The position numbers and the translations under genes were made by a program. The notes beneath the pieces were generated by a model that was not told the origin of the DNA, made no database searches, and saw only the letters and a program-made list of their open reading frames with translations. From positions 372,001 to 436,000 of the forward strand of contig NZ_PDDM01000001.1 of NCBI RefSeq assembly GCF_002914585.1: a DNA stretch of 64,000 nucleotides. The letters are read 5' to 3'. Position 1 is the first letter of the stretch. Each line of letters begins with the position of its first letter. This document shows positions 1 through 64,000 of this stretch, piece by piece. Source of the stretch: Pseudanabaena sp. BC1403 (GTDB lineage: Bacteria > Cyanobacteriota > Cyanobacteriia > Pseudanabaenales > Pseudanabaenaceae).

Positions 1-1618
1 AAATTATCTCAGGAGAATCAGGATTGTCAATGTTATTAATTTGATGAAACTTTATGCCAATATTAGCCTCGACCTTAATCTCATGATCATTGATTGTAAA
101 AGGATCTTGCAATATTGCTTGAATCTGATCGGCTATAGCGATCGCCTCTTGTTGATCGCCTAATTTTTCTAGGAGGATGACAAACTCTGCACCGCCAAAA
201 CGAGCAACTGATGCGTTAGAAGGAATAGAATTACTCAAACATTGGCCGACTGCAACTAGGATCAGATTGGCAACTGGATGCCCAAAGGTGTCATTAATAG
301 TTTTAAAGCGATCTAAATTAATCCAAAAAATAGCTATAAGATTTCGGCTGTAGCCTCTTTGAGAGGTTACATCTTGGGGATGAAGCAGGTTTTGCAAACG
401 GGTTTCGATTAGAGTCCGATTGTATAATCCTGTTAAATGATCATGGGTAGATTCGTATTGAAGTTGAGAATCGGCTATCTTCAGCGATCGCTGGATTTGC
501 CAACGTTCTTGTAAAGCGATCGCAAAACCTGTTAACAGAAACATTAAAATTGGTACAGCTATCTCAATTAAGTAGTTAGCTTTAAAAGCGACGAAAGAAA
601 TGATCAGCCATAGTCCAGATAGAACAAAAGCACTTATAGTTCCAGTCCATAAATTTTGTCTTGGGAAAATCAAGCCAATAATCAGACTCCCCAATAGAGC
701 AATGCTCCAAACATTGACAGGTTTAGCAACCCCAAAAGAATTTTTTTGCAGTAGATTTTGCAAAACCATTGCATGTAAATGCACTCCACTTGCTGGAGGG
801 TTCCGATCAAGCGGAGTTACTAAATCATCTACGCCTGAAGCTGTTACGCCAACCAAGACAATTTTATTGCGGAATGTTGAAGCAGGAATTTTGCCATCAA
901 TGACATCACTAAATGAGATTTGTGGCATATCCTTAACTCTCTTTGTCCAATTAATAGTTAAGGTTTGATCTAGCTCTGGCAATAGAGTATTAGAGGCGCT
1001 TATAAAGTCATAGGCTTGTAATACCGACACAGCAAAAGTCGGAATATTTTTGATTTGCAAATCAACTTGACGCACAACTCCATCTGTATCTTCACGCTTA
1101 AGAATATGCCCAACTGCCAAACTTACATTATTGATAGGTGCGATCGGCAGTAGTGGTTGTCCAGACTTATCCCAAGCCATTGCTAGAACTACTTTCTGAT
1201 ATCGAGAAATTGCCGCAGCTAATTGCTGATCAGCGAGGCTCGCTTCAGGCCATAAAATATCAAAACCGACAATACTGGCTTCAGTTTGTTCAAGTTTTTG
1301 GATAAGCTGGACATATAGATTACGAGTCCACGGGAATCTGCCAATTTCACTGAGGCTCTTATCGTCAATGGCAATAATTATGACGCGCTCATCCCAAGGT
1401 CTATCACCCCGCCAGTTCGTAAAACTGTTGTATGCCCAAAATTCGATCGTTTGTAAAAAACCAAGGGAAAGCAGGGGAATTATGATAATTATGGCAAATA
1501 CTGTAGGTAATGCCCGAAATATCAAACCAACTAAACGCGATCGCCAGCGTTTAGTTGGGTAATTTGTTAACAATTTAGGAAATAATCGAGAAATAAACTC
1601 AGAGAATGGGGATCTCAT
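1..1618 (-). CDS. CHASE2 sensor with GGDEF-like domain (3' end outside window)
   Basis: Read by translating the minus strand from the ATG at 1618; the frame stays open to the window edge, so the C-terminus is missing. Order seen: a membrane segment at about residues 30-55, an extracytoplasmic CHASE2 domain with motifs such as VIIIAIDDKSLSEIGRFPW, three more membrane segments at about 330-410, then a diguanylate cyclase-type domain (INLDRFKTINDTFGH, then GGAEF near residue 475). CHASE2 is a sensory domain of bacterial receptors; GGDEF domains make cyclic di-GMP. The signature reads GGAEF, losing the acidic metal-binding third residue, so catalysis is doubtful and a c-di-GMP effector role is possible (inference). 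The start overlaps the upstream FecR gene by 20 bp, which indicates translational coupling. Confidence 0.88.
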   Translation of the reverse strand, partial: MRSPFSEFISRLFPKLLTNYPTKRWRSRLVGLIFRALPTVFAIIIIIPLLSLGFLQTIEFWAYNSFTNWRGDRPWDERVIIIAIDDKSLSEIGRFPWTRNLYVQLIQKLEQTEASIVGFDILWPEASLADQQLAAAISRYQKVVLAMAWDKSGQPLLPIAPINNVSLAVGHILKREDTDGVVRQVDLQIKNIPTFAVSVLQAYDFISASNTLLPELDQTLTINWTKRVKDMPQISFSDVIDGKIPASTFRNKIVLVGVTASGVDDLVTPLDRNPPASGVHLHAMVLQNLLQKNSFGVAKPVNVWSIALLGSLIIGLIFPRQNLWTGTISAFVLSGLWLIISFVAFKANYLIEIAVPILMFLLTGFAIALQERWQIQRSLKIADSQLQYESTHDHLTGLYNRTLIETRLQNLLHPQDVTSQRGYSRNLIAIFWINLDRFKTINDTFGHPVANLILVAVGQCLSNSIPSNASVARFGGAEFVILLEKLGDQQEAIAIADQIQAILQDPFTINDHEIKVEANIGIKFHQINNIDNPDSPEII

Positions 1619-2519
1619 AAACTTGTATCTTTCCCGTAGGAGTTTCCACTGTTACTTTAACTTTTAGGCTTGAAGTTGCAGGAAATTTTAGGGAAAACTC
1701 TCCATTGCCATCCAAAGATTGTTCCAATTCATCTACCTTAACGGTATTAAAAGGACTAGTGTAACCCGACATACTTATAGAACGGCTTAAACCTGATACT
1801 TGTCTATTAATTATATATCTCAAACTTGCGTCATCTGTAAAACGAATGGGTGTCGAAGGTGGTTCACCGACAACTGTGATGTTTTGAAATCCACCATTGA
1901 CTATTTCGGTCTGGTTTTGAGCTGTAGTCGCCACACTCCCCTCAATTGTGGTAATCAACATATCTCCATTTGGTTTAACGAATGCAATATACTGCGTACC
2001 GCGTACCCCACTGATGCCAGCAGGAGTTTGGATATTAATCTGAGATCCCCGATGGGTAAATTTTCGGATCTGTAGTCTTACTTTACCGCGCGGTACAAAT
2101 AAATTGGTAATCCGCCCATTATCAGCGGCAATCCGAAAAGAACGAATTTGGATAGTTGTATTTTCGGCAATATAGATCGAGCCTACGGCTGTATCTACGG
2201 TCAAAACTGCCGAGCCGTTTGCTCCTGTCGAAATCTCATCACTAGCAATTTGTAAAAGATCACCTACTCTTGCAGGACGATTATCATAGTTGTAGAAATT
2301 ACGATATGTGACATTTCCTGTCACTTCTTCAACCTTTAACCATTGATCAGTCCGAATCTGAATATCTTTTTGAGCTGCAACTTTTTGATGTTCTTGAGAT
2401 AATAAAGAAATCCCCGATACATCGATCATAAGCATTAGAAAAGCAAAAAAAATTATGTTTGGATTTACATGCTTTTTAGGAAAAAGTTGAGAAATAAATT
2501 CAGAGAATCGGAATCTCAT
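1599..2519 (-). CDS. FecR-domain protein, second tandem copy
   Basis: 306 residues with an N-terminal hydrophobic segment at about 22-40 (signal peptide or anchor), then a FecR-type beta-rich domain at about 60-220 with the motif TPAGISGVRGT, and a C-terminal beta-sandwich-like part ending YEIPIL. FecR domains are periplasmic regulators or ligand-binding modules; in cyanobacteria they often sit beside CHASE2 proteins, so a paired sensory role is inferred. It is a close paralogue of the gene at 2500-3384, with long identical stretches such as PFNTVKVD and NGRITNLFVPRGK. Its first 18 or so residues (MRFRFSEFIS.LFPK) resemble the start of the downstream CHASE2 protein instead of the start of its paralogue. 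Both ends overlap neighbouring genes by 20 bp. Confidence 0.88.
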   Translation of the reverse strand: MRFRFSEFISQLFPKKHVNPNIIFFAFLMLMIDVSGISLLSQEHQKVAAQKDIQIRTDQWLKVEEVTGNVTYRNFYNYDNRPARVGDLLQIASDEISTGANGSAVLTVDTAVGSIYIAENTTIQIRSFRIAADNGRITNLFVPRGKVRLQIRKFTHRGSQINIQTPAGISGVRGTQYIAFVKPNGDMLITTIEGSVATTAQNQTEIVNGGFQNITVVGEPPSTPIRFTDDASLRYIINRQVSGLSRSISMSGYTSPFNTVKVDELEQSLDGNGEFSLKFPATSSLKVKVTVETPTGKIQVYEIPIL

Positions 2520-3384
2520 AGATTTGCACTTTCCCCAAAGAAGTTTCCACTGTTATTTTTACTTTTAAATTTGAAGTAGCAGGTAATTGTAGGGAAAACC
2601 TTCCGCTACTATCTAAAGACTGTTCCAACCCATCTACCTTAACAGTATTAAAAGGATCAGTGTAACCAGATAAAACAATAGAACGTCCTGAACCTGATGT
2701 TTTTTTATTAATTACATAGTTCAAACTTGCATCGTTGCGAATTGGTACTGCATTTGATGGAGGTTTACCAACAACCGTCAAATTCTGAAACCCGCCATTA
2801 ACTATTTTTGTCTGATTTTGAGCTGATGTTGCCACGCTTCCCTGAAATGTTGTCAGAAGCATATTGCCGTTTGGTTTGACGCGCACAACATACTTTGTCC
2901 CCCGTACCCCACTTATGCCCGCAGGAGTCTGAATATTGAGTTGAGATCCACGATTCGTAAATTTACGAATCTGTAGTCTTGCCTTACCACGAGGCACAAA
3001 CAAATTAGTGATCCGTCCATTATCTGAGGCAACCCGAAAAGAACGGATTTGGATAGTTGTATTTTCTGTCACATAGATTGACCCAACTCCAGTATCAACG
3101 CTCAAAACTGCCGAGCTATTCGCGCCTGTAGAAATTTCATCACTGGCGGCTTGTAAGCGATCGCCAACCCTCGCTGGTCGATTCGCATAATTGTATAAAT
3201 TTCGATATGTGACATTGCCCGACACTTGTTCAACTTTTAGCCATTGGTCAGTCCGAACCTGAAGCGCCCTTTGAGCTTCCATTTTTTGCTGATCTGGGGG
3301 TAGGAAAATAGTTCCTGAGACATTAATTAGAAGCCCTAAACAAGTAGTAAAAATCAGATTGAGGCTTTTTCTTTTTTGTAGCAT
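2500..3384 (-). CDS. FecR-domain protein, first tandem copy
   Basis: First gene of the FecR-FecR-CHASE2 operon. The ATG at 3384 (MLQKRKS) is preferred; an in-frame TTG lies 18 bp upstream. About 294 residues: N-terminal hydrophobic segment (LIFTTCLGLLINVSGTIFL), FecR domain with TPAGISGVRGT, and the same C-terminal module and YEIPIL ending as its neighbour. Likely exported or membrane-anchored and acting with the CHASE2 receptor encoded at the end of the operon (inference from order and overlap). No sigma-factor gene is nearby, so a classical FecI/FecR circuit is not supported. Confidence 0.85.
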   Translation of the reverse strand: MLQKRKSLNLIFTTCLGLLINVSGTIFLPPDQQKMEAQRALQVRTDQWLKVEQVSGNVTYRNLYNYANRPARVGDRLQAASDEISTGANSSAVLSVDTGVGSIYVTENTTIQIRSFRVASDNGRITNLFVPRGKARLQIRKFTNRGSQLNIQTPAGISGVRGTKYVVRVKPNGNMLLTTFQGSVATSAQNQTKIVNGGFQNLTVVGKPPSNAVPIRNDASLNYVINKKTSGSGRSIVLSGYTDPFNTVKVDGLEQSLDSSGRFSLQLPATSNLKVKITVETSLGKVQIYEIPIL

Positions 3385-3689
3385 TTCAGATGCATTTTGC
3401 AATTTACTAAAAGTTTACTTAGTGTCTCGGAACAATAAAAAACACAGATAAAGTTTACCCAGCTTATATTGATAAGTTTTGTCATTGCATATTTAATTAC
3501 TTACATTACGCAGAAAGAAGATGTTAATTCTTCTCCTGCTAACTAAGAAGATCAACTCAGACAGAGCTTGCCCTATCTAAAAATTTGGATTTATAGGTAA
3601 TGCCCCACGTATCAGCCTTGGAATTAGGCAATTACAGAATTTCCTTCTACGTAATGTTACCTTACAGTGCTTTTCGAGCAACCCCAAAC

Positions 3690-3751
3690 CACAATGAATT
3701 TTTGAAAGTGTGGCTTTGCCGCAGTTTCAAAAATTCATTGTGGTTCATTTG
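3690..3751. repeat. Palindrome, AACCACAATRAAT type
   Basis: The arms CCACAATGAATTTTTGAAA and TTTCAAAAATTCATTGTGG surround a loop of about 17 bases. The outer sequence resembles the palindromes at 8564-8628 and 38182-38278, which also open with AACCA(CA)ATAAAT, so these are probably copies of one dispersed intergenic family. Confidence 0.75.
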
Positions 3752-3913
3752 ATCAAAAGCTTATGTAACTATGCAAAGCACGAAAATTAAAGCCTTAATT
3801 CTTGCTTACTTAATATCGTAGCCTACATTCAGCAAGTGATCTGGGAATTTTTTGCCGCGAAAGATAAGTATTTCAGAACATCTATTCTCAATAGTTTAAT
3901 ATCTATTGCATTT

Positions 3914-4019
3914 TATACCAATTCACAAAAGTGTGATAACACTTCTGTGAATTAAAAACCAAACCCTGTAAGGGTTTTAAAAGCACAAAATGGCTGTGCC
4001 ACTTTGTGCTTTGGTATTA
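3914..4019 (+). repeat. ATACCAATT repeat element, copy A
   Basis: Bounded by TATACCAATTCACAAAAGTG and TTTGGTATTA, an imperfect terminal inverted repeat. Inside are three small inverted repeats: AATTCACAAAAGTGT/ACACTTCTGTGAATT, ACCCTGTAAGGGT, and AGCACAAA/TTTGTGCT. Related copies occur at 7231-7336, 49749-49855, 60765-60832, a relative at 47266-47312 and possibly 40792-40860. No coding capacity; looks like a MITE or a mobile structured RNA element. Confidence 0.75.
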
Positions 4020-4027
4020 GTAGGAGT

Positions 4028-4092
4028 TAATAGATCGTACTTCAAGAGATAAGATGCTTTGCGCCCTTATCTCTTGAAGTACGATCTGTCTT
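4028..4092. repeat. Perfect long-stem hairpin
   Basis: AGATCGTACTTCAAGAGATA begins a 22-base arm that is repeated in exact inverse after a 12-base loop (ATGCTTTGCGCC). It lies 50 bp past the stop of the kinase gene, and there is no T-run directly after the stem, so it may be a transcript-end structure, not a standard intrinsic terminator. Confidence 0.75.
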
Positions 4093-4145
4093 AATGCAAG
4101 TGCCTACAACTATAAAAATCAGACCAAATAATTGACTTCAAGTCC

Positions 4146-6161
4146 TTAAGGTTTAGGTATTTCCCAAATATTAATATTTTTATCTTGGCTACTGCTAATT
4201 AGTTTGAGCTGATCTGGAGTAATCACTAAAGAAGTTACCAAATCTGTGTGACCGATCAAATTCCAGATGGAAGATTTCGTTTGTAGATTCCATAAATGGA
4301 TAGAATTCTGGCTATCTTTGCCGCCACTAAAGAGATATTTACCGTCGTTAGTAATTGCGATCGCACCGATCGCATCTTTATGCTCTCTTAATTCATATAG
4401 CTTTTTCCCTGAAGCTATATCCCATGCTCGAATTAAGTTGTCATTACTACCACTGATCACGCGCTTACCATCAGGAGTTATTAATACACAGGTAACTCCT
4501 GATGGATGTTCAAGAGTTTTTAAGTTTTCGCCTGTCTTCACATCCCAAATTTTTACTGTCTTGTCGCGACTGGCACTGACAACTTGCTTACCATCTGGCG
4601 AAATGGCTAAACCCCAAATTTTATCAGTATGTCCCGTTAGCGATCGCAGTAGTTTACCCGTAGAGATTTGCCAGAGATTTACCGTATTGTCATAGCTGCC
4701 GCTAACTAGTAGATCGCTTGCAGGGGCGATCGCCAAATTATTAATCAGGTTTGTATGACCACTCAGAGTTTTGACCACTTTACCTGAAGCGATATCAATG
4801 ATTTTGATATTTTTATCTTGACCAGCAGTGATGATTTGGCGATCGGATAGAAAAACCACTGCGCGCACCCATCCGCCTTGATCTTTTATTTCTTTAATTG
4901 GAGTAGTGTTATCTCCCTCTAGTTCCCATAGCTTAACGGTTCCATCATCACTAGCGCTAGCAATTATCTTGCCGTCTGGACTAAGCGCTACACTTTGAAT
5001 CGCATCAGTATGTTTTTGCAAAAATTTTGTCGGAGTCAGACGCTTTTTTTGGAAAACTGGCAGTTGAATACTAAAATCATCAAAATTGCCGATCGTAGAA
5101 ATCTTAATTACCGTCCCAATACTCAGTCCCGCCAAGGCTGCTAGCATCACTGATACAGTCAGCAAAATCGGTGAAGTCGGTTTGCGGGTTGAGTCTTTAA
5201 TCGACTTTTTAATTGATTTACGCTTAGCTTTAGTCTTGTCGTTAGGCGCAAGTTTATCGATCAGTTCAATTTCCTTGAGGATTTTTAAAATCGATTCACA
5301 ATTAATTGGGCGATCGCTAGGCTTACGCGCAATCATTGCATCAATTAAATCGGCAAATTCTTCCGAAATTTCAGGCGCGGATGATCGCCACTCAAAAGAA
5401 TCGCGATCAGGATTATAAGTGTCAAGGGGATATTTTCCTGTCACCAAATGGAGCATCGTGCAGCCAAGGGCATAAAAATCTGACTGTGGAACAGCAAAGC
5501 CTTTTTCCTGTTCGGGCGAAGTATAGCCCACTGAGCAAATGCTTGTAATCCCCTGCAAGCCACCAATCTTAGCCAGATACGTATGTGTGGCTTCACGAGC
5601 TGTGCCGAAATCAATTAAAACTAGCTGCCCTGAAGGGGACAACATAATATTTGCGGGTTTAATATCGCGATGAAAATATTTGCTGCGATGTACTACTGCA
5701 AGAATATCTACCAATTGCCGCAGCCAAGTGATTGCCCGTTTTTGCGCGATCGGTTTTCGATCGCGTTGATTGATCCATTGTTCGAGATTTAGTCCCTCGA
5801 TCTTTTGCATGATAATTCCATGCAGCATTGTCCCATTTTCGAGATTGTGGTGCACATAGGTCTCAATCTTTGGTATCCCTGCATGTTCTATCTGCCCAAG
5901 GACAAGAGCTTCTTGCTGAAACAGCGACACAGCCTTACTGTCTGCATTCAATTCTTGTTTAAGGATCTTGAGGATTTTGGGCTTACCTGCGCGATCGGCA
6001 GCTTCATAGATCATCCCAAAGCCCCCAGAATCACTTAATAATTTAGTGACTGTATAACAACCATCGATCAATAATTCGGAGCCGCATCCTTGACAAGTTG
6101 GGGAATTGTCATTATCGGGTTGATTAGGGCTGGGGCAAGTGGGATTAATGCATAGACTCAT
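4146..6161 (-). CDS. Serine/threonine protein kinase with zinc ribbon and WD40 propeller
   Basis: 671 residues from the ATG at 6161 (MSLCINPTC; a start 15 bp upstream is possible). N-terminal zinc-ribbon-like Cys pattern (CxxxxC, CxxC, residues about 4-31). Hanks-type kinase at about 35-300 with glycine loop SGGFG, catalytic loop HRDIKPAN and DFG. A Lys/Arg-rich linker is followed by one membrane segment at about 335-355, then seven WD40 repeats (each ending in LW, IW or AW plus a hydrophobic pair), enough for one complete beta-propeller. The architecture puts the kinase in the cytoplasm and the propeller across the membrane. It is likely a membrane receptor kinase with the propeller binding protein partners; its substrate is unknown. 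Monocistronic, divergent from the ABC permease. Confidence 0.93.
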   Translation of the reverse strand: MSLCINPTCPSPNQPDNDNSPTCQGCGSELLIDGCYTVTKLLSDSGGFGMIYEAADRAGKPKILKILKQELNADSKAVSLFQQEALVLGQIEHAGIPKIETYVHHNLENGTMLHGIIMQKIEGLNLEQWINQRDRKPIAQKRAITWLRQLVDILAVVHRSKYFHRDIKPANIMLSPSGQLVLIDFGTAREATHTYLAKIGGLQGITSICSVGYTSPEQEKGFAVPQSDFYALGCTMLHLVTGKYPLDTYNPDRDSFEWRSSAPEISEEFADLIDAMIARKPSDRPINCESILKILKEIELIDKLAPNDKTKAKRKSIKKSIKDSTRKPTSPILLTVSVMLAALAGLSIGTVIKISTIGNFDDFSIQLPVFQKKRLTPTKFLQKHTDAIQSVALSPDGKIIASASDDGTVKLWELEGDNTTPIKEIKDQGGWVRAVVFLSDRQIITAGQDKNIKIIDIASGKVVKTLSGHTNLINNLAIAPASDLLVSGSYDNTVNLWQISTGKLLRSLTGHTDKIWGLAISPDGKQVVSASRDKTVKIWDVKTGENLKTLEHPSGVTCVLITPDGKRVISGSNDNLIRAWDIASGKKLYELREHKDAIGAIAITNDGKYLFSGGKDSQNSIHLWNLQTKSSIWNLIGHTDLVTSLVITPDQLKLISSSQDKNINIWEIPKP

Positions 6162-6281
6162 GGTGTTTTCAAGCATACCAGTCTAGACTTACTATATCGC
6201 TAGCGCAGTCAATTTATAGCAAACCCATAAAAGTTAGGCGAGCCTTGAACCCTCTACTTTTATGGTTGGGTAAATTTATTT

Positions 6282-7178
6282 ATGATCGAATACATCTCAA
6301 CGCTTTTCATTAACGCAGCAATCTTTGCGCTGTTTAGTCTAGGGCTAAATCTGCAATGGGGATTTGCAGGATTAGTTAACTTTGGTCATGTAGCGTTTAT
6401 GACGGTTGGGGCATATACCACGGTGTTGCTCAGTCTCAATGGTGTGCCTTGGTTTTTGGCATTTCTGATCGCCGCTGCGATCGCAGGATTGCTTGGAATA
6501 ATTATCGGCAGCACCGCATTGAAATTGCGCGAAGACTATCTGGGGATCGTTACTATCGGCGTGTCTGAAATGGTGCGTCTATTTGTGAACAATGAAGAAT
6601 GGCTGACCAAGGGCACAAGAGGCGTTCAGGATTTCCCACTGCCATTGGTTAATCTCGTCTCACGTCAATATTATTCTTTTGTGTTAGCAGCTCTGTTATT
6701 GGTGGTCGTAGTTGTAGTGTACTGGCGTTTAGAGTGGCTAGTGCGATCGCCTTGGGGACGAGTGCTCAAGGCGATCCGTGAAGATGAGGAAGTTGCCAAG
6801 GCGCTGGGCAAAAATGTATTTTGGTATAAACTCCAAGCCTTTGCGATCGGTGGTGCGATCGGTGGTTTAGCGGGATCATTTTACGCTTGGCAATTAACCA
6901 CAGTTTATCCCGATAACTTTGTTCCCTTGATCACGTTCCAAGCATGGACAATTGTCACCATTGGCGGCGCGGGTAATAATCTTGGCGTAATTCTCGGTGC
7001 GGTGATTTTTCAGATTTACAATGCTCTACCCAGATTTCTGCCCGAACAAATTCGCGCTGATGGTGGCAGGTTCGAGGCAATTCAGTTAATGCTGATTGGT
7101 GTTACTTTAATTTTGCTAATGGTCTGGCGACCACAGGGAATTTTAGGTAACAAAAAAGAATTAACCTTAAACCGATAA
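6282..7178 (+). CDS. Branched-chain/neutral amino acid ABC transporter permease, LivM family
   Basis: 298 residues, strongly hydrophobic, with about eight to nine membrane helices and the typical LivM/UrtC-like motifs LREDYLGIVTIGVSEMVRL, RSPWGRVLKAIREDE and TIGGAGNNLGVILGA. It is one of two membrane subunits of a high-affinity amino acid importer (Nat-type in cyanobacteria). The partner permease, binding protein and ATPases are not in this window, which is common for scattered cyanobacterial nat genes. A strong hairpin terminator follows at 7177-7216. The substrate cannot be told from sequence alone. Confidence 0.9.
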   Translation: MIEYISTLFINAAIFALFSLGLNLQWGFAGLVNFGHVAFMTVGAYTTVLLSLNGVPWFLAFLIAAAIAGLLGIIIGSTALKLREDYLGIVTIGVSEMVRLFVNNEEWLTKGTRGVQDFPLPLVNLVSRQYYSFVLAALLLVVVVVVYWRLEWLVRSPWGRVLKAIREDEEVAKALGKNVFWYKLQAFAIGGAIGGLAGSFYAWQLTTVYPDNFVPLITFQAWTIVTIGGAGNNLGVILGAVIFQIYNALPRFLPEQIRADGGRFEAIQLMLIGVTLILLMVWRPQGILGNKKELTLNR

Positions 7179-7216
7179 AAAAGAGAGAGGGTGCTTTGCA
7201 CCCTCTCTCTTTTTAT
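7177..7216 (+). terminator. Intrinsic terminator after the amino acid permease
   Basis: AAAAAGAGAGAGGGTGC/GCACCCTCTCTCTTTTTAT: 17-bp stem with loop TTT(G) and a T-rich 3' side. It starts at the stop codon of the permease gene. Confidence 0.85.
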
Positions 7217-7230
7217 TTATACCAATTATT

Positions 7231-7336
7231 TATACCAAAGCACAAAATGGCGTAGTCATTTTGTGCTGTTAAATCCCTTACTGGGTTTGATTTTCCATCC
7301 ACAAAAGTGTGTGCACACTTTTGTGAATTGGTATTA
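7231..7336 (-). repeat. ATACCAATT repeat element, copy B
   Basis: Same element as 3914-4019 in the opposite orientation: TATACCAAAGCACAAAATGG at one end and CACAAAAGTG..GAATTGGTATTA at the other. Its right edge coincides with the TAA stop codon of moeB (7334-7336), so the terminal TAATACCAATT of the element supplies or abuts the stop. Confidence 0.75.
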
Positions 7337-8506
7337 GTATTTGGGAATTGAAGGATCGATTTGCTCGCTCCATGCATTAATGCCGCCCTGTACATTGATC
7401 CCGTCAATGCCAGCTTGCTTGAGAATGCCTAAAGCCTTCATCGATCGCCCACCCATTTTGCAATGTGCGATTAACTTATGCCCATTTAGCAAAGCCTTGA
7501 CTTTCTCTACACCATTGCCATTTTCAATTTCTGGCAATGGCACTAGAACTGTGTTAGGGATTTTGCCAATTTCCCACTCATTGGGATTACGGACATCAAT
7601 GATCACATAGTCTTCAGCGCCAGCGTCAATGATTGCTTTAAGTTCGGTAACAGTAATTTCGGCGATCGCCTGTTGTGCTTCCATTTCGTTTGCTTTTTGT
7701 TGGGGAATACCGCAGAACATCTGATAATCGATCAATTCTTCGATTACAGGACGGACTGGGTTTGGACGGAGCTTTAGCTCACGGAAGGTCATCTTGAGGG
7801 CATCATAAAGTAACAAGCGTCCACTCAGAGTATTTCCCTGCCCTAGAATGATTTTGACAGTCTCTGTAGCTTGGATTACACCAATAATTCCAGGCAGAAT
7901 ACCTAAAACGCCGCCTTCTGCGCAGGAGGGGACTAATCCTGGAGGTGGTGGCTCTGGATAAAGATCGCGATAGTTGGGGCCACCTTCATAATTGAAGACG
8001 GTCGCCTGTCCTTCAAAGCGGAAAATTGAGCCATAGACGTTAGGCTTATTTAGCAATACACAGGCATCATTTACAAGGTAGCGCGTGGGGAAGTTATCCG
8101 TACCATCGACAACGATGTCGTAGGGAGCAACAATCTCTAGCGCATTGGCTGAAGATAAATGTGTGTTGTATAGATCGATTTGGCAATAGGGGTTGATTTC
8201 TAGAATTCGCGCCTTGGCAGATTCGATCTTCGGTTTGCCGACCGAGCTAGTGCTATGAATGACTTGACGCTGGAGGTTAGATGTGTCCACCACATCAAAG
8301 TCCACGATGCCAATGCGTCCGACACCTGCGGCGGCGAGATATAACAACAAAGGGGAACCCAAGCCACCCGTACCGATACACAGTACGCTGGCAGCCTTGA
8401 GACGCTTTTGTCCTTCTACGCCAACCTCAGGCAAGATCAAGTGACGCGAGTAGCGCTCGTAGTCATCTTGGGTGAGCTGAATTGAATTTGGGTCTGGGTT
8501 GAGCAT
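7334..8506 (-). CDS. moeB: Molybdopterin-synthase adenylyltransferase MoeB with C-terminal rhodanese domain
   Basis: 390 residues from the ATG at 8506 (MLNPDPNSIQLTQDDYERYS); an earlier in-frame ATG at 8545 would add 13 atypical residues. ThiF/E1-like domain at about 15-260: nucleotide-binding GTGGLGSP, the conserved RHLILPEVG and NLQRQVIHS segments, and SCAEGGVLG. C-terminal rhodanese domain at about 290-388 with the active-site loop CKMGGRS. MoeB activates the C-terminus of MoaD for sulfur transfer in molybdenum cofactor synthesis; the fused rhodanese suggests it also carries the sulfur. moaA of the same pathway is at 26.8 kb, not linked. Confidence 0.92.
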   Translation of the reverse strand: MLNPDPNSIQLTQDDYERYSRHLILPEVGVEGQKRLKAASVLCIGTGGLGSPLLLYLAAAGVGRIGIVDFDVVDTSNLQRQVIHSTSSVGKPKIESAKARILEINPYCQIDLYNTHLSSANALEIVAPYDIVVDGTDNFPTRYLVNDACVLLNKPNVYGSIFRFEGQATVFNYEGGPNYRDLYPEPPPPGLVPSCAEGGVLGILPGIIGVIQATETVKIILGQGNTLSGRLLLYDALKMTFRELKLRPNPVRPVIEELIDYQMFCGIPQQKANEMEAQQAIAEITVTELKAIIDAGAEDYVIIDVRNPNEWEIGKIPNTVLVPLPEIENGNGVEKVKALLNGHKLIAHCKMGGRSMKALGILKQAGIDGINVQGGINAWSEQIDPSIPKY

Positions 8507-8820
8507 GATTAAATAAATCGCACTTTGTTTGCGTAGGCTATCCACAGCGCTTTACTTTCAAGACCTAACCAATAAATTCTTTAAACTTGTTGCTGAGAAA
8601 CACTTTTAAAGAATTTATTGTGGTTAGGGTGATCGTAAATTGCTGTATTGCGATCGCCTTTGCTGATTTGGCGTGTGTTTGTGTTTCTATTGTAGATTCC
8701 TAGTTTACGCTTTAATGCAATGTTGTATGTTTGTTGCAGTTGGCTTAACTGCCATAACTTCGATCTAAGATTTACAAAAATTTAGATTATTTCAAAGTGT
8801 GACTAAATCCACGCAGTACT
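8507..8820. other. Intergenic region with palindrome
   Basis: A divergent region of about 314 bp between moeB and a small conserved gene. It contains the palindrome at 8564-8628 and one HIP1 site near 8650. It presumably holds both promoters. No further gene seen. Confidence 0.6.
8564..8628. repeat. Palindrome, AACCACAATAAAT type
   Basis: The arms CTAACCAATAAATTCTTTAAA and TTTAAAGAATTTATTGTGGTTAG pair with a two-base bulge around a 19-base loop. The outer part matches the palindromes at 3690-3751 and 38182-38278. Confidence 0.75.
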
Positions 8821-9084
8821 ATGGAGCTTATGGAAACCCCTTACATCTACTACATTCCGATCTATCCTGACGATGATAATTGCGAAACCCTAATGCATTT
8901 ATTTATAGGTCAGCCAGGTTTAGATACAGAAATTTTGAGCTTACTTGAAATACTTGACAATCGTGAACATGAGGGCGAAGCTGTTGACTATGTCCGCGAG
9001 CTTGAAGATAAATGTCATCTAAAGCGTGTTTCAGTGAGGTTTTTACCTCGAAAACGCGATCGCGCAGTGCCAATTATGACTTAA
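8821..9084 (+). CDS. Small conserved hypothetical protein
   Basis: 87 residues; an alternative ATG three codons later (METPYIYYIPIYP) is equally likely. Acidic middle (PDDDNCETL, EHEGEAVDYVRELED) and a basic C-terminal end (RFLPRKRDRA). No membrane segment or signal peptide. I do not recognise a family. It is backed by a clean terminator that starts at its stop codon and by coding-like composition, so it is probably real. Function unknown. Confidence 0.6.
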   Translation: MELMETPYIYYIPIYPDDDNCETLMHLFIGQPGLDTEILSLLEILDNREHEGEAVDYVRELEDKCHLKRVSVRFLPRKRDRAVPIMT

Positions 9085-9122
9085 ACAAAAAAAGTCGCGC
9101 ACAGCGCGACTTTTTTTGTTTA
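9081..9122 (+). terminator. Strong intrinsic terminator
   Basis: TTAAACAAAAAAAGTCGCGC, ACA loop, then the complement ending in TTTTTTTGTTTAA; a 20-bp perfect stem. The stop codon of the preceding small gene lies in its left arm. Symmetric A/T tails make it potentially bidirectional. Confidence 0.85.
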
Positions 9123-9211
9123 AGGGTGGATATCTCCACTTCGGTTAATTTCTGTAAAGTTGACCATACTTGTAAAATTAGAATAGGTATTAAGTAAACC
9201 AGAGCAATAAA

Positions 9212-9535
9212 ATGGCATTTTTTGATTCTGAAATTGTTCAACATGAAGCTCGTAATCTATTTCAAGATTATCAAGCTCTAACTCAGCTTGGCGGTAGCTA
9301 TGGCAAGTTTGATCGTGAGGGCAAAATTCTCTTTATCGAAAAAATGGAAGAGATGATGGATCGTTATAAGATTTTTATGAAACGATTTGAGTTGTCCGAT
9401 GATTTTATGGCGCAGATGACCCTAAAGCAATTGGAAAATCAGTTAGGTAATTTTGGGATCACGCCACAGCAAATGTTCGATCAGATGAATATGACGCTCG
9501 AAAAAATGAAATCTGAACTTGAAACCCACAATTAG
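9212..9535 (+). CDS. DUF1825 family protein
   Basis: 107 residues, all alpha-helical in appearance, starting MAFFDSEIVQHEARNLFQDY. This opening and the MDRYKIFMKRFELSDDFMAQMT segment are characteristic of DUF1825, a small family conserved across cyanobacteria and plastid-bearing relatives. No catalytic motif and no membrane segment; cytosolic. Function not established. AGAG precedes the ATG as a weak ribosome-binding site. Confidence 0.85.
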   Translation: MAFFDSEIVQHEARNLFQDYQALTQLGGSYGKFDREGKILFIEKMEEMMDRYKIFMKRFELSDDFMAQMTLKQLENQLGNFGITPQQMFDQMNMTLEKMKSELETHN

Positions 9536-9567
9536 CTGAAAACTTTTAGCTGTTTGCTTTCTAGGTT

Positions 9568-10260
9568 TTAGGTTTTAAATTGGGGGCGAGCTAAGACAAT
9601 AACTCCTTTTACTTTGATGTTATTGGCAACAAGAGTGGCGATCGCTTCGCGGATAGTTGCGCCAGTCGTATAAATGTCATCAAATAGAATTACATCTTGG
9701 GGCTTGGACTGTTGGTTTAACGGAACTGTAAAAGCTTTAGATAAATTTTCTTCACGCTCTTGTTTGCTCTTGGTTTGCATCTGCGCCTTAGTATCCTTTT
9801 CTCGTCGCAATAATTGCGGTTTGCATGGGATTGCGTTCAAATCACAAAAACGACGGGCAAGTAGTTCTGCTTGGTTAAATCCTCGCGATTTTAATTTGTT
9901 TGCATGAAGGGGAATGGGAATTACGGAAATCTTTTTTAAACTTAGGGTTTTAGTATTTGCCGATCGCTTCCATGTGTCGGCAATCTTTTCAGCGATCGCT
10001 TCCATAATTTCAGGATGATTGTCATATTTGCAAGCCGCGATCGCACGTTTCAATGCGCCGTCATAAATGCCCCAACTATAAAGCGGAATCTCTGGTGTAA
10101 TTGGGTAATCTTTTTGCAAAAAATCTGGTGATTGATAAGCGGCTATTTGGCGATCGCAGTCTTTGCATAAAATGCGATCGCTGGGACGTTTGCACAATGG
10201 ACAGTTTGCTTGCCAGAGCGAGTTGGTGATTGTGTTAGCTAGGCTGTCAAACCATTTCAT
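9568..10260 (-). CDS. comF: ComF family phosphoribosyltransferase-like protein
   Basis: 230 residues. N-terminal four-cysteine zinc-binding motif (CPLCKRPSDRILCKDC, about 20-35) and a C-terminal type I phosphoribosyltransferase fold with the PRPP loop VILFDDIYTTGATI at about 190-203; the middle has the family segments SRGFNQAELLAR and RREKDTKAQ. ComF proteins are required for natural transformation, acting in single-strand DNA handling after uptake, although many bacteria keep them without known competence. A ComFB-family gene lies separately at 22.1 kb. Confidence 0.9.
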   Translation of the reverse strand: MKWFDSLANTITNSLWQANCPLCKRPSDRILCKDCDRQIAAYQSPDFLQKDYPITPEIPLYSWGIYDGALKRAIAACKYDNHPEIMEAIAEKIADTWKRSANTKTLSLKKISVIPIPLHANKLKSRGFNQAELLARRFCDLNAIPCKPQLLRREKDTKAQMQTKSKQEREENLSKAFTVPLNQQSKPQDVILFDDIYTTGATIREAIATLVANNIKVKGVIVLARPQFKT

Positions 10261-10325
10261 GTTTCTTTGTGGATTTTATGAAATATTATAGAATAATCGC
10301 TAATCAATAAAAATCTACTGAAGTT

Positions 10326-10721
10326 ATGAACTCTGAGAACAATACTGGCACGATTGCTTTGACGATTACTTTTATCGATCCAGATTTGAAGAGTGAAGAG
10401 CGAGATGATGAGGTAGTAAGGTTGCTGGAAGAATTAAGCGATCGCAGTGATATTGATTCAGTTGATCTTGTGCGCGATTCTAATCCACCAGATGGCAATA
10501 TGAGTGGGTTGGGCAGACCTATCGTAGGAATGCTAAAGGCATTAGTCAGAACGGAGAATATCAAAAAAGTGTTTGGATTTTTAGGTGACTACTTGAGATC
10601 GCCTATTGCCATTGAGCTAGAGGTTGATGGTGACAAAAAAAAGGTGAAGCTGACTGCAAATAATCCTGAAGAGGTAGAAAGGGTTATGCTGAGTATTGAG
10701 AAATTAATTAAAAATTCGTAG
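10326..10721 (+). CDS. Effector-associated constant component (EACC1-like) protein
   Basis: 131 residues. Pattern: beta-rich N-terminus (IALTITFIDPD), an acidic helix with D/E repeats, a Gly-rich turn (GNMSGLGRPIVGMLKALV), and a C-terminal IAIELEVDGDKKKVKLTANN followed by a helix. This matches the EACC1 family, which is found next to caspase- or protease-type effectors in predicted biological-conflict systems of multicellular bacteria. Its stop codon shares one base with the GTG start of the caspase gene, so the two are translationally coupled. Likely role: adaptor or regulator of the downstream peptidase (inference). Family call made by eye. Confidence 0.7.
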   Translation: MNSENNTGTIALTITFIDPDLKSEERDDEVVRLLEELSDRSDIDSVDLVRDSNPPDGNMSGLGRPIVGMLKALVRTENIKKVFGFLGDYLRSPIAIELEVDGDKKKVKLTANNPEEVERVMLSIEKLIKNS

Positions 10722-12907
10722 TGGCTATGGGGAAGTACGCACTCTTAGTTGGTAATAGCCAGTACATAAATATATCTGACTTTCCAGTTTTGCCTAGTGC
10801 AGTGCGGGACATAGAGGCATTGCGACAAATTTTAGTTGATCCTAATATGGGCGACTTTACTAATTCGGATGTAACGGTTTTACCAGACGCTGATGAGACT
10901 CAGATTAGAAGGGCAATTTCTCGTCTCTTTTTAAATCGTCAGCCCGAAGATAAATTGCTGTTTTATTTTTCTGGACATGGAACTCTAGACAAATTTAGAA
11001 AGTTCTATCTCACAGGAATATCGACTGAAGGGAATGATTTGATAGGAACAGCACTTTCTTCAGATGTTTTACGAGATGCTATGAGGCAAAGTAGGGCTAG
11101 TCAGATCGTAGTAATTTTAGACTGTTGCTACAGTGGCGCTTTTCCTAAGAGTATGAAGGCAAAAGGCTCTGGTATCGATGTTATCTCTGAATTAGAGGGT
11201 ACTGGCTGGGCAATTTTAACTGCGTCTGATTCAACCCAATATGCGTTTGAACAAGAAGGGTTTGACCTGTCACTGTATACTCATTTTTTGGTAGAAGGGT
11301 TGAGGACTGGTGCGGCAGCACGGAATAAGCATATAGGAATTACAGTTGACGATCTGCATTCATATGTGACAGAAAAGGTACAATTAGCGAATGATCGGAT
11401 GACTCCAAAGATGTCGCTTGATGAAACTGGTCATCGTATTGTTTTAGCAAGATCGCCACAAGAGGATCCAAAGCTAAAATTTCGTAAGGAGATCGACGAA
11501 TTAATTACTTCGCAAAATGGAAAAATCCTTCCTTTTACCCGTCTGTTAATATCTAAAGCTCAACAACAATATGGAGTTGCAAATGAGGATGCGAAAAGGA
11601 TCGAACGGGAAGTTTTACTTCCTTGGCTAGAGTATGCAAAAAATCTAGAAGAATACGAAAAAGCACTGATAGATACGATAAATCATGGATTATTCCCTTT
11701 TAATCAACCTACACAACTAGAGATTGAAGCTTGCGAGATAAAGCTTGGCTTGCGTGAAAATGATATCGAAGAAGTTAAGGCGCGGGTTATTGCGCCGAAG
11801 CAGGCTGAGTATGATCGCCAACTTGAGGATCGACAAAAAAAGGTTGCCGAAGCAGCACATTTGAAGAGTCGGCAAGTGGAGGCTGAACTGTTGAGATTGC
11901 AACAAGCATCGGAAGCAGAAAGACAGAAGCAAGAACAGGAAACGCTTTGGCTCTTGGAGCAGTTGAGCAAACAGGCTGAAGATCAAGAACGGCTAAAGCG
12001 TCAACAAGAAGCTGAAGCAGAACGGATCAAGTGGCAGCAACAGAATAAACCTGCTCAAGGCGAGTTTGAATTTGAGTATTTTAAAGCTCGGTTGGTTAAA
12101 GAAAGTAGTGGCTTTCTGGGATTTGGTACGAAGACAAAAGTCGAGCTAGATCGTAAAAAAGGAAAGGCGCAATATATTCGCGAAAATCTGGGCAATGGCG
12201 TAACCCTCGATCTGGTGCGGATTCCTGCGGGGAAATTTATGATGGGAAGTAAGGAACATGGAGATGAGCAGCCTATTCATGAAGCAACCCTGAAAGAATT
12301 TTGGATGGGAAAATATGTTGTTACTGATACTCAATGGCAAGCTATAATGGGAACGAAACCATCAGAACAGTATTATGGTTGGTTTCAAGGCGAAGATCAG
12401 CCAGTAGTCGGCGTTTCGTGGGAAGATGCTAGGGAGTTTTGTGAGAAAGCTTCGCAGAAAACTGGAAAGCTGATTCGATTGCCTAGTGAAACTGAATGGG
12501 AATACGCCTGTCGCTGTGGCACAACTACTCCTTTCCATTTTGGCGCAACGATTACACCTTATCTGGTTAACTATAATGGTAATTATCCCTATGATGATGC
12601 ACCAAAAGGAGAATACCGCGAGAGAAGAGATAATGTTGACAGCTTCACACCGAATGCATGGGGGTTATATCAAATGCATGGTAATGTGAGGGAATGGTGC
12701 GAAGATATCTGGCATGATAACTACAATGGAATACCGCAAGATGGCTCTGCGTGGCTAAGCGATGGAGAACAAGCGAAAAGACTTCTCCGTGGTGGTTCTT
12801 GGAATGACGGTGCGATCGGTTGTCGTTCTGCGGTTCGTTACGGGGAGAGCGAAAGTAAAGGGTTCTACAGCTTCGGTTTTCGGGTGGTTGCCTCTATCTT
12901 GTCGTGA
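10721..12907 (+). CDS. Caspase-like peptidase with coiled coil and C-terminal FGE-sulfatase (C-type-lectin-fold) domain
   Basis: 728 residues from GTG 10721 (ATG two codons later also possible). Residues about 5-235 are a C14 caspase/metacaspase domain with catalytic His86 in YFSGHG and Cys136 in DCCYSG. A linker follows, then a Glu/Gln/Lys/Arg-rich coiled coil at about 370-450. Residues about 480-728 form a formylglycine-generating-enzyme-sulfatase domain (LPSETEWEYACRCGTTTPFHFG, MHGNVREWCED, LLRGGSW, FGFRVV). In bacteria such domains usually serve as ligand-binding C-type-lectin folds. The effector-sensor arrangement suggests a programmed-death or defence protease. The last 30 residues resemble a diversity-generating-retroelement variable region. 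Confidence 0.92.
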   Translation: MAMGKYALLVGNSQYINISDFPVLPSAVRDIEALRQILVDPNMGDFTNSDVTVLPDADETQIRRAISRLFLNRQPEDKLLFYFSGHGTLDKFRKFYLTGISTEGNDLIGTALSSDVLRDAMRQSRASQIVVILDCCYSGAFPKSMKAKGSGIDVISELEGTGWAILTASDSTQYAFEQEGFDLSLYTHFLVEGLRTGAAARNKHIGITVDDLHSYVTEKVQLANDRMTPKMSLDETGHRIVLARSPQEDPKLKFRKEIDELITSQNGKILPFTRLLISKAQQQYGVANEDAKRIEREVLLPWLEYAKNLEEYEKALIDTINHGLFPFNQPTQLEIEACEIKLGLRENDIEEVKARVIAPKQAEYDRQLEDRQKKVAEAAHLKSRQVEAELLRLQQASEAERQKQEQETLWLLEQLSKQAEDQERLKRQQEAEAERIKWQQQNKPAQGEFEFEYFKARLVKESSGFLGFGTKTKVELDRKKGKAQYIRENLGNGVTLDLVRIPAGKFMMGSKEHGDEQPIHEATLKEFWMGKYVVTDTQWQAIMGTKPSEQYYGWFQGEDQPVVGVSWEDAREFCEKASQKTGKLIRLPSETEWEYACRCGTTTPFHFGATITPYLVNYNGNYPYDDAPKGEYRERRDNVDSFTPNAWGLYQMHGNVREWCEDIWHDNYNGIPQDGSAWLSDGEQAKRLLRGGSWNDGAIGCRSAVRYGESESKGFYSFGFRVVASILS

Positions 12908-12955
12908 GGACAACTTTCACTCTACCCTTCTTTCTCTTTTTCCCTCTCGCCGCTA
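12800..12955 (+). other. Putative diversity-generating-retroelement variable region and IMH-like tail
   Basis: At the end of the FGE domain the codons after RGGSW run AAT GAC GGT .. ATC GGT, then TAC .. AGC .. AGT, then TTC TAC AGC TTC. Many are NNC or NNT, as expected if AAC/AAT codons of a template were altered at their adenines. Conserved non-A positions (CRSA, GFRVV) match typical target proteins. Just after the stop is a pyrimidine-rich tract (TTTCACTCTACCCTTCTTTC and on to 12955) resembling the region downstream of such targets. No reverse transcriptase or template repeat is visible in this window, so this is inference. Confidence 0.5.
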
Positions 12956-13350
12956 GAACACAGATTAAACGGATTAATGGATTTCACGGATGTAGGGGTT
13001 TTGCATTTGCGCCACAATTTCTCAACACACCATGACCATATTTATTCGCAAATGCAGAACCCTCTTCGCTTTCACCGATAAATTGTCCCTGCGTTGTGAG
13101 GTTGTGGGCAAAGCATTCCCAAATCAAGGGAATCTTAAAATTGATAGATGGCTGTGGTAATGCTATGCCCCTACGCGATTTGTCGATTGTCACATTAATT
13201 TGTACGTTAAGCTTCGCTAACATACGCTACAACTGAATGATTTGAGATTAGATTGCGATCCGCGCCCCTCGGAATTAAAACTTGAGGGATGTTTTTTTGA
13301 GTTTATAAAATATCGCACTATAATCTAGCTAATATTTCTCCTGTATTTCT
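12908..13350. other. Intergenic region with degenerate repeats
   Basis: About 440 bp with no gene I can support. It holds the pyrimidine-rich tail of the caspase gene, an inexact inverted pair around GGGGTTTTGCATTTGCGCC (13005-13070), and the first copy of a roughly 90-bp repeat (13206-13295) whose second copy is at 14062-14165. The promoter of the next gene pair should lie at about 13295-13345, which is A/T-rich. Confidence 0.6.
13206..13295 (+). repeat. Direct repeat flanking the retropepsin pair, left copy
   Basis: Shares with 14062-14165 the blocks CGCTTCGCTAACA (here GCTTCGCTAACA), GCTACAACTGAATG, GATTTGAGATTAG and GCTTGAGGG/ACTTGAGGG in the same order and orientation. A partial third copy (TTTGAGCTTAAAACTTGAGGG) is at about 14885-14930. 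Confidence 0.7.
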
Positions 13351-13575
13351 ATGACATTAACAGAGATCTTGCCATCACTACAAAAGCTATCCCACTTTGA
13401 AAAGGTTAAAGCCATACAGTTTTTAGCAACAGAACTAACTAAAGACGAACAAACCTCAGATATTCTCGAAAATGGAAAAACCTATGAAATTTGGTCGCCA
13501 TACAACGCTTTCTCCGCAGAAAGAGTTTTGACGGATATGCTGCAACAACATTTATTAGAGAAAGAAGCAAAATAG
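13351..13575 (+). CDS. Small protein upstream of retropepsin-like protease
   Basis: 74 residues, MTLTEILPSLQKLSHFEKVK.., helical and lysine/glutamate-rich. The opening resembles small cyanobacterial proteins often encoded just before a toxin or retropepsin-like gene. Ends one base before the next ATG, so the two form an operon. The product could be an antitoxin-like or chaperone-like partner (inference); no DNA-binding motif is obvious. Confidence 0.6.
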   Translation: MTLTEILPSLQKLSHFEKVKAIQFLATELTKDEQTSDILENGKTYEIWSPYNAFSAERVLTDMLQQHLLEKEAK

Positions 13576-13576
13576 A

Positions 13577-14017
13577 ATGACATTGAGAAAACGGTTTAAC
13601 TTTGTCGAAAAATCTAACTCTGCGGGAGAAACTAGCCTTGTCCCCTATCTCACCTTGACCTTATCATCCCAAGACGCTTCTATTTCAACATCAGGCTTAT
13701 TAGATACTGGAGCAAGTGTCAATGTTCTCCCCTATGAAATAGGAGTTCAATTAGGACTAAATTGGAATGACCATAACACGTCAGTTACATTGGCAGGAAA
13801 TCTAGCCAAATTCGCTGCCAAAGGAATTATCTTATCAGCGACAATCGATCAATTTGCACCTGCCACTTTAGTTTTTGCTTGGACAAAAGCTGAAAATATA
13901 CCTTTACTGTTAGGAAGAATTAACTTTTTCCAAGAATTTGATGTATGTTTTTACGGTTCGCAATTAGTTTTTGAACTAGCTCCTAAATCTAAAGATCTAT
14001 CCAATATGGTAAATTAA
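13577..14017 (+). CDS. Retropepsin-like aspartic protease family protein
   Basis: 146 residues. The motif LLDTGASVNVLP at about residues 45-56 is the active-site DTG(A/S) of clan AA aspartic proteases, and IPLLLGRINFF at about 110-120 is the downstream hydrophobic-hydrophobic-Gly signature. Single-lobe size, as in retroviral-type proteases that act as dimers. No signal peptide; cytosolic. Target unknown. Paired with the preceding 74-residue protein and bracketed by direct repeats, suggesting the pair is a mobile accessory cassette. Confidence 0.75.
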   Translation: MTLRKRFNFVEKSNSAGETSLVPYLTLTLSSQDASISTSGLLDTGASVNVLPYEIGVQLGLNWNDHNTSVTLAGNLAKFAAKGIILSATIDQFAPATLVFAWTKAENIPLLLGRINFFQEFDVCFYGSQLVFELAPKSKDLSNMVN

Positions 14018-14061
14018 TAGAATGTAATGCACTCAAGTCTTTTTTATGCTAACTATTTGTG

Positions 14062-14165
14062 TGTTACGCTTCGCTAACAAAAGCTACAACTGAATGCGAT
14101 CGCGGTTGATTTGAGATTAGGATGCGATCGCTCTTGGAGTTTAAAGCTTGAGGGGTAATTTTTTG
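14062..14165 (+). repeat. Direct repeat flanking the retropepsin pair, right copy
   Basis: Partner of 13206-13295, about 80% similar by eye with a short HIP1-containing insertion (GCGATCGCG) after CAACTGAAT. Same orientation; together they bracket 13351-14017. Confidence 0.7.
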
Positions 14166-14184
14166 AACAGCAATCTTAATTCTC

Positions 14185-14520
14185 TTACAAATATTCAAGA
14201 TGATCCATCATTTCATCCACTTCAAGCACTTGCCACATCAAAACTAAACCCTGCACAATCTCCCCAATAGACTTACTTTTTTGTTGACAGTAAGCAATAC
14301 CATAATGAGAAACACCCTGCTGCTGAAGCCTCAGAAAATCAGTGTCTTGAGTAAAAATTACTCGTTCCTGAGATATAGCAAAAGCCAACTGTTCCTCATC
14401 CAACTTGCCAATTAGATTCTCTTCTGGAGTCGTTGTTACATCAATCCCTCTTCTTCTCAAACCATTAGCGATCGCCTGACTGATATTTTCATCCAAATGA
14501 AACCTAATTCTATCTTTCAC
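14185..14520 (-). CDS. DUF5615 family PIN-like protein (probable toxin)
   Basis: 111 residues from a GTG start. Opens IRFHLDENISQAIANGLRRRG with the conserved first acidic residues of Mut7-C/DUF5615 PIN-like nucleases; VIFTQDTDFLRL supplies the second acidic pair. The family usually forms a toxin-antitoxin-like pair with DUF433 proteins, as here; the genes overlap by 11 bp. Predicted RNase; target unknown. Confidence 0.85.
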   Translation of the reverse strand: MKDRIRFHLDENISQAIANGLRRRGIDVTTTPEENLIGKLDEEQLAFAISQERVIFTQDTDFLRLQQQGVSHYGIAYCQQKSKSIGEIVQGLVLMWQVLEVDEMMDHLEYL

Positions 14521-14830
14521 GCTGATTTCTCAACTTTTGTTGTACAAGAGAAATAGTCGTCTTCTTCATTTCTAGAGCAAAAGATTCATCATCCTCAATT
14601 TGCTTTCTAATTTCTTCTCTATGATCATAGTAATATGCCAAAGCCGCGTAAATATCTGACAAATTGATGCTGGGATAGTGCAGCAAAATTTCATCAGGAG
14701 ACATTCCCATTTGCTCATGCCACACTGCTATATTTTGCACCGTGATCCGATGTCCAGCAATACGAGGTTTCCCACCGCACACTCCTAGAGTCATCTCAAT
14801 ATGTTCTTTAATCACAGCAACAGTTGACAT
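14510..14830 (-). CDS. DUF433 domain protein (probable antitoxin)
   Basis: 106 residues. Contains the DUF433 helix-turn-helix-like core GVCGGKPRIAGHRITVQNIAVWHEQMGMS and the typical LHYPSINLSDIYAALAYYYDH (both cut here: key words GKPRIAGHRI, LSDIYAALAYY). DUF433 proteins are predicted DNA-binding antitoxins of PIN-like partners. Lies upstream of and overlaps the DUF5615 gene by 11 bp, the normal antitoxin-toxin order. Confidence 0.85.
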   Translation of the reverse strand: MSTVAVIKEHIEMTLGVCGGKPRIAGHRITVQNIAVWHEQMGMSPDEILLHYPSINLSDIYAALAYYYDHREEIRKQIEDDESFALEMKKTTISLVQQKLRNQRER

Positions 14831-14901
14831 TGTAATTTCTCTTACACAACTTAATCTCTAAATTATAACCATTTTCTCTCATAGGCGATCGCTATTTGAG
14901 C

Positions 14902-16362
14902 TTAAAACTTGAGGGAAGATTTTTTGGTAGCGATTCTATTAGCTTCTCTCTCGCCACTCAATAACGCTCCATGAACAGTTCCTATATGTTTTCCATAGGT
15001 TGCCTCACCCGCAAAAAACACCCGATCGCCTATAGGTTCCGCCAAGCGATCGCAGTCTTGAATAGAACCATTGAGCGAAAAAGTGGAATAGGAACCATAG
15101 GCAAAAGGGTCATCATGCCATTTGGTCAATATTGCAGCAGTTGGCAACGGAATATCATTGCCAAACATCGCTTGTAAATCAGACATAATGTTTTGCTTGA
15201 CTTCAGATTCAGGTATCTGTGAGAGCGATCGCGAAAAATCACTGCTAAACAAGGCGACTAAAATCGGCTGCTGAATATATTTCTGCCAGTTGTAAAATTC
15301 AACATAGCGATCGGCAATATTGCCATTGATATATGCCATGGTGTGAGGCTGTGATGGCCAAAACTGTTTAGGGAATTTTAATACTAGTTTATTTAAAGCT
15401 CCCATCCCCAATTCTTCAATTGCTGCTAACTTCGCATCTGGCAATTCTGGCGAGAACTTAATAGAACCACGTTTCAATACACCCAATGGAACCGTGACAA
15501 TCACCCTTGAACCATTAAAAACTCCACGATCGGTAGTCACTTGTACGCCGTTATCATCATAGGCAACCTGCTTCACAAGATGCTTAGTCCGAACATCTAA
15601 ATCTTTGGATAGAGCCTGAACAATCTGCGTATAACCTTGCGGAAAAACTACATCTGCGCCAGAAAACTCGGAATCTTCATCGAAACCTTTAACTCCTAAA
15701 TTCGCAATATCATCGCCAACTTCACTCTCAATTGTCGAAAATAGGGTTGCCCGAAATCCTTTAAGAGTGACTCCTGTGAGTTCTTCTGATTCAATTATTT
15801 GTTGAGCGATATCTGCTAGAGTAATCTGCTGCGATGATATTGGGTCTTTTTTTAGCTGGTTAACTCTATTCATAAATGATTGAAAAGCTTTGTCTATAAG
15901 CAGTTCATCAGATTCACTTAGCAGTTGCTTGATACCCTTATAATTCCATTGCGATTTAAGATCTGAGATGACAGTCTGAATGTCAAATTGCTTGACTAAT
16001 GGCGAGATAGGATTACCGTCAACGGTATGAATCCACGCAGCACCGAGATCTAAAGGAAAGCCTAAAGAATTATCTGTCCAAATTCTCCCCCCAATGCGAT
16101 CGCGCCCTTCTAATATAATTACTCGGTAACCTTGAGCCTGCAATTTTTTGGCAGCTGTGATGCCTGCAATACCCGCACCAATGACAATGATCCGATCTTT
16201 ATCTTCACTATCTTTTGGTTCGCTATCTTTTGGCAATGGATTGGCTGAGCGATCATCAGAGTTGCTCAATGCACCTCCACAGCTACAAAGCCAACTTGTT
16301 GCTCCAGCATAAGTCAAGTTGCGAGCCTGAAGTAAAAATTTTCGACGATTATATTTGTCCAT
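14902..16362 (-). CDS. FAD-dependent amine oxidase (flavin monoamine oxidase family)
   Basis: 486 residues. Tat-like N-terminus (NRRKFLLQARNLTYAGATSW) followed by LCSCGG, a possible lipobox, so the protein is probably exported folded with FAD and perhaps lipid-anchored. FAD-binding GAGIAGITAAKKLQAQG and GRDRIGGRIWTD at about 60-105, C-terminal GDRVFFAGEATYGKHIGTVHGALLS. Family members oxidise amines, amino acids or polyamines to aldehydes or oxo-acids with H2O2. The substrate cannot be assigned; the window also holds potA/potD, but these are 38 kb away. Confidence 0.9.
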   Translation of the reverse strand: MDKYNRRKFLLQARNLTYAGATSWLCSCGGALSNSDDRSANPLPKDSEPKDSEDKDRIIVIGAGIAGITAAKKLQAQGYRVIILEGRDRIGGRIWTDNSLGFPLDLGAAWIHTVDGNPISPLVKQFDIQTVISDLKSQWNYKGIKQLLSESDELLIDKAFQSFMNRVNQLKKDPISSQQITLADIAQQIIESEELTGVTLKGFRATLFSTIESEVGDDIANLGVKGFDEDSEFSGADVVFPQGYTQIVQALSKDLDVRTKHLVKQVAYDDNGVQVTTDRGVFNGSRVIVTVPLGVLKRGSIKFSPELPDAKLAAIEELGMGALNKLVLKFPKQFWPSQPHTMAYINGNIADRYVEFYNWQKYIQQPILVALFSSDFSRSLSQIPESEVKQNIMSDLQAMFGNDIPLPTAAILTKWHDDPFAYGSYSTFSLNGSIQDCDRLAEPIGDRVFFAGEATYGKHIGTVHGALLSGEREANRIATKKSSLKF

Positions 16363-16406
16363 AAATTTTTTTCATTGTCCTAGCCTGTTGAGGCTTTAAA
16401 TTGTCT

Positions 16407-16455
16407 AGAGAAACTTGTAAAAGCTCCGCGAAGCGGAGCTTTTACAAGTTTCTCT
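16407..16455. terminator. Perfect palindrome between glmS and amine oxidase
   Basis: AGAGAAACTTGTAAAAGCTC begins the left arm, perfectly mirrored on the right around CGCGAAGCG; a stem of about 23 bp. No T-run on either side, so transcript stabilisation or a repeat role is possible. A second hairpin, GCGGCGCATTGCGCCGC followed by CTTTTT, is at 16465-16487. Confidence 0.65.
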
Positions 16456-16491
16456 GGGTTTTAATGCGGCGCATTGCGCCGCCTTTTTAAT

Positions 16492-18387
16492 CTATTCAAC
16501 CGTGACAGATTTGGCGAGATTTCGGGGTTGATCGACATCTAAACCGCGATGTGCTGCCACATGATAGGACAGCAGTTGTAACGGAATCACGGTGAGAATT
16601 GGCGAAAAAATCTCATCAACCACAGGAATCGGCAAAATGTAATCAAATACCTCATGCGCCGCAGGGTCATCAAGAGGCGCAACACCAATCAATTTCGCAT
16701 CTCTCGCTTTGGCTTCTTGAGAATTAGAAAGAACTTTCTCGTATACTACCCCAGGAGTAGCGATCGCAACTACAGGGACATCTTGATCAAGCAATGCGAT
16801 CGGTCCATGCTTCATTTCGCCAGCAGGATAGCCTTCAGCATGAATGTAGCTGATCTCTTTGAGCTTGAGTGCACCTTCGAGGGCGATCGGGAAGTTAATG
16901 CCGCGCCCTAAGAAGATAAAATCTTTGGTATGGGTAAATTGACGCGAAAGATCTTCAATATAGCGTTCTTGACCTTCGAGAATCCGTTCCATATAGGCAG
17001 GAAGTTGTCGTAATCCTTCAATTAATTCTTGACTTCTCGCTTCGGTTAATGTGCCTTTAGCTGCACCAAACTCTAATGCTAATAAATAGAACATCAGCAA
17101 TTGAGCCACAAAAGTTTTTGTAGCCGCAACACCGATCTCGATTCCTGCCTGAGTATCAATCACTGCATCCGAAATTCTTCCAATCGAGCTTTCAACTCGA
17201 TTGGTAATACCCAGACAGCGATCGCCTCTTGATTTGGCAAGTTCCAATGCAGCTAGAGTATCCGCCGTTTCGCCCGACTGAGTTACACCGATCACAAGAG
17301 TATTCTTTAAAGAAGGCGGCGGCGAATAGCGATACTCAGAAGCATATTGCACACTAGTTGGTACACCTGCTAGCTGCTCTAGCAAATACTTGCCAACGAG
17401 AGAGGCGTGCCAACTGGTTCCACAGGCAATAATCTCCACCCTTTCAATCGGCTCGATAAAACCTGTGGGTAGCCCTAAATCAACTTTATTAGCCTCACTC
17501 ACATAACTTGCCAATCCCGTCCGAAATACCCCAGGTTGCTCATAGATTTCCTTGAGCATATAGTGCTTAAAGCCTTGCTTCTCCACCATGGTAGGATTCC
17601 AGTTGAGCGTCTGGGGCGTGCGGCGAAGGCGATCGCCTTTGGCGTTATACACCTGTACAGATTCTCTAGTCAGTCGTGCAATTTCACCATTCTCTAAAGA
17701 AATTACGGTGCGCGTATAGGCGACTAACGCAGGCGTATCCGAAGCACAAAAATTCTCATCTTTGCCAATACCAATGACTAGCGGCGCTTGCTGACGTACA
17801 ACAACTATTTCATCGGGATAATCAGCATGAATAACTGCGATCGCATAGGCTCCTTGCAATTTTGCGATCGTCAGTCGTACTGCTTCAAACAGCACTGAGG
17901 GAGACTTGTCAGGAATCATATTGCCTTGCTTTTCCAACTGAGTTAGAAATTCGGCAATCATATGGGGAATGACTTCAGTATCTGTTTCGCTGACAAAAAT
18001 ATGACCAAGCTGTTTTAACTCAGTGCGAAGAATATGGTAGTTCTCAACAATCCCATTCTGCACAACCGCAAGATTTCCCATCGTATTTGTATGGGGATGA
18101 GCATTATGCTCTTCAGGCTTGCCGTGAGTTGCCCAGCGTGTGTGACCAATACCAATCGACGCTTGAGGGGCGGTATCAGCCTTTAACTTTTCCTCTAGTT
18201 GGATTAGCTTGCCCTTTGCTCTGACCCGATGCAAACTGCGATCAATTGGGCGATCGGCTGGATCATCGAAAAAGGGAATTGTGGCAACGCCTGCGGAGTC
18301 ATACCCGCGATATTCGAGTTTGCGTAACCCTGAGATTAAAACTTCATTTGCCGAGCGATGTCCGATGTAGCCAACAATTCCACACAT
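16492..18387 (-). CDS. glmS: Glutamine--fructose-6-phosphate aminotransferase (isomerizing)
   Basis: 631 residues from the ATG at 18387 (MCGIVGYIGH). This start is chosen because the N-terminal Cys exposed after Met removal is the glutaminase nucleophile. N-terminal amidotransferase domain at about 1-230 (HTRWATHGKPEEHNAHPH, QNGIVENY), then two SIS sugar-isomerase domains (GCGTSWHASL, VTQSGETADTLAAL, GRGINFPIALEGALKLKE) and the C-terminal DQPRNLAKSVTVE. Makes glucosamine-6-phosphate for peptidoglycan and lipopolysaccharide. A 53-bp palindrome lies directly upstream of the start. Confidence 0.97.
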   Translation of the reverse strand: MCGIVGYIGHRSANEVLISGLRKLEYRGYDSAGVATIPFFDDPADRPIDRSLHRVRAKGKLIQLEEKLKADTAPQASIGIGHTRWATHGKPEEHNAHPHTNTMGNLAVVQNGIVENYHILRTELKQLGHIFVSETDTEVIPHMIAEFLTQLEKQGNMIPDKSPSVLFEAVRLTIAKLQGAYAIAVIHADYPDEIVVVRQQAPLVIGIGKDENFCASDTPALVAYTRTVISLENGEIARLTRESVQVYNAKGDRLRRTPQTLNWNPTMVEKQGFKHYMLKEIYEQPGVFRTGLASYVSEANKVDLGLPTGFIEPIERVEIIACGTSWHASLVGKYLLEQLAGVPTSVQYASEYRYSPPPSLKNTLVIGVTQSGETADTLAALELAKSRGDRCLGITNRVESSIGRISDAVIDTQAGIEIGVAATKTFVAQLLMFYLLALEFGAAKGTLTEARSQELIEGLRQLPAYMERILEGQERYIEDLSRQFTHTKDFIFLGRGINFPIALEGALKLKEISYIHAEGYPAGEMKHGPIALLDQDVPVVAIATPGVVYEKVLSNSQEAKARDAKLIGVAPLDDPAAHEVFDYILPIPVVDEIFSPILTVIPLQLLSYHVAAHRGLDVDQPRNLAKSVTVE

Positions 18388-18403
18388 AATGTCAAGTTGC
18401 AAT

Positions 18404-18456
18404 AAATACGATCATAGTTTTGTGCGCGTAACGCGCACAAAACTATGATCGTATTT
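18404..18456. promoter_or_regulatory. Perfect palindrome in the glmS 5' region
   Basis: AAATACGATCATAGTTTTGT leads into GCGCGTAACGCGC and is mirrored exactly; 53 bp, almost without loop. It sits 17 bp before the glmS ATG and would form a long hairpin in the leader or a cruciform. Could be a regulatory leader or only a member of the palindrome family seen across the window. Confidence 0.5.
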
Positions 18457-18486
18457 AACCACGTCAAGTTCCTGCCCATTACGCCA

Positions 18487-18558
18487 CAAAAGCAAAAACC
18501 TCGCGTAGCGAGGTTTTTGCTTTTGTATCAAGAAGGGACGATTTGCGTCCCTTCTTGG
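18487..18558 (-). terminator. Two hairpins after the 166-residue membrane protein gene
   Basis: CAAAAGCAAAAACCTCGCG/CGAGGTTTTTGCTTTTG at 18487-18525 and CAAGAAGGGACG/CGTCCCTTCTTGG at 18529-18558, back to back. The first has A/T tails consistent with intrinsic termination of the minus-strand gene ending at 18559. Confidence 0.7.
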
Positions 18559-19059
18559 TTAATAGCCTAGGCTTTCATTGTGCTTGTTTTTAGGAAGTTC
18601 AGACACCGTAGATGGCACTTCACGCTTTGGACGGAGAGGAGCAGCTTGCAAAAAAATTGATTTCTCAGGACTCTCACGCACCAAATCCCCAGGTTTTTTT
18701 TGAATTGATTGCAGCATCTCATTATCAAATGAACCTGCTGCATTAGTTAATTGCCGTTCTTGGCGCTTGAGTTGCTCGAGCTTTTTGTATTGCTGATTCC
18801 ACTGCTCTTGAGCATATACAGTCCAACCGTAGATCGCAAATACTGAAATAGTGAGGATTACAGTCGCAGCGATAGACAGCTTTTGAGTGGTCATCAAGAC
18901 CCGCAACCACAGAGGCAGAGGAAATGAGTTAGTGCGAGGCAACCGCTTTACATTGCGATTTTTGATAGGTTGAGGACTGGCTTGCCGAAATTTATTCTTG
19001 CGATCAAGAGGTTGACGGGATCTCTGTGGTTCAGGGCTTCTTGCTCTGCTAGCTGTCAT
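18559..19059 (-). CDS. Single-pass membrane protein with coiled coil, unknown
   Basis: 166 residues from ATG 19059 (MTASRARS); an in-frame TTG upstream is less likely. Very basic, Pro/Arg-rich cytoplasmic N-terminus (about 1-55), one membrane segment (TQKLSIAATVILTISVFAIYGWTVY, about 60-84; key hydrophobic stretch), then a Gln/Lys/Glu coiled coil (QQYKKLEQLKRQERQL) and a Pro-rich tail. The topology recalls FtsL/DivIC-type division proteins, but sequence similarity is not clear enough to assign. Conserved in cyanobacteria as a hypothetical, in my judgement. Confidence 0.65.
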   Translation of the reverse strand: MTASRARSPEPQRSRQPLDRKNKFRQASPQPIKNRNVKRLPRTNSFPLPLWLRVLMTTQKLSIAATVILTISVFAIYGWTVYAQEQWNQQYKKLEQLKRQERQLTNAAGSFDNEMLQSIQKKPGDLVRESPEKSIFLQAAPLRPKREVPSTVSELPKNKHNESLGY

Positions 19060-19232
19060 TTTTTTTACTCTTCTTTCACTCAAGATTCACCACTGCTACT
19101 TTTAGCACTTTCAGGGAGAAATTACTAAGTAGTTTTGAACATTTTGAAATTTATTTACTTTTTGTTTTAAATATTGCTTAGCAATATCTTTAAAGGATCA
19201 GTAAATAATTTCTGACTCTAGAATTATAGTGG

Positions 19233-19862
19233 TCATTGATTTTTTGGCAACAAGAATTTAACAGAAATCCGATCGCCTTCCTTCAAGCCAATTTCTTGGG
19301 TGAGTCCCGCTCTCACTTCAAGCACATTATCAGCGACTACACCTCCCTCAGGATAAACAGGACAGGGATCAGTCTTGCAAGTAGTGGCATTGCGGGCGAT
19401 CGCCTTAACTTCACCATCCAGCAAGAAAATAATATCAAGCGGTGAGGGGGTATTTTTCATCCAAAAGGCTACGGGACGCGCAGGCGTAAAAACAAACAAC
19501 ATCCCGCGATCGTCAGCCAATGGGGGACGAAACATTAGACCTTTTTCTTGTTCCTTGAAAGTATTGGCTACCTCAAGCTGAATTTCGCGTCCTGAAATTT
19601 TCGCTGTGGCAGTAATTGGCAAATATTGAGCCAGTTCTGAGACTGGTTTGGGTTTAGCTTGAGGTGCGATAGTTTGTGGTGACGATGTCGCGGGGATCGT
19701 TGGTGCAGTGGGGGGCTTAGCTGTATCGCTAGAGGCAGGTGCGCAGCCCATCAAACAAAGACTGAGGCTAACCGTACATAGCTTTATACAAAGTGTTTGG
19801 ATCGAACTATGATTAGGTGTGTCACAATTTCTAGAAGTATCGCCAGTCATATTGCCAGTCAT
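19233..19862 (-). CDS. DUF192 family lipoprotein
   Basis: 209 residues if started at 19862; ATG 19850 is an alternative four codons in. Signal segment with lipobox LMGC (about residue 40), a Pro/Thr/Ala-rich linker, then DUF192 at about 90-205 with LMFRPPLADDRGMLFVF, the WMKNTPSPLDIIFL core and the C-terminal EVRAG. DUF192 proteins are small periplasmic or secreted beta-barrel-like proteins of unknown function. The gene is divergent from the GH57 gene with only 3 bp between starts. Confidence 0.88.
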   Translation of the reverse strand: MTGNMTGDTSRNCDTPNHSSIQTLCIKLCTVSLSLCLMGCAPASSDTAKPPTAPTIPATSSPQTIAPQAKPKPVSELAQYLPITATAKISGREIQLEVANTFKEQEKGLMFRPPLADDRGMLFVFTPARPVAFWMKNTPSPLDIIFLLDGEVKAIARNATTCKTDPCPVYPEGGVVADNVLEVRAGLTQEIGLKEGDRISVKFLLPKNQ

Positions 19863-19865
19863 CCT

Positions 19866-22085
19866 ATGTCATATCCTCTTCATATCGCATTTATCTGGCA
19901 CCAACATCAACCTCTCTACAAAAGCGCGATCGCAGGCAAGTATCATTTGCCTTGGGTGAGGTTGCATGGCGTAAAAGATTATTTGGATTTAGCGTTGATG
20001 TTGTCAAGATATCCTAAGCTACATCAAACGATCAATCTTGTGCCATCGCTGATCCTGCAATTGCAGGATTATGTTGAAGGAAATGCATTTGATCCTTACT
20101 TGGCTTTGACTTTAACACCTGTCGATACCTTAACGCGATCACAAAAACATTTCATTGTCGAGCATTTCTTTGATGCTAATCATCAGACGATGATCGAGCC
20201 ATATCATCGCTATGCCGATCTATTAGCTCAGAGACAAGCCTGTGGGATTGAGTGGTGTGTCAATAATTGGCTAGCACCAGATTTTAGCGATTTACTTGCA
20301 TGGCATAACTTGGCATGGATTGATCCTCTATTCCGAGATGCCGATCCCGAAATTGCTGAATGGTACGATCGCGGCAAGGATTTTACCCTCGCTGATCGGC
20401 AAAGAATCTATAGCAAGCAGCGAGATATTATTTCCCGAATTTTGCCGCAGCATCGAAAAATGCAAAAAAATGGGCAACTAGAAATTACCACCACGCCCTA
20501 CACGCATCCGATCATGCCGCTTTTAGCCGATACTCAAGCTGGTAGGATCGCTGTGCCACAGATGTATCTGCCTAATCATCGCTTCCGCCATGAGCCAGAC
20601 ATTACTCTACATCTAGAAAAAGCAAAAGAAGTTTACCGCCAACACTTTAGCTGCGATCCCAGAGGTTTATGGCCCTCAGAGCAGTCTGTTAGCCCTGCCA
20701 TCTTGCCGCATGTTTCTAAGCAGGGATTTTCTTGGTTATGTTCTGATGAAGGAGTATTAGGCTGGAGTCTTGGACATTATTTCCGTCGTGATGAGCGCGG
20801 GGCGATCGACGCACCACATTTGCTCTATCAACCCTATCGTCTCGAAACTATTCATGGGGACTTAGCAATTATTTTCCGCGATCGCCTACTTTCGGATCTG
20901 ATCGGCTTTAGCTATGGTGCACTTTTGCCTCAAGCTGCTAGCGACGATTTATGCGATCGTTTGATGACTATTCAAAAACAACAAAATGAATATCTAGCAG
21001 AGCATCCTGAAGGAAAGCCTTGGCTAGTAACAATCGCCCTTGACGGTGAAAATTGCTGGGAATTTTATCCTCAAGATGGCAACCCATTCTTACAAACGCT
21101 TTACGAAAATCTCTCCAACAATGAGAATCTCAAACTGGTTACGCCCTCTGAATATCTAGAAAAATTCCCACCCACTGAAAAAATTCCACCTCACCAGTTG
21201 CATAGTGGCTCATGGATTGACTCTAGCTTTACCACATGGATCGGCGATCCAGTTAAAAACCGTGCTTGGGAGCTACTTGCTGAAGCGCGGCAAGTATTGG
21301 CTATGCACGCAGAAGCTACGCCAGAAAATAATCCTGAAGCATGGGAAAGCCTAATGGCAGCCGAAGGCTCGGATTGGTTTTGGTGGTTTGGCGAAGGACA
21401 TAGCTCAAATGATGACGCGATGTTTGATCGCCTATTTCGTGAGCATTTGCAGGTGATTTATCGTGCGCTCAACGAGCCAGTTCCCCACGCATTGTTGTAT
21501 CCTCTCGAACCCCACGATGTCTCCAGTAGCGATCGCCCCACTAGCCTAATTGAGCCAATAATTAATGGCAGATTTGAAAATGATGACTGGCAAGGTGCTG
21601 GCAAAATTGAAATTAGTGGCGCAAGGGGGGCGATGCATCAAAATACTCCCGCCAAGCGTCTGTGGTACGGTTACGATCATTTTTATTGCTACTTGCGCCT
21701 AGAATTTAGTAATCTAGAGAGCGTCGCTCAAAGTAAACTACATTTGTTGTGGTTTTATCCTAGTCGGATTCATCCCAACAGCCCTGTGAAACTTCTTGAC
21801 ATGCCTGATGTGTCACCGCTAAATTACTTGTTTCGCCATCACCTAACGATCAATTTTGCTGATAAGTCAGTCCAACTTCAAGAATCTACAGAACAATTTC
21901 AGTGGGAAACTATCGCAACTCATACGAAAATAGGCTTTGAGCAATGCCTAGAAATTGCTATTCCTTGGAGCGATTTGGCGGTTAAGCCCCAGTCTGTAGC
22001 ACGACTGGTGATCTTGCTCAGCCAAAAAGAGCATTTCCAGATGTCTCTACCTGAGTATACGATTATTCCTATTGAAGTACCTTAG
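19866..22085 (+). CDS. Glycoside hydrolase family 57 protein
   Basis: 739 residues from ATG 19866 (MSYPLHIAFIWHQHQPLY). GH57 signatures: HQHQPLY near the N-terminus, GLWPSEQSVSP and SDEGVLGWSLGH in the middle, and DGENCWEFYPQDG; the Glu of the WPSE motif fits the catalytic nucleophile. C-terminal part (about 560-739) is a beta-rich accessory domain. Family members are alpha-amylases, amylopullulanases, glucanotransferases or branching enzymes acting on glycogen-like alpha-glucans, so a role in storage glycogen metabolism is likely; exact activity not determined. No signal peptide. Confidence 0.93.
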   Translation: MSYPLHIAFIWHQHQPLYKSAIAGKYHLPWVRLHGVKDYLDLALMLSRYPKLHQTINLVPSLILQLQDYVEGNAFDPYLALTLTPVDTLTRSQKHFIVEHFFDANHQTMIEPYHRYADLLAQRQACGIEWCVNNWLAPDFSDLLAWHNLAWIDPLFRDADPEIAEWYDRGKDFTLADRQRIYSKQRDIISRILPQHRKMQKNGQLEITTTPYTHPIMPLLADTQAGRIAVPQMYLPNHRFRHEPDITLHLEKAKEVYRQHFSCDPRGLWPSEQSVSPAILPHVSKQGFSWLCSDEGVLGWSLGHYFRRDERGAIDAPHLLYQPYRLETIHGDLAIIFRDRLLSDLIGFSYGALLPQAASDDLCDRLMTIQKQQNEYLAEHPEGKPWLVTIALDGENCWEFYPQDGNPFLQTLYENLSNNENLKLVTPSEYLEKFPPTEKIPPHQLHSGSWIDSSFTTWIGDPVKNRAWELLAEARQVLAMHAEATPENNPEAWESLMAAEGSDWFWWFGEGHSSNDDAMFDRLFREHLQVIYRALNEPVPHALLYPLEPHDVSSSDRPTSLIEPIINGRFENDDWQGAGKIEISGARGAMHQNTPAKRLWYGYDHFYCYLRLEFSNLESVAQSKLHLLWFYPSRIHPNSPVKLLDMPDVSPLNYLFRHHLTINFADKSVQLQESTEQFQWETIATHTKIGFEQCLEIAIPWSDLAVKPQSVARLVILLSQKEHFQMSLPEYTIIPIEVP

Positions 22086-22109
22086 TGTTGCGTTATTAAA
22101 GAGATAACA

Positions 22110-22667
22110 GTGGAAAAGATAGTAAAAACCAGCATTGAGTCTATTGTCGAACAGGCTTTACAGGATGGCTACCTAACTCCTGCTATGGAAGCCGAAGTGG
22201 GTCGGATTTGTGATAGCGCCTTTGAGCTATCAGTTGAAGAGTACATGGCTCTTGATCGACTGATGGGTGCTTTGCTCACAGGAGAAGTGGTTGCTGTCCC
22301 CCGCAAGCAATTTATCAATGTCATGGAAGAATTGGTGCTGAGTGAAGCTGTGGCAAGGGTGGCAGAGATCGAGGCAAGTAGTAATAAAGTTTTGGATTTG
22401 GGGGATATTGCGGCCTATGCACTTAACCGTTTGCCGCCGTTGTATGCCACCACTGAGCAAGGGGCAAATTATCAGCGAGACAGAGCACTTGCCGATTTAC
22501 AGCATTTGATTGCACAGCAAGTCAAGGAAGCAATCGATCGCAACCTAGATCGTCCTGAATTCTTCCCAGATCGCTCTAGTTTTGGCTCTGTAAACAAAGA
22601 TTCTGTACTTTCGCAGCTTAGCAACCTACTCCAAGCTTATGCCCCTGACTTTGAGGAAAAAGTTTAA
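22110..22667 (+). CDS. comFB: ComFB family (late competence development) protein
   Basis: 185 residues from a GTG start preceded by AAAGAGA. N-terminal helical part with many acidic residues; the ComFB core is at about 75-165, including DIAAYALNRLPPLYATTEQG and the following RDRALADLQHLIAQQVKEAI. ComFB proteins were named for a Bacillus competence gene; cyanobacterial members have been described as cyclic-dinucleotide-binding signalling proteins. Lies 24 bp after the GH57 gene, possibly co-transcribed, and overlaps the convergent downstream gene by 4 bp. Confidence 0.82.
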   Translation: MEKIVKTSIESIVEQALQDGYLTPAMEAEVGRICDSAFELSVEEYMALDRLMGALLTGEVVAVPRKQFINVMEELVLSEAVARVAEIEASSNKVLDLGDIAAYALNRLPPLYATTEQGANYQRDRALADLQHLIAQQVKEAIDRNLDRPEFFPDRSSFGSVNKDSVLSQLSNLLQAYAPDFEEKV

Positions 22668-23494
22668 GGACTGGTTACTTTTTGCGTAGATGATTGATCT
22701 TTAAATTGATCAGCCAATCGATCAGCAAATAGAAACGACAATGGATAACTGGGGCTAGCAGAAAATCCTAAAATTCCGCGATCGCGATGTTCGTAGGTTA
22801 GTTTGTTTTCAGCATCAAACAAAAAAGTGCCGCCGCGCTGCGTCATATATGATGCATCAGGAACATAGGCTGTCCAATTGCCCAAAACCTCCGCCATATT
22901 TCGCAGTCGCAATGTTGCGAGTTCAAAAGGACGTTGAAATCCACTGCCACCAGCCCATTTAAAGAAAGAGCCCTTTAATGGGGGTAATGGTGAGGCTTTG
23001 ATAATTTCTTCATCATCGATTAGTTGTGGCGCATTGCGATCGCCTCGATAGCCGCGAAATACTTCTTTGAGAGTGCCTTGGCTGCCAAGCCCTGCACACA
23101 TCAGCATCAGATTCACCCAAGCACTTTGTCCTGATGAAAGGAGAGGGAATTTAGTGGTTAACCCTGAATAGAGATTCAATTGACGATGTAATTCACCTGT
23201 AGGATCGACAAACAAACAATTTTTATCGAAGCCTGTAAATTTACAAAAATATTCTCCCGACTGACGATCGCCGATGCCAATAGCGCGAATAGCTATTCCT
23301 GCTGATTTAATGCGATCAATTTCTCTCTGTATCCACCAAATATATTCAAGGCTATCAAAATCGCCTAACTGGGGCAGTACTAAAATTAGTTTGCGTTGAT
23401 CTGATTCGCAGCCTTCAAAAATTGAGGCGATCGCGCCATCGCTAACACGCTGCCGTTGGGTTTGACTTAGAATTTCGTAGGTGTTTTGATGCAT
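22664..23494 (-). CDS. Peroxiredoxin-like (AhpC/TSA) family protein
   Basis: 276 residues. Thioredoxin-fold pattern: LILVLPQLGDFDSLEYIWW, then IAIRAIGIGDRQSGEYFCKF, FVDPTGELHRQL, and a late GGTFLFDAENKLTYEHRDRG. Typical of the cyanobacterial AhpC/TSA family whose usual peroxidatic Cys position after the first strand is not kept here, so the activity is uncertain and may not be peroxidase. Cytosolic; overlaps the comFB end by 4 bp on the other strand. Confidence 0.78.
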   Translation of the reverse strand: MHQNTYEILSQTQRQRVSDGAIASIFEGCESDQRKLILVLPQLGDFDSLEYIWWIQREIDRIKSAGIAIRAIGIGDRQSGEYFCKFTGFDKNCLFVDPTGELHRQLNLYSGLTTKFPLLSSGQSAWVNLMLMCAGLGSQGTLKEVFRGYRGDRNAPQLIDDEEIIKASPLPPLKGSFFKWAGGSGFQRPFELATLRLRNMAEVLGNWTAYVPDASYMTQRGGTFLFDAENKLTYEHRDRGILGFSASPSYPLSFLFADRLADQFKDQSSTQKVTSP

Positions 23495-23533
23495 GGAGTT
23501 ATATTTATTGCGAAAGTAAAAGCTCTTGATGTG

Positions 23534-24013
23534 ATGGCAAAATTAATGAAATCTACCTTTCACCTTATAGCACTTCTGTTTTTGACATTAATACCCAGCG
23601 CTGCATTTGCAGATCCTGTCGTTATCAAAACAACACCTGCAAATACAAATTACTATCCTTGGATCGTACAGCTCTCCCAAAGTCCAATTGATTGGTTTGA
23701 GAGTGATGTCAATGCAAAGGTTCAGGGTCGAGCCTACCGTGTAGTGATTCTTCTTGAAGATATATATAACAGTGTATTTATTGAGCAGGTCACCTTTGGT
23801 ACAGAAGGTTGCTGCAAAAAAGTTTCAAGCGTAAGACGGTTTGATATAAAAACTTTCTCGGCAAAATTTGGTCTCATAGGCGAAATCTCAGGGTTTAGGT
23901 TTATTCGTTGGTTAAGCCCAACATCATTTATCTTCCTTTACAAAGATCTGCTTTTCGTAATGACTGAGATCGACAAACCCGAAGTCAAGGTCGAAGTATA
24001 TTCTGGCGACTAA
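23534..24013 (+). CDS. Secreted hypothetical protein
   Basis: 159 residues from ATG 23534 (MAKLMKSTFHLIALLF); an upstream TTG-initiated frame exists but the later start gives a clean signal peptide (hydrophobic core LIALLFLTLIPS, cleavage after AFA). Mature part is beta-rich, with paired Cys in GCCKK and segments SPIDWFESDVNAKVQGRAYR and TSFIFLYKD. Not recognised. Ends in a strong bidirectional terminator shared with the convergent argZ gene. Confidence 0.65.
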   Translation: MAKLMKSTFHLIALLFLTLIPSAAFADPVVIKTTPANTNYYPWIVQLSQSPIDWFESDVNAKVQGRAYRVVILLEDIYNSVFIEQVTFGTEGCCKKVSSVRRFDIKTFSAKFGLIGEISGFRFIRWLSPTSFIFLYKDLLFVMTEIDKPEVKVEVYSGD

Positions 24014-24022
24014 ACCAATTCC

Positions 24023-24066
24023 AAAAAAATGAGTAGAGTGGCAAAGCCCCTCTACTCATTTTTTTT
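24023..24066. terminator. Bidirectional intrinsic terminator
   Basis: AAAAAAATGAGTAGAG and CTCTACTCATTTTTTT pair around TGGCAAAGCCC, with long A and T tails; it separates two convergent genes. Confidence 0.88.
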
Positions 24067-24075
24067 GTTTTTTTT

Positions 24076-26184
24076 CTAAACGGCAACCGCCACAGGACTA
24101 TCCATCTTCTTCAACTGCTGAACCAGCAAGCTTAGGAATAGACCAACATCAGTTACCACACCAACAGACTCAACCGAACCGCGATCTGCAAGTTTGGTAA
24201 CAACCGCAGGGTTGATATCCACACAAACCATCTTTACACCAGCAGGAGTCATATTGCCCACACCGATGGAATGCAGCATTGATGACAACATCAAAATCAT
24301 ATCCGCACCGCGAATTTGTTCGCTATATAAACGTTGAGCTTCTAGCAAGTCCATAACTGTGTCAGGCAAGGGGCCATCATCACGGATCGAGCCAGCTAGT
24401 ACAAAGGGAACGTTATTTGTAACGCATTCGTACATCACGCCAGTTTTGACAAAGCCAGCCTCAACTGCTTTCTGAATACTGCCATAGCGACGGACTGAGT
24501 TGATCACTTTGAGGTGATGACGATGCCCGCCTTTGACGCTGACACCACGCTTGAGATCGACTCCGAGGGAAGTACCCATAGAGGATTGTTCCATGTCGTG
24601 AACCGCGATCGCATTGCCACCGAGCATCGATTGGACATAGCCCTCACGAATCAAGTAAGCAAGATGAGGCGCGCCGCCAGTATGCACAACTACGGGACCA
24701 CAGGAGATGACTAATTTGCCACCGCGATCGCGAATTTGACGAAGTTCCCATGCAATCTGTTCAACAACCAGTTCGACTCGACGTTCGCTCGATACACCAG
24801 CACCCATGAACGAGAATTCTTCTTTTTTCGCGGTATCTCGTGCCTCAGGTTTACGGACTGTCCGCACGCCATCATAACCAACCACGACGCGATCACCGAC
24901 TATGAGATCTCGCAAAAGCTTACAATTTGCAGAGCCATCAGCACTAATTGCGATCGCGGCATCCATCCGCTGATTGGTGCAACGAATCCATTCGCCATCA
25001 ACACAGGCTTCCGTAGGATAAATTGTGCTGACATAGAAGTCGTCAGGAGCCACGCCATCTTGTAATACAGGCTCAAGATTGGCAGCGCATGTATCTCGAT
25101 CTTGCAATACTGCACCGATTTCAATCAGTTCGCCCATGATCGTTTCCATGAGGTCATGGGATGGCGCAGAGATGCGAATTCGAGCTAGGGACGTACTTTG
25201 TCTCTGTTCACCAAGGTTGAACTCTAGTACTTGGAAACTGCCACCATTATCAGTTACTAAATCAAGAGCGCGATTGATAATGCCTGAGTCGAGTAAATGT
25301 CCTGTTAACTCGACAATACGAGCTTCTACACCACTTGGCTCAATTGCCTCCTGTTCGCTACTGATCGGAACTTCAATAGTTCGTAAAGTCAAGCACTTAG
25401 CGGCTCCACCTGCTTTTAGAAACTCGGTAAGAGGCGTTTCGATCACTGTAAACCCAGCATTGGTAATGCGTTGTTTTAAGCGATCGCTGATTTTGTTCAT
25501 GACCACATTGCGATCGACGTTAACTGCATTACAAGCAAAGTTAACGGCATCCGCTTCCTCGATGACGATGCGCTTATCAGCTGGAACACGCATCTCAATC
25601 AAACGATTGGAATAGGAATCAAAAGCGGGTGGATAGTAAAGTAAGTAACCACCTGTAAGAGGACAGAAGCAAGTATCGAGATGATAAAAGCGATTGTCGA
25701 TTAAACGTAGCGAAAGAACTTCGACATCAAGCCATTTCGCCAAATAAGGATGAGCATCTAGTTCTGAACGGAAGCCGTAGCCAGCCCAGAGCCAACCACC
25801 ATTGCGATCGAATAGAGCATCACCTGCACCTTCAAAGGGTAAATCCTTGGGCAGTTCAAACACTGTAAAGCCCTTAGATTCAAACCATGCTTTGAAATAA
25901 GGTTCTTCGCCTTGACGCTCTTTGTGTAAAAAACGACTCAATACCGCTTTGTCACCTAATACCAATCCAGCGTTGGCGGTAAATACCATGTCTGGCCAGC
26001 CCTTAGCAGGTGTCACTAGCTCGACATTTACTAAGCCTTTGAGGACTTCATGCAGTTTTTGCCATTGCACTACAGCGCGATCGCGGCTAGATTTGTGAAC
26101 ATTGCCCTCCATCCAAGGATTGATCACATAGTCTACGTCGTAGTGATCGGGGGCACACATCAGATAATTCAGTTGGGCAGTCAT
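24076..26184 (-). CDS. argZ: Bifunctional arginine dihydrolase / ornithine cyclodeaminase (ArgZ/AgrE)
   Basis: 702 residues. N-terminal guanidine-modifying-enzyme domain (about 1-270) that hydrolyses arginine to ornithine, CO2 and two ammonia, and a C-terminal ornithine-cyclodeaminase-like domain (about 285-690, TIGR00300 type) that can make proline. Residues counted here place Asn at 71 (FTANAG), His at 168 (FYHLD) and Cys at 264 (AAKCLTLR), which match the catalytic residues reported for this enzyme and confirm the start. Works in cyanobacterial nitrogen storage, degrading arginine released from cyanophycin. Called agrE in filamentous strains. Confidence 0.95.
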   Translation of the reverse strand: MTAQLNYLMCAPDHYDVDYVINPWMEGNVHKSSRDRAVVQWQKLHEVLKGLVNVELVTPAKGWPDMVFTANAGLVLGDKAVLSRFLHKERQGEEPYFKAWFESKGFTVFELPKDLPFEGAGDALFDRNGGWLWAGYGFRSELDAHPYLAKWLDVEVLSLRLIDNRFYHLDTCFCPLTGGYLLYYPPAFDSYSNRLIEMRVPADKRIVIEEADAVNFACNAVNVDRNVVMNKISDRLKQRITNAGFTVIETPLTEFLKAGGAAKCLTLRTIEVPISSEQEAIEPSGVEARIVELTGHLLDSGIINRALDLVTDNGGSFQVLEFNLGEQRQSTSLARIRISAPSHDLMETIMGELIEIGAVLQDRDTCAANLEPVLQDGVAPDDFYVSTIYPTEACVDGEWIRCTNQRMDAAIAISADGSANCKLLRDLIVGDRVVVGYDGVRTVRKPEARDTAKKEEFSFMGAGVSSERRVELVVEQIAWELRQIRDRGGKLVISCGPVVVHTGGAPHLAYLIREGYVQSMLGGNAIAVHDMEQSSMGTSLGVDLKRGVSVKGGHRHHLKVINSVRRYGSIQKAVEAGFVKTGVMYECVTNNVPFVLAGSIRDDGPLPDTVMDLLEAQRLYSEQIRGADMILMLSSMLHSIGVGNMTPAGVKMVCVDINPAVVTKLADRGSVESVGVVTDVGLFLSLLVQQLKKMDSPVAVAV

Positions 26185-26356
26185 AAATAAAGTAAATAAT
26201 TAGAGGAGAATGCAATTTTTGGTCACATCCATACTGGCAGCTACCAAAAATTGCCAAACAATTGCAAAGCTGCCAATCTCTAATCATACCTAATGGTTTA
26301 TGCGGTAAACCCTTACAAAAGTTATCGTATCTTGATAATTGACGCGGTAGCTAAAA

Positions 26357-26403
26357 TCCAAAAGATAAGGGGCGGCGCGAAGTGCCGCCCCTTATCTTTT
26401 GGA
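26357..26403. repeat. Perfect palindrome
   Basis: TCCAAAAGATAAGGGGCGGC and its complement around GCGAAGT. TCCCAAAAGATAAGTGATAG at 63701 begins almost the same way, so the AT part as well as the GC tip seems shared between copies. Confidence 0.8.
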
Positions 26404-26462
26404 AAACCAAATATTTTTGTAAGAATGCTGCAAAGCAGCATTCTTACAAAAATATTTGGTTT
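26404..26462. repeat. Perfect palindrome, adjacent to the previous one
   Basis: AAACCAAATATTTTTGTAAG leads to GAATGCTGCAAAGCAGCATTC and is mirrored to the right; about 27-bp stem. The two palindromes are directly adjacent. Confidence 0.8.
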
Positions 26463-26588
26463 TATTTCAGTGTAAAGTGCTATGACTTCCAAAAAATTTG
26501 CCATATAGTGTTGCAAATAATCAGAGGATGGTATACATTACTAATAGACCCATCCTATTCCCCCCCGTGTGGGTCTGGTATCCCCGAA

Positions 26589-26711
26589 ATGGCAATTACT
26601 TCCGAAAGGGGTAAGCGCAAATTAGTAGACCTAAAGCTATCCGCTACACATACGGTATGGTGGCTACTGATGCCGAAGGGATATTTTGTATTTCTAAAAC
26701 AAAATAAATAA
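26589..26711 (+). CDS. Possible 40-residue small protein
   Basis: ATG at 26589, stop at the base of a terminator hairpin. Product begins MAITSERGKRKLVDLKLSAT and ends GYFVFLKQNK. No good ribosome-binding site (CCCCGAA precedes the ATG) and no family recognised. The same stretch could be part of a non-coding RNA: upstream AGACCCA/TGGGTCT and CCCC/GGGG pairings at 26548-26620 suggest structure. Low confidence as a gene. Confidence 0.25.
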   Translation: MAITSERGKRKLVDLKLSATHTVWWLLMPKGYFVFLKQNK

Positions 26712-26771
26712 AAAAGACTCGCGATGCGAGTCTTTTTTGTTTGGAGAAAAATCTCGCGATGCGAGATTTTT
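26710..26771. terminator. Tandem hairpin terminators
   Basis: AAAAAAGACTCGCGATGCGAGTCTTTTTT (two arms of 13 around GAT, at 26710-26738) and AAAAATCTCGCGATGCGAGATTTTT at 26747-26771. Serve plus-strand transcripts and the minus-strand moaA. Confidence 0.85.
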
Positions 26772-26774
26772 GGC

Positions 26775-27758
26775 TCATCCGCCAATTTGGGACATGGTGC
26801 GAAAATAACTTTTTTGTTCGCCAGTCCCCCGATCGCGTTCTTTAAAGTTAATTTCATCCTTGAGATTCAGCAAATCACGTACCGCGATTCTTAGCTCAGT
26901 AAAATCTTGACCCTGACGTAATGCCGTTTTGAGATCAATTTGTCCAGTTTCATTTAATAAACATGGGCGCAATAAGCCATCCGCAGAGAGACGCATCCGA
27001 TTGCAGCGATCGCAAAAACATTCAGACATTTGACTAATAAAGCCCAAAGTCCCTTTCGCATTAGGAATTTGAAATACATCAGCGGGCCCATTGCCTTTGC
27101 AATTACCAGCATTTAAGCCATAGAGATCACCTATTTGTTGGCGTAAGGTTGCTGAGTCTACCCAACCTTTATGGGTAAATAGGCTGTCATTACCAATCGG
27201 CATAAACTCAATAAACCGAATATGCCAATTGCGATCAATGCTTAGGGCGGCTAAATCTAGTATTTCGCGATCATTCACATCTGGCACGACCACCACATTT
27301 AACTTAAGTGGATCAAAACCCACTTCGTGAGCTGCTAAAATTCCCGCCCATACTTTCTCCCAGAGATTGCGCCCTGTAATCTGCCGAAACACATCGCGAT
27401 CGAGGGAATCAAGACTAATATTAATTCGCCGTAAACCTGCTTCATACAAAGGTTTCGCTAATTCGCCTAGCATAAAACCATTAGTGGTCATCGACAAATC
27501 TTCGACACCCTGTAAACTTGCGATCGCCTCTATCAAGCTCACCAAATCGCGCCGCAGTAAAGGTTCACCCCCAGTTAGCCGAAATTTCTTAAAGCCAAGG
27601 GGAATAAATACCTCTTTTAATAACGCGATTAATTCATCATTGGTGAGGCTTTCCTGCGCTTGAATATAATCAACTTCTGCGCCTTCAGGCATACAGTAGG
27701 TGCAACGAAAATTGCAGCGATCGATCAAACTGATGCGAAGGTAGTCAACAGTATTCAC
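26775..27758 (-). CDS. moaA: GTP 3',8-cyclase MoaA
   Basis: 327 residues from GTG 27758, preceded by AAGGA at good spacing; a TTG 33 bp further up has no such site. The start gives [19 protein letters not shown], the usual cyanobacterial N-terminus. Radical-SAM cluster motif [18 protein letters not shown] for SAM binding, and the second iron-sulfur ligands CFCDRC plus a later Cys in LLRPCLL. Converts GTP to 3',8-cyclo-H2GTP, the first step of molybdenum cofactor synthesis. Ends TMSQIGG, the conserved double-Gly tail needed for cyclase activity. Confidence 0.95.
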
Positions 27759-27925
27759 AGATTTATGTCCTTGTGGTGTGCATTGCGGCAATTAATTGTG
27801 GCGCTTTAAACCACGATTAATCTCTATTTTTTCAGGCACGGCGCGAATTGCTGCCGATAATTTTCTGAGTTTTAATTAATCCTAGTTATATGATAGAAAA
27901 ATAATTGATCAAGATGTGTTAAACC

Positions 27926-28846
27926 ATGACCTTACAGTACGCCTATATACGCGGAACATTCGTCCCTCTCGAAGATGCCACTATTAATATCCGCACCCAC
28001 GCATTTCTATACGGCACGGCTGTTTTTGAAGGTATCAAGGCGTATTGGCTACCAGAAGAAAACCGTATGGCGGCTTTTCGCCTTAAAGAGCATTACCAAC
28101 GACTGATCCAAAGTTGCCGCATTATTGGCTTACAACATCCTCTCGATGTTGAGACGATGATTCATCTCACCTCTGAGTTAATCCAGCGCAATCAATGCAA
28201 CTCAGCTACATATATTCGTCCAATTATCTACAAAGCTGACCTTCGGATTGGACCAATTCTTAAAGTTCCTCATACCCATGATGATTTTTGCCTTTTCTCT
28301 GTGCCGATGGATGGCTATCTTGATACTAGCAATGGCATCAAAGTAGGTGTGTCTTCATGGCGACGTTTAGATGACAATGCTATCCCTGCTAGGGCAAAAG
28401 TGAATGGTGCTTATGTAAATACAGCTCTCGCTAAAACTGATGGTTATGCTTCTGGCTTTGATGATGTTGTGGTTTTAACTAATGAAGGTCATGTTGCCGA
28501 AGGAAGTGCGATGAATCTCTTTTTGGTAAGAGAGGGGAAACTAATCACTAGTTCTATTACTGACAATATTCTCGAAGGTATCACTCGCAGCTCGGTAATG
28601 GAGTTAGCGGCAAAAGAACTAGGAATAGAGACTGTATCGCGTACGATTGACCGCACCGAGTTATATATTGCCGATGAAGCGTTTTTTGTCGGTACGGCAA
28701 CCGAACTCGCGCCAATCACCAGCTTCGATCATCGCCCTGTTGGTGATGGAACTATCGGTGAGATCACAAAGAAGCTCCGCGACCTATACAGCAAGGCTGT
28801 CCAAGGGCTTCTACCCGATTATCATCACTGGTTGACCAAAGTCTAA
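27926..28846 (+). CDS. ilvE: Branched-chain amino acid aminotransferase
   Basis: 306 residues, fold-type IV PLP enzyme. HAFLYGTAVFEGIKAYW near the N-terminus, substrate/cofactor segments RAKVNGAYVNTALAKTDG (the Lys binding PLP lies in this region or just ahead of it), EGSAMNLF and NILEGITRSSVMELA. Transfers amino groups between glutamate and the 2-oxo acids of leucine, isoleucine and valine. Single gene; a repeat with CCCCCTTGCAAAGGGGG follows. Confidence 0.95.
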   Translation: MTLQYAYIRGTFVPLEDATINIRTHAFLYGTAVFEGIKAYWLPEENRMAAFRLKEHYQRLIQSCRIIGLQHPLDVETMIHLTSELIQRNQCNSATYIRPIIYKADLRIGPILKVPHTHDDFCLFSVPMDGYLDTSNGIKVGVSSWRRLDDNAIPARAKVNGAYVNTALAKTDGYASGFDDVVVLTNEGHVAEGSAMNLFLVREGKLITSSITDNILEGITRSSVMELAAKELGIETVSRTIDRTELYIADEAFFVGTATELAPITSFDHRPVGDGTIGEITKKLRDLYSKAVQGLLPDYHHWLTKV

Positions 28847-28867
28847 GCGACCTTTAAGAATGGTCTA

Positions 28868-28985
28868 GATCCCCCGCCACCTTGCAAAATCGGATTTACC
28901 CCTTTAATTCCCCCTTGCAAAGGGGGAAGACCAGAAATCTTGTTCCCTCCCCTTTGCAAGGGGAGGGTTAGGGTGGGGTAATTCC
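28868..28985. repeat. Pyrimidine/purine-rich dispersed repeat
   Basis: CCCCCTTGCAAAGGGGGAAG and CCCTCCCCTTTGCAAGGGGA followed by GGGTTAGGGTGGGG. Two nested inverted repeats with CTTGCAAAG centres. This sequence type is very common between cyanobacterial genes. No coding content. Confidence 0.65.
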
Positions 28986-29002
28986 CTTCGCCGCCACATC
29001 AT

Positions 29003-30067
29003 TCAACTGCGCCAGCGTAAGATGCGCTCTTTGACAGGATTCTCAAAAGGGCGGTTTTCATTGTTGGCGCGGGTAAATTCGGCTTTAAGTTGATAGTACC
29101 AACGAGCTTGGGTGTCGGCATCCTTGATCAGCATCAAAGATGGATCGGATTTTAATCCAATTTGCTGCTTAACTACCATATCGCGATCTTGATTGAGAAA
29201 GGTGCGAACAAAGGGTAAAAGTATTGGTCTGAGCGCCTTTACCCAAGGGAGAGTAGTGTAAAAAAGAGTCGTTACCTCGGTTTGGTTTTCGGATATTGGT
29301 GTGATTACAGTCATATTGCAAACGGTATGCTGTTTAGTTGTAATTGTTTCAATTCTGACTCCTGGTAAACGGAAAGAGATCTCGACTTCGGGCTTACCAC
29401 CGATTAGATCATAGAAAAAAGTCGATCGCAAAAGTTGATGTCGCCGCATTGTAAAGCCGTAGGGAGAAGGATCGAAGGCTTTGACTTCTTCCGACAAGTT
29501 AGGATCAGCCCGCCACCACCATGCTCTGTGCACAAAGGGAACATGGGCGGGATCCATTAAACCGACGACGGCATGATCGATATGACATGGGAAATTCATG
29601 ATTTCGACCGCTTGCGGCGTAGCGAATTTGTCAAACCCAATAATTTCTGGAATATCTAGTTCAGCGGCTCTAGTTTCGGTTTCGCTGTAAGTTGAGCTAT
29701 TTACTGGCATGTAGATCCAAATATTGCCTTGGATTTCTCGAACTGGATATGACTTCACCCGAAAAAGATCTAAGTTGAGAGTTTGGTCATCGGTGAGCGA
29801 GGGGATTTTGGTGCATTGTCCAACCCTGTCAAAATGCCAGCCATGATAACTACATTCAACTTCGTGGCCATCAAAGCGTCCACAGCTTAGGGGAATGGCT
29901 CTATGAGGACAAATGTCACGTAGTGCAAAGACTTCGCCATCAAGAGTGCGCCCAAACAAGATTGGCTCATTGAGTATTGTTTTTGCAAGCACTTTTCCGC
30001 GCTTGATTTGCTCTCCTACGAGTGCGTAGTACCAAATATTATTTAGAAATACATTCTCGATACTCAT
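29003..30067 (-). CDS. Rieske non-heme iron oxygenase, alpha subunit-like
   Basis: 354 residues. Rieske domain at about 10-110 with the [2Fe-2S] ligands CPHRAIPLSCG and CSYHGWHF. C-terminal catalytic domain with a 2-His-carboxylate pattern DPAHVPFVH at about 173-181. Resembles the PaO/chlorophyllide-oxygenase-like ring-hydroxylating family of cyanobacteria; no C-terminal membrane helix is seen. The substrate is unknown. Needs an external ferredoxin or reductase, none adjacent. Confidence 0.88.
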   Translation of the reverse strand: MSIENVFLNNIWYYALVGEQIKRGKVLAKTILNEPILFGRTLDGEVFALRDICPHRAIPLSCGRFDGHEVECSYHGWHFDRVGQCTKIPSLTDDQTLNLDLFRVKSYPVREIQGNIWIYMPVNSSTYSETETRAAELDIPEIIGFDKFATPQAVEIMNFPCHIDHAVVGLMDPAHVPFVHRAWWWRADPNLSEEVKAFDPSPYGFTMRRHQLLRSTFFYDLIGGKPEVEISFRLPGVRIETITTKQHTVCNMTVITPISENQTEVTTLFYTTLPWVKALRPILLPFVRTFLNQDRDMVVKQQIGLKSDPSLMLIKDADTQARWYYQLKAEFTRANNENRPFENPVKERILRWRS

Positions 30068-30149
30068 CTAAAAGATTGCTATAAGTAGGTGGGCATAATT
30101 AAACTTACAACGATTTTAGCCACTATAAAGCTTAAATCGCAGCGCTTTA

Positions 30150-30199
30150 ATAATGAACATCTTGTAGCGCGGCTTCGCCGCGCTACAAGATGTTCATTA
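30150..30199 (-). terminator. Perfect palindrome containing the recG stop codon
   Basis: TAATGAACATCTTGTAGCGC and GGC, TTC loop, then the exact complement; 23-bp stem. The recG TAA (30197-30199) is the outermost part of the right arm. Confidence 0.75.
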
Positions 30200-32650
30200 C
30201 GTGAAAATTGCGCCGCCTTGCAAACGTTGATAATGCATCTCAAATTCAGCTTTTAACTCAGGGAAATGTTCCAAGGTGGCATCTTTTTTGATAATCCGTT
30301 CGGCAGCTTCACGGGCAATTTGGAAAATCTCCTGACGCGCTGCTTCATCTGGCAAACGATCCTCAATCGAGAAACCCGCATGTCCTGATTGCTCTGTTCC
30401 TTCGTCTTTACCTTTACCGCGCATCTGAAAATCTCGTTCAGCGATAAAAAAACCATCCTGCGATTGTTCGAGAACTTGTAAACGCTCTTGAGAAGTTTGT
30501 GATTTAGAACCGCTTAATAATAGGCAATAGGACTGCGCTGCACCACGTCCAACTCTGCCTCGTAATTGGTGAAGCTGAGCAAGCCCAAAGCGATCGGCAT
30601 GTTCGATCAGCATCACCGATGCATTAGGAATATCTACACCCACTTCGATCACCGTTGTCGCCACTAGGATTTGGGTTTCGCCTCTGCGGAAAGTATTAAT
30701 CGCTTCATCTTTTTCGGCGGAAGACATTTGACCGTGAAGTAAGCCAATTTGGAAGTTAGGGAAAACTACATTTTGCAAATGTTCGCGTTCTTGGGTTGCA
30801 GCCTTAATATCTTCCATTTTCTCGGACTCTTCTACTAGAGGAAAGACAATATATGCTTGGCGATCTTGAGCAATTTCACGACGAATTAAATCGAAAGCAT
30901 CTTTGCGCTGAGAAGGTTTTAGCAGAACGGTTTGAATTGGTTTGCGTCCTGGAGGAAGTTCATCGATAATGCTAACTTCGATTTCGGAATTAGTTAGATA
31001 GAGAGTGCGTGGAATTGGTGTGGCGGTCATGATTAATACATGCGGATCATTCCCTTTTTGCAAAAGTCGCGATCGCTGATCTCTGCCAAAACGATGTTGC
31101 TCATCGATTACCGCTAGTCCTAGCCGCGCAAAGTTGACACCATCTTGAATTAAGGCGTGAGTACCAATTACCAAGGGCAATTCGCCTGTTTCCAATTGCC
31201 GCAAAGTTTCGCGCCGTTTTGCTGTTTTTGTGGAGCCAGTTAAAATTTCTACGGGCAAATTTAGCTGCATAAACCACTCAACAATCTTTCGATAATGCTG
31301 CTCCGTAAGAACTTCGGTCGGAGCCATTAGCGCGGTTTGATAACCTGCCTCGATCGCAGTTAACAGTGCATACACTGCCACAATGGTTTTACCTGAGCCG
31401 ACATCGCCTTGGACGAGGCGATTCATCGGCGTTTGACCTTGAAGGTCAGCACGAATTTCGGCAACAACTCGCTTTTGAGCATTAGTTAATTCAAAGGGAA
31501 GTAGTTTTTCTAATTGGGCGATCGCTTGGCTTTGGGGGACAAACTGAATTGCTTTTTGCTGATGACGGCGGTAGAGGGAAACAAGGCGACGATAGAAATA
31601 TTTATCGAAGGTGAGGCGAATTACGGCTTGCTCTAGGGTTTCGCTAGTGTCGGGATAATGTACTTGCGCGATCGCATCGGGCAATCGCATCATTTTATAA
31701 TCATTCAAAAAGCGATCGGGCATCGGATCGTGGATTTGAGAAGCTGCGGGCAAACATTGAGCAACAAGGCGACGAATTGCTTCTGGGGAAATTCCTTCTG
31801 TAAGTGGATAAACTGGTACGACCCGTCCGACGGTTTTGGACTGAATTGTGTCTTGCGTATGTTCAAGAACTTCCACTTCATAATTCTCTAAGGTCAAACC
31901 ATATTTGCTCTGTTTGACTACTCCCGAAGCCGCAACTGTACAGCCTTGTGGATAGAGCTTTTTTTGCGATTCTTGCCAGCCTCGATTGGCGTAGCGTTTG
32001 CCTGTCCAGAAGCGACTAAGTTTAATCTGCCCTGTATAGTCGCGCAGAATAATTTCGACAATCGTGAGGTTAGTATTTTTTGGGCTAGTAAAACATCCAA
32101 ATCTTTTAATCGTGCCGATGACTGTAACCGTATCGCCATCTTTAAGGTCACGGATGGGGATTTGCCTCGCATAGTCAATATGATCGCGAGGATAGTAATT
32201 AAGCACGTCGCGCACTGTATGCAAATCGAGCAGCTTAAATTTGGTAGCCATAAATGAACCAACGCCTTCTACGCTTTTTAATTCCGTATCGGGTGTTATT
32301 TTCTTGGTGGCTTTGGGTTCAGTCGCTGCGATCGCTTCGGTCTTAGGTTTCTTTGTTTTTGGGGCGGCGCTAGTTTGTGCGATTTCACGACGACGTACTT
32401 CGTAGAGCAGGCGACGGGTTTCTGCAACTAAATGTTGTCTGCGGGATAGGGTTAAATCGCTGTATTGGGCATATTGATTGGCGAGGGTGTTGGCTTGAAG
32501 GCGATCGCTCATTTCCCAGTCTTCTGGGATCTCTTTTAAGCTCACATTTAAAAAATCTGCAAACAAAAATTGCTTTCCCTGTAAGTTGGAAAAGCCTTTC
32601 TCTGCCTCGATGCTCAAGGCTTGTTGTAAACGGTTTATATCAAGCGGCAC
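30197..32650 (-). CDS. recG: ATP-dependent DNA helicase RecG
   Basis: 817 residues from a GTG start. Longer than the E. coli protein because of a cyanobacterial N-terminal extension of about 120 residues (Lys/Thr/Ala linker). Wedge/OB domain at about 160-260, then SF2 motifs: GDVGSGKT (I), MAPTEVLTEQHY, DEQHRFGRDQR (II), TATPIPRTL (III), VATTVIEVGVDIPNA, HQLRGRVGRG (VI), and the RecG C-terminal RDFQMRGKGKDEGTEQSG. Remodels stalled replication forks and branch-migrates Holliday junctions. Confidence 0.96.
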   Translation of the reverse strand: MPLDINRLQQALSIEAEKGFSNLQGKQFLFADFLNVSLKEIPEDWEMSDRLQANTLANQYAQYSDLTLSRRQHLVAETRRLLYEVRRREIAQTSAAPKTKKPKTEAIAATEPKATKKITPDTELKSVEGVGSFMATKFKLLDLHTVRDVLNYYPRDHIDYARQIPIRDLKDGDTVTVIGTIKRFGCFTSPKNTNLTIVEIILRDYTGQIKLSRFWTGKRYANRGWQESQKKLYPQGCTVAASGVVKQSKYGLTLENYEVEVLEHTQDTIQSKTVGRVVPVYPLTEGISPEAIRRLVAQCLPAASQIHDPMPDRFLNDYKMMRLPDAIAQVHYPDTSETLEQAVIRLTFDKYFYRRLVSLYRRHQQKAIQFVPQSQAIAQLEKLLPFELTNAQKRVVAEIRADLQGQTPMNRLVQGDVGSGKTIVAVYALLTAIEAGYQTALMAPTEVLTEQHYRKIVEWFMQLNLPVEILTGSTKTAKRRETLRQLETGELPLVIGTHALIQDGVNFARLGLAVIDEQHRFGRDQRSRLLQKGNDPHVLIMTATPIPRTLYLTNSEIEVSIIDELPPGRKPIQTVLLKPSQRKDAFDLIRREIAQDRQAYIVFPLVEESEKMEDIKAATQEREHLQNVVFPNFQIGLLHGQMSSAEKDEAINTFRRGETQILVATTVIEVGVDIPNASVMLIEHADRFGLAQLHQLRGRVGRGAAQSYCLLLSGSKSQTSQERLQVLEQSQDGFFIAERDFQMRGKGKDEGTEQSGHAGFSIEDRLPDEAARQEIFQIAREAAERIIKKDATLEHFPELKAEFEMHYQRLQGGAIFT

Positions 32651-32720
32651 AAGTTAGGCTGATTGTCGTTAATCCCTATATTGCCATATATCGTCCTTTT
32701 CAGTCCTATAGGCGATCGCG

Positions 32721-33143
32721 CTATATATTCATCTGATGCTGATTCAAAAAATCAATTGGAGTCAGAATCGGAATATTTGCAAATTCTTTAAGTACCAATA
32801 GATCGAGATCCCCAGAAACAATCAACATGGCTTTTGCTGCGATCGCTGTGCCTAAAATTACGGCATCCTCAGGATCGCGTAATTGAGGAACATTGACTGA
32901 AACGGGGACACAGTTTTCTGAAAGTTGTTGAGCTATATTCAGCAAATCATCAGCGGTGATGTCTAGCGATCTCATTCTTGCCTGAAATTTTGCCCGAACT
33001 AAAACTTCTGCCAACTCACTCAAAATTGGCTCTGAGATAAAGATTGTTATTTGTCCTGCTTTTGCCAGATTTACGATTTGTCTGGGACTTCCACCCCATA
33101 GCAATCCAGAAATCCAAACGTTGACATCTAAAACTAGGCGCAT
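32721..33143 (-). CDS. PIN-domain protein, putative toxin
   Basis: 140 residues. PIN nuclease acidic residues in RLVLDVNVWISGLLWGG, ILSELAEVL, LRDPEDAVILGTAI and SGDLDLLVL. This is the COG1569-like PIN family, the predicted RNase half of a toxin-antitoxin pair. The start overlaps the upstream antitoxin-like gene by 10 bp. Its target is unknown. Confidence 0.87.
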   Translation of the reverse strand: MRLVLDVNVWISGLLWGGSPRQIVNLAKAGQITIFISEPILSELAEVLVRAKFQARMRSLDITADDLLNIAQQLSENCVPVSVNVPQLRDPEDAVILGTAIAAKAMLIVSGDLDLLVLKEFANIPILTPIDFLNQHQMNI

Positions 33144-33415
33144 TCACTTCTAGCTCTACGAGATTTTCTTACATCTTTTACGATGTCACTGATTTCTTGA
33201 AGTGATGGCTCTTCTGGATCAATTCCTGCTGCTTCAATACGTTGTGATAAATCATCCCATGTCAAAGACTGCGGTATTCTTTTGAAAATTATCTCGTTAT
33301 TGGTCACAAGGACTTCATATCTAGATAATGGCTCCATTTGAGACTGTAACTCTGGCGGGATCTCCAATTTGCCATCTGCTGACACACTAACCAAGATACC
33401 TGTTTGAGGAGTCAT
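33134..33415 (-). CDS. AbrB-like antitoxin partner of PIN protein
   Basis: 93 residues. The first half (ILVSVSADGKLEIPPELQSQ) is a beta-strand swapped-hairpin-like opening as in AbrB/MazE antitoxins; the second half is helical, with a basic tail RKSRRARS. Immediate upstream neighbour of, and overlapping, the PIN gene. Probable repressor and neutraliser of the pair (inference). Confidence 0.7.
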   Translation of the reverse strand: MTPQTGILVSVSADGKLEIPPELQSQMEPLSRYEVLVTNNEIIFKRIPQSLTWDDLSQRIEAAGIDPEEPSLQEISDIVKDVRKSRRARSECA

Positions 33416-33556
33416 AGCTTTTACAACTGTTGTTTTGACCTATATACATATATAATCTTAAATCATCGTAAAAGACCTAGTGCTTCTGGCTGCTTTACTT
33501 GTTCGACTTCTCCAATTATTTGCGTCCATTTCGTCTAAGTTGAGTACACTCCATAG

Positions 33557-35047
33557 TCAAGCAATTTTCAACAGTGCATTTTTAAAATCATCACCTTGCA
33601 AGTCTGCGATTTCATATTGAGTTTCTATTCCCCGAAAGTCTCTTAGAGTATCGGGAACATCGCTAATATCTATCGGCTGCATAAATTCGCTACCAATTAC
33701 AGCGCTTAGTCTTTTACTGTCGTGATAGAAGTATTCTTGCAGTAGGGGAATGATGCGGTGATACCAAGTGAATCGGAGGTCTTCAAGGGTTTCGATATTC
33801 ATGAAGTAACTATGCCCAATTTGGTAATCGCGTCCGATGAGGAGGGTAATGCGTTTGTTGAGTTGGGTGAGTAGGCGATCGCAATGTATGCCATCAATAA
33901 CTATCTCTTTGAGCAGTTCGGGATCGGGTTTGAGTTCAATAAATGTAAACCTACGGCGGAGGGCGATGTCTAGCAGTGCGATCGAGCGATCGCTTGTGTT
34001 CATTGTTCCTAATATATATAGATTTTTCGGTACACCAAATTCTTCTTGTGAGTAAGGCAAGGTAACTTTTAATTCGTTACGCGCTCCTATCCTTTTATCA
34101 TCTTCAATCAGCGTAATTAATTCACCAAAAACTTTAGAAATATTTGCTCTGTTGATTTCGTCAATAATAATCAGATACTTATTATCTGGATCTAATTCTG
34201 CTTGTCTACAAATTCGTTTAAATACTCCATCAACAACCCTATAACTAACTTCTCCTAACTCATCAGTTATAGGTTTAATTCCCTCCACAAATTCTTCATA
34301 AGCAAATGATTGGTGAAATGTAACAAACCTTATATATTTTAATATATCTGCAACAATTCCTGTAGATTCCTTGAGGTTTTGGAGTTGTTCAGATAAATTT
34401 TCTTCAATATACTCTCTACCCAAATCAGTTAAGAACCAATCTCCATCTTTTGTCTTCTCAAATAAATATGGAAGCTGCCTTTTTGAGATTCCATACTTTA
34501 CTGTTTCAACAGAAATATCTGTATGTATTTGCAGCATTGCATGGATCATATTACTCAATTTCTGAGTCTTAGTTGTCTTCCAAAAAGTATCGATCAGATC
34601 ATCTTTAACGAGTTCAGTAACTTTGAATAATTTACCTTTTTTATAATTGACATACATTGCAAATGCGATCGCTTCATGCCATGTTAAACCTTTTACTGAA
34701 TCTTGTCTTCGTTGCTCTGGAGTTATGGGAGATTGTAATTGTTTGGATAAAAACAATTTTGCGAATCGACTAACTGTATAGGTTTTGCCCGTGCCTGGTG
34801 ATCCATAAATTATAGTGTTGTTAGTTCTATTAGTGAGATCTAATAATTTTTTGATAGTTAAAGTTTTTTGTATTGAAGCCTGACGTTTAGCTATATCTTG
34901 AAAACGTTTGGTTTCCAATTTAGAATCAGGAATACTCATCCAATCATCATTTTCGATACTGTCTAACAATTCCTGCTCATCTTTATCTAAATTCATGACG
35001 GTATTACTTTTTTCTGTAGCCATACTATCAAAATCTAAATTTTGCAT
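33557..35047 (-). CDS. McrB-like AAA+ GTPase/ATPase
   Basis: 496 residues. Walker A GSPGTGKT at about 80, Walker [20 protein letters not shown] at about 290, McrB-type sensor motif [21 protein letters not shown] at about 350 (key residues MNTSDRS). Between Walker A and B is a helical insert of about 130 residues rich in a winged-helix-like pattern ([21 protein letters not shown]). There is no room for the N-terminal methylcytosine-recognition domain of E. coli McrB; only about 65 residues precede the AAA module. In the McrBC family this subunit hydrolyses GTP and moves DNA. AGGAAG precedes the ATG. Confidence 0.88.
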
Positions 35048-35082
35048 AATTACTAACTTCCTAAATATCTTTTTGTCGTTTT

Positions 35083-35508
35083 TTAATTGGGAGGATGTAG
35101 ATTCGCAAAAACTAAAACACGTCTCAGATTGACAACGCTTTGTCTGTTTAGAATTAAAGCCTCTATCGTTGCACGTCCGACAGAAGTCTTGCCAATCATC
35201 AACGTTAAGTCCTCATTCCAGCCAAAATGCTCTGCCCAAACTTGCTGACGAGGATGAAATAAACTGACTTGCATTCCAGACTGAGGATCGATTGCCATAG
35301 TTTTCGTATGCTTGTGACTATTACAACCAAAACAACTCCAAGCAAGATTTTCTAAAATAGTTTCGCCACCAGCCTGTCGTGGCTTAATATGTTCAACCGT
35401 AAAACTCTGTGTGCCAATATTTTCAGGGCATCGACAATATTCACAATAGTTATTTGCTCGGATTGCGACAAATCGCCGTATCGCCGTTGGAATTCTTTCA
35501 GACGGCAT
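35083..35508 (-). CDS. HNH endonuclease
   Basis: 141 residues. CEYCRCP and CFGCN are zinc-binding pairs; [12 protein letters not shown] and the [14 protein letters not shown] segment are the HNH motif. Such proteins nick or cleave DNA and occur widely in cyanobacteria behind a small partner gene, as here (11-bp overlap with the gene at 35498-35902). Its place between mcrC and mcrB suggests it was inserted into, or is part of, the restriction operon. Confidence 0.85.
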
Positions 35509-35902
35509 GACTGATTCTCATTGGAGAAGAAAATTCTTTGATTAGGCTCAATGGCTCAACTTTTCGGATTTGCGCTAATTGCAAAATCGCCGATGCCCTT
35601 TCAGCATCTTCATTTTCTACACGCGAGACAAAATCCAACAACTCTTGGTGCTCTGACTCAGTGATATCACCACTCTCATTTTGTTCGCGTAAATAATCAA
35701 GCCTAGTTTGCTCATTTGGCAAAAGTCGCCGATCAATAACTCGCAATAACGCCTCTTCAGACTTAGATGCTGGTAGCGTTTGAGCTTGGCTAGTTTCCCT
35801 AAGCAAAGAATTCAACAAATCAATCACTTCACGAAGCGACTCTTCGGGAAGTTGCTCAACTAACTGCATAACTCTTTGGCGATCGCCTTTTGATATTGGC
35901 AT
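35498..35902 (-). CDS. Small acidic protein, partner of HNH endonuclease
   Basis: 134 residues from ATG 35902; AAGGAG lies eight bases upstream, and the gene begins one base after the mcrC stop. Helical and acidic: KGDRQRVMQLVEQLPEESLREV, then NEQTRLDYLREQNESGDITE. I do not know a named family; the pair with HNH recurs in cyanobacteria in my experience, so an antitoxin or immunity role is plausible but unproven. Confidence 0.6.
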   Translation of the reverse strand: MPISKGDRQRVMQLVEQLPEESLREVIDLLNSLLRETSQAQTLPASKSEEALLRVIDRRLLPNEQTRLDYLREQNESGDITESEHQELLDFVSRVENEDAERASAILQLAQIRKVEPLSLIKEFSSPMRISHAV

Positions 35903-35903
35903 T

Positions 35904-37196
35904 TCATACTCCTTGACTATCAGCAAAAAGCCGTTTCAATCTTTCTACTAGCTTATCACGCTCCTCCTGCTTGCTCAAATCACCACAAAGATCAATCGTT
36001 GCTGCCGTAATCTTTCCACCATCGATCGCAAACTCAGCTTCCAGTTCCGACATCCCCACAACTTGCGGATAAATCAGCAACACATGCGAACAATCGTAGC
36101 GTTGAGCATATGCATACATTTGATAAAAATCTGCCTGTGAAACACCCAACTTGCGATCGCCTTCCTTCAGCCGCTTATATTTCGTATCGATAATCAAAGG
36201 GAATTTGACCTTTTGACGAATCACCAAATCGGGCTTCAGTTGAAATACTGGATGTTGATTACTTGTCTTAGCCAAATAGCGCACTGCGCCCATTGACTGT
36301 GACAGCAATTCACAATCCTGTAACTCTGTGGGCAAAATTTCATGGCGATGGCGATCGATAAAGCTGATCACAAACTCCTCAAACAGCTTATTCATATCCA
36401 AAGCAAAGGCAAAAGTCTGGAAATTGCCACTGGATAATTGCAAGCTCTCATTTTCTAGAAATAAACGCGCCAGATTTAAAAGCGGCTCAAAGCGTTGATT
36501 TAAGCGCGTAATTGGAATTAATTGCAAATCTTCAACATTCACCTTTGGCAACAAAGTCACCTCTTCCATCCATTGCTGCAACTCATGCAACATTTGCCGA
36601 TTATGGAAATTGCGAGTTAACTGATACAGCCGCTCTACCACATAGCGCAAAGCCCGATTGAGTTGATTGTCTGCCGTAAATTCATCAAATGTGACCGAGA
36701 ATAAATGCTTGCGTTCAGGACGACGAAACTGTTCGGTTAAGTTCCATTTTCCCTTTAACACAGGCAAAGTATCGCTCACTGATTGATAATTCCGAAATGC
36801 GCCTCTTTGCCACTCCTCCAAGAGACTAATCGCGAATAATCTAGTCAAAATCTCAAACCAATCTAGATCCTGCTGTAATAAAGAAGCCAATGAATATTGC
36901 TTGACATTTAACTGGTTGGTATATTCCAGCATATACAGCAAATTTTGCACCGCTTCCTGATTCTGGACTTCAGGATCGGTTGATCGATACATTTTTGGCA
37001 GAACTTGTACTGTGCGATCGCCTAAACGAAATACTCCCACATATTGCCTCGCCTTTAGCTCCCGTTTGCCATTGTTGATCACAGTTTCCAGTGGGCAATC
37101 TCCGATCACTGTCCCCAAATAGGCGATCGCCTCTTGCTCTTGATCAGTCCAATCAAAGCCACAGCTTAACTCATACTCAAACAATGCTAATTTCAC
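35904..37196 (-). CDS. McrC family protein
   Basis: 430 residues from GTG. N-terminal OB-like part (residues about 20-100, VGVFRLGDRTVQVLPKMYR), helical middle, C-terminal PD-(D/E)xK nuclease with FQLKPDLVIRQ and IIDTKYKRL at about 325-345. In McrBC systems McrC is the nuclease subunit. Here mcrC is first and mcrB last, the reverse of the usual order, with two genes between. The restriction specificity is unknown. Confidence 0.88.
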   Translation of the reverse strand: MKLALFEYELSCGFDWTDQEQEAIAYLGTVIGDCPLETVINNGKRELKARQYVGVFRLGDRTVQVLPKMYRSTDPEVQNQEAVQNLLYMLEYTNQLNVKQYSLASLLQQDLDWFEILTRLFAISLLEEWQRGAFRNYQSVSDTLPVLKGKWNLTEQFRRPERKHLFSVTFDEFTADNQLNRALRYVVERLYQLTRNFHNRQMLHELQQWMEEVTLLPKVNVEDLQLIPITRLNQRFEPLLNLARLFLENESLQLSSGNFQTFAFALDMNKLFEEFVISFIDRHRHEILPTELQDCELLSQSMGAVRYLAKTSNQHPVFQLKPDLVIRQKVKFPLIIDTKYKRLKEGDRKLGVSQADFYQMYAYAQRYDCSHVLLIYPQVVGMSELEAEFAIDGGKITAATIDLCGDLSKQEERDKLVERLKRLFADSQGV

Positions 37197-37276
37197 AAAT
37201 TTTCAGACTGAGTGTTTCTGTAATACAGCCTAGTAGTAAATAGTTGAAATATCTGTAACTGATCTAAAAACTTCGC

Positions 37277-37314
37277 GATCGCGATCTGGCTCATGTCAGG
37301 GCGATCGCCTAAAA
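37277..37314 (+). repeat. 38-bp direct repeat, left copy
   Basis: GATCGCGATCTGGCTCATGT continuing through CAGGGCGATCGCCTAAAA. Identical to 37671-37708 at 37 of 38 positions. The pair brackets the hicB-like gene. Confidence 0.9.
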
Positions 37315-37341
37315 TATTCCTAGACTAAAAAATAAGCATTT

Positions 37342-37653
37342 ATGCCAAAAAAGATTCGAGAACTAAAAAGTATGTTGCTGAAGGCAGGATTTACCAGCGA
37401 ATCGGCAAGAGGAATAAAAACTATACAATACACAATTCTCATTCAATGGTCTGATGAAGATAATTGCTTTGTTGTCTTTTTACCCGAATTTACGAATGTG
37501 ATGCAACCTTGTACCCATGGGAATACTTACCTAGAAGCAGTTCAAAATGCTCAAGAAGTGATTGAACTGCTAGTAGAAACTGCCATAGAAAAAGGCGAAT
37601 CATTGCCCAAACGCCAAAAGTTTCAAGCAATTCCAGTTTTACAAGCTGCATAA
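37342..37653 (+). CDS. HicA-HicB in-frame fusion remnant, HicB-type antitoxin
   Basis: 103 residues. Residues 1-24 (MPKKIRELKSMLLKAGFTSE) look like the start of a HicA mRNA interferase. From about residue 27 (IQYTILIQWSDEDNCFVVFL, PEFTN) it is a HicB antitoxin with the RNase-H-like opening, then NTYLEAVQNAQEVIELLVE and a basic-tailed end. In normal loci hicA precedes hicB. The HicA dsRBD-like remainder with its active-site His is missing, so a deletion seems to have joined the two reading frames, leaving an antitoxin without toxin. Could also be a HicB with a chance N-terminus. Confidence 0.7.
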   Translation: MPKKIRELKSMLLKAGFTSESARGIKTIQYTILIQWSDEDNCFVVFLPEFTNVMQPCTHGNTYLEAVQNAQEVIELLVETAIEKGESLPKRQKFQAIPVLQAA

Positions 37654-37670
37654 ATTTAGAACGATCGCGT

Positions 37671-37708
37671 GATCGCGATCTGGCTCATGTCAGGGCGATC
37701 GGCTAAAA
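37671..37708 (+). repeat. 38-bp direct repeat, right copy
   Basis: Second copy of 37277-37314; differs at one base (CGGC for CGCC). Both copies carry HIP1-like GATCGCGATC. Confidence 0.9.
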
Positions 37709-37828
37709 GAAATTTACAAAATTAAAAATTATGCTCAATTAATTGGCTATTTAGGTTATGATCGGTAACTGTCGCGAATTGTATTAAATTTTTAGACTTT
37801 TACCTCTACATCACCTGATAGAACAGCA

Positions 37829-38134
37829 ATGGCTAAGAAAAGCATGATCGAGCGCGAGAAAAAGCGCACCAAATTAGCTGAAAAGTATGCAGCTAAACTC
37901 GAAGCACTTAAAGAAAAGTTTGCCAGTCCTGAACTGACACAACAACAAAAAGTTGCTGTCCACCGTGAAATCCAACAAATTCCTCGTAATGCCAACCCTA
38001 CTCGCCACCGCAATCGCTGCTGGGCAACTGGTAGACCCCGTGGCTATTACAAAGATTTCGGCTTATGCCGTAACGTTTTGCGTGAGATGGCTCACCAAGG
38101 CTTATTGCCAGGCGTAGTTAAATCTAGCTGGTAA
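37829..38134 (+). CDS. rpsN: 30S ribosomal protein S14
   Basis: 101 residues, the zinc-free long form (no CxxC pairs), with the standard cyanobacterial opening [20 protein letters not shown] and the [21 protein letters not shown] core. Binds 16S rRNA in the head of the small subunit. Followed by a classical intrinsic terminator. Confidence 0.97.
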
Positions 38135-38144
38135 TTTTGCCAAC

Positions 38145-38179
38145 AAAAAAGCCGTCACCAACTGGTGACGGCTTTTTTA
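38145..38179 (+). terminator. rpsN: rpsN intrinsic terminator
   Basis: AAAAAAGCCGTCACCA and TGGTGACGGCTTTTTT pair around AC; clear T-run. Confidence 0.93.
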
Positions 38180-38181
38180 TT

Positions 38182-38278
38182 GCGCTTTGCGCTCAAACGA
38201 ACCACAATAAATTTGTTAAAAGTGTTGCTTTGCAACACTTTTAACAAATTTATTGGTTCGGGTTTGAGCGCAAAGCGC
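38182..38278. repeat. 97-bp near-perfect palindrome
   Basis: Outer arms GCGCTTTGCGCTCAAAC and GTTTGAGCGCAAAGCGC, inner arms AATAAATTTGTTAAAAGTGT and its complement around TGCTTTGCA. Lies between convergent rpsN and ppsA, 5 bp from the ppsA stop. Part of the sequence (38255-38284) recurs identically at 49675-49704. Confidence 0.85.
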
Positions 38279-38283
38279 TGTAA

Positions 38284-40716
38284 TTATGCGATCGCTAGCA
38301 TCGTTTTCAGTACAGAATCAGGATTAAGACTGATTGAGTCAATGCCTTGCTCGACAAGGAACTTCGCAAATTCAGGATAATCACTGGGCGCTTGACCACA
38401 GATGCCGATCTTGCGACCGTTTGCCTTGGCTCGTTGAATGATCGTGCGAATCATTGATTTCACAGCTTCGTTGCGCTCGTCGAAGATATGCGCGACTAGA
38501 GACGAGTCACGATCTAAGCCGAGCGTCAACTGCGTGAGATCATTAGAGCCAATCGAGAAGCCATCGAATACCTGCGAGAACTCATCCGCCAAGATGACAT
38601 TACTGGGGATTTCGCACATCACATAGACTTCGAGCCCATTCTCGCCACGCTTCAAGCCATGCTTTGCCATCTCGGCAAGCACCTTGCGACCTTCCTCAGG
38701 CGTGCGACAGAAAGGAATCATCGGAATCACATTGGTCAAGCCCATATCATCACGGACACGCTTCAGGGCTTGGCATTCCAAGCCATAGGCTTCGCGATAT
38801 TTCGGATCGTAGTAGCGCGATGCACCACGCCAGCCGATCATCGGATTTTCTTCTACAGGTTCAAAGGCTCGACCGCCGAGCAGATTGGCATATTCATTGC
38901 TCTTGAAGTCAGACATCCTCACTACGACAGGTTTGGGATAAAATGCGGCTGCGATCGTGCCAACACCGTGGGCAAGTTTATCGACAAAGAAATCTGACTT
39001 GTTTTCATACCTTGCTGTCAATTGCGAAATTTCCCATTTCGCAGCCTTGTCTTCAAGGGTGTCAAAGTTCATCAATGCAAGGGGATGCGCCTTGATGTGA
39101 TTGGCGATGATAAATTCCATTCTCGCCAAGCCCACGCCATCGCAGGGAATCGAAGACAAGCCAAAAGCTTCTTCAGGATTGCCAACATTCATCAAAATCT
39201 TGGTGGAAAGCTTGGGCAAATTATCAAGAGAAGTCTCGACAACTTCAAAGGGAACTAGACCTTCGTAAACCTTGCCTTCTTCGCCTCCAGCGCAGGAAAT
39301 CGTCACTTCTTGCCCTGTCTTGATCACGCCTGTAGCATTGCCACAACCAACGATCGCAGGAATACCCATTTCTCGCGCAATAATCGCCGCATGGCAGGTA
39401 CGTCCACCTTGGTTGGTGACGATCGCACTAGCCTTTTTCATGATTGGTTCCCAGTCAGGGTCGGTCTTGTTAGTGACTAGCACTTGCCCCGCTTGGAAAT
39501 CTTCAATGTGATGCACTTCTAGAATCACATTCGCCTTGCCTTGACCAATCATCTCACCGACAGCACGACCTGTAATCAGGACATCACTGGAACCATTCAG
39601 TTTGTAATTCTTGAGAATGTTGCCAACCTTCTGTGATTGCACTGTTTCAGGACGAGCTTGGACGATGAATAATTCGCCAGTTCTGCCATCTTTTGCCCAT
39701 TCAATATCCATTGGTGAAAGCTTGCCACGTACTTCCGAATAGTGATCTTCGATGATACAAGCCCATTCTGCGAGTTTGAGAATCTCATCGTCGGTAATTG
39801 CAAACTTGACGCGCTCGGAAACTGGAACAGGAATATTTTTGGTCAGCTTACCGCCGCCAATGTCATAGACCATCTTGATTTCCTTTGTGCCAAGGCGTTT
39901 TTCGAGAATCGGACGGAAGCCTTGTTTGAGTGTGGGTTTGAATACAAAATACTCATCGGGATTGACAGCACCCTGCACCACGTTTTCACCTAAACCATAG
40001 GCGGCAGTAATCAGTGCTGCATTTTTAAAGCCTGTTTCGGTGTCAATGGAGAACATTACGCCAGAGGAGGCGAGATCAGAACGCACCATTTTTTGCACAC
40101 CGACGGAGAGAGCGATATCGAAATGGTCAAAGCCATTGATGGTGCGATAGGAAATCGCGCGATCGGTGAATAGTGAGGCAAAGCAGCGATGGCAAGCATC
40201 CACGACTTCGTTAGCGCCATAGACATTGAGATAGGTTTCCTGTTGTCCAGCGAAACTGGCATCGGGCAAATCTTCGGCTGTGGCGCTAGAACGCACGGCA
40301 ACATCGGCTTCTTTACCACAGGACAATTCGCAGTCGCATAGTTTTTGGTAGGACATAGCGATCGCTATTTGCAAATCCTCAGGAAATGGCGTACTGAGAA
40401 CCAAAGCACGAGCCATACGACCGCGATCGCGCAGGTTATTCATATCCTCAATATCAAGATCGGCAAAGAGTTCGCGCAATTTTGTTTCCAAGCCAGCCTT
40501 CTCAATGAAATAACGGAAAGCATAGGCAGTGGTGGCAAATCCATTAGGAACATTCACTCCCTTGGGTTGAAGCTGGCGAATCATTTCCCCCAGCGAAGCA
40601 TTTTTCCCACCCACAAAGGGAATGTCAGCAATTCCCACTTCTTCAAACCAAAGTATTAATGCTTGTTCTTTAGAAACAGTTCTCGATAGTTCTGAGGCAA
40701 AAGTTGAGCTAGTCAT
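38284..40716 (-). CDS. ppsA: Phosphoenolpyruvate synthase
   Basis: 810 residues. N-terminal ATP-grasp domain (VGGKNASLGEMIRQL, SATAEDLPDASFAGQQETYLN), the swivelling phosphohistidine domain with GGRTCHAAIIAREMGIPA (His near residue 445) and a C-terminal PEP/pyruvate-binding barrel (GRAFEPVEENPMIGWRG, GSNDLTQL, CGQAPSDYP). Converts pyruvate and ATP to PEP, AMP and phosphate, the gluconeogenic direction. AGGGAG precedes the ATG. Divergent from the flavodiiron gene. Confidence 0.96.
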   Translation of the reverse strand: MTSSTFASELSRTVSKEQALILWFEEVGIADIPFVGGKNASLGEMIRQLQPKGVNVPNGFATTAYAFRYFIEKAGLETKLRELFADLDIEDMNNLRDRGRMARALVLSTPFPEDLQIAIAMSYQKLCDCELSCGKEADVAVRSSATAEDLPDASFAGQQETYLNVYGANEVVDACHRCFASLFTDRAISYRTINGFDHFDIALSVGVQKMVRSDLASSGVMFSIDTETGFKNAALITAAYGLGENVVQGAVNPDEYFVFKPTLKQGFRPILEKRLGTKEIKMVYDIGGGKLTKNIPVPVSERVKFAITDDEILKLAEWACIIEDHYSEVRGKLSPMDIEWAKDGRTGELFIVQARPETVQSQKVGNILKNYKLNGSSDVLITGRAVGEMIGQGKANVILEVHHIEDFQAGQVLVTNKTDPDWEPIMKKASAIVTNQGGRTCHAAIIAREMGIPAIVGCGNATGVIKTGQEVTISCAGGEEGKVYEGLVPFEVVETSLDNLPKLSTKILMNVGNPEEAFGLSSIPCDGVGLARMEFIIANHIKAHPLALMNFDTLEDKAAKWEISQLTARYENKSDFFVDKLAHGVGTIAAAFYPKPVVVRMSDFKSNEYANLLGGRAFEPVEENPMIGWRGASRYYDPKYREAYGLECQALKRVRDDMGLTNVIPMIPFCRTPEEGRKVLAEMAKHGLKRGENGLEVYVMCEIPSNVILADEFSQVFDGFSIGSNDLTQLTLGLDRDSSLVAHIFDERNEAVKSMIRTIIQRAKANGRKIGICGQAPSDYPEFAKFLVEQGIDSISLNPDSVLKTMLAIA

Positions 40717-41079
40717 AATGATTTAACTCCCTAACCACATTAGTGATTAGATCAATTCAAGAATCAAGATGGGTCAAGGGTGAAGCCTGAAATACCAATT
40801 AAGAAACTAACAACTGACTCATGGGTTAACGCCTAAGATCAAGGCTTTATGCATTGGTATAAATACCTTGAGACCCCTGACATGTCCTAATTATATCTAT
40901 TATGAAAGCACCAAACTTGATCGGTAATACATTTGTTCATCAAGCTTCGCAAAGATTGACATTGTTCAATATTTCTCATTTGCCTGATAAGAACTGTGAA
41001 TCAAATTATGTAGTAGCAGTGATCGCTTGGTCGCTATGATTAAAAATGAGCCTTTTGTAACAGTTGAGAGAATGCGATT
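40717..41079. promoter_or_regulatory. Divergent promoter region ppsA / flavodiiron gene, with small inverted-repeat element
   Basis: 363 bp. Includes a 69-bp stretch bounded by ATACCAAT (40792) and ATTGGTAT (to 40860), the same ends as the ATACCAATT element family. AT-rich tracts around 40895-40920 and 41020-41050 are likely promoter zones, but no definite boxes are claimed. Confidence 0.45.
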
Positions 41080-42792
41080 GTGACTAACACTAAGCCCCGT
41101 GATGTACAAGCAATTTATATTGCTGACGAAACCTTTGCTCTGCGATCGCGTAGTTGGAATCGCTTGCGATTTGAAATTGAATATGCTCTCGAAAAAGGGA
41201 CAACTGCCAACTCCTTCTTAATTCAAGGCAACTTGCTAGCGCTGATTGATCCTCCTGGAGAGACGTTTACAGAGATTTATCTAAACGAACTGCGCAAGCG
41301 CATTAACATTGGCGATATCAGCTATGTGATTCTTGGTCATGTTAACCAGAACCGCATTGAGACATTAAAGGCTTTGCTCGCAATTAATAGTCGCATCACC
41401 TTTATTTGTACTAATCCGGGGGCGATCGCTTTACGTCAAAGCCTAGAGGAAACCTTCGGGAAAAATCTCAAAATTCAAGTTGTACGGGGTGAGGAAACCC
41501 TCGATCTTGGTAAAGGTCACATTCTCAAATTTATTCCCACTTCTACACCGCGTCATCCTGACGAGCTTTGCACATACGACTCGAAAACACAGATTTTATA
41601 TACAGATAAATTTTTTGGGGCACATATCTGTGGAGATCAGGTCTTTGACGAGGGTTGGAGTCATCTATTAGGCGATCGCCGTTATTATTTCGATAGCACG
41701 ATGGCAAACCAAGTCCGCCAAGTTGAGGCAGCCCTCGATAAGCTAACCGATCTGCCTGCGGTGTTTTATGCTCCTGGACATGGGCCAATGTTGCGCTATG
41801 GGTTGCATGAGTTGGTCAATCTCTATCGTCAATGGAGTGAAGCGCAGAAACAGCAAAATATTTCTGTAGCATTGCTGTTTGCTTCGGCCTATGGCAATAC
41901 GACGACGATCGCTAATGCTTTGGCACGAGGCATCACCAAGGCAGGAGTTGCTGTCGAGTTAATTAATTGTGAAACTGCCGAACCTGAAGAGATCAAAATT
42001 GCGATCGAAAAATCGTCTGGTTTCTTAATTGGTTCGCCAACCTTGGGTGGACATTTACCAACACAGGTGCAAACGGCTTTGGGCATAGTTTTGTCTACAG
42101 CGACTAAGAGCTATCAAGCAGGTGTATTTGGCTCCTATGGATGGAGTGGCGAAGCTGTAGATATTATTTCTGGAAAGCTAAAGGATGCTGGCTATACTCT
42201 TGCCTTTGAGCCGATTCGGATTAAGTTCACGCCTACCGAAGCAACTTTACAAGTTTGTGAAGAGACAGGAACTGATTTTGCTCAAGCGCTGAAGAAAGCC
42301 AAAAAAGTTCGGACAACTCTCAATCCCGGAAGTACTGTGGAGCAAGCTGTAGGGCGAATTGTTGGTTCTCTATGTGTACTAACAGTCAAACATGGTGAAA
42401 TCTCAACGGCGATGCTTGCATCTTGGGTATCGCAAGCTTCGTTTAATCCTCCAGGCTTAACGATCGCAGTTGCCAAGGATCGTGCGATCGAGACTTATTT
42501 ATTTGAAGGCGATCGCTTTGTTTTGAATATTCTTGAACAAGGCAAACAACTTCGCAAACACTTTATGAAAAAATTTGCACCTGGGGAAGATCGTTTTACA
42601 GATGTACAAATTGAAGAAACAGAAGGTGGTCTAATTTTGCCAGATGGATTGGCATATTTGCAATGTTGTGTTGCACAACGGATGGAATGTGGCGATCACT
42701 GGATTGTCTATGCGATCGTGGAGAATGGCAAGCTATTGCAATCTAATGGCTTAACGGCAATTCACCACCGCAAAACGGCTAGTAATTATTAA
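41080..42792 (+). CDS. Flavodiiron protein (A-type, Flv1-like)
   Basis: 570 residues from a GTG. Metallo-beta-lactamase-like domain (about 30-250), flavodoxin-like FMN domain (about 260-400, SAYGNTTTIANALARG, GSYGWSGEA), and the cyanobacterial C-terminal flavin-reductase domain (about 420-570). The first diiron ligand motif, normally HxExDH, reads HVNQNR here, losing acidic and His ligands as in Flv1/Flv2-type subunits; the later segment TPRHPDELC..TDKFFGAH also fits Flv1. Such subunits work with Flv3 or Flv4 to reduce O2 with photosynthetic electrons. The partner is not in this window. Confidence 0.88.
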   Translation: MTNTKPRDVQAIYIADETFALRSRSWNRLRFEIEYALEKGTTANSFLIQGNLLALIDPPGETFTEIYLNELRKRINIGDISYVILGHVNQNRIETLKALLAINSRITFICTNPGAIALRQSLEETFGKNLKIQVVRGEETLDLGKGHILKFIPTSTPRHPDELCTYDSKTQILYTDKFFGAHICGDQVFDEGWSHLLGDRRYYFDSTMANQVRQVEAALDKLTDLPAVFYAPGHGPMLRYGLHELVNLYRQWSEAQKQQNISVALLFASAYGNTTTIANALARGITKAGVAVELINCETAEPEEIKIAIEKSSGFLIGSPTLGGHLPTQVQTALGIVLSTATKSYQAGVFGSYGWSGEAVDIISGKLKDAGYTLAFEPIRIKFTPTEATLQVCEETGTDFAQALKKAKKVRTTLNPGSTVEQAVGRIVGSLCVLTVKHGEISTAMLASWVSQASFNPPGLTIAVAKDRAIETYLFEGDRFVLNILEQGKQLRKHFMKKFAPGEDRFTDVQIEETEGGLILPDGLAYLQCCVAQRMECGDHWIVYAIVENGKLLQSNGLTAIHHRKTASNY

Positions 42793-42825
42793 AGAGAAGA
42801 AAGCGCATTGCGGTTTCTTCTCTTT
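42791..42825 (+). terminator. Terminator after flavodiiron gene
   Basis: AAAGAGAAGAAAGCGCA and TGCGGTTTCTTCTCTTT, one mismatch. A second perfect hairpin (GTTTGTTTCCTCGCC/GGCGAGGAAACAAAC around GAA) follows at 42858-42890. Confidence 0.75.
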
Positions 42826-42908
42826 CTCTGGGTGAAACTTTGCGATGTTACTAGTGGGTTTGTTTCCTCGCCGAAGGCGAGGAAACAAACTTCTGCCTGA
42901 AAAGCGAA

Positions 42909-43259
42909 CTAGAAATCATTGCTTGATTGATCGGGATTTGATGGATTATCAGAAGATGAGTCTGTTGAAGAGCTAGTACTTTTGAAGTGAGCACTTACAT
43001 AATCTTGTAAATGTGGGCGAAGTACATTTGTGGCGGTGAGACCAAAAATCCCACCTCCTAGACCACCACCAATTGCTGCACCAATTATTCCAAATTTTGA
43101 ACCCGCAGCAGCCAGAATTCCTAACGCAAATAGACTTACCCAACTTTGCCAATGTTTGAAAGCATATTTTTTGTAGCAAAATTGCCATGCCTCTTTTGTC
43201 TGTTCTGGTGATAGACCTTGTAACTCTGGGATTTGATTGATTGTCCAGAAAATTTGCAT
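42909..43259 (-). CDS. Small glycine-rich membrane-associated protein, unknown
   Basis: 116 residues from ATG 43259 (MQIFWTINQIPELQG). Has two hydrophobic stretches (VSLFALGILAAAGSK and a Gly-rich IIGAAIGGGLGGGIFG) and a Ser/Asp/Asn-rich tail. Probably a small two-segment membrane protein. No family recognised. The IS66 element sits about 190 bp upstream of its start. Confidence 0.6.
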   Translation of the reverse strand: MQIFWTINQIPELQGLSPEQTKEAWQFCYKKYAFKHWQSWVSLFALGILAAAGSKFGIIGAAIGGGLGGGIFGLTATNVLRPHLQDYVSAHFKSTSSSTDSSSDNPSNPDQSSNDF

Positions 43260-43437
43260 AATTTTTACCTCACACTTGTTATGTCTCGCCAATTTCAGCG
43301 ACATAATTATATCGACATAGCTGGAATGCAATTCTATTTATACTGAACAAAGATTCAATATCTATACAAATTTTTACATGGGAACAGAACAGTTTATTTA
43401 TTTTCTATGTTTCTTTAGATACGGCTTTTTTGCCTAT

Positions 43438-43445
43438 GTTTAAGA
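43438..43445 (+). repeat. Target-site duplication, left
   Basis: GTTTAAGA, exactly repeated at 44927-44934 around the IS66 element. Confidence 0.9.
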
Positions 43446-44926
43446 GTAAAGAATCAGGTAAGAAATTGACAAAAGAGTCAAAGTGGTTAAAGTAAAGGGA
43501 TGAAAGAACCACCGCAATATGAACGAGAAGCACTAGAAAATATGCCAGTAGGAGAACTGGTAGAAGTAATCGTGCGCCAACAAGAATGGGCATAGCAAAT
43601 ATATGAAGAAATAGAGAACCTAAAAGCAGTCAACAACAGGAGTAGCAAAGACTCATCAAAACCGCCATCAAGTGACCTATTAAAACGGTCAGAGAAAAAA
43701 GTCGAAGAAATAGCAGAAGAGGAGGGTAAGAAAAAAGTAGGAGGACAATTCGGACATAAAGGAAAAACGAGAAAAGGATTTAATCGAGTAGATCGCTTTG
43801 AGACGCTCTCGCCCGAAGGCTGTCCAAATTGCGGAGGACAAGCATGGACAGAGATAGGAGTCAGCATCAGACAAACAGCAAGATTGGTAGAACAACCAAT
43901 TGAAATCGTTGAATATCAGCAACAGGAATGTCAATGTAAGCACTGTGGCGCAGTGGTGTGGGGAGAATCACCTAAAGATGTGATTGGCGAACAAGACCTA
44001 GAAGCAAGCCTACAAGGGATGTTGGTATGGTTAGGGAATTATGGACATATGAGTTATAAAAAACAGCAAGAATGGCTAAAAGAGATGGGACTAGGCGAAA
44101 TCGGACTAGGAACCATCGCCGCCACCAATGAGCGAGTAGCAGACAGTATTGAAGCAAAAGTGGAAGAACTAGCAGATTGGATTAAAGACCAACCCCAAGT
44201 TCAAGTCGATGAAACACCGTGGCTCGTCAAAGGCGTAAAAGAATGGCTATGGTCATTCAGTGGTGAAGGTTATGCGCTATATCGTGGTGCAGATACTCGT
44301 AGTCGTGCCGAACTAGAGTCAGTGTTGGGAGAAAGCTATGATGGCGTATTGTGTAGTGACGACTATAGTGTGTACAACGGTTACGCCGTTGAGCGACAAC
44401 AGAAATGTCTGGCTCACCTAAGACGACACTTTAAAGCACTACTTAAATTAACCCTTAAATCTCAACAAGAAATTGGGCATATATTCATTAGGTTGATTGA
44501 TGAAGCCTTTGAACATCATGCGACTTGGCAAAAAAATCGTGATACTCGACCATATTTTAATTGGGCGATTGATTTTAAAAAACGAGTCAGCCAAGCTATC
44601 TCGGATTGGATGCCCAAAGTTGGCTATGCCGCAGGTAATTTATTAAAGTCCCTCAAGAAGAAATCGGCTCAATGGTGGTATTTCCTTGAAAACCCTCATG
44701 TCCCTCCTGACAATAATCGTGCCGAGCGTAATCTCAGACTTGCTGTTACCAAACGCAAAGTTTGTGGTGGCTCCCGTTCTATGGATGGTTTACGCAATAC
44801 CGCCGCTTTATTGACGGTTATTCAAACTTGTAAAGTTCAAGGTAAATCTGTCATTGATTTTTTCCGTCAAGCTTTAATTGATCCTTCTTCCATCTCTCTC
44901 ATCCCTATTCTTGCCTGAATTCTTAC
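43446..44926 (+). mobile_element. IS66-family insertion sequence, 1481 bp, single-gene type
   Basis: Ends are imperfect terminal inverted repeats: GTAAAGAATCAGGTAAGAA on the left and, read inward on the right, GTAAGAATTCAGGCAAGAA (15 of 19 match), starting with the GTAA typical of IS66. Flanked by the 8-bp direct repeat GTTTAAGA, the length typical for the family. Carries only the DDE transposase; tnpA and tnpB are absent, as in the ISBst12-like branch. The transposase has one in-frame amber stop. Confidence 0.92.
43500..44918 (+). pseudogene. IS66-type transposase with internal amber codon
   Basis: From ATG 43500 the frame reads MKEPPQYEREALENMPVGEL.. to TAG at 43593-43595, then continues without break (QIYEEIENLKAV..) to the stop at 44918. 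Zinc-finger CPNCGG and CQCKHC, catalytic DDE residues in VQVDETPWL, CSDDYSVYNG and NNRAERNLRLA, and KRKVCGGSRS near the C-terminus. The TAG follows EWA where the coiled-coil leader continues, so a CAG-to-TAG change is likely. Most of the transposase could still be made from an internal start near 43884, but that would lack the N-terminal domain. Confidence 0.85.
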
Positions 44927-44934
44927 GTTTAAGA
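44927..44934 (+). repeat. Target-site duplication, right
   Basis: GTTTAAGA, partner of 43438-43445. Confidence 0.9.
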
Positions 44935-44982
44935 TAAATTCAAGAACGCTATACTTGTCTAAACTGGAGATCATTTTTTTAC

Positions 44983-45276
44983 ATGGAAACAAACCAAACT
45001 CTTAGCTTAATCCTTGGGGCGATCGCACTTGGTGCAGCTATCTGGGCAACTTCGGCAATTTTAGAACTTTTGGCTAAGTTGGTCGGTAAATTTGCGATCG
45101 CAACTATATCACTTGTATTAGTAGCGATTTACTTAAAGGTTTATGTTGGGGTGGATATTTGGCAAAGCCTTGTAGATTTTGGGCAAATTGTTATTGCCAC
45201 AATTGGACAGTTAGTAGATGCAGTTTCTTCGCTGTTTTCACAAGCAGGATCTGTTGTTAATGAACTGACTGAATAA
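44983..45276 (+). CDS. Small membrane protein, unknown
   Basis: 97 residues with two hydrophobic stretches (LSLILGAIALGAAIWATSAI and FAIATISLVLVAIYLKV) and a C-terminal amphipathic part. No family recognised. Begins 48 bp after the IS target duplication, so the insertion probably replaced or altered its promoter region. Confidence 0.6.
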   Translation: METNQTLSLILGAIALGAAIWATSAILELLAKLVGKFAIATISLVLVAIYLKVYVGVDIWQSLVDFGQIVIATIGQLVDAVSSLFSQAGSVVNELTE

Positions 45277-45287
45277 CAATCTTTAAA

Positions 45288-45932
45288 TCATGATTCTTCA
45301 GTAATTTCAATATTTCGCTTTGCAAGTTCTTCAATAAAGATTTTCAAGCTAGGATTTTCTGCATAAAGTTTTAATAAAGATTCATTTTTAGAATATTCCA
45401 TTGAGATTTTCTGATAATGCTTATAGTCTTTTTCTTTCTTCATTTCAGGAAAGACTTTACTTAAAGTGCTTAAACAGCCAGTAGTTTCTGATTTTGCTTC
45501 TTTAGAATGTAAAGGAAGTAGCCAGCATTCTATCGAGTGAACTGCGATCGCAAAAATAATATTGTTAGCAAACTGGTTATAGATATCTTCACCGATTTTT
45601 TCTCTAAACTTAGCTATAACCCCTTCAATTAGATGCTCAGGTGAAAATGGTTGACCATTTTCATCATTGTGAGGTACACCTAATTCTAGAGAAATATCAG
45701 TATCTATATGAATAATCACATATTCATTGCTATCAAATACAGCTTTAAATTTTCTTGAGCGACAATAGTTAGTTACTTCTCCATGTCCTCCATTCTTACC
45801 AACTCTAGCTGGCTGAAGCCAGTTAATACTAATATCACGATCATTGAAATATCCCACTAGGATATTATCAATTACTTTCTGATCGGTTATGCCTTCTGCA
45901 ATTCCTGCAAATGGATTCTTTGGATTATTCAT
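45288..45932 (-). CDS. TOPRIM-like protein paired with ATPase
   Basis: 214 residues from ATG 45932, which begins one base after the ATPase stop; a start 36 bp upstream would overlap that gene. GIAEGITDQKVIDNIL carries the conserved Glu-Gly of a TOPRIM fold and VIIHIDTDIS the DxD; IAVHSIECWLLPL resembles the later segment of DUF4276/RloB-type proteins. In defence loci such TOPRIM-like partners are predicted nucleases activated through the ATPase. Specific system unknown. Confidence 0.72.
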   Translation of the reverse strand: MNNPKNPFAGIAEGITDQKVIDNILVGYFNDRDISINWLQPARVGKNGGHGEVTNYCRSRKFKAVFDSNEYVIIHIDTDISLELGVPHNDENGQPFSPEHLIEGVIAKFREKIGEDIYNQFANNIIFAIAVHSIECWLLPLHSKEAKSETTGCLSTLSKVFPEMKKEKDYKHYQKISMEYSKNESLLKLYAENPSLKIFIEELAKRNIEITEES

Positions 45933-45933
45933 A

Positions 45934-47205
45934 TTAAAAGTTATTAGGCAGTCCTCCAATGTAACCATTCATAAATGCTTCAGATAATGGTACAGGATCG
46001 TCATCATCTAATGGCTCAGGTTGAAAAACTCGTTTAGCTTTAGTATGTCCATCTATGTTGCGATAAATAACAAAAAGCCTTTGGTCGTCGTCACTTAAAT
46101 CTAATCCGTCTAAGACAGCAGGATTGTGAGTTGTAAATATAACTTGTTTCTTATTATCCTTTTTTGCTAGTTTTACTAATTCTTGAATTAGCCTTGTACA
46201 TAACTTGGGATTAAGTGCATTTTCGATGTTATCAATCGCAAAAAACTTTGGTGTATCATCACTAATAAACAAAGCAAAGTAAAACATCAAAAACAAAAAG
46301 CCTTCATTAGAGCTTCTTTGATTAAAGTAAGGTAATTCTTTAGTTAAGTAACGATCTTTAATTTGAATAGTTCTCTCTATATCAGAATCTTGATGTATTT
46401 TAAAATCATCAAACCAATCAATTAATTCAAGTCTTTCTTTGATCTCATTAATTTTATCTGAACTACTACTTAAAATCCTTAAAAGTTTAAGTAAACCTTG
46501 TCCCTTAATTCCTAGAGGTTGAACTTGCCCTTCTTCCTCAAAAGTTCGCAACGAGGAGTTCTCTGGCGAGTATATTAGAAACTCTTTGACTAATGAGATT
46601 TCTTTTTTTTCATCATTAATAATTAGATTAAAAACATGATCCCTAGCCTTATGTAATAATTCATCAAACTCATACGAATTGTTGTCAATTTGCCAAGCTT
46701 CTTCATTGATTGCATTTTGAATCGATTCTTTTGTGATTTTTGTTATGGAATCTAAAATATTCAATATTTTTTTTTCGCCGATTTTACGCGCAAAGATTTT
46801 GTTTTCAGGATCATTTAATTCTGTATCTTTTAAAAAACCAGCAAATTTTTCGAGTGGATTAAGTATACTAGTATTGATCCAGCTAGAATAAGCTTGATTA
46901 TCGTGTTGTAATATAAAGTTAAAAGAGATTTCTGGGTTCACTTTTAAATTTATTTTGACCTCTTTTGTCACATTTTCTTTTTCAAAAGCCGATCGCATAA
47001 ATTCGGGTTCAGTAACCCTAATTCCTCTAGGAGCCAAAAACTCGTTGTCTAATTTGTTACCTGCCGCCGCACCAGCTAAAGCGATCGCTTCTAAAATATT
47101 GCTTTTCCCACAGCCATTTTCACCAATAAACACATTAACCCGACCCAAACCGATCTTGAGACTTTGGATGGACTTATAGTTCTCGATTTGAACTTCAGTA
47201 AACAT
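45934..47205 (-). CDS. AAA family (AAA_15/21, RecF/OLD-like) ATPase
   Basis: 423 residues. EVQIENYKSIQSLKIGLG opening, Walker A GENGCGKSN, a divergent coiled middle (about 100-290), Walker B FFAIDNIENALNP and the D-loop/H-loop region QVIFTTHNPAVLDGL. Typical of ABC-like ATPases found with nuclease partners in anti-phage systems (OLD, PARIS, RloAB). The partner gene follows directly; the two are probably an abortive-infection or DNA-damage module (inference). Confidence 0.85.
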   Translation of the reverse strand: MFTEVQIENYKSIQSLKIGLGRVNVFIGENGCGKSNILEAIALAGAAAGNKLDNEFLAPRGIRVTEPEFMRSAFEKENVTKEVKINLKVNPEISFNFILQHDNQAYSSWINTSILNPLEKFAGFLKDTELNDPENKIFARKIGEKKILNILDSITKITKESIQNAINEEAWQIDNNSYEFDELLHKARDHVFNLIINDEKKEISLVKEFLIYSPENSSLRTFEEEGQVQPLGIKGQGLLKLLRILSSSSDKINEIKERLELIDWFDDFKIHQDSDIERTIQIKDRYLTKELPYFNQRSSNEGFLFLMFYFALFISDDTPKFFAIDNIENALNPKLCTRLIQELVKLAKKDNKKQVIFTTHNPAVLDGLDLSDDDQRLFVIYRNIDGHTKAKRVFQPEPLDDDDPVPLSEAFMNGYIGGLPNNF

Positions 47206-47265
47206 AGGTTTATGGCAGCAGGCGCGACTTTAGCTATAGCTTAGCACTCTGCTTGCTCAACAGGC

Positions 47266-47312
47266 TAACACCAATTCTCAAAATGGCAAAGCCATTTTGA
47301 GAATCAGAAAAT
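47266..47312. repeat. ATACCAATT-type partial element
   Basis: ACACCAATTCTCAAAATGGC and GCCATTTTGAGAAT form a hairpin; the CAAAATGG and ACCAATT modules match the ATACCAATT family. Confidence 0.5.
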
Positions 47313-47355
47313 CTTAATGGGTTAGTTATGCACCCAGCGAAAATTCAAAATACAT

Positions 47356-47503
47356 AGGACTTACGCAAATCAACCAAGAACTAAAGTTCTTGGTTGATTT
47401 GCTCAAGTCAGTTAAAACTGACTAAAGAAAACCTCAAAATAACCTGTTTCAACAGGTTTAAGCTTTTAGCCCGCAATTTATTGCAGGGCAGATGCGTAAG
47501 TCC
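47356..47503. mobile_element. MITE of about 148 bp with 8-bp target duplication
   Basis: Terminal inverted repeats GGACTTACGCA (47357-47367) and TGCGTAAGTCC (47493-47503). Flanked by AAATACAT on both sides (47348-47355 and 47504-47511). The interior has further inverted repeats (AACCAAGAA/TTCTTGGTT, CAGTTAAAACTG, ACCTGTTTCAACAGGT). No open frame; must be moved by a transposase encoded elsewhere. Confidence 0.88.
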
Positions 47504-47511
47504 AAATACAT

Positions 47512-49497
47512 TTAAAAGTAATTTATTGGTAACAACACTTCAAACTCAGTTCCAATCGTGACATCGCCATTGTTATTTAGATAAGGCGATCGCAATACAA
47601 TTTTGCCTTGATGCTGCTGAGTGATGATCTGATGGCAAATCGCTAAACCCAAACCAGTTCCGTATCCTTGCCCTTTGGTAGTAAAGAAATTATCAAAAAT
47701 ACGGTCTTGGATTTCTTTGGGAATTCCCATTCCGTTATCCGCAATCTTCACCGATACCCAATTGCGATTATCAATTTCTGTGATCGCTGATGTGATCATT
47801 ATCAATGGCTGCCATGTAATTTCCATATCAGTCTGGACATTACTATGCTCAGTGCGAGGAGCATCTTTAGGAATAAGATGATTACGTTGCTCGATTAAAT
47901 CTGGATGAGCCTTTAAATCCACCAGAGCATCAAGAGCATTGCTGATCAGATTCATAAATACTTGAATTATGCGATCGCTATAGCCATTGATTTTGGGCAA
48001 TTCGATATAATTTTTGACAATTTGGACATTTCTAATCCTGCCACTGAGAATCGTTAAACTACTATCCACACACTCAATCAAACTAATCGCCTCTGGATTC
48101 GCATGATCTTCCATATGGGATAGAGATTGCAAAGTATCAACTAGTCGGCGCAGATACCTTGAACCTGATTGGATGCTCTTCACAACTTGCGGCAAATCAG
48201 AGCGCACAAAATCCCAGTTAACTTCTTCAAGGATTTCACTAATTATTGTTGATGAGGTTCCATATTCTTTCTCATATGCTCTCAAAATCTTCATCACCCC
48301 TTCAATGTAAGTTAAGAGACATTCTGTATTGCCATAAATCGCTGATACAGGATTCCGAATATCGTGAGACACCTCAGCCACGATTTGCCCCAGACTTGCC
48401 ATTTTCTCAGTTTGGAACATAGTCGTTTGCGTCTGCTCACGCAGTAGCTTGGTGGCTAGTTCATGAATGTGAGACTGCTCTAGTAGTAAATCGTGAACAT
48501 CAAGCACAGAGTAAGTATCAGCATCTAGACGAACAATCACAGGCTCATAAATTTCATCGTTAGGTCGTCCCAGAGCTAACTGAGATGCCATCACAATCGA
48601 GGTATTGCCATGTAATTCTAAGGTTTCTACAGGAACTTGCTCATAGAGAACTCTCAATGGTCTTTTGGTAAACAACTCAAGAGCATAGGGGCGACTCAGG
48701 CATTCTAAGAACCTGCGACGAGACAACATACCCACATATTTGTCTTGCTCAAAAACAATGATTGCAGGCAGCAAGGGATCATCTTTAAAAATCTGACGAG
48801 TAAATTCACCTGTTTGGGATAAATCAACTTTGGTATTGGACAAATTCAATTCAGAAATCGTAGAGTCTAGAGCTAATTGACGCTTTGTACTTTTTGGTGA
48901 TAGATCATTGCTAGTATCATTTACAGGCTCACTTGCCATCACCATTAAAGGAATCATTGCCATCTTGCGAGCTAATTCTTGAGTAGCTGTTTGTCTGATG
49001 TTCTTCCCCTTAACTGCGCCTTTGTCTGGTTGATACTGTTGTAACTTGAGATTGCTAATCGCAGCGTTTAATGCCTCTGGCTTAACCTCTATCGCTAATG
49101 CTTGAGCCGCAACACTAAATGCAGAATTTAAATTTTCTAGCGATATCTTTGGTAATAAATCGATCGCACCACGACGGATTGCCCAGCGTTTCTCTACTTC
49201 TTTGATTTGCGTTTGGCGAGGATTAACCAATAAAACTTTCAACTCAGATGCATGATCGGCGCACCATTTACAAAGTTCAGTGGCAAGTAGTGAAGTGCCG
49301 CCACCATATCGGATGCCTATATCAGAAATAATCAGTTGCGGTAAGCTTTGCTTTGACTGAAGCTTTTGATCAAGCATTTTAAGTAAATCTTCAGATTCAG
49401 AAGCAGCCCACACTTCTAAATGATGTGATGACAAGGCGTTATGCCACATCAGGGATTGCTCTGCTGATAGCTGAGCCAGCAACACAGATTTGACCAC
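47512..49497 (-). CDS. Sensor histidine kinase with degenerate receiver-like and CBS-like modules
   Basis: 661 residues from GTG. N-terminal response-regulator-like region (about 1-130; LPQLIISDIGIRYGGG would be the phosphorylation strand), then a CBS-like pair (about 215-340; IVFEQDKYVGMLSRRRFLE). A short helical link leads to HisKA with phospho-acceptor VSHDIRNPVSAIYGN at about 378 and HATPase_c with NLISNALDAL, VKIADNGMGIP, GQGYGTGLGLAI. No membrane segment, so a soluble kinase sensing an intracellular signal. No response regulator is adjacent, an orphan arrangement usual in cyanobacteria. Confidence 0.9.
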   Translation of the reverse strand: MVKSVLLAQLSAEQSLMWHNALSSHHLEVWAASESEDLLKMLDQKLQSKQSLPQLIISDIGIRYGGGTSLLATELCKWCADHASELKVLLVNPRQTQIKEVEKRWAIRRGAIDLLPKISLENLNSAFSVAAQALAIEVKPEALNAAISNLKLQQYQPDKGAVKGKNIRQTATQELARKMAMIPLMVMASEPVNDTSNDLSPKSTKRQLALDSTISELNLSNTKVDLSQTGEFTRQIFKDDPLLPAIIVFEQDKYVGMLSRRRFLECLSRPYALELFTKRPLRVLYEQVPVETLELHGNTSIVMASQLALGRPNDEIYEPVIVRLDADTYSVLDVHDLLLEQSHIHELATKLLREQTQTTMFQTEKMASLGQIVAEVSHDIRNPVSAIYGNTECLLTYIEGVMKILRAYEKEYGTSSTIISEILEEVNWDFVRSDLPQVVKSIQSGSRYLRRLVDTLQSLSHMEDHANPEAISLIECVDSSLTILSGRIRNVQIVKNYIELPKINGYSDRIIQVFMNLISNALDALVDLKAHPDLIEQRNHLIPKDAPRTEHSNVQTDMEITWQPLIMITSAITEIDNRNWVSVKIADNGMGIPKEIQDRIFDNFFTTKGQGYGTGLGLAICHQIITQQHQGKIVLRSPYLNNNGDVTIGTEFEVLLPINYF

Positions 49498-49674
49498 ACA
49501 ACCCCCAGAAATAGAAATAGAAATAGTAACAATTAAACCTTATCGGATGGCGATAAGTGTATGCAACAGACAATAGATAACCTAGCTTTAACCAAAAGTT
49601 AATACAAAAGCCCAAAAAATCAAGAGCCAACGCAAAGCACTGCCGCTTGTACTGATTACAGCCAAATTTTTTGT

Positions 49675-49704
49675 GGTTCGGGTTTGAGCGCAAAGCGCTG
49701 TAAT
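49675..49704 (+). repeat. 30-bp copy of palindrome arm
   Basis: GGTTCGGGTTTGAGCGCAAA and the following ten bases are identical to 38255-38284. Confidence 0.85.
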
Positions 49705-49748
49705 AGCGTTGTGCCCCTGCGGGGCGAAACTGTACGGGTTTGGATTTG

Positions 49749-49855
49749 TAATACCAATTCACAAAAGTGTGACAACACTTCTGTAAATTAAAAACCAAAC
49801 CCAGTAAGGGTTTTAAATCCCTAAATAGCAACGCCATTTTGAGAATTAGTATAAG
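49749..49855 (+). repeat. ATACCAATT repeat element, copy C
   Basis: Same order of modules as copy A at 3914-4019 (CCAATTCACAAAAGTG, ACACTTCTGT, CCAAACCC.GTAAGGGTTTT) with a divergent right end GAGAATTAGTATAA. Confidence 0.75.
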
Positions 49856-49881
49856 ATGGAAAAAATGAATTGGGGTTTCAC

Positions 49882-51087
49882 ATGACACGAATTTGTATCC
49901 TTGGCGGTGGTTTTGGCGGTTTGTATACTGCCCTTAATCTCTCGCGTCTACCTTGGGCGGTCATGCCTGAAATTATCCTGATTGATAAAAGCGATCGCTT
50001 CTTATTTACGCCATTTCTCTACGAACTAGTCACGGGAGAAATGCAAGAATGGGAAATTGCGCCAACATTTACTGAATTACTTGATGGTACTGGCATTCAG
50101 TTTATCCAAGGTCTAATCACCAACATCGATCTTGAGTCAAAAGAAGTAGAAGTAAATATTGGACAAAGGACTATATTGCCATACGATCGCCTTGTGTTAG
50201 CGATCGGTGGTGAAACGCCGATGAATCTTGTCGATGGAGCCTTGGAATATGCAATTCCATTTCGGAATCTGCATGACTTCTATCGCCTTAATAGCAAATT
50301 AGAACTATTAGAAGCATCCAATCGTGACAAGATTCGAGTCTGTATCGCAGGTGGTGGCAGCAGCGGCGTAGAACTTGCTTGCAAAACCGCCGATCGCCTC
50401 AAGGATCGCGGCCGAGTCCGCCTAGTCGATCGCAATGACAAGATTTTAAGCAATTCCACAGATGCAAATCGCAAAATCGCTGAACTTGCCCTTTCAAAAC
50501 GTGGTGTCTGGACTGACTTAAATACCAGAGTCTCGCAAGTAAATGATGGTGAAGTTACTCTTGACTATACCGATGGAAGTGACACCTTACCCGTTGACAT
50601 CATACTATGGACAGTAGGTAGCACCTTCTCCAAAATGCTCCAAAATCTACCAGTTGAGCATGGTCGGCAAGGATCGATTGCCACGGAGCCAACCTTACAA
50701 GTTAAGGGATATGCCGATTTATTTGCGATCGGTGACTTAGCACGTTGTTTTGACTCAAATTCTAGTCTTGTCCCCGCCACTGCACAGGTTGCCTTCCAGC
50801 AGTCCCAGTATTGTGCTTGGAATATTTGGGCAAGCCTTAATCAAAAAGCACTGGTTCCCTTTAGCTATATTCCCCTCGGCGAGTTTATTAGCTTAGGCAT
50901 TGATGGCGCAACTGCTTCGATTTTTGGTAAGTTCAGTATTGATGGATTCCCAGCCCATGTGATAAGGCGATTGGCCTATTTATTAAGGATGCCAACTTCC
51001 CAGCAGCAATGGAAGATTGGTACACATTGGTTGACTAAACCTTTGATTGAGATGTTCAGAGAATCTGTAAATCATCCAAACCCGTAA
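49882..51087 (+). CDS. Type II NAD(P)H dehydrogenase-like FAD oxidoreductase
   Basis: 401 residues from ATG 49882 (MTRICILGGGFGGLYTALNL); an in-frame codon 12 bp upstream is less likely. FAD-binding GGGFGGLYTAL, second dinucleotide site VCIAGGGSSGVELACKTADR, and the FAD pyrophosphate motif FAIGDLARC. No long membrane helix; the C-terminal amphipathic region (FGKFSIDGFPAHVIRRLAYLL) suits peripheral membrane attachment as in NDH-2. Transfers electrons from NAD(P)H to quinone, or acts as a redox sensor, as proposed for some cyanobacterial NdbA-C proteins. Confidence 0.87.
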   Translation: MTRICILGGGFGGLYTALNLSRLPWAVMPEIILIDKSDRFLFTPFLYELVTGEMQEWEIAPTFTELLDGTGIQFIQGLITNIDLESKEVEVNIGQRTILPYDRLVLAIGGETPMNLVDGALEYAIPFRNLHDFYRLNSKLELLEASNRDKIRVCIAGGGSSGVELACKTADRLKDRGRVRLVDRNDKILSNSTDANRKIAELALSKRGVWTDLNTRVSQVNDGEVTLDYTDGSDTLPVDIILWTVGSTFSKMLQNLPVEHGRQGSIATEPTLQVKGYADLFAIGDLARCFDSNSSLVPATAQVAFQQSQYCAWNIWASLNQKALVPFSYIPLGEFISLGIDGATASIFGKFSIDGFPAHVIRRLAYLLRMPTSQQQWKIGTHWLTKPLIEMFRESVNHPNP

Positions 51088-51123
51088 AGTTGCGCCCCTG
51101 CGGGGGCGCAACTTTACGGGTTT
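51078..51123 (+). terminator. Perfect hairpin containing the NDH-2 stop codon
   Basis: AAACCCGTAAAGTTGCGCCC and its mirror around CTG. The TAA at 51085-51087 is in the left arm. No T-run, so a stabilising structure is as likely as a terminator. Confidence 0.7.
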
Positions 51124-51158
51124 GGGTGTATCCACTGGCGATCGCAATAAAATAACTT

Positions 51159-52763
51159 ATGAATAATTCTCCATCGAATTCCCCACAAGCAATATCTTGG
51201 CTTGATCATATAGGAAACTGGAATCCACAACTACTGCGGGAGATTCGAGGCAAGCTGAAATTGCGTAATCTTATCGTAGCGATCGGATTATCTTTGCTAT
51301 TCCAGATTTTGCTACTTTTGTTTTACAGTCAACGCATACCCAATGAAGATTGCTATGCCCAACTACGTGGGTTTGGCTGCGCCGCCTCTTGGCAAGTTTG
51401 GTGGTTAGAGCAGTTTCGGATTATTACTTGGACTGAGCCATTTATTTTATTCTTATCGGGTGTCTATAGTCTAGTTGCCGATCTTTCACTAGAAGACTAT
51501 AAAGGCACTCTCAACTTTATTCGCATTAGTCCGCGATCGAGCATCAATATTCTGATGGGGAAGATTATGGGTGTGCCTTTGCTGGCTTACATCTGTATGG
51601 GACTATCGATTCCTTATCACTTGACGGCGGCGATCGGTGCAGGTGTACCGATCGCCTTTCTATGCAGTTTTTATGTATTGATGATTGGGACTGCCTTTCT
51701 ATTATTTAGCGCCGCCCTATTACTAGCTTTACTGAGTGGCTGGCAAGCTAAATTTGGTGGACAGGTATCCGCTGGCGCTTTGTTATTTTCATTCGTTACC
51801 TTTATCTGGTTCGCCCCTGCTTTCATGTGGTGGAATATTTTCACCACATGGAGTCCGTTCAGTAAATTCTTGGTCGGTGGACGGATCAATCCTATTCAAG
51901 CGGAATGGTGGTATTTATCAATCACATCCAATGTTTGGACTTCACATGTTTTTACAATTGTGAACTTAGTGATTTTGAGCTTGGCGATCTGGCGCATTTT
52001 AGAAAGGCGCTTTCATAATCCCAATGCCACTTTAGTAAGCAAAGGTCAAAGCTATGTCGTAACTACATATTTGCAGATCGTGATGTTGGGATTTTGTATG
52101 CAGTCTAGTTTCACGGCTGCAAAATCTACAAACTCTTTAGAAATACAATTAATTTTGTTGCTAATGATTTACATTGCTAATTTGTTCTTGTTTTTAACTG
52201 CGATCGCGGCTTTAACCCCGCAAAGACAAGCACTATTGGACTGGGTAAGATTTGGCGCATTATCGACCACAGAAGAGCATCCATCGAGTTTTAGGTATAT
52301 TCTGCGTGATCTAATTTGGTCAGACAAAAGCCCTGCCCCGATCGCGATCGTCCTTAATCTTGTCTTTACGCAACTACCAATCTTGATTTGGGTAAACTCG
52401 TGGGTTGATTCGAGTATGCGCGGCAAAGCAATGATTGTGTTAGCTTCCTTTACAATTTCGATACTTTTAGTTGCCCTAATTGCCCAACTAGTTTTATTTC
52501 TGAAGACAAGAAACCCATCAGCATGGGTGACAGGAATAATTTCTGCGTTAATATTTTTACCAGTTTTGATTATGCTGAGCCTCTCGATTAGCCCTGATCG
52601 CTATGCTGGTTTGTGGCTGTTTTTTGGATATCCTTGGTTAGTTGTGTCAAATATCCAACTTTCCGATATTATCTTGGCATTCACTGGGCAAATTTCTGTA
52701 ATAATTGCGCTGACATTGCAACTAATTTATCAGCTGCAACGCGCTAAAATGCGAGAGACTTAA
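51159..52763 (+). CDS. ABC transporter permease-like membrane protein
   Basis: 534 residues with about twelve hydrophobic stretches. Opening ISWLDHIGNWNPQLLREIRGKLKLRN and FIRISPRSSINILMGKIMGVPL resemble ABC-2-type or gliding-motility-like permeases in cyanobacteria. No ATPase gene of that type is adjacent (the potA gene downstream belongs to another class). Inner membrane; substrate unknown. Confidence 0.7.
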   Translation: MNNSPSNSPQAISWLDHIGNWNPQLLREIRGKLKLRNLIVAIGLSLLFQILLLLFYSQRIPNEDCYAQLRGFGCAASWQVWWLEQFRIITWTEPFILFLSGVYSLVADLSLEDYKGTLNFIRISPRSSINILMGKIMGVPLLAYICMGLSIPYHLTAAIGAGVPIAFLCSFYVLMIGTAFLLFSAALLLALLSGWQAKFGGQVSAGALLFSFVTFIWFAPAFMWWNIFTTWSPFSKFLVGGRINPIQAEWWYLSITSNVWTSHVFTIVNLVILSLAIWRILERRFHNPNATLVSKGQSYVVTTYLQIVMLGFCMQSSFTAAKSTNSLEIQLILLLMIYIANLFLFLTAIAALTPQRQALLDWVRFGALSTTEEHPSSFRYILRDLIWSDKSPAPIAIVLNLVFTQLPILIWVNSWVDSSMRGKAMIVLASFTISILLVALIAQLVLFLKTRNPSAWVTGIISALIFLPVLIMLSLSISPDRYAGLWLFFGYPWLVVSNIQLSDIILAFTGQISVIIALTLQLIYQLQRAKMRET

Positions 52764-52853
52764 TGACTCTAATTTTGGTTTTACTGCGGCGCAGTTATAT
52801 AAAAGCTAAAATTTCTGGTTTCAAAAGATTAGTAGACGTTTGAGCATCACAAC

Positions 52854-54005
52854 ATGGCACAGTCAACCACTGCTAAACAGACAACCACAACGGGAACAGT
52901 TCCCGATGTAGAACTACAGCGAGTATTTAAAATGTTCGGGGCAAATACCGTTGTCCAAGGTGTGGATCTGCAAGTGCAGAGAGGTGAGCTTTTTAGTATC
53001 TTGGGCCCATCGGGTTGTGGCAAAACGACCTTACTAAGACTGGTTGCAGGTTTCGAGGAGCCATCAGCAGGCGAAGTACTGATCCAAGGCAACCCGATGA
53101 CCTATATCCCCGCCTATCAGAGACCTGTAAATACAGTTTTTCAAAGCTATGCTCTTTTTGGTCATATGACCATTTTTGATAATGTTGCCTTTGGCTTATC
53201 AGTGAAAGGAGTTGCCAAGCCTGAAATTCAGCAACGGGCGAAGGATGCTCTCAAGCTAGTAAGGCTTGACCACATGAGCAATCGCTATCCTAGTCAAATA
53301 TCTGGTGGTCAGCAGCAACGGGTTGCCCTCGCTCGTGCCCTTGTTAATCGCCCTAAAGTGATTTTGCTAGATGAGCCATTAGCAGCACTTGATTTCAAAC
53401 TCCGCAAAGAACTGCAAGTAGAATTGTCCAACTTACAGTACGAGCTGGGTATTTCCTTCATTATGGTTACCCACGATCAAAGTGAGGCTCTGGCGATTTC
53501 TTCAAGAATTGCGGTGATGAATCAAGGACGCATCGAGCAGATCGGCACACCATCAGAAGTTTACGATCGTCCATCTTCAGCCTTTGTTGCCGATTTTGTG
53601 GGCGAAACAAACTTGTTTGAATGTCGGGTGATTGAGCAAGATGGGGCTTTTGTGGAGTTGCGATCGTCCACTGGTTTAGCGATCGTCGCAGCAAAGCCTA
53701 GACATTGGCTCCCGATTCCTGAGGCTGTAGTCAGTGTGCGTCCAGAAAAGATCAAGCTCTCCACCGAATATCCAAACCAGCCCTACAATACCTATCGCGG
53801 TATTCTTAATAATGTCCTATATCTAGGCGATCACTCGCAGTTTGTGGTGGATATCCATGCTAGCGAGAATGTCCCACCTGTAAGAGTCATGCTAGTACGT
53901 TCCAACCACCAAGGCGAAAAGACTCCTCCCTTTGATAGTCAGGTCTATGTTTCATGGATGCCTGAAGATTGTGTGGCTCTCCCCAAAACTACAGTTGCAA
54001 CCTAA
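52854..54005 (+). CDS. potA: Spermidine/putrescine-type ABC transporter ATPase
   Basis: 383 residues. Walker A GPSGCGKTT at about 56, signature ISGGQQQRVALARAL, Walker B VILLDEPLAALDFKLR, H-loop VTHDQSEAL, and a C-terminal TOBE regulatory domain (about 270-380). First gene of the potA-potD-membrane protein unit; the PotD-like protein starts 20 bp downstream. Confidence 0.92.
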   Translation: MAQSTTAKQTTTTGTVPDVELQRVFKMFGANTVVQGVDLQVQRGELFSILGPSGCGKTTLLRLVAGFEEPSAGEVLIQGNPMTYIPAYQRPVNTVFQSYALFGHMTIFDNVAFGLSVKGVAKPEIQQRAKDALKLVRLDHMSNRYPSQISGGQQQRVALARALVNRPKVILLDEPLAALDFKLRKELQVELSNLQYELGISFIMVTHDQSEALAISSRIAVMNQGRIEQIGTPSEVYDRPSSAFVADFVGETNLFECRVIEQDGAFVELRSSTGLAIVAAKPRHWLPIPEAVVSVRPEKIKLSTEYPNQPYNTYRGILNNVLYLGDHSQFVVDIHASENVPPVRVMLVRSNHQGEKTPPFDSQVYVSWMPEDCVALPKTTVAT

Positions 54006-54024
54006 ATCCTCCTAAACTTCTATT

Positions 54025-55173
54025 ATGGATATCTCTCGGCGCAAATTTCTTAGACAAACTGCCTATGTCACATCGGCGATGGCTAGTGCATCAACTCTTG
54101 CTGCCTGTGGTATTTTCGAGAAGAGTCCCAAAGAAGCAAAGGTTGGCGGAGATGAAGTAGATCGACCAGTTACTCAAGACAAAAGCACTTTATATATCTA
54201 TGGTTGGGCTACTTACGTTAACAATAAAGAAATTTTAGAGGGATTCACTAAAGAGACTGGGATTAAAGTTGAGGGTGATGCTTATGCTTCTAATGAAGTA
54301 ATGTTGTCAAAATTGGAGTCTTCGGGGGGAAGATCAGGCTATAGCATAATTTATCCAAGCGATTACATGGTGGCGCAGATGCGAGAGCAAAAGCTGCTTG
54401 CCCCTCTTGATAAAAAATTATTGCCAAATCTTAATAATATTGCTGGCAAATATTTAGAATTGCCCCATGATCGTGGTGCGGTATTTAGCATTCCCGTGAG
54501 TCTGGGGACAACTGGACTTGCCTATAATGTCAAGGCGATCAAATCGGTTATTGGAGAAGAACCAACTGATTGGAATTACCTATGGGAACATAAGAGTAAA
54601 TTGTTGATTACCCTTCTCGATGATGTGCGTGAAGTAATGGGGATGGGGTTACATACTCTTGGTAACTCCTACAATACAAAAGAGCCAGTAAAAATTGAAA
54701 GCGCATTTCAAAAATTACGGGAACTAATGCCCGCTATCACTAATTTTACCACTGACGCATGGAAAGACTCATTATCTTCAGGTGACTTGATGATATGTAT
54801 GGCATTTTCTGGTGATGCCATCAGTCTGGCAAGACAAGATCCAAACATTAAATATATTTTGCCGAGTAGTGGGACCTCGATCTGGACGGATACCATTGCC
54901 ATACCTAGGGGAGCCTCAAATGTAAAAGGTGCTCATGCATGGATCAATTATGTAATGAGACCAGACATTGCTGCCAAAATTAGTGATGCAAATAGTTTTG
55001 GCACGACAAATAAATTAGCTATATCAATGATTCCTGATGACCTTAAGGCAATTAAATCTTTAGAGCCATCGGAGGATATGATTTCTAAAAGCGGTCGCAT
55101 TGCCAAACTCGATGCTGAAGTTCTCCAAATATATGAGGGTTTCTGGACACGCTTAATCACTGGTTTCGGGTAA
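54025..55173 (+). CDS. potD: Spermidine/putrescine-binding lipoprotein
   Basis: 382 residues. Twin-arginine signal ISRRKFLRQTAY and lipobox LAACG near residue 29, so exported through Tat and lipid-anchored. Binding-protein core with LYIYGWATYVNNKEILEGF, EVMLSKLES and YPSDYMVAQMR, as in PotD. Captures polyamines for the importer. Confidence 0.9.
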   Translation: MDISRRKFLRQTAYVTSAMASASTLAACGIFEKSPKEAKVGGDEVDRPVTQDKSTLYIYGWATYVNNKEILEGFTKETGIKVEGDAYASNEVMLSKLESSGGRSGYSIIYPSDYMVAQMREQKLLAPLDKKLLPNLNNIAGKYLELPHDRGAVFSIPVSLGTTGLAYNVKAIKSVIGEEPTDWNYLWEHKSKLLITLLDDVREVMGMGLHTLGNSYNTKEPVKIESAFQKLRELMPAITNFTTDAWKDSLSSGDLMICMAFSGDAISLARQDPNIKYILPSSGTSIWTDTIAIPRGASNVKGAHAWINYVMRPDIAAKISDANSFGTTNKLAISMIPDDLKAIKSLEPSEDMISKSGRIAKLDAEVLQIYEGFWTRLITGFG

Positions 55174-55177
55174 TTCT

Positions 55178-57922
55178 ATGACATCACAAAACCCTAATGC
55201 CCCAAAGGGCAATTTATCTTTAAGCAATAATCCATTTGTATGGGGAAATATTGCCCTAATAGCAAGCTTGCCTTGGTTATTGGTGCTGAGTATGTCTGGC
55301 TTAGCGGTGGGTGATCCTGTCTTTCCTGAGTGGTTTGAGATTTTCCTATTGGGATTTCCTGCGATCGCATTGGTGGCTTGGGTACAGTGGCAACAGCCAA
55401 TCTCGCCATTTAGTTTATGGATTGTCTCGAAGCCAAGTGAGAGCCTAAGCGATCGCGAACGTCAGATTTTGACTCTCGTTAAACAACATAGTAATGGTTG
55501 GTATGTGACTGGCTGGATTGCTACCGCTGTTGCCATAGCCATGAGCGCGATCTTTTGCAAGATTTATATATCTGCACCATTAGCTCAGGCGATCGCGCCA
55601 TTTCCTGCTGGGTTGCGTTTGTTCGGCATCTTATGGGCGGAGATTTTCTTTTTTTTAAGTAATATTTTGTTGCAAGCTGGGGTTTCAGCTTTGCGGATTA
55701 AGTTAACAGCGGAGTCAGAGTTAAACGGATTGAAGCCCTTTGCTCCTGAAAAAATCAAAAATAGCTTTACAAGTATCGGTTGGCAATCGCCTCAGATATT
55801 AAAGTTTTTTGAAGAAACTGCTGCGATCGCTCAAGTATCAGATGATGTAATCAAAGTCGAATCTGCTGAGCAGTCTCCAGAGGTAAGTGAATCGCAAGAA
55901 GCTCCAGATGCTGAAGCAATTGAGCCTAGCAATTTTATTGCTGAGGCAGAGCCTGAGGCTTTCCCAGAAATCATTACACTTGTTGAAGATATGGTGTCTG
56001 AGCCTGAAGCGATCGCAGATACCCCAGAAAATCTGATTACAGATCCGATCGAGTTTGTTGAAGATTCTGAAGCTGAAGAATCCTTGGACTCTTTGAAATC
56101 TATAGAAATTATTTCAGAACCCAAGATTGAAACTATTCCACAGGAAGAGATCATTCAAGAGCCCGAAGAATTAGAGCCGATTGAATTTCTTGCTGCTCCA
56201 GAAATTGATGCTTTAGATATTACAGATACTTCTTTAGAGCCAGAGCTTGAACCTGAGACTAATACAGAGGTTACTGATATTAGTCTAGGCAATGATTTTG
56301 TTGAAGAAGTTGAAGAATTAGAGGTTAGTGAGATCGTTGCTGAAGAATCTATAAATGAAACGATTTCTGAAACTGATTCTGAACAGTTTATCGAAGAAAT
56401 TCAGACCGAACCAAGTATAGATATCGAAGCTTCTCAGACTGAGGAATTAGAACCTATTGAGATTGTTGAGGAAACAAATGTTGATTTTTTTGGGAATATT
56501 ATAGATCTCACCTCAGAACGTGAGATTGATGAATCTGCAACATCTTATAACGCGACGGTCTTAGAATTAGCTGATGTTATCCTTGATGAACAGTTTGTTG
56601 ATGAACATGAAGAACTACAGATCAGTAAGATTGTTTCTGAGGAATCAGTAATAGAGGCAACTTCTGAGCCTGAAATTGAGCAATTTTTTGAAGAATCTAA
56701 GATCGAGGTAATTTTAAATCAAGAAATTTTTCAAGAAAATGAAGAATTAAATCCGTTTGAACTTGTCGAAGATGAGCAGTCTGATATTGAAGAAAATTTA
56801 GGCTCTACTGAAGATGTGTCTAATCTAGATCTGGATGAAGAGATTGCGAAGGAAGCTGATGAACCAGAGGCTTTTGAAACACCTAAAGATCCTGAGTTGA
56901 CATTTTTAGAAATTCCAGATGATAGTCTAGAGTCACAAATTGAAGAGAATGAACTAGCTGAAGGGAACTTAGAACTTTCTGCCGATGTTGTAGAAGATCA
57001 ATTGACTGAAGATTCTGAAGAATTAGAATCTCCTGAGACTACTGAAGATTCTGACATTGATGAGTCTTTAAATACAGCGATAAAAAGTAATGACAAGAGG
57101 AATTTTGACTTTTTGAAAAAGTCTCGTAAGACAGGAGGAGCACAAAAGAGACAAGGGTTTGGTAAATCTATAAAACGTGATCACAATGTTTTCTCAAGCT
57201 CAGATCCTATAGATACTGAGTCTCTAAAAGCAACAGAGCCAGATGTGATGCAAGTTGAGATCGCTGATCCCATAATCGAAATTGAGTCGGATTTGGCATT
57301 TACTGATCCCACCTCAGAGCCAGAGATAAATCAAGAACTTGATGAAGAGCCTAAACTTGAGGCGATCGCTACACCCATTGAGCAAGATTTAGAAGAAACA
57401 GAAATCAGAACTCAAGATTTTGACGATGAACTAGATGAGCTTATTGCTTTTAATGCTTATGTCGAGAATATTCTGAAAGAATATCTAGAAGACAATGACG
57501 AAGAAGCTTTAAATGAAGAAGCTTTAAATGAAGAAGCCCCTGAAGTAATTGATCCATCAATAGTTTTTGATCCCGCTATAGAAGCTCTCGCGATTTCCAA
57601 AGAAAGTGTGGAAGCTTTTAATGAAAACCTCCCAGATCTAGAAACTCAAGATCCTGCCAACATTACTGAGGAAATTTCTATTAATGAGAACTCACCTCAA
57701 GATCCTGAATATTTGGTTCAAGAACTTCTGGTTGATAAGTTTTTAGCAAGAATAGAAGAGCTGAATATTGCAGGCAAGTCTAACAAAGCTGCTATTGAGC
57801 AAACTCCAGAAAACATCTCAAAGCCAAACCCTGAGATTGATGAGTTTGCTGACCTTGAGGCGCTATTAGATGGAAAACCTGAAAATCATGATACTGATGA
57901 TTTAAGCGATCGCAATTCCTGA
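55178..57922 (+). CDS. Membrane protein with very long acidic low-complexity tail
   Basis: 914 residues. About four membrane segments within the first 180 residues (IALIASLPWLLVLSMSG, FEIFLLGFPAIALVAWVQ, WIATAVAIAMSAIFC, LFGILWAEIFFFLSNILL), then about 700 residues dominated by Glu and Asp with imperfect EELEPIE-type repeats and one basic island (KSRKTGGAQKRQGFGKSIKR, about 645-665). Begins 4 bp after potD, so surely co-transcribed. Resembles cyanobacterial low-complexity-tail membrane proteins; not PotB or PotC. The role in transport is unknown. Overlaps pgeF by 21 bp at the 3' end. Confidence 0.85.
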   Translation: MTSQNPNAPKGNLSLSNNPFVWGNIALIASLPWLLVLSMSGLAVGDPVFPEWFEIFLLGFPAIALVAWVQWQQPISPFSLWIVSKPSESLSDRERQILTLVKQHSNGWYVTGWIATAVAIAMSAIFCKIYISAPLAQAIAPFPAGLRLFGILWAEIFFFLSNILLQAGVSALRIKLTAESELNGLKPFAPEKIKNSFTSIGWQSPQILKFFEETAAIAQVSDDVIKVESAEQSPEVSESQEAPDAEAIEPSNFIAEAEPEAFPEIITLVEDMVSEPEAIADTPENLITDPIEFVEDSEAEESLDSLKSIEIISEPKIETIPQEEIIQEPEELEPIEFLAAPEIDALDITDTSLEPELEPETNTEVTDISLGNDFVEEVEELEVSEIVAEESINETISETDSEQFIEEIQTEPSIDIEASQTEELEPIEIVEETNVDFFGNIIDLTSEREIDESATSYNATVLELADVILDEQFVDEHEELQISKIVSEESVIEATSEPEIEQFFEESKIEVILNQEIFQENEELNPFELVEDEQSDIEENLGSTEDVSNLDLDEEIAKEADEPEAFETPKDPELTFLEIPDDSLESQIEENELAEGNLELSADVVEDQLTEDSEELESPETTEDSDIDESLNTAIKSNDKRNFDFLKKSRKTGGAQKRQGFGKSIKRDHNVFSSSDPIDTESLKATEPDVMQVEIADPIIEIESDLAFTDPTSEPEINQELDEEPKLEAIATPIEQDLEETEIRTQDFDDELDELIAFNAYVENILKEYLEDNDEEALNEEALNEEAPEVIDPSIVFDPAIEALAISKESVEAFNENLPDLETQDPANITEEISINENSPQDPEYLVQELLVDKFLARIEELNIAGKSNKAAIEQTPENISKPNPEIDEFADLEALLDGKPENHDTDDLSDRNS

Positions 57923-58648
57923 CCATTGCACTTGTGGCGCTCTGGGATGTGGATTAGGATTGTTCAGAAAATAACGTCGATAGGAAAAGAATATTTCCTC
58001 ATGTTGTAGCGTGCAGTAGGGTGCGATCGCTACATTTACTAATGGCATCCCTAACTCTTGAAGCTGTTGTAATTGCACTTGACGCAAATCAAGTTTAACT
58101 CGTTCAGGATGCTCATCAGGCTGCAACCCAACCGATTGATTAATCGTTGCTGTCACCTGTTGTGCCACATCTTGCGATACTTGATAAACACTGCCCGAAA
58201 TCGCAGGTCCAAGCGCCACTCGTAAATCTTTTAACTCACTGCCCTGATCGCATAATGTCGCGATCGCTTTTGTCACAATCCCCGCAGCCGTCCCTCGCCA
58301 ACCAGCATGGACAGCCGCCACTGAACCTAACTTGCGATCGCCAATTAACACAGGCACACAGTCAGCAGTACAAACCCATACTGACCGATTATTCCCGTTG
58401 CGCGTTGCCCAAACTCCATCCGCTTCAGGTAAGTTCGCATTTGGATTAACTTCGATTTCATCGGCATGAATTAAGCGATTTCCATGTACTTGCTTGGCGC
58501 GATAGGCTTTACCCGATGCTAGGAGATGATTATGCAATTCAGTCGGTGATTTAGGAGCGTGCGATCGCGTAAAAAATCCATGTTGCCAGTCAGCCAGTAA
58601 GTCGCAAGTTAGTACGCCGTCTCGCCATTGCCATTGATTTGCGTTCAT
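57902..58648 (-). CDS. pgeF: Peptidoglycan editing factor PgeF / YfiH-type laccase-domain protein
   Basis: 248 residues. Metal-binding residues in KQVHGNRL, CTADCVPVLIGDR and VHAGWRGTAAGI, the conserved set of the family. Members hydrolyse misincorporated L-Ser in peptidoglycan precursors in E. coli or act as purine nucleoside enzymes; activity not assigned here. Confidence 0.92.
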   Translation of the reverse strand: MNANQWQWRDGVLTCDLLADWQHGFFTRSHAPKSPTELHNHLLASGKAYRAKQVHGNRLIHADEIEVNPNANLPEADGVWATRNGNNRSVWVCTADCVPVLIGDRKLGSVAAVHAGWRGTAAGIVTKAIATLCDQGSELKDLRVALGPAISGSVYQVSQDVAQQVTATINQSVGLQPDEHPERVKLDLRQVQLQQLQELGMPLVNVAIAPYCTLQHEEIFFSYRRYFLNNPNPHPRAPQVQWSGIAIA

Positions 58649-58694
58649 TGATTTAGAGCCTTAAAAATAATCAAATGTCAGTACGATCCTAGCC

Positions 58695-58741
58695 CAAAAA
58701 GCAGAAGAAGTTGCCCGATGGGCAACTTCTTCTGCTTTTTG
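58695..58741. terminator. Palindromic terminator
   Basis: CAAAAAGCAGAAGAAGTTGC and CCGATGGG loop region then the complement ending CTTTTTG; bidirectional A/T tails. Between pgeF and the carbonic anhydrase genes, terminating the latter. Confidence 0.8.
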
Positions 58742-58752
58742 AACTAACGATG

Positions 58753-59532
58753 TTAACGGTGTAATTGCACAGATCTACCATTGATAGGTTGGATTGGACG
58801 GGCATCAACTTGATAAAGCTTTTCAAAAGCTTCGATTTGCTCTTCAGAGATAGTCACAGGCTCCACAAAAACATTCCATTTAACTCCTTCGCTACATGGT
58901 GGAGTGGTTAGAGAACCAGAATAACTATAGTAAGCTTTACTACTTGGCAAGAGCTTCGCAGCATTGATCGTGCTATTACTAACTGTATTGGTTTCGCCAG
59001 TAGCAGGAATATTCTTCCAGACTTCTTCAATCAAAGAATTTTCCTTACCTTTAGTGAGCATAACTCCTACTACGGCATGTTTCCCAGCTTCATTGCGATG
59101 CACTAAATGTAATTCCATTGCAGCAGCCTTGTCATTGATTTCATGTTCACTTGGTGTATGAAAATGGAACTGAACAAGTGCATACTTCTCTCCATCAATA
59201 GTAACAGTGCTACCTTCAGCATAGTTCACCTGAATCGTGTGACCATTATTGATAACCACTAAGGGAGAAGCTTTATAGTCAAAGCTGATTTTTGAAGGAG
59301 TGCTTTCTACAGCATTTTTGATTTTGATGGGAGATTGATCGCGACCTGACTCACACAGTACAAAATCTTTACTGAGGTTACCCCATTGAGTTGGATTTTC
59401 TACTCCCCCGTAACGCCAATGAGGAGCGTCTTCTCCCGCCAAAACAGGTATTGATAATAGCGATAATGTCACTAAGATAATTGCTAATAGCAACATTATC
59501 TTCTTACCATAATTCTTGTTTCGTGAGTTCAT
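58753..59532 (-). CDS. ecaA: Alpha-type carbonic anhydrase, exported
   Basis: 259 residues. Signal peptide (KKIMLLLAIILVTLSLLSIP, cleavage after VLA). Zinc ligands His in LVQFHFHTPSEHE (two) and MELHLVHRN (one); TPPCSEGVKW is the usual loop. Reversible hydration of CO2 in the periplasm; in cyanobacteria EcaA supplies inorganic carbon at the cell surface. Confidence 0.93.
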   Translation of the reverse strand: MNSRNKNYGKKIMLLLAIILVTLSLLSIPVLAGEDAPHWRYGGVENPTQWGNLSKDFVLCESGRDQSPIKIKNAVESTPSKISFDYKASPLVVINNGHTIQVNYAEGSTVTIDGEKYALVQFHFHTPSEHEINDKAAAMELHLVHRNEAGKHAVVGVMLTKGKENSLIEEVWKNIPATGETNTVSNSTINAAKLLPSSKAYYSYSGSLTTPPCSEGVKWNVFVEPVTISEEQIEAFEKLYQVDARPIQPINGRSVQLHR

Positions 59533-59619
59533 GAAAATGCCAGCTCTTTTCTGAAAGATAAGGTAAATATAGCTGATGCAGATTGAAGCCTCCTAACTTT
59601 CTACAATTTTTTTACAAAT

Positions 59620-59670
59620 CAAATAAAGCCTACAAAGTAAAGGTGACCTTTACTTTGTAGGCTTTATTTG
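59620..59670. repeat. Perfect palindrome between carbonic anhydrase and ycf51
   Basis: CAAATAAAGCCTACAAAGTA and AAGG mirrored exactly; a 51-bp almost loopless inverted repeat. The carbonic anhydrase promoter must lie between 59532 and this structure or inside it. Confidence 0.8.
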
Positions 59671-59736
59671 GTTTGTAGTGCAAGTCACTATAAAATGATC
59701 TCAGTAGTTATTTAAAAATTCACAATAAATTAATTT

Positions 59737-60261
59737 ATGTCGCTAACGCCTGCTTTATTTGGTCAACTCGCACAAGCAATGGGCATATTTGTATTGGTCT
59801 GTGCCTTAATTACAGGGCTAGCCATAACATTTAAGTGGAGTTGGCGCTATCGGATGGTGGGCGCAACCCTGTTTTCGGTTGTTTTGGTTGTCGGGCTTTT
59901 CTCTCTTAGCTTTGAGCCAATTACGCGCTCATCCATTGAAGGCTCTGTCCCATTTAAGCTTGTTTACGATCGCTTTGGTCCAAATGCCACGATCGCTGTC
60001 GCTCCGACAATTACTCCTGAACAACTTGAGGCAACTTTAAAACAAGCTAGTAGCAACCTATTTTCGTCTGGTCGTAATGCTCAAGGCGAATCGCAGTTGA
60101 CTATTTATGCCCGCACAGTTGTTCATATTCGGGAAGGCGTATCTAAGCCGCTGTATCTAGGGCGCGTAAAGCGATCGTTAAACCTGCGCAATGATCCCAA
60201 TATAGAAGTAGATATTTTTACAGATAAATTTGCTGAATTACCAAAAGATACAACTTTATAG
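59737..60261 (+). CDS. ycf51: Ycf51 family protein
   Basis: 174 residues. Two hydrophobic segments at about 12-32 and 40-58, then a soluble beta/alpha part (PFKLVYDRFGPNATIAVAP, STNLFSSGR..). Matches the Ycf51 family found in cyanobacteria and red-algal plastids. Function unknown; membrane-bound. Confidence 0.87.
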   Translation: MSLTPALFGQLAQAMGIFVLVCALITGLAITFKWSWRYRMVGATLFSVVLVVGLFSLSFEPITRSSIEGSVPFKLVYDRFGPNATIAVAPTITPEQLEATLKQASSNLFSSGRNAQGESQLTIYARTVVHIREGVSKPLYLGRVKRSLNLRNDPNIEVDIFTDKFAELPKDTTL

Positions 60262-60339
60262 CCTAAATCAGGAAATGTCACAGACTTGTTGAATTATGGA
60301 GTTTGATAAAAATTGCAAACTCAAACCAGATATTTTGCC

Positions 60340-60390
60340 AGCCTAAAAGAGTAATGGCGGTGCAGAGCGCCGCCATTACTCTTTTAGGCT
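60340..60390. terminator. Palindromic terminator between ycf51 and bolA
   Basis: AGCCTAAAAGAGTAATGGCG and its complement around TGCAGAGCG, 21-bp stem. Convergent position; followed by TTTATTTC on the plus strand. Confidence 0.75.
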
Positions 60391-60436
60391 TTATTTCTTA
60401 AATTGCTACATACGGCAAAATACAAACTGCTTTTTT

Positions 60437-60700
60437 CTAGAGAACTTGAACCTGCATACTTTGCCATTGAGAAAGGCTGTAAGTTTTTAGTTGCAATGCA
60501 TGGATTGCCCCAGTATCGAGATGCTCCTGAATTGCACCATACACCAATTTGTGTTGCTTAATCATCGATAAGCCTTCAAACTGCTCCGCAACAACGATCG
60601 CAGAAAAGTGTTGTCCATCCTGATTAGGATCTTCAACTTGAACTTTGGCGTTAGGCAAAGCAGCGCTAATTAATTGAGCAATATTATTGTGGGAAATCAT
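60437..60700 (-). CDS. bolA: BolA family protein
   Basis: 87 residues from ATG 60700 (MISHNNIAQLISAALPNAKV); a longer TTG-initiated form is unlikely. Contains the BolA class II KH-like core with GQHFSAIVVAEQFEGLSMIKQHKLVYGAI (split key words: HFSAIVV, MIKQHKLVY) and IHALQLKTY. BolA proteins pair with monothiol glutaredoxins in iron-sulfur handling. Divergent from an intergenic ATACCAATT element. Confidence 0.92.
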   Translation of the reverse strand: MISHNNIAQLISAALPNAKVQVEDPNQDGQHFSAIVVAEQFEGLSMIKQHKLVYGAIQEHLDTGAIHALQLKTYSLSQWQSMQVQVL

Positions 60701-60764
60701 GCTGGACAAACTCAAAGTGTACTAAATCTAATTCGGCTTTTCACATTGTGCCATATGCAAGAGG

Positions 60765-60832
60765 TTATACCAATTCACAAAAGTGTCGGCACACTTCTGT
60801 GAATTAAAAAACACTCACTGGGAGCGTTTTAG
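60765..60832 (+). repeat. ATACCAATT repeat element, truncated copy D
   Basis: TATACCAATTCACAAAAGTG, then CACACTTCTGTGAATTAAAA and a degenerate CACTGGGAGCGTTTTA. The right half present in copies A and B is missing. Confidence 0.65.
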
Positions 60833-60925
60833 ACCTTAAGCTTTTCACAGCAAAATATGCCGAAAATGATAGTATGGATGGCGCAAAGCGCCGACTATCT
60901 TACTCATTTTTGAAATACTGATTTA

Positions 60926-61717
60926 ATGAAAATCGCAACTTGGAATGTAAACTCAGTTCGTACAAGGATTACCCATGTTTGTGATTGGCTACAAGCAAAT
61001 CCTGAAGTCGATCTGTTGTGTTTACAAGAAACAAAAGTAGTAGATGCTGACTTTCCCCATACACCATTTACAGATTTAGGCTATCAGACTCACATCTATG
61101 GTCAGAAATCCTATAACGGCGTAGCAATTATTGCGCGATCGCCTGTTGAGGATATTCAAACAGGGTTTGCCTCAGTATTAGGCGAAATCTCAGAACCTAG
61201 CTTAGATGACCAAAAACGCTTGATTACCTGTAGATTTGGCGATACCCAAATCGTGAATATGTATGTGCCAAATGGCTCAGAAGTAGGCAGCGAGAAATAT
61301 GAATACAAGTTGCGCTGGCTGAAATTATTAAAAGCATATTTGCAAGCATTATTAGCTAAAAATGCCAATGTGTTGATTTGTGGGGACTTTAATGTCGCGA
61401 TCGCAGACTTGGATATTTACGATCCCAAGGGTCGCGAAAACAAAGTAATGTCAACCGATATCGAGCGCGAAGCTCTCGCCGAAGTCTTAAATCTTGGGTT
61501 TAAAGATATATTTCGGAAGTTTGAATCTGACGGCGGGTACTATAGTTGGTGGGACTATCGTTCTGGAGGTTTTCAACGCAATCGTGGTTGGCGGATTGAT
61601 TATCATTTTCTCACAGATGCACTCTACGAGAGAGCTACAGCCTGTGTGATTGATCCCGAACCTCGGAAGCTCACTCAACCTAGCGATCACACACCTGTGA
61701 TTGTGACCATTGATTAG
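60926..61717 (+). CDS. xth: Exodeoxyribonuclease III
   Basis: 263 residues. AP-endonuclease fold motifs: ATWNVNSVRTRI, LCLQETK, NMYVPNGSE, CGDFNVAIADLDIYDP, WRIDYHFLTD and PSDHTPVIV (catalytic His). Cleaves DNA at abasic sites and acts as 3'-5' exonuclease in base-excision repair. Confidence 0.95.
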   Translation: MKIATWNVNSVRTRITHVCDWLQANPEVDLLCLQETKVVDADFPHTPFTDLGYQTHIYGQKSYNGVAIIARSPVEDIQTGFASVLGEISEPSLDDQKRLITCRFGDTQIVNMYVPNGSEVGSEKYEYKLRWLKLLKAYLQALLAKNANVLICGDFNVAIADLDIYDPKGRENKVMSTDIEREALAEVLNLGFKDIFRKFESDGGYYSWWDYRSGGFQRNRGWRIDYHFLTDALYERATACVIDPEPRKLTQPSDHTPVIVTID

Positions 61718-61780
61718 TTTTAGTGCTTGACGCTTTAATCAAACTCAGATCATTTTTCAATAGGTAAAAAATCCTGAACT

Positions 61781-62227
61781 ATGAAATACCGTATTTTTTT
61801 AGCGATCGTGCTACTTATATTATTTTTGTTTCCTTTACCAGTTTGGGCAGCAAATCCTAGCCAAATTGTCCAATTGCAAACCACAAAAAGCTGTCAAGTC
61901 TGTGATTTGACAGGAGCCTACCTTCCAGTTAGCAACTTAGACTATACCTATTTACTAGCCTCAGACCTGAGTCGGGCTAACTTAGTTGGTGCGAGTATTA
62001 GTTTCTCAAATCTGAGCCGAGCCAATCTTACTGGCGCAAATCTCAGCCATGTCAACTTTAAACGCACCAAGATGTTGCTAGCCAACTTTACCAACGCTAT
62101 CTTAGATAAAGCAGACCTTACTGAAGCGGATCTCACTAGTGCAAATATTTCAGATGCACAGTTAGTTAATGCAAAGCTCTGTAAGACAGTTTTATCAAAC
62201 GGATTAACCTCAAATCGTGATTGTTAA
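61781..62227 (+). CDS. Exported pentapeptide-repeat protein
   Basis: 148 residues. Signal peptide (RIFLAIVLLILFLFPLPVWA). Then A(D/N)LxxAxL pentapeptide repeats at about 60-135 (SRANLVGASIS, SRANLTGANLSHV, TKADLTEADL), preceded by a CQVCDLTGAYL start. Folds as a right-handed quadrilateral beta-helix. Likely thylakoid-lumen or periplasmic; function unknown, as for most of this class. Confidence 0.88.
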   Translation: MKYRIFLAIVLLILFLFPLPVWAANPSQIVQLQTTKSCQVCDLTGAYLPVSNLDYTYLLASDLSRANLVGASISFSNLSRANLTGANLSHVNFKRTKMLLANFTNAILDKADLTEADLTSANISDAQLVNAKLCKTVLSNGLTSNRDC

Positions 62228-62229
62228 AT

Positions 62230-62254
62230 AAAGGCGGCGCTTCGCGCCGCCTTT
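62230..62254. terminator. Short terminator hairpin
   Basis: AAAGGCGGCGC, TTC, GCGCCGCCTTT; convergent between pentapeptide and GNAT genes. Confidence 0.75.
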
Positions 62255-62747
62255 ACTGGTTAGCCAGTCTTTCTAATGCGTCACCATTAACTCGACAGAT
62301 TCGCCAATCTGGAAGGATTTCTGCACCAATACGAGTATAAAATGCGATCGCAGGTTCATTCCAATCTAAAACCGACCATTCAAAACGTCCATATTCTCGC
62401 GATACAGCAATTTGAGCAAGATTGGTGATTAGGGCTTTGCCAATACCCATACCGCGATATTCCGATAGTACAAACAGATCTTCTAAATAGATGCCACGCC
62501 GAGTTAAGAAGGTGGAATAGCTCGTAAAAAATAGCGCAAATCCAACAATTTGTTGATTCGGTTCTATCTCTGCGACGATCGCTTCGATACAAGGCTTTGC
62601 GCCAAACAAATCTTCTTGTAGGGATTCAATATTGCCTGTAACTTTATTTGTGAGATTTTCATAGTCGGCAAGTGCCAAAATCAACGAAAAAACGGCATCA
62701 GTATCAGCAATTGTCGCATGGCGAATCGTAAATTGAACTTGAGTCAT
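62253..62747 (-). CDS. GNAT family N-acetyltransferase
   Basis: 164 residues. Acetyl-CoA-binding RGMGIGKALITNLAQIA at about 95-111 and the C-terminal FEWSVLDWNEPAIAFYTRIG with conserved catalytic Tyr. Opens TIRHATIADTDAVFSLI. Resembles spermidine/diamine-type or general amine acetyltransferases; the substrate is not assigned. Confidence 0.88.
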   Translation of the reverse strand: MTQVQFTIRHATIADTDAVFSLILALADYENLTNKVTGNIESLQEDLFGAKPCIEAIVAEIEPNQQIVGFALFFTSYSTFLTRRGIYLEDLFVLSEYRGMGIGKALITNLAQIAVSREYGRFEWSVLDWNEPAIAFYTRIGAEILPDWRICRVNGDALERLANQ

Positions 62748-62766
62748 AGATTGTAAATACTCTCTT

Positions 62767-62813
62767 TGAATAATTATATGTGCGCGGCTTTGCCGCGCAC
62801 ATATAATTATTCA
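62767..62813. repeat. Perfect palindrome
   Basis: TGAATAATTATATGTGCGCG GC, TTT, mirrored. It is between the GNAT start and the stop of the 274-residue gene. Confidence 0.8.
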
Positions 62814-62814
62814 G

Positions 62815-63639
62815 CTAAAACAGACGGACTGGAAGTGGTCGAGAGGATTTAAAACGCTCGATTTCATCATCTATTTGCGCAGAGATTTCCTCATTGCTTT
62901 TTGAAGGTGGAGCAGAAGACTGCATCATATTGAGCTTGAGCGTTACCTGTTTGATCATTAACTGTTGAGCATCAACGTCGATATCTAGATTTACTGCATC
63001 ACTGCCGAGGATTTTAGCGAGTTCATTTTCTACCAGAGATTCGGTTACATTCTCAAGGGTGTGATTGATTAAGTCCTGATTTCCCAAAAGCGAATCTTGT
63101 AATAACTTCTCTAGGTTCTCAAACTTTAATAATTGCACTAATTTTTCTGCATTCGCCAGAGATTTGGGATCAATGACCTGCGCTAACGCATTAGTCAAAT
63201 TAAATTTTGATTTTACCTGCTGAATTAAAGACTCAGCTTCTGCTTTGCGCAGTTGAGCGCTCTCCACTAAAGGGAGAATAGATAAAATCGTATCTGGCAA
63301 TAAATTCAACAATTTCTCTGGCTGTACCTTCTGAGCGTAGCCATTGAGCGTATTGAGAACCTGATTTTCTAATGACTGCCGCCATTGATTTACTTCTTGA
63401 ACCAATGTATCAGTATTTGCTGCAATAACAGAAGATCCAGTTTCTGCTTTGAACTGATCGACAACCTGCTGGATTAAAGCTTCAGCTTGATTGGGCGCGA
63501 TCGCAATGCTTGCTTGTTTTTGCTGAAATGTCAAAATCGAACTCGCGATCGCAAGGAGATCTTCGCGAGAATTAGGTGTTTCAAAGCGATTTACATAAGC
63601 TTGAAGACTAGCCAACAGCGATCGCTCTGTAACAATCAT
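62815..63639 (-). CDS. Conserved hypothetical protein, helical
   Basis: 274 residues, long amphipathic helices, no membrane segment. It shows a duplicated pattern: AEALIQQVVDQFKAETG at about 52 and AESLIQQVKSKFNLTNA at about 135, which suggests an internal repeat. C-terminal tail ERFKSSRPLPVRLF. Not recognised; AGGAGT-like AAGGAGT precedes the ATG. Confidence 0.65.
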   Translation of the reverse strand: MIVTERSLLASLQAYVNRFETPNSREDLLAIASSILTFQQKQASIAIAPNQAEALIQQVVDQFKAETGSSVIAANTDTLVQEVNQWRQSLENQVLNTLNGYAQKVQPEKLLNLLPDTILSILPLVESAQLRKAEAESLIQQVKSKFNLTNALAQVIDPKSLANAEKLVQLLKFENLEKLLQDSLLGNQDLINHTLENVTESLVENELAKILGSDAVNLDIDVDAQQLMIKQVTLKLNMMQSSAPPSKSNEEISAQIDDEIERFKSSRPLPVRLF

Positions 63640-63700
63640 GGAATACTCCTTGCAAAGCCTTTATTTCCTAGCTGTTTTATATCATAAGCTTTAGCTTATA

Positions 63701-63749
63701 TCCCAAAAGATAAGTGATAGCGCAAAGCGCTATCACTTATCTTTTGGGA
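63701..63749. repeat. Perfect palindrome in divergent promoter region
   Basis: TCCCAAAAGATAAGTGATAG CGC, AAA, mirrored. Lies between the two divergent starts (63639 and 63809). Confidence 0.8.
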
Positions 63750-63808
63750 TCTTGCATTGCTATAGCTCTAAAATAGAAAAGGTTTTAGATTGGTTGATCA
63801 AACGCACA

Positions 63809-64000
63809 ATGAATTTGACTTTTTCTCCTTCACAGATATTGCTTTATGGTATTGCGATCGCAGCAGGGCTTATATATTTTCCATATATATTTGTCGCATT
63901 TGGGCGGGTGAGTATTGGCTACGACATGAATTCGCCAAGAGCGATGTTCGATCGCTTGCCTGACTATGCAAAACGGGCAACATGGGCGCATCAAAATTCT
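63809..64000 (+). CDS. MAPEG family protein, 5' part only
   Basis: 64 residues visible, frame open at the window edge. Membrane segment ILLYGIAIAAGLIYFPYIFV, then GYDMNSPRAMFDRLPDYAKR and ATWAHQNS, the usual Arg/Asn-rich MAPEG motif. The family includes glutathione- and eicosanoid-linked membrane enzymes; cyanobacterial members are uncharacterised. Confidence 0.85.
   Translation, partial: MNLTFSPSQILLYGIAIAAGLIYFPYIFVAFGRVSIGYDMNSPRAMFDRLPDYAKRATWAHQNS

Follow-up and report, generated by a model that had tools for sequence, protein, structure and literature searches.

The closest described relatives of the locus analysed here are the McrBC systems of Escherichia coli K-12 and Thermococcus gammatolerans, which pair a GTPase, McrB, with a nuclease, McrC. 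A short form of the E. coli GTPase, McrB-S, lacks the N-terminal domain and, as passages of two papers describe, shows no specific DNA binding, draws off McrC and modulates restriction (PMC3874153, PMC12707154). That McrB GTPases can carry inserts, which probably contribute to specificity, is already known, and the sections of the source that describe them also present CoCoNuT, a branch of McrBC with extra operon nucleases, an NxD motif and coiled coils (PMC11090510). Among toxin-antitoxin modules, part of one paper lists the DUF2281 antitoxins of Synechocystis with PIN toxins (PMC4963859), and a portion of another shows one DUF2281 protein neutralising a VapC (PMC12654330); the term “HNH” does not occur in the main text of either. 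Full-text searches, with most subscription journals outside their coverage, listed no paper on toxin-antitoxin genes between mcrC and mcrB, and none on the pair of a small protein and an HNH nuclease that lies there in the present case.

The window, a stretch of 64,000 nucleotides from Pseudanabaena sp. BC1403, carries a minus-strand operon of four genes. The first is mcrC (35904-37196; 430 aa, GTG start), followed by a small gene, SP (35498-35902; 134 aa from its ATG), an HNH nuclease gene (35083-35508; 141 aa) and mcrB (33557-35047; 496 aa). Open reading frames and the DNA itself bear out the four genes and the overlaps or short gaps first reported for this locus: the ATG of SP lies 1 nt past the mcrC stop codon with AAGGAG immediately 5' (a TTG 24 nt farther upstream is a possible alternative start), SP shares its last 11 nt with HNH, and a 35-nt spacer precedes mcrB (junctions of +1, -11 and +35 nt). 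McrC is a DUF2357 protein and the PD-(D/E)xK nuclease subunit (PF10117, E 2.5e-72), the HNH protein matches PF01844 (E 9.8e-12), and McrB is an AAA+ GTPase subunit of the NxxD type (AAA_5, E 4.8e-17; all Pfam) without the usual N-terminal domain. The NCBIfam models for McrB (E 1.3e-46) and McrC (E 4e-34) match under their cut-offs. The top solved relatives are T. gammatolerans McrB (E 3.5e-71) and McrC (E 3.1e-26), and the alignment with the latter runs through KPD...DxK, the catalytic KPD...DTK being present in the window. McrB has Walker A, Walker B and NxxD (as MNTSD), and the HNH motif is intact, with EH...N...CFGCNSHK among the motifs read. All four frames are open, and McrC, McrB and HNH have each kept their catalytic motifs. 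The closest named record for mcrC in the contig search, 94% identical, is from Pseudanabaena sp. lw0831. G+C content is 35.3% in mcrB and 41.8-42.8% in HNH, SP and mcrC; the flanking genes, which from their sequence we take to be recG (30197-32650) and a ppsA-like gene (38284-40716), have 45.4% and 48.1%, respectively.

The gene order had been described as reversed, and mcrC indeed comes first. A search of genome contigs for McrC, made with short peptide patterns and thus not a census, gave 78 loci, 69 of them with both genes; the nine without one gene were dropped from the order count. The order is mcrC-mcrB in all thirteen nearest loci (L030-L042, from Pseudanabaena, other cyanobacteria and Chloroflexi) and mcrB-mcrC in all 56 remaining, more distant ones (53 assigned by script, plus L048, L083 and L091, where a McrB match lies directly upstream of mcrC and a second AAA gene downstream). 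The mcrC-first order is therefore a mark of the clade to which the window belongs, and is not unusual there. In the eight nearest loci outside Pseudanabaena (L035-L042), mcrC and mcrB are always adjacent, with an ORF-free gap of -8 to +19 nt; the gap is likewise ORF-free, at -70 to +114 nt, in 53 mcrB-mcrC loci. In five Pseudanabaena loci (L030-L034) it is at least 1.16 kb long and holds two or three ORFs (the L033 gap, as counted here, ends at a short antitoxin-like ORF, the real mcrB start being at 8844). None of the 78 loci from this search has an HNH gene.

The mcrC-mcrB junction of Pseudanabaena is a changing set of toxin-antitoxin-type genes. Nine mcr loci of the genus were mapped with seventeen query segments (G008, whose mcrC is cut by a contig end, was omitted). 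In the window genome (G000) the junction contains SP, HNH and an antitoxin-like stump fused to mcrB. G006, an incomplete case whose mcrC is not on the contig, has DUF29, HEPN, MNT, SP, HNH and ParDE ahead of mcrB. In G019 and G022, SP is fused to a DUF433-like antitoxin tail and accompanied by reversed VapB and VapC, the VapC of G022 being interrupted by a transposase gene; G009 and G003 carry SP with reversed VapC/VapB. The remaining three loci are without SP: G001 has HEPN, MNT, VapB with a VapC stub, and a BrnT-linked antitoxin-like gene; G011 has VapB, a DUF433-like antitoxin and DUF5615; and G021 has VapB, an antitoxin-antitoxin fusion and a frameshifted mcrB. Counting stubs (one DUF433-like stub, and the window stump as one BrnT-linked gene), there are 24 antitoxin-type genes (SP 6, VapB-like 7, DUF433-like 5, BrnT-linked 3, MNT 2, ParD 1) against nine intact toxin-type partners (HNH 2, VapC 3, DUF5615 1, HEPN 2, ParE 1). 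Thus 15 of the 24 are without an intact partner, among them the BrnT-linked gene, for which no toxin was found at its three mapped loci, while no toxin-type gene is without its antitoxin. Pfam backs the PIN, ParE, NTase_sub_bind/HepT, nucleotidyltransferase, DUF5615 and transposase assignments, with ParD just below cut-off. The VapB-like and BrnT-linked labels reflect gene position, with no Pfam match above cut-off, and the DUF433-like antitoxin also scores below cut-off.

The HNH gene, present at two of the nine mcr loci (G000 and G006), is mostly found elsewhere. Relatives occur in all 26 genomes of the genus, two to fifteen in each, with eleven matches in the window's own genome. When the 17 best matches across Pseudanabaena are taken, with that of the window counted in, 16 are preceded by an SP-family gene whose distance from HNH hardly varies. 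Another small gene occupies this place at 18 of 24 further loci with more distant HNH paralogues; the N-termini of these upstream proteins differ, but by eye they share a similar helical C-terminal motif and an antitoxin-like build, and one N-terminus resembles RelB antitoxins (E 0.001, below cut-off). Among plasmid records, HNH occurs in 34 and SP in three, adjoining HNH in all three; the conjugative plasmid pNe_2 carries the two genes just before cas1-cas2. SP-HNH thus has the toxin-antitoxin hallmark of two small overlapping genes found together at many independent places. SP matches occur in 64 of the 291 genomes of the class. The 30 SP loci listed comprise ten with a whole HNH gene downstream, four with a broken one and sixteen with none (including four mcr loci), so SP can exist alone. 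The AlphaFold2 (AF2) model of SP is all helix (pLDDT 77), and a weak match to DUF2281 (E 0.0067) falls under cut-off; 6 of 25 members of the SP family match DUF2281 at E <= 0.1. A fold search with the SP model gave no match at E <= 0.001, to an antitoxin fold or any other.

These observations point to an SP-HNH module of toxin-antitoxin type that probably entered the junction of a mcrC-first McrBC locus once in the genus, and was then subject to decay and recombination. The locus itself would be a type IV restriction operon, a canonical McrBC with the NxxD motif from the mcrC-first clade, and one whose junction received toxin-antitoxin genes within Pseudanabaena. SP, translated first and tightly coupled, would be the antitoxin that binds and silences the HNH nuclease, its putative toxin. 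Gene order, the junctions, the presence and absence of genes, the recombination signature, the trees and the loss of the McrB domain are observed; the toxicity of HNH, its neutralisation by SP, the single entry and the direction of the losses are inferred. Since SP-HNH has the look of such a module and lies, for the most part, at other sites, we favour an insertion over a third component of the restriction machinery. The first-pass annotation had offered insertion as one of its readings, to be favoured if relatives carried mcrC and mcrB side by side and the HNH pair at unrelated loci. Both are seen: the two mcr genes adjoin in the eight nearest loci outside the genus, and other genomes have SP-HNH at unrelated sites. 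Its suggestion of an addiction module protecting the locus finds partial support in the toxin-antitoxin anatomy of the pair, protection being at most putative because the locus is often lost in the genus: a full-length mcrC survives in just 8 of 26 Pseudanabaena genomes, with short 5' stumps in others.

The history of the junction can be followed in part through trees of SP and HNH, both built from short alignments. The six SPs of mcr loci group apart from free SPs (UFBoot 93, rising to 98 for the five that adjoin mcrC), and the HNH proteins of the window and G006 cluster together (UFBoot 87). A single entry of SP-HNH into the mcr locus of the genus, followed by loss of HNH, is consistent with these trees. 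Repeated independent insertions at one site are disfavoured, because seven of the nine loci have a VapB-like gene in common and the six SPs of mcr loci cluster with one another; an independent arrival of HEPN/MNT or ParDE is possible. In 150-nt segments, identity between the window and L030 is 86-94% along mcrC but falls to 80-82% in SP; between L030 and L034 it is 76-86% across most of mcrC, yet 92-94% in SP. Synonymous divergence agrees: dS is 0.51 in SP and 0.28 in mcrC between the window and L030, as against 0.14 and 0.82 between L030 and L034. This contrast between mcrC and SP shows that the junction has been exchanged by homologous recombination. Deletion together with such recombination would have reshuffled it, and in most copies SP would have outlived HNH.

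The McrB of the window has been remodelled as well, which the first-pass annotation missed. In relatives, the GTPase is preceded by an N-terminal domain of about 220 residues (pLDDT mostly 74-95) and a disordered linker, as modelled by AF2 for the L030 relative. This domain is found in 5 of the 26 genus genomes, always at mcr loci (in G003 at 33%) and thus at five of the nine mapped, and also in four aligned outgroup McrBs (L039-L042). G001 and G021 have N-termini of other kinds, and G009 has none. The domain has no Pfam match, and among the best 50 matches listed in a fold search with the L030 McrB model, McrB came first, followed by AAA+/dynein-type chains, without identifying it. It has no match anywhere in the window genome, in which the mcrB described here is the only McrB of its family found. 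Instead, an antitoxin-like gene supplied the first ~60 residues. The stump fused to the GTPase forms the 5' part of mcrB (34864-34995, minus strand): positions 34993-34864 are 91% identical in DNA to an antitoxin-like gene in L033 (8500-8629) and 85% to L201 (6053-6193), and the protein is 78% identical over 49 residues of a 101-residue antitoxin-like query. Homology with L030 mcrB restarts at 34809. Between Walker A and Walker B lies an insert (34361-34732, minus strand), predicted to be winged-helix-like; the corresponding part of L030 is 97% identical. AF2 predicts a helix-strand pattern for this insert in the L030 relative, and no match in the fold search singled it out. An EVE domain takes its place in L032 and L039, and none is present in L042. 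Replacement of the N-terminal domain by the antitoxin-like stump would have left a McrB-S-like form that carries a possibly DNA-binding internal insert.

It is possible, though we think it unlikely, that the window operon is a decaying relic: with the recognition domain of McrB gone, restriction would have ceased, and the genes would persist without a present function. The missing N-terminal domain and the mcr remnants in several sister genomes of the window genome fit such a fate, as does E. coli McrB-S, which in the accounts given by parts of two papers binds no DNA specifically and draws off McrC (PMC3874153, PMC12707154). However, the four frames are open and the catalytic motifs intact, recognition of DNA by the internal insert is still conceivable, and dN/dS between the window and L030 is about 0.1 for both mcrC and mcrB, even if much of that history predates the deletion.

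A role for SP in the restriction system itself is a still weaker candidate. SP, with or without HNH, might have been co-opted to regulate McrBC, for instance through mcrC expression or McrC binding, HNH being expendable. We regard this as distinctly improbable, even with SP directly behind mcrC in five loci, four of them without HNH. Selection gives it some ground: dN/dS against the window is 0.13-0.22 for SP, 0.08-0.14 for mcrC and 0.09-0.19 for HNH, and pairwise values for SP among HNH-less mcr loci are 0.12-0.53. SP is therefore under constraint, and purifying selection on HNH-less copies could reflect a role of its own. But the constraint is perhaps weaker where HNH was lost, the value of 0.53 (L030-L031) being a sign of relaxation; three Pseudanabaena mcr loci have no SP, and in two others a shortened SP is joined with a further antitoxin-like gene, as decay predicts.

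Very little weight attaches to a broader version, in which the junction would be an exchange slot where mcrC-coupled antitoxins are selected to gate McrC, McrB domains are swapped or dropped, and SP-HNH partly replaces the domain lost in the window. Least probable of all is the “real third nuclease” of the first-pass annotation, with SP-HNH recruited by McrC or McrB to supply recognition or cleavage in a system whose McrB N-terminal domain is gone: the tight coupling of SP to mcrC in five loci (AAGGAGTRTGAAATG), the intact HNH under purifying selection (dN/dS 0.19 against G006) and the coincidence of the pair with McrB domain loss in the window speak for it, but it fails as a leading explanation because HNH is missing from seven of the nine Pseudanabaena mcr loci, and also from the other 78 mcrC loci, while G006 has HNH together with a full McrB, the McrB of G009 is domain-less without any HNH, and SP-HNH is common away from mcr genes.

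Under the preferred reading of a single entry followed by decay and recombination, a defence operon appears as a place where toxin-antitoxin genes land and decay, antitoxins outlasting toxins and pieces of antitoxin becoming fused to other proteins, a restriction GTPase included. An SP-like gene with an HNH nuclease is a widespread and apparently little-described cyanobacterial pair, and a candidate toxin-antitoxin family. The naturally domain-less McrB of the window could be used to test whether the GTPase-nuclease core restricts alone.

Set beside the known systems, the locus shares McrBC and additional operon nucleases with CoCoNuT, an assignment rejected since the MNTSD of the window McrB is NxxD and not NxD. 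The HNH domain is related to that of Septu PtuB (PADLOC PtuB E 4.8e-14), but scores 23.8 bits against a cut-off of 150 with the NCBIfam PtuB model. No PtuA-type ATPase adjoins HNH, whose neighbours are SP, mcrC and mcrB, and none is listed for the free pairs L213 and L214, so Septu was also rejected. As in cyanobacterial type II toxin-antitoxin modules, an antitoxin-sized gene comes first, overlaps its putative toxin gene and recurs in many copies per genome; in contrast to modules of the DUF2281 type, the partner of SP is an HNH nuclease, and SP scores under the DUF2281 cut-off. The window McrB resembles E. coli McrB-S in being a GTPase part without the N-terminal domain, as far as the passages on McrB-S go (PMC3874153, PMC12707154); McrB-S, however, accompanies a full-length form by internal initiation, whereas the window McrB is the only one of its family found in the genome and carries an internal insert. 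With the McrBC of E. coli K-12 and T. gammatolerans it has in common a McrB GTPase with Walker A/B and NxxD and a PD-(D/E)xK McrC, but in the window mcrC comes first and McrB has no separate N-terminal domain, and in Pseudanabaena mcrC is separated from mcrB by two to four additional genes. Because this N-terminal recognition domain is absent, the membership of the window locus in McrBC is that of a GTPase-nuclease pair, not that of a working modification-dependent enzyme.

In four Pseudanabaena genomes mcrC is reduced to short 5' stumps, at loci L204 (genome G018), L208 (G024), L209 (G023) and L210 (G002). At L204 and L208 the similarity to mcrC ends at a HIP1 octamer, GCGATCGC, corresponding to position 37123 of the window, and at this position L209 and L210 are unlike these two loci. 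Since HIP1 sites are dense in the window (95 in all), this endpoint may be due to chance.

The mcrB gene of G021 is split into two frames (L201, 6363-7770), and its N-terminus differs from those of the remaining loci. At the Pseudanabaena locus L032 (8474-10972) and the related L039 from outside the genus (5739-8423), the McrB GTPase is interrupted by an EVE domain between Walker A and Walker B. In the window, a PIN-family toxin gene (32721-33415, minus strand; TIGR00305 above cut-off) lies directly 3' of mcrB, preceded by an antitoxin-sized gene. The small protein-HNH nuclease pair is also found on pNe_2, a conjugative plasmid of Nostoc edaphicum (L213, 2597-3438), where it follows a reverse transcriptase gene and immediately precedes cas1-cas2.

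In the window, at 37342-37653 on the plus strand, a HicB-type antitoxin is fused in frame to the 5' end (~24 codons) of a HicA-like gene. This fusion is a further example of an antitoxin retained after its toxin has gone; in G008, by comparison, hicA and hicB are separate genes (L202, 5421-5633 and 5185-5415).
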